Assembly (NCBI GenBank): GCA_025454095.1
Contig: JALOPC010000040.1
Coordinates: 1 to 10,240, forward strand
From: Syntrophales bacterium
GTDB lineage: Bacteria > Desulfobacterota > Syntrophia > Syntrophales > UBA2192
Reading direction: 5' to 3'
DNA: 10,240 bases
A program made the position numbers and the translations under genes. The notes under the pieces were generated by a model. It made no database searches. It saw nothing but the letters and a program-made list of their open reading frames with translations, and was not told the origin of the DNA. The first letter of the stretch is position 1. Every line of letters begins with the position of its first letter. This document shows positions 1-10,240 of this stretch, piece after piece.

Positions 1-771
1 TCGAGGTGACGATGGCATTGCGAAGGCCCATGACCCGGATGGCCTTCATCATCTCGCAGCAGCAGCCGCAGCAGTTGCAGATGTAGGCGGCGCTCTTCTT
101 CACGTTGTCCCCCGTCTGGGCGAGGCCCTGCTCCTTGCACTGCTCGAGAATCTTCATGGCCTCCGCCGTCGAGACGGGCCGGGCAAAGCCGTTCTTTACC
201 AGGATCTCCGCGCCCATGTTGAGGGCGATGCAGTTTTCCTGGGGCCTGTCGCACGCCTTCCCGAGGTGGGAGGCCTTGTGCCGGCAGGCACAGATCGACA
301 CGGACGCCGCCGTGGCCGTCTCGATGAGCCGCGACGCCCGCTCCCAGTCGAGGATCTCCGTGTGGTCCCCCGGTCGTCGCCGTGCATGTAGGCGTCGAAG
401 AGCCCCGCAAGCTCCTTCAGGGGAAGCGTGCCGTCGGTGCGCATGAAGGTGTACTCGAAGAACCCGATGACCACGGGCGCCAGCGACACGTAGCGGCGCC
501 TGCCGCGGCCGATGTCGATCACCAGCCCCCTCAGGGCCATCGCGGTGATCCAGTCATCGAGGCGGGCCGCCTCCATGCCCAGCTTTCTCGCGAGCCTCTC
601 CACGGTGACGAAGCGCGTCGGGATCTGCCGGGCGATCGCTGCGTCCTCGGGGGAGAAGAGGATTTTCAGGATCTCCATGAAATGGGGGGAGTCGGGGGCC
701 CCCGTCACGTTTCGGTCGAGGCGCTGCTGCAGGAGGCGGTATTCCTTGTCCGGATTGTGGATGTGTCCCAT
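1..771 (-). CDS. 4Fe-4S ferredoxin-family protein, frame broken, 3' end beyond window
   Basis: The ATG at 771 opens a protein with an N-terminal winged-helix-like segment (about residues 30-110) that reads well to about residue 133. The sense frame then moves to another frame at a run of five C (367-371), where the tail becomes Arg-rich and anomalous. The downstream frame is clearly coding: it resumes as HTEILDWERAS, contains CACR and the Cys-rich block CNCCGCCC (56-79), and runs off position 1. A ferredoxin domain with CxxCxxCxxxC motifs would be expected beyond the window. Restoring one base in the homopolymer joins the halves. From memory of related deltaproteobacterial proteins, about 25 residues usually separate the two halves, so a real internal deletion is also possible. 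An in-frame TGA directly precedes the ATG, which fixes the earliest start. The role is presumably soluble electron transfer or redox sensing; the exact function is unknown. It is divergent from the Tat-DUF362 gene. Confidence 0.7.
367..371 (-). other. Frameshift point in the 4Fe-4S protein gene
   Basis: On the coding strand this is a run of five G. Upstream of it one frame reads LFDAYMHGDDRG; downstream, coding resumes in the frame reading HTEILDWERAS. A six-G run would make the two continuous. A homopolymer indel error, a real mutation, or the scar of a short internal deletion would all look like this. Confidence 0.65.
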
Positions 772-902
772 GGGTCACCCATATCACAGTGGGCGGTTGA
801 AAGCCACCCGCCGGCTTCGCTGCCTCGTACGCTCTCCTTTTCGATTTACCTCGGGTTGCCGGTCGTGGTATTTTTTAACGTAACGAATCGACGAGGTGCC
901 GG

Positions 903-1805
903 ATGAAGAGGCGTGACTTTCTGAAGTGGACGGCCGTTTCCTCGGCGGGGCTGGCGCTGCCCTGCGGCCTGCCCGCTCTGGGCCGCATCGCGCAGGCCGC
1001 ACAGGGGCCCGATCTCGTCGTGGCCAAGGGGGCCTCGACGCCGCAGACCGTGCGTGCGGCCCTGGACGCCCTGGGCGGGATGAAGCGCTTCGTCGCGAAG
1101 GGCGACGTCGTGATCCTGAAGCCCAACATCGGGTGGGACCGCAACCCGCAGTACGCCGCGACCACCAACCCCGACGTCGTCGGCGCCCTGTCGAAGCTCT
1201 GCTACGAGGCCGGGGCGAAGAAGGTGCGCGTCTTCGACAACACGGTGAACGACGCGCGGCGCTGCTACAGGCAGAGCGGGATCGCCGATGCGGCAGCCGC
1301 CGCCGGGGCCGAGATGGTCCACATGGACAGCCGCAAGTACCGGGACGTCAGGCTCAACGGGACGGCCCTGAAGTCCTGGCCCCTGTACGGCGAGATCTTC
1401 GAGGCGGACAAGGTGATCAACGTCCCCATCGCCAAGACCCACAGCCTCTCGAAGCTCACCCTGGGCATGAAAAACTGGATGGGCGTCATGGGGGGCGTGC
1501 GGTTTCGCGTCCACCAGCGCCTCGACGAGAGCCTCGTCGATCTCATCCGGGTCATCAAGCCGACGCTCACCGTGCTCGACGCCGTCCGGATCCTGACGGC
1601 CAACGGACCCACCGGAGGCGACCTCGGCGACGTGAAACGCCTCGACACCGTCGTCGCGGGAACGGACCAGGTGGCCGTCGACGCCTACGGGGCCACCCTG
1701 TTCGGGATGAAGGGGAGCGATCTCGAGCACGTCAGACTCGCCGCGAAGGCGGGCCTCGGGGTCATGGACCTTTCGAAACTCCAGATCAGGAGGATCGGTG
1801 TCTGA
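903..1805 (+). CDS. Tat-exported DUF362 domain protein
   Basis: A 300-residue protein beginning MKRRDFLKWT, a twin-arginine motif (R3-R4-D-F-L-K) followed by a hydrophobic stretch to about residue 34, so it should be folded in the cytoplasm and exported by Tat. Residues about 36-300 match the DUF362 family: VVILKPNIGW near 69-78, IAKTHSLSKLTLGMKNWMG near 177-194, and a C-terminal VAVDAYGATLFG near 257-268. No ferredoxin CxxCxxCxxxC motif is present, unlike the DUF362 protein at 4831-5871. The start is supported by GAGGTG at 893-898, four bases before the ATG. Its stop overlaps the start of the polyferredoxin gene by 8 bases, so the two are translationally coupled and probably work together in a membrane-periplasm redox complex. 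The biochemical activity of DUF362 is not established; the link to iron-sulfur electron transfer is inferred from context. Confidence 0.88.
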   Translation: MKRRDFLKWTAVSSAGLALPCGLPALGRIAQAAQGPDLVVAKGASTPQTVRAALDALGGMKRFVAKGDVVILKPNIGWDRNPQYAATTNPDVVGALSKLCYEAGAKKVRVFDNTVNDARRCYRQSGIADAAAAAGAEMVHMDSRKYRDVRLNGTALKSWPLYGEIFEADKVINVPIAKTHSLSKLTLGMKNWMGVMGGVRFRVHQRLDESLVDLIRVIKPTLTVLDAVRILTANGPTGGDLGDVKRLDTVVAGTDQVAVDAYGATLFGMKGSDLEHVRLAAKAGLGVMDLSKLQIRRIGV

Positions 1806-3381
1806 GCTGACGTTGACGCGCGCGAGACGCATCGTCCAGGGCCTGTTTCTCGCCCTGTTCCTGTTTCTCTTCATCCAGACGGAGTCGAAGGGGACCGACG
1901 AACTGGGCTGGCCCGTCAAGCTCTTTCTCGACTTCGACCCGCTGATCTTCCTGACCACCTTTCTCTCCTCCCACCGCGTGGAGGGGCTCTTCTGGCTGTC
2001 GCTCATCCTCGCGGGGCTCACCGTCGTGCTGGGGCGGGTCTTCTGCGGCTGGGTATGCCCCCTGGGCACGCTCAACAACCTTGCGGGAAGCCTCCGGAGG
2101 AAACGGCCCAAGCCCCCCGGCCCCGGATGGTTCCGGGTCAAGTATTACATCCTCGCCGGCCTTCTCGCCTCGTCGCTCTTCGGCGTGCAGCTGGCCGGGG
2201 TGCTGGACCCCATTTCGCTCACCATTCGTTCCTTCTCGCTGTCCCTCTACCCGGCGGCGAGCTATGCGATCACGTCCCTCTTCGACGCGATCTACCGGCT
2301 CAACCTCCCCCTCGTCACCCCCGCCTCGGAGGCCGTCTACGGCGTGCTGAAAAAGACGGTCCTTCCCTTCCAGCAGCCCTGGTTTGCGCAGGGGACCTTC
2401 ATCGGCCTGCTCTTCCTCGGCGTCCTGGCGCTCAACCTCGTGCAGCGGCGTTTCTGGTGCCGGTTCCTCTGCCCGCTGGGGGCGCTGCTGGGGCTGCTGT
2501 CGCGGCACTCCGTCCTGCGCCGCAGCGTGAGCGAGGAGTGCGATGCCTGCGGGGCCTGCGCCGGGGTGTGCCAGGCCGACGCCGTGCCCGCCGGCAAAGA
2601 CGAGTGGAGGGCCTCGGAGTGCCTCGTGTGCAACAACTGCGACGATGTGTGTCCGAAGAACGCCGTGAGCTTCGGCCTGATGAAGGGGCGCCCCCGGGGG
2701 GGGCTCGACCTGGCGAGAAGAAACGTGATGGCCTCCGTGTTCGCAGGGGCCTTCGCCGTGCCGCTGCTTCGCATCTCTCCGCTTGCCCGGCCGCGGATGT
2801 CGGACGCGAAGATCATCCGGCCGCCCGGCTCGCTCGGGGAAGCGGCCTTTCTCCAGAGCTGCGTGCGCTGCGGCGAGTGCATGAAGGTGTGCATCACGGG
2901 GGGTCTGCAGCCGACCCTGCTGGAGGCCGGCCTGGAGGGGCTCTGGACGCCGGTGCTCGTGCCGCGGATCGGGTACTGCGAGTTCGGCTGCACCCTCTGC
3001 GGCCAGGTCTGCCCCACGGGGGCCATCCGCAAGCTGCCCCTGGAGGCAAAACAGCAGGTGCGGCTGGGGCACGCCGCCATCGACAAGGGCCGCTGCCTGC
3101 CGTTTGCCCACGCCACCCCCTGCATCGTCTGCGAGGAGACCTGCCCGACGCCGAAAAAGGCGATCTGGCTCGAGGAGGTGGCCGTGAAGGACCGCGAGGG
3201 CCGGTCGATCCGCCTGCAGCAGCCCCACGTGGACCTCACGACGTGCATCGGGTGCGGGGCCTGCGAGAAGCACTGTCCCGTCGTCGGCCAGCCCGCGATC
3301 GCCGTCACGAGCGCCGGCGAGTCGCGCACGGAGGAGCATCAGCTTCTCCTGCGGGCGCCGGCCGGGACGCCCTGCGCGTAG
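1798..3381 (+). CDS. NapH-like membrane polyferredoxin fused to NapG/MauM-type ferredoxin
   Basis: A 527-residue protein starting with GTG at 1798; AGGAGG at 1788-1793 sits four bases upstream. The N-terminal half is NapH-like: membrane segments near residues 11-27, 62-80, 116-136 and 199-216, two CxxxCP motifs (C83GWVCP, C221RFLCP), then two [4Fe-4S] motifs (C248-C251-C254-C258 and C275-C278-C281-C285). The C-terminal half resembles NapG/MauM: it opens with RR and a hydrophobic stretch (307-325), like an internal export or anchor signal, followed by cysteine groups at C355-C358-C361-C365, C394-C398-C401-C405, C433-C442-C445-C449 and C483-C486-C489-C493. In the Nap system NapH and NapG are separate proteins passing quinol electrons to the periplasm; here one polypeptide appears to hold both. 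No nap, mau or other catalytic subunit is in the window, so the terminal acceptor is unknown. It pairs with the Tat-DUF362 protein by gene overlap. Confidence 0.85.
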   Translation: MSELTLTRARRIVQGLFLALFLFLFIQTESKGTDELGWPVKLFLDFDPLIFLTTFLSSHRVEGLFWLSLILAGLTVVLGRVFCGWVCPLGTLNNLAGSLRRKRPKPPGPGWFRVKYYILAGLLASSLFGVQLAGVLDPISLTIRSFSLSLYPAASYAITSLFDAIYRLNLPLVTPASEAVYGVLKKTVLPFQQPWFAQGTFIGLLFLGVLALNLVQRRFWCRFLCPLGALLGLLSRHSVLRRSVSEECDACGACAGVCQADAVPAGKDEWRASECLVCNNCDDVCPKNAVSFGLMKGRPRGGLDLARRNVMASVFAGAFAVPLLRISPLARPRMSDAKIIRPPGSLGEAAFLQSCVRCGECMKVCITGGLQPTLLEAGLEGLWTPVLVPRIGYCEFGCTLCGQVCPTGAIRKLPLEAKQQVRLGHAAIDKGRCLPFAHATPCIVCEETCPTPKKAIWLEEVAVKDREGRSIRLQQPHVDLTTCIGCGACEKHCPVVGQPAIAVTSAGESRTEEHQLLLRAPAGTPCA

Positions 3382-3405
3382 GGCGGCTTCGAGGGTCGAC
3401 GCCGG

Positions 3406-3855
3406 TTACGCCTTCGTTTTCTGCCGTTCCTTGTAATGCCTGATAATGACGAAGATCCCCTGGTCGAATACGCGAATCGTGCGGTTGAGCGTCTCCACGG
3501 CCCGGTGGGCGTCGATGGCGGTGACGAAGAGGGCCTGGAAATCCGCGAAGAGCCAGATGTGGCGTCTCATCATGATGAGGGCGTAGATCGCCTCCTCCAT
3601 CGGGACCCCCTTCCGGGCGTTCTCTTCGGCGTAGTCGGTGAAGTACTTTTCCAGCTTCTTGTAGGGCTTTTCGTCGAAGTAGACGGCCCGGAAGTTCTTG
3701 TAGAAATCGAGGGCGAAGTTGGTACAGTCATCCTCTTTCCGGGCGTGAAACCAGGGCGTGTGCGGGTTCGACCTGACGGCCCTGCACCACTGCGCGGCGA
3801 TCTTGTCGGCGTGTCGCTCCGTCACTTCCAGCAGCTTGTCGGCAAATGCGTACAT
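3406..3855 (-). CDS. RsbRD_N-like small cytoplasmic protein
   Basis: A 149-residue, largely helical protein with no signal peptide or membrane segment. I chose the ATG at 3855 (MYAFADKLLEV) because AGGAGGAG lies just upstream on the minus strand with good spacing; the frame stays open further upstream to 3990, but that extension is Arg/Ser-rich and does not look coding. The pattern of an N-terminal ADKIAAQWCRAVR helix, a central FYKNFRAVYF region and a C-terminal MEEAIYALIMMRRHIW...DQGIFVIIRHYKER region resembles the RsbRD N-terminal sensor domain (globin-like fold, found in stressosome and signalling proteins), here standing alone without a STAS or histidine kinase output domain. The family assignment is from pattern recall and is moderate. 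It converges on the polyferredoxin gene with a 24-base gap. A regulatory or sensing role is inference. Confidence 0.75.
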   Translation of the reverse strand: MYAFADKLLEVTERHADKIAAQWCRAVRSNPHTPWFHARKEDDCTNFALDFYKNFRAVYFDEKPYKKLEKYFTDYAEENARKGVPMEEAIYALIMMRRHIWLFADFQALFVTAIDAHRAVETLNRTIRVFDQGIFVIIRHYKERQKTKA

Positions 3856-4086
3856 GAAATCGCTCCTCCTGAAGATGTGGGTCGTTGTCGGTTGGAGACG
3901 GCCGAACGATTCGGTGCGGGACGGAGAGGACCGGCAGAGGATGTGCCGCGTGGAAGATCGGACTATTCCCGCAGAACCGATCACGTGCAAGTAAATTTGC
4001 GATGCATCGGGGTGCGCGAACGCTGCCGGGAACGGAAGTGCGGGGACGGGGACCGGGTGCCCCGGATCCGCAGCAGCCCCGCCGGA

Positions 4087-4398
4087 TCAGGCCATCAGGT
4101 CGATGATGCCCCCCTTGCGGGGTTTCCGGCCGACCTCGACGGCGCCTTCCCGCGACAGACGGTAGGTGGGGGATTCATCGGTTCGCAGGGCGGCATGGTA
4201 CAGGTCGATGACGACGGCGCCATGCGTCTCGTCGTGGACGAGGACAAACCCCTCGGCGGCGACGCGCGGCAACGGAGGGGCATGCCCCCTGCGGCCTTCG
4301 CCGGATCCCGCGGGGATCAGCGCTCCGGCCGGGGTACTTCCCTGCGCGGGGATCGTCCGATCCGGGTTGCCCGTCCAGGTTGTTCCGTCGATCCTCAT
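4087..4398 (-). CDS. Hypothetical protein, about 103 residues
   Basis: Not recognised. The C-terminal half (about residues 45-103) reads like a real protein, with FVLVHDETHGAVVIDLYHAAL followed by an ending of KGGIIDLMA, and uses strongly GC-ending codons like the neighbouring genes. The N-terminal half is Gly/Pro/Ala-rich (about residues 14-45) and probably disordered. No signal peptide, membrane helix or cysteine motif is seen. The ATG at 4398 is the first start in the open frame I could find but has no convincing ribosome binding site nearby (only a weak AGTGGG), so the start is uncertain. It lies 82 bases downstream of the 58-residue protein gene on the same strand and may share its promoter. 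Confidence 0.55.
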   Translation of the reverse strand: MRIDGTTWTGNPDRTIPAQGSTPAGALIPAGSGEGRRGHAPPLPRVAAEGFVLVHDETHGAVVIDLYHAALRTDESPTYRLSREGAVEVGRKPRKGGIIDLMA

Positions 4399-4480
4399 GA
4401 AATCCCACTGCGGCTGTCCCCCCGGTGGGGAGGGACTCGTCGATCCATCGGTCAGCCCTTACCCGATTGCGCCTGTTCGT

Positions 4481-4657
4481 TCAGGCCTTCTTCTTCGAGA
4501 AAAAGTTGATGAGGAAGTCAGTCTGTGCCGGCGAAAGGTCATACTTCAGCGCCGCCTCTTCAATGAGCTTGCTTTTCGTTTTTCCCTCTTCCAGGTTGTC
4601 GGAGATCCACTTGATGGCCTTTCTGATCTCCTCGCCCTCGGGCATCATCTGAGACAT
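4481..4657 (-). CDS. Small conserved-looking helical protein (58 aa)
   Basis: Short ORF starting MSQMMPEGEE and ending FFSKKKA. The ATG at 4657 is preceded on the minus strand by a purine-rich GGGGAGGGG tract, a good ribosome binding site; the frame is open upstream to 4816, but that extension crosses the promoter and looks non-coding. The protein is highly charged, with two probable helices (residues about 9-25 and 28-40) and an end LSPAQTDFLINFF that looks like a short third helix. From recall, similar small proteins with a PEGE(E/D)xRKAIxWIS start occur in Deltaproteobacteria without known function; I cannot verify this here. It could be a small regulator or an adaptor of a larger complex. 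It is transcribed divergently from the ferredoxin-DUF362 gene. Confidence 0.75.
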   Translation of the reverse strand: MSQMMPEGEEIRKAIKWISDNLEEGKTKSKLIEEAALKYDLSPAQTDFLINFFSKKKA

Positions 4658-4721
4658 CTTTTTTTCCCCTCCCCTCGAAAAATGACCGGCCGCCGTAACC
4701 GGCGGGCCTGTCGTGCCCGTT

Positions 4722-4750
4722 ACTATAATGGAAAGGCCCCGTTTTGTAAA
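4722..4750 (-). promoter_or_regulatory. Sigma70-like promoter for the 58-aa protein gene
   Basis: Read on the minus strand: TTTACA (4745-4750), a 17-base spacer, then TATAGT (4722-4727). Each hexamer has one mismatch to consensus. The predicted transcript starts about 60 bases before the ATG at 4657. Confidence 0.6.
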
Positions 4751-4771
4751 GGAAATACCTCGATCCCCCTC

Positions 4772-4800
4772 TTGGCAATTCCCGCATTTTACGGTATGGT
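4772..4800 (+). promoter_or_regulatory. Sigma70-like promoter for the ferredoxin-DUF362 gene
   Basis: TTGGCA (4772-4777), a 17-base spacer, then TATGGT (4795-4800), which would give a short leader of about 24 bases before the ATG at 4831. It lies in the same 173-bp divergent gap as the minus-strand promoter at 4722-4750, with the two -35 boxes about 20 bases apart, so binding at one could affect the other. Confidence 0.5.
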
Positions 4801-4830
4801 TCTTATCACCACGCATCAGGGGGTCGCACG

Positions 4831-5871
4831 ATGGCCGCTGCCGTCTATTTTTCCGATAAATTCAGCGAAGATACAATCGGACGCCTCTTCGAGAGAGCCC
4901 TGGCCGACACGGCCGGCAGGATCGGGACCGAGGATCGCGTCGCCGTCAAGCTGCACTTCGGCGAGGAGGGGAATACCCGTTTCGTCTCCCCGGCGAACCT
5001 GCGGCCCCTTCTGGCCTGCCTGGCAAAACACAATGCCAACCATTTCCTGACCGACGCCAATGCCCTGTACCGGGGCAGGCGCCACAACGCGACGGATCAC
5101 CTGGAGATTGCCCGGAAACACGGGTTCGGTGCCCTCGGGGTGCCCGTTCTCATTGCCGACGGCGAGCGGGGCGAGGAGGAGGCGGAGATCCCGGTTGCGG
5201 GGAAGATTTTCCGCAAAGTCCGCATCGCCCGCCGCATCGCCGAGGCCCGGGCCCTCGTCGTCGTGTCCCATTTCAAGGGGCACATCCTCTTCGGTTTCGG
5301 CGGGGCCGTCAAGAACCTGGGGATGGGGTGCGGATCGCGGGCGGGGAAGCTCGAGATGCATTCCACCCTCAAGCCCTCCGTGGGCGAGGGCTGCACCCTC
5401 TGCGGCAAGTGCGTCGACGTCTGCCCGGCCGACGCGATTCTCCTGGGGGAGGACAGGGCCGTCATCGACCCCGATCAGTGCGAGGGGTGTGCGAGCTGCA
5501 TCGCCGCCTGCGAGTTCGATGCCGTCGAAATCCCCTGGATGGCCCTGGCCGCCAGTGCCGTCATGGAGCGGACGGCCGAGTACGCCCTGGGGGCCGTCAA
5601 CGGCAAGCCCTGCATCTGCGTGACCTTCGTCAACAACATCGCAAAGGACTGCGACTGCATGGCCGACAGCGAGCTGATCGGGCGCGACGTGGGGATCGTC
5701 GCTTCCGTCGACCCCGTGGCCTGCGAGCAGGCCGCCTTCGACCTCGTGAGGGCGCAGCACGGCAGCGTCGATATCTTCAAGCGGGCGACCCGGGTCGACG
5801 GGACCCACATCCTCGGCTACGCCGAGTCCATCGGGCTGGGCACGCGGAACTACGGCCTGGTCCGGCTGTGA
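4831..5871 (+). CDS. DUF362 protein with internal 2x[4Fe-4S] ferredoxin domain
   Basis: A 346-residue cytoplasmic protein with no signal peptide. The N-terminal DUF362 half contains VAVKLHFGEEGN (38-49), VVVSHFKGHILFGFGGAVKN (143-162) and a GMGCGSRAGK segment. A ferredoxin domain follows, with C188-C191-C194-C198 and C217-C220-C223-C227, the classic spacing for two [4Fe-4S] clusters. DUF362 sequence then resumes, with further cysteines (C261, C263, C274, C276) and VDPVACEQAAFDLV (293-306). The length and order match the common 'DUF362 domain-containing 4Fe-4S binding protein' of anaerobes, whose reaction is not known. The ATG is preceded by AGGGGG (4818-4823) seven bases upstream and by a promoter at 4772-4800. 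It differs from the DUF362 protein at 903-1805, which is exported and lacks cluster ligands. A redox role in the cytoplasm is inferred. Confidence 0.9.
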   Translation: MAAAVYFSDKFSEDTIGRLFERALADTAGRIGTEDRVAVKLHFGEEGNTRFVSPANLRPLLACLAKHNANHFLTDANALYRGRRHNATDHLEIARKHGFGALGVPVLIADGERGEEEAEIPVAGKIFRKVRIARRIAEARALVVVSHFKGHILFGFGGAVKNLGMGCGSRAGKLEMHSTLKPSVGEGCTLCGKCVDVCPADAILLGEDRAVIDPDQCEGCASCIAACEFDAVEIPWMALAASAVMERTAEYALGAVNGKPCICVTFVNNIAKDCDCMADSELIGRDVGIVASVDPVACEQAAFDLVRAQHGSVDIFKRATRVDGTHILGYAESIGLGTRNYGLVRL

Positions 5872-5989
5872 GAGAAAAGAGAAGGCGTCGTGAGCGCAAC
5901 CGCGGCCGCGCGATCCTGCGGGTACGGTTCATGCATCCTGTGTCAGAAGCGCCCGGGTCAGATCCGGGAAACCTCAACCGTCCGCAATC

Positions 5990-6940
5990 ATGGAAAAACA
6001 CGAACTCAACGAGCCCAAGACCCGAATCCTGATCGTCGACGACCACGTGGAGCTGCGGGACATGCTCCGGGAGGCGATGGACATTTCCGGCTACGACTGC
6101 CTGACGGCGGGCAACGGCCGCGAGGCCCTGGAGTGCCTGGCCGTCCACACCGTCGACGTGGTCCTGACGGACATCAAGATGCCGGAGATGAACGGCCTCG
6201 AGCTCACGGAACACATCAAGCGGAAATACGACGTGGGTGTCATCGTGATGACGGGCTACACCGACGACTTTTCCTACGAGGACATCATCACGAAGGGGGC
6301 CAGCGACTTCATGGTCAAGCCCGTGGCCATCCCCGAACTCACGCTGCGGATCAAGCGCGTGGCGAGGGAGAGGGCGCTCCTGAAGGAGCGAAACCATGCC
6401 ATGGAGAAGCTCCGGGAGAGCGAGCAGCGCTACCAGGAGTTGAGCATCACCGACGGACTCACGAAACTCTTCAACTCGCGCCAGTTCTACGCGGTCCTCC
6501 ACGGGGAAATCGAGCGGTCCAACCGCTACGACCACCCGCTCTCCGTCCTGATGCTCGACATCGACGACTTCAAGAAGTACAACGACACCTACGGGCACCT
6601 GGAAGGCGACCGCGTCCTGTCGAGGTTTGCCGAGATCATCCGCGAGTGCCTCCGCCAGACCGACTCGGCCTACCGGTACGGCGGCGAGGAGTTTGCCGTG
6701 ATCCTGCCGGCCACCAAGGGCGAGCAGGGGATCATCACCGCCGAGCGCGTGCGGATCGCCCTGAAGAACGAGATCTTCAAACCGCGCCCCGACACCGACA
6801 TCCGGGTCACCGTCAGCATCGGGCTTGCCCAGCACGCCAGGAACGAAGAGATGATGGACTTCCTGCGCCGCGCCGACCAGAACCTCTACAGGGCCAAGGC
6901 CGCCGGGAAGAACCAGGTCTGTTTCACGCAACAGCCCTGA
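5990..6940 (+). CDS. Response regulator with GGDEF output (diguanylate cyclase)
   Basis: A 316-residue protein: REC receiver domain (about 11-125), a short charged coiled-coil-like linker (about 126-150), and a GGDEF domain (about 151-314). REC residues are intact: acidic D17/D18, phospho-acceptor D61 in VLTDIKMPEMNG, T88 and K110. The GGDEF active site is GGEEF (231-235), a catalytically competent variant, and an inhibitory I-site RxxD (R222-QT-D225) sits five residues before it, so product feedback by c-di-GMP is likely. It should make c-di-GMP from two GTP when phosphorylated by an unlinked histidine kinase; none is in the window. ATG 5990 is the first start after an in-frame TGA at 5891-5893, but its ribosome binding site is weak (CGGGAAA far upstream). 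A 7-bp hairpin (5952-5968) lies 21 bases before the start and could limit translation. Confidence 0.93.
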   Translation: MEKHELNEPKTRILIVDDHVELRDMLREAMDISGYDCLTAGNGREALECLAVHTVDVVLTDIKMPEMNGLELTEHIKRKYDVGVIVMTGYTDDFSYEDIITKGASDFMVKPVAIPELTLRIKRVARERALLKERNHAMEKLRESEQRYQELSITDGLTKLFNSRQFYAVLHGEIERSNRYDHPLSVLMLDIDDFKKYNDTYGHLEGDRVLSRFAEIIRECLRQTDSAYRYGGEEFAVILPATKGEQGIITAERVRIALKNEIFKPRPDTDIRVTVSIGLAQHARNEEMMDFLRRADQNLYRAKAAGKNQVCFTQQP

Positions 6941-6989
6941 GCCCCGCCTCTTTCTTTTGCGCACACCCGAACGATGACTATGAAGGGGA

Positions 6990-7009
6990 ACCCCTGCCCG
7001 TTCAGGGGT
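6990..7009. terminator. Possible weak hairpin between convergent genes
   Basis: ACCCCTG (6990-6996) and CAGGGGT (7003-7009) form a perfect 7-bp stem with a 6-base loop, between the convergent cyclase and DUF1893 genes and touching the DUF1893 stop codon. No U-tract follows on either strand, so it is at best a weak or factor-dependent terminator. Confidence 0.25.
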
Positions 7010-7407
7010 CACGAGAAGAAGGCGTCGATCTCCCGGAGGAATTGCTGCGGGTCTTCCGTGGCCGAGGCTTTTTGCTCCATGAGGCAGGGGCCGCTCCTGT
7101 CGCGGTTGAGCAGGATCGGTACGGTCTCGCCGGCAACAAGCGGAACGGCGTGCTGCCCCAGCAGGGCGACGGCACGGGCGGACGCCCTCCGGGTGGAGAT
7201 CCGGGCAATCATCCCCCCCGTGGCGACGACGAGCTTCGCCGCCGCCAGGCCGATGGCGCGGTCGTGGAGCTCGCAGCCGATAAAGCGCCCCCGGCAGTCC
7301 CGGATGCACTCCACGAGCGGCCGGAGCCCTTCCTTGACAGAGGAAAAGACCATGCGGTCCTCGTGAAAGAGGGCCAGGCTGTAACGGTCGAAATCGGGCG
7401 TCAGCAT
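7009..7407 (-). CDS. DUF1893 family protein
   Basis: A 132-residue soluble protein starting MLTPDFDRYS. It fits DUF1893 (deaminase-like fold known from the Thermotoga protein TM1506): a DRAIGLAAAKLVV segment (49-61), a region where an ISE-type motif would sit (ISTRRASARAV, 70-80), and the family-type ending PILLNRDRSGPCLME (97-111), recalling NRDxTGxCPME. Its ATG lies inside the 3' end of the upstream membrane protein gene and overlaps its stop by 7 bases (ATGCTGA), so translation is probably coupled. The frame is open upstream to 7782, but that extension is Arg/Pro-rich out-of-frame shadow of the membrane protein. The substrate is unknown; the coupling to an S-component-like transporter suggests it acts on whatever is imported, which is inference. 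Confidence 0.82.
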   Translation of the reverse strand: MLTPDFDRYSLALFHEDRMVFSSVKEGLRPLVECIRDCRGRFIGCELHDRAIGLAAAKLVVATGGMIARISTRRASARAVALLGQHAVPLVAGETVPILLNRDRSGPCLMEQKASATEDPQQFLREIDAFFS

Positions 7408-7895
7408 CCCAGGAACCGCCGCAGGGGCACCGCGGCCCAGGCGGCCGCCACGGCCCACAACAGGTTCGAGGCGGCCAGGGAAACGGCCAGCCCCCCGATG
7501 AAGGACCAGGAAAGCCCCATGAGGAAGTGGTCGGTGACGGCAAGCCAGGGGAGCTGGATCGCGAAGGCGAGCATCACCGCCGCGACAGGACGAAATCCCC
7601 GCTCGGCGAAGTGCCCCGCGAAAAACCCGAGGAGTGCGTTTCCGAAGAGGATGAACGGGTTTCCCATGGCGGCCGCCGCGTAGAGGGACCCCACGGATCC
7701 CGCGACGAGGCCGGCCCACCGGCCGAGGAGCAGGGCGGCCAGAAAGATCGCCGCCTGGAAGACGTGGATCTGGAAGCCCCACGGCGTGGACAGGTTGATC
7801 GTCCCCAGGATGTTGGGAAGCAGGACGAGGACGGCCAGGGCGCCGATCGTCTTTTCGTTCCAGCGGGCTTCGGTTCGCGTCAGTGCTTGGGGCAT
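7401..7895 (-). CDS. Integral membrane protein, probable ECF-type S component
   Basis: A 164-residue, very hydrophobic protein with about five to six membrane segments (near 16-36, 41-60, 64-78, 81-96, 104-124, 130-157). The small size, short loops, and GRWAGLVAGSVGSLYAAAAM followed by NALLGFFAGHFAERG resemble substrate-binding S components of energy-coupling factor transporters; the exact family (ThiW-, BioY- or other-like) cannot be told, and no EcfA/EcfT genes are in the window. The start is well supported: AAGGAGGT on the minus strand lies seven bases before the ATG at 7895. It is the first gene of a two-gene unit with the overlapping DUF1893 gene. No known riboswitch motif was recognised in the roughly 200-bp leader shared with the divergent terpene synthase gene. 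A different small transporter or a non-transport membrane protein remains possible. Confidence 0.8.
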   Translation of the reverse strand: MPQALTRTEARWNEKTIGALAVLVLLPNILGTINLSTPWGFQIHVFQAAIFLAALLLGRWAGLVAGSVGSLYAAAAMGNPFILFGNALLGFFAGHFAERGFRPVAAVMLAFAIQLPWLAVTDHFLMGLSWSFIGGLAVSLAASNLLWAVAAAWAAVPLRRFLGC

Positions 7896-8103
7896 GTCGT
7901 AGACCTCCTTCCTTGAAGGCCTACCTTACCACAGCCGTCCGCGGTTTTGCATCGGGTTTGTTTCCGCTTACCGCTTCTTTTCGACGAGGGTCCTCACCCG
8001 CCTGGCGGGGATGGATTCGCGGATCCGCGGCGCTCCGCGGTGAAGGTCCGGAGTTTCTTGTGTTGGCCCCCCTCCTGTGTTAAGAAGGCCGACGGAGGAA
8101 TCG

Positions 8104-9264
8104 ATGGCCGTTCCCGGAAATTTCGTATCGCTCACCCATATCGCCATGACGCGGGTCCTCCCCGCGGTGCATCGGTTCCTCGAAGGCTGGGAACAGAAGG
8201 CAAACAAGATCCCCGACCCCGAGCTGCGGCGCCAGGCCCTCATGAGCATCGCGAACAAGACCTTCCACTGCGAAGGCGGCGGGATCTACACCCTGCTTGC
8301 GGGGGAGCATGCCCGGGAGACGATGCGCTTCATCGTTGCCTACCAGACAATCAGCGATTACCTCGACAATCTCTGCGACCGGGGGACGTCGCGCGACCCG
8401 GAGGATTTCCGGACCCTGCACACGGCCCTGGCCGACGCCCTGACCCCCGGGGCGGAGCCAGGCGACTACTACCGCTGCCGGCCCGAAAAGGACGACGGGG
8501 GCTACCTGCCGGCCCTCGTCCGGACCTGCCAGAACGTCCTGAAGGTTCACCCCGCCTATCGGCGGATCGCCCCCCTGCTCCAGGAGCTTGCAGGCTATTA
8601 CCGCGAGCTGCAGGTCCACAAGCACGTGGCGGCCGCCGAGGTCCAGCCGCGCCTCGAGGCCTGGTATGCCGGCAACCGGGAGAAGTTCCCCGACATCCGG
8701 TGGCAGGAGTTCTGCGCCGCCGCCGGCTCCACGCTGGGGGTATTCTCGCTCGTCTCGCAGAGCTGGGCGGACGATCTTGCCGAGGAGGACCTGCGCAGGG
8801 TCAAGGAGGCCTATTTCCCCTGGGTCCAGGGGCTCCACATCCTGCTCGACTATTGCGTGGACCGGCAGGAGGATCACCTCGCCGGGGAGCTGAACTTCTG
8901 CGATCACTACCGGGACGAAGGCGAGATGGAAGAGCGCTTCATCCGCTTCTACAGGGTGTCCGACCGCGCCCTCCGCGAGCTGCCCGACCCCGGGTTTCAG
9001 CGCATGCTGCTGAAGGGCGTGCTCGCCGTCTACCTCTCCGACGTGAAGATGAGCCGCCGGGACAGAAGCGCAAAGAGCCTCGGCAGGCGGCTCCTCCGCG
9101 AAGGGGGCCCGCTGGCCTGGTTCTTCTTCGCAAACTGCTGGGTTTATCGCCGGGGTGAAAAACGCCCATATGCTGCGTTTCCCTCATGCCTCGTCCCTGC
9201 GGCGTACGTTCCAGTACGCCTCAGTCCTCAGCATTTCGGGGGCCTTGCATCTGGACATTTTTGA
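8104..9264 (+). CDS. DUF2600 family, YtpB-like large-terpene synthase
   Basis: A 386-residue all-helical protein. It matches DUF2600 (PF10776), the family of Bacillus YtpB, a class IB synthase that makes tetraprenyl-beta-curcumene from a C35 prenyl diphosphate. Visible signs are the KTFHCEGGGIYTLLAG segment (52-67), the Asp-rich QTISDYLDNLCDRG (81-94; D85, D88, D92) and the second acidic motif HILLDYCVDRQEDHLAGELNF (245-265; D249, D253, D257, E262), placed as metal-diphosphate ligands would be. The start at ATG 8104 is favoured by GGAGG (8094-8098); an ATG at 8077 is in frame but lacks a site. Residues from about 351 to the end are encoded by an inverted-repeat element (9154-9266), which also supplies the TGA stop; the native protein probably ended soon after WVYRRG (346-351). 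The exact product cannot be predicted, and no prenyl diphosphate synthase or cyclase is nearby. Confidence 0.85.
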   Translation: MAVPGNFVSLTHIAMTRVLPAVHRFLEGWEQKANKIPDPELRRQALMSIANKTFHCEGGGIYTLLAGEHARETMRFIVAYQTISDYLDNLCDRGTSRDPEDFRTLHTALADALTPGAEPGDYYRCRPEKDDGGYLPALVRTCQNVLKVHPAYRRIAPLLQELAGYYRELQVHKHVAAAEVQPRLEAWYAGNREKFPDIRWQEFCAAAGSTLGVFSLVSQSWADDLAEEDLRRVKEAYFPWVQGLHILLDYCVDRQEDHLAGELNFCDHYRDEGEMEERFIRFYRVSDRALRELPDPGFQRMLLKGVLAVYLSDVKMSRRDRSAKSLGRRLLREGGPLAWFFFANCWVYRRGEKRPYAAFPSCLVPAAYVPVRLSPQHFGGLASGHF

Positions 9265-9266
9265 CC
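9154..9266. repeat. MITE-like palindromic element with imperfect terminal inverted repeats
   Basis: Positions 9154-9173 and 9247-9266 are inverted repeats of each other, matching at 16 of 20 positions. The centre holds a strong hairpin: 9197-9207 pairs with 9214-9224 (10 of 11 pairs, including a perfect GGCGTAC/GTACGCC core) around a 6-base loop; ATGCTG at 9170-9175 also pairs with CAGCAT at 9229-9234. There is no room for a transposase, so it would have to move in trans or be a REP/BIME-like unit. It overlaps the 3' end of the DUF2600 gene, supplying its last 36 or so codons and stop. No clear target-site duplication is seen. Similar palindromes with a GAGGCGTAC core are something I recall from deltaproteobacterial intergenic regions, but I cannot confirm this. 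Confidence 0.65.
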
Positions 9267-9443
9267 AGCCCGGGGAAGAAGAAATCGCGGGGCTGGCGAC
9301 CGGCGTCGCGTTCTGCGTGAATGTGGAAGTCTTCTTAACTTCGCAGCTTCCTATCTTCCATCTTTCCCGGGACCCCTGCGTCCGTGAATGCCCCGACAGC
9401 CCGCGCAGAAAACCAGAAACCCGTTTCGCCTTCCCGAAAGCCG

Positions 9444-9452
9444 TGCTAGAAT
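9444..9452 (+). promoter_or_regulatory. Extended -10 promoter for the peroxiredoxin gene
   Basis: TGCTAGAAT is an extended -10 (TGn followed by TAGAAT, one mismatch to TATAAT). The -35 position (about 9424-9429, TTTCGC) is poor, as is usual for extended -10 promoters. It would give a leader of roughly 60 bases before the ATG at 9518. The rest of 9267-9517 shows no ORF or RNA gene that I recognise, only a pyrimidine-rich tract around 9331-9368. Confidence 0.4.
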
Positions 9453-9517
9453 GTCGACGATCTTGCAGTGACGGCTCACGCCGGTCCGCGGGGTCAATTC
9501 TGCAAAGGAGGATTTTC

Positions 9518-10045
9518 ATGAAGCTCAAGGTCGGGCAGAAAGCCCCCAATTTCACCCTGCCGAGCCACCTCGACAGGAAGGTGACCCTTTCGAAGTGCCT
9601 CGGAAAGGGCCCTGTCGTCATCGCGTTCTTTCCCCTGGCTTGGACACCGGTCTGAACGAATCAGCTTCCCTCGTACGAGGCCGAAATGGCCAAGTTCGGG
9701 AAGCTCAATGCCCAGGTCCTGGGCATCAGCGTCGACCACATCCCCTGCCTGAAGGCTTGGGCGGAGAGCCTCGGCGGGATCTCCTTTCCGCTGCTGAGCG
9801 ATTTTTGCCCCCTGGCCGCCGTCGCGAAGAAATACGGCGTGAAGAGAAAGGAGGGGTTCTCGGAGCGGGCGATCTTCGTTCTCGACAAGTTCGGGATCAT
9901 CCGCTACATCGACATCCACGACATCGGCGACCGGCCCAAGAACAAGGTCCTGTTCGCCGAGATCAAGAGGGTGATCGGGCTCGAGAGCGAGCTGGAGAAG
10001 GTGGCCGCCAAGCGCATACCCGGGGCGAAGAAGACCCGCAAGTAA
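9518..10045 (+). CDS. Selenocysteine-containing peroxiredoxin (AhpC/TSA family)
   Basis: Starts at ATG 9518 with AAAGGAGG (9504-9511) six bases upstream; an ORF open from 9155 in this frame is a chance extension through the repeat element. The 175-residue product is a thioredoxin-fold peroxiredoxin. An in-frame TGA (9653-9655) is codon 46, precisely where the family has its peroxidatic cysteine: P39-LAW-T43-PV-U46-T fits PxxxTxxC. The same frame continues as TNQLPSYEAEMAKF, VLGISVDH (68-74), KAWAESLGG, PLLSDF and FSERAIFVLDK (with conserved R117) to a TAA at 10043-10045. Reading TGA as selenocysteine gives a normal full-length enzyme; reading it as stop gives a 45-residue fragment. A SECIS-like hairpin follows at 9663-9705. 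C77 and C97 are candidate resolving residues. The role is reduction of H2O2 or organic peroxides by a thiol reductant in the cytoplasm. SelA/B/C/D genes must be elsewhere. An ordinary pipeline would split this gene at the TGA. Confidence 0.92.
9653..9655 (+). other. In-frame TGA, predicted selenocysteine codon (U46)
   Basis: TGA stands in place of the catalytic cysteine codon in TPV-x-TNQ. Conserved peroxiredoxin sequence flanks it in the same frame on both sides, and a stem-loop with bacterial SECIS spacing follows. Confidence 0.88.
9663..9705 (+). promoter_or_regulatory. SECIS-like stem-loop downstream of the Sec codon
   Basis: AGCTTCCC (9663-9670) pairs perfectly with GGGAAGCT (9698-9705). 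After an internal loop (8 by 6 bases), GGCC (9679-9682) pairs with GGCC (9688-9691) around the loop GAAAT. The apical loop begins 27 bases after the TGA and starts with G, within the usual limits for bacterial SECIS elements bound by SelB. It lies inside the coding sequence, as in other bacteria. The fold was made by eye, with no energy calculation. Confidence 0.6.
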
Positions 10046-10055
10046 ACGATACCCC

Positions 10056-10105
10056 CTTCGCCCTTCGCGCCCCCGGCAGAACCGGAGCGAAGGGCGAAGC
10101 TTTTT
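10056..10105 (+). terminator. Rho-independent terminator after the selenoperoxiredoxin gene
   Basis: A perfect 13-bp stem, CTTCGCCCTTCGC (10056-10068) with GCGAAGGGCGAAG (10087-10099), and an 18-base loop that can itself form a small CCGG/CCGG helix. It is followed by C and five T (10101-10105). It starts 10 bases after the TAA and separates the peroxiredoxin from the next gene, 15 bases downstream. Confidence 0.9.
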
Positions 10106-10120
10106 CAGGGACGAGACTTC

Positions 10121-10240
10121 ATGAAACCATCGATCGAAAAAATCGCCATCATCGGCGCCGGCGCCCTCGGCGCGGCCTACGGAAGCCTCCTCTACGCCAT
10201 GGACCCGCAATGCGTCTGCTTCATCGCGAGCGGTTCCCGG
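10121..10240 (+). CDS. Ketopantoate reductase family (PanE/ApbA-like), N-terminal fragment
   Basis: Only the first 40 codons are present; the gene continues past the right edge. The start MKPSIEKIAIIGAGALGAAY has a beta strand followed by GxGALG, the Rossmann NADP-binding motif, and the GALGxxYGxLL pattern typical of 2-dehydropantoate 2-reductase and its paralogues. Members of this family reduce 2-keto acids with NADPH; true PanE makes pantoate for coenzyme A. The specific substrate cannot be decided from this piece. AGGGA (10107-10111) is the likely ribosome binding site, nine bases before the ATG. It is cut off from the peroxiredoxin by the terminator at 10056-10105, so it probably has its own promoter or depends on readthrough. 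Confidence 0.75.
   Translation, partial: MKPSIEKIAIIGAGALGAAYGSLLYAMDPQCVCFIASGSR

Follow-up and report, generated by a model that had tools for sequence, protein, structure and literature searches.

A gene at positions 9518 to 10045 on the forward strand of the window, i.e. the whole 10,240-nucleotide stretch of DNA that was analysed, very probably encodes an AhpE-like peroxiredoxin whose peroxidatic residue would be selenocysteine (U46), inserted via SelB and a hairpin, an assignment that comes from sequence comparison and prediction. Selenocysteine (Sec) at the peroxidatic position is supported because the TGA that would specify it is conserved, the genome contains the machinery for Sec insertion, and the codon is followed by a SECIS-type hairpin whose pairs covary. 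A well-supported selenoprotein is thereby added to an uncultured lineage, and the presence of close Sec and Cys members within one subfamily represents a natural test of what selenium gives a peroxiredoxin.

The reading frame and codon 46

The gene is preceded by a ribosome-binding site, AGGAGG (9506 to 9511, forward strand), six bases upstream of the ATG, and its 175-residue frame ends in TAA. The frame holds a single TGA, at 9653 to 9655 on the same strand, which is the presumed selenocysteine codon 46 and lies at the peroxidatic position of PLAWTPVxT (PxxxTxxU). A preliminary description of this DNA had claimed that the TGA replaces exactly the peroxidatic Cys of PxxxTxxC and that the frame is kept on both sides of it; both claims are confirmed, as residues 5-131 of the read-through protein match PF00578 (AhpC-TSA) with an E of 9.5e-35 and 119.7 bits, where the cut-off is 26, and an alignment with AhpE, in which the corresponding residue is Cys, runs straight across codon 46. 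AhpE is the nearest solved structure to the window protein both by fold and by sequence, and the AF2 model of the 175-residue protein has a mean pLDDT of 90.1. Three residues of the peroxiredoxin active site, P39, T43 and R117, show no variation across 31 aligned rows. The protein closes with a C-terminal helix (142-165) and a basic tail, the latter present, along with C77 and C97, as had been described. The upstream neighbour of the gene encodes a DUF2600 protein (8077-9264), and the downstream gene, from 10121 onward, resembles by eye a 2-dehydropantoate 2-reductase; in a locus from the same genus (L038), the gene order looks alike, again by eye, and is followed by an isochorismatase-like gene. 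Elsewhere in the window there are two DUF362 proteins (903-3381 and 4831-5871), one of which has a TAT signal and, next to it, a protein with many 4Fe-4S motifs; the other carries 4Fe-4S motifs itself.

Database records of relatives are often incomplete or wrong, both for the AhpE-like subfamily and for its glutaredoxin-fused relatives. Among the best 120 of 6280 entries found, 48 are short and lack the active site, all starting at Met57, downstream of the TGA, which is the form that a short ORF at 9686 to 10045 (forward strand) would give in the window. At the site itself, the same best 120 entries have Trp in 33 cases, Cys in 38 (32 by pattern and six by eye) and Arg in one; the Trp rows, which fall within P0002-P0119, probably represent a TGA read by a gene caller with code 4. 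Thus, the expectation that automated annotation would yield two broken ORFs largely held, with 48 entries cut short and a further 33 printing Trp at the site. The same Trp rows are what favours the idea that the TGA is decoded as tryptophan, or as another residue, and not as Sec. That idea is nevertheless very improbable, since a peroxidatic residue is necessarily a thiol or a selenol, the genome has its own Sec machinery, the Trp in the database comes most simply from a gene caller on code 4, and TGA terminates seven of the 11 window frames checked; on this last count, a general reassignment of TGA was rejected.

Recurrence of the TGA, selenocysteine machinery and the downstream hairpin

In a scan of named genomes, TGA occurs at codon 46 in 14 of 17 loci, comprising four Syntrophobacterales/Syntrophaceae/deltaproteobacterial assemblies that are close to the window, six Chloroflexota, one Pyrinomonadaceae, and three Anaeromyxobacter or Anaeromyxobacter-like loci; the other three loci have Cys and are distant peroxiredoxins of 33-35 % identity. 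The suggested comparison of the joined protein with peroxiredoxins therefore recovered relatives with TGA as well as relatives with Cys at position 46. Within the order, at least seven of 155 genomes (the own genome included, among the matches listed) have the TGA form, with 77-92 % identity in the other six, one of which (G091) is an assembly of approximately 3.5 Mb in five contigs; the class-level genome set consists of the same 155 genomes. Among the matches listed, these TGA-form genomes are six of the seven in the genus, again with the own genome included, together with the sole other genome of the family. A phylum sample of 395 genomes, searched at E 1e-49, gave eight matches, four of them with TGA (the own genome, G090, G474 and G170), and in G474 and G170 the TGA was located at the active site. 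Several hits from the order that contain a TGA were discounted as Sec forms: in G107 the site is Cys and the TGA falls at the residue after SDF, the stops in G128 lie beyond the domain, and in G091:C1, G026:C25 and G043:C21 the residue in question is Cys. Viral contigs gave 15 pattern matches, with no relative among them. The genome of the window also encodes a Cys paralogue (L002, 592-1035) that is 40 % identical and is directly downstream of a frame looking, by eye, like a ferritin-type protein.

These distributions bear on whether the gene is decayed or misread, with the TGA being a nonsense mutation or a miscalled TGC or TGT. The TGA does lie in frame, and sister genomes do hold Cys forms of related peroxiredoxins, as such an origin would have it; however, the same TGA recurs in independent assemblies of several phyla, the whole protein is 77-93 % identical inside the family, and the TGA genes, taken as an average, carry a hairpin signal that the Cys genes as a group lack. 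A sequencing error is very improbable given the 14 of 17 named-genome loci and the seven or more genomes of the order with the same TGA, and decay or error taken together has a negligible probability.

The Sec reading draws further on the machinery in the own genome, which, at 2.2 Mb and 86 % completeness, has a tRNA-Sec (anticodon tca, UCA) together with SelA, SelB and SelD, all three above their curated cut-offs. All four components proposed for checking (selA, selB, selC and selD) are thus accounted for, and a genome devoid of them, which had been named as grounds for abandoning the reading, is not what was found. Two extra matches to RF01852 exceeded the cut-off, one being a tRNA-Ser (L005) and the other lying at a contig edge (L004), unconfirmed by ARAGORN. 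Of the 14 genomes behind L018-L031, 13 have SelA over the cut-off and 13 have SelB, and those that fall short are partial or split. No SelA was found in G089 (88 % complete), which belongs to the same genus and has the TGA gene, and no SelB over the cut-off in G474 (76 % complete), which has the TGA gene as well. The SelD of the own genome (L017, 1501-2424) is itself a selenoprotein candidate, with an in-frame TGA in GAGxACK.

Downstream of the TGA, a SECIS-type hairpin is predicted at 9663 to 9705 (forward strand; MFE of -21.8 kcal/mol for 9656-9705), with an apical part, GGCC-GAAAU-GGCC, at 9679 to 9691 of that strand and its loop at 9683-9687. According to PMC13188914, the loop of a bacterial SECIS element (bSECIS) measures 3-9 nt and lies 16-37 nt from the UGA, the upper stem has 4-16 bp and the MFE is -7.5 or lower; the first or second base of the loop is a G, which in most cases is followed by G or U. 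The window hairpin lies within these limits, with its 5 nt loop, GGCC/GGCC stem, 27 nt from TGA to loop and -21.8 kcal/mol for 50 nt, and its loop (GAAAU) has the required G, albeit followed by A and not by the commoner G or U. A G occurs in the first two loop positions of 14 of 17 TGA genes, the three lacking it all being from Chloroflexota; the apical loops of these (L023, L024 and L026) are AAUCU, AAUCU and UUACU, which is outside the published rule. For hairpin work, L018/L036, L019/L037, L020/L039 and L021/L040, whose contigs agree in length within each pair, were taken as the same loci and counted once.

Folding of the 51 bases after the codon was compared with that of synonymous recodings, 500 for each gene, whose codons were drawn from the gene itself. 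The TGA genes (n=17) have a mean z of -2.28 (range -0.97 to -4.09) versus -0.36 (range -2.67 to 1.15) for the Cys genes (n=24). Taken alone, the window's own hairpin is special only to a moderate degree: its z is -2.01, and it is equalled in folding by 16 of 500 recodings and by 32 of 200 plain shuffles of 9650-9700 (z -1.16). Two close relatives are weaker against recodings (96/500 for L035 and 75/500 for L021), and L050, a Cys gene, stands out for its unusually good folding, with none of 500 recodings matching it. When 16 of the 17 stretches from TGA genes were aligned, 10 consensus pairs emerged, four of which show changes on both sides. Pairing cells amount to 90.0 % versus 80.1 % in shuffled alignments, and covariation to 0.329 versus 0.139, with 0/500 shuffles as high in either case; both the pairing share and covariation drop when the partner is slid by 1-3 columns. 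The number of pairs with both-side changes is matched by 58 of 500 shuffles and that of further pair types by 110 of 500, so these two of the five pair measures are not clearly beyond shuffles, and one slid version equals the true alignment in the number of pairs with both-side changes. Rfam gave no match at the gathering score in the window; around the gene, there is one match, with an E of 2.4 and on the opposite strand. Based on the machinery and the hairpin, SelB carrying Sec-tRNA(UCA) would bind the hairpin just 3' of the UGA, leading to insertion of Sec in place of termination.

Catalysis, Cys77 and the electron donor

Given the conserved PxxxT motif and R117 of peroxiredoxins, the selenolate of U46 would be expected to attack H2O2 or organic hydroperoxides and to become a selenenic acid. 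The protein likely serves in peroxide defence in what is presumably an anaerobic bacterium. It has also to be considered that a selenoprotein of peroxiredoxin fold might mainly carry out thiol oxidoreduction or redox sensing, and not bulk peroxide removal; six Chloroflexota relatives with a fused glutaredoxin-like domain fit that role, as do neighbouring genes that point to no substrate, yet the invariance of P39, T43 and R117 in the aligned rows argues against it, making it unlikely.

How a peroxide-reducing U46 would be regenerated is less sure, and two routes may be envisioned. In one, C77 (codon at 9746 to 9748, forward strand), which is in the predicted helix 75-84, would join U46 in a selenenylsulfide, to be reduced by a thioredoxin-type protein; in the other, an external thiol would reduce the oxidized U46 directly. 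In some other peroxiredoxins, helix Cys residues act as the resolving residue, and C77 could likewise resolve U46. The preliminary description had raised both C77 and C97 in this capacity. C77 survives as a possible, though not universal, resolving residue because 12 of the 16 TGA loci inspected have Cys there (the exceptions being L028-L031; L038, on the minus strand, is outside these 16), as do 100 of 121 protein rows (the query, 98 by pattern and P0045 by eye), with Ser in eight of the remaining rows, Thr in four (P0098 by eye) and Val in nine. C97 (9806 to 9808, forward strand), on the other hand, is not conserved and was rejected, being Cys in only three of the 16 loci (L001, L018 and L035) and in seven of the 121 rows, the query included.

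According to PMC4360819, mycoredoxin, which is homologous to glutaredoxin, reduces AhpE; this fact, together with the six fused Chloroflexota relatives, makes a glutaredoxin-type donor natural for the subfamily. Searches of the own genome gave no match to PF00462 (glutaredoxin), the same search being positive in 13 of 14 controls, and no match to the fused domain of L022, in a search that had no positive control; because the genome is 86 % complete, such absence is no proof. For the window protein itself, thioredoxin is a first guess as the donor.

Relationship to known peroxiredoxins and the history of the subfamily

The gene is a new instance of an already known kind, as TxxU peroxiredoxins have long been known, including in Syntrophus and Anaeromyxobacter; PMC1794560 lists Sec peroxiredoxins of the TxxU type from Syntrophus aciditrophicus, Syntrophobacter fumaroxidans and Anaeromyxobacter dehalogenans, which agrees with the earlier remark that selenoperoxiredoxins occur in anaerobes. 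The window protein shares with this family, which is known from deltaproteobacterial anaerobes, its PF00578 domain and a TGA at the peroxidatic position of PxxxTxxU. The Sec peroxiredoxin family, which is reviewed in PMC13188914, was first described in Eubacterium acidaminophilum, going by the title of a reference, and PrxU is the NCBIfam name. The window protein belongs to an AhpE-like branch and falls far below the cut-off of PrxU (NF040737; 55.6 versus 270 bits), as well as below the curated cut-off of Prx-SUH (NF045827; 36.1 versus 298 bits) and those of all 12 NCBIfam models listed. From AhpE, a 1-Cys enzyme, it differs by the presumed Sec for Cys, the extra Cys77, the C-terminal helix 142-165 and the basic tail. 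The six Chloroflexota loci with the fused glutaredoxin-like domain (L022-L027; assigned by eye and from the Pfam of their database relatives) are 57-63 % identical to the window protein and share its TGA and C77; unlike them, the window protein has no glutaredoxin domain. Within partial literature coverage, no paper was recognized, by title or the start of its abstract, that reports Sec in peroxiredoxin-glutaredoxin fusions or in Anaerolineae.

One speculative history, which we consider doubtful, is that a distinct AhpE-like Sec subfamily began as a Chloroflexota Sec-peroxiredoxin-glutaredoxin fusion, that the window's Syntrophaceae-like lineage acquired it by transfer, and that the built-in glutaredoxin was then lost there; C77 would afterwards pair with U46 as a selenenylsulfide, and Sec and Cys would have been exchanged repeatedly in the subfamily. 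In a quick tree of 100 rows, with Trp rows counted as Sec and 51 of 97 inner branches open, the window clade (nine rows; support 97) sits among fusions and apart from the 11 Cys rows of the order (support 100). In a careful tree of 99 rows, from which the long-branched L002 was left out, holding the window clade with the order's Cys rows was not rejected by the AU test (p-AU 0.352). Changes between Sec and Cys number approximately 10 on the tree if Trp rows are Sec, of which the starred branches force only one. Cys versions of the peroxiredoxin-glutaredoxin fusions also exist in the protein database.
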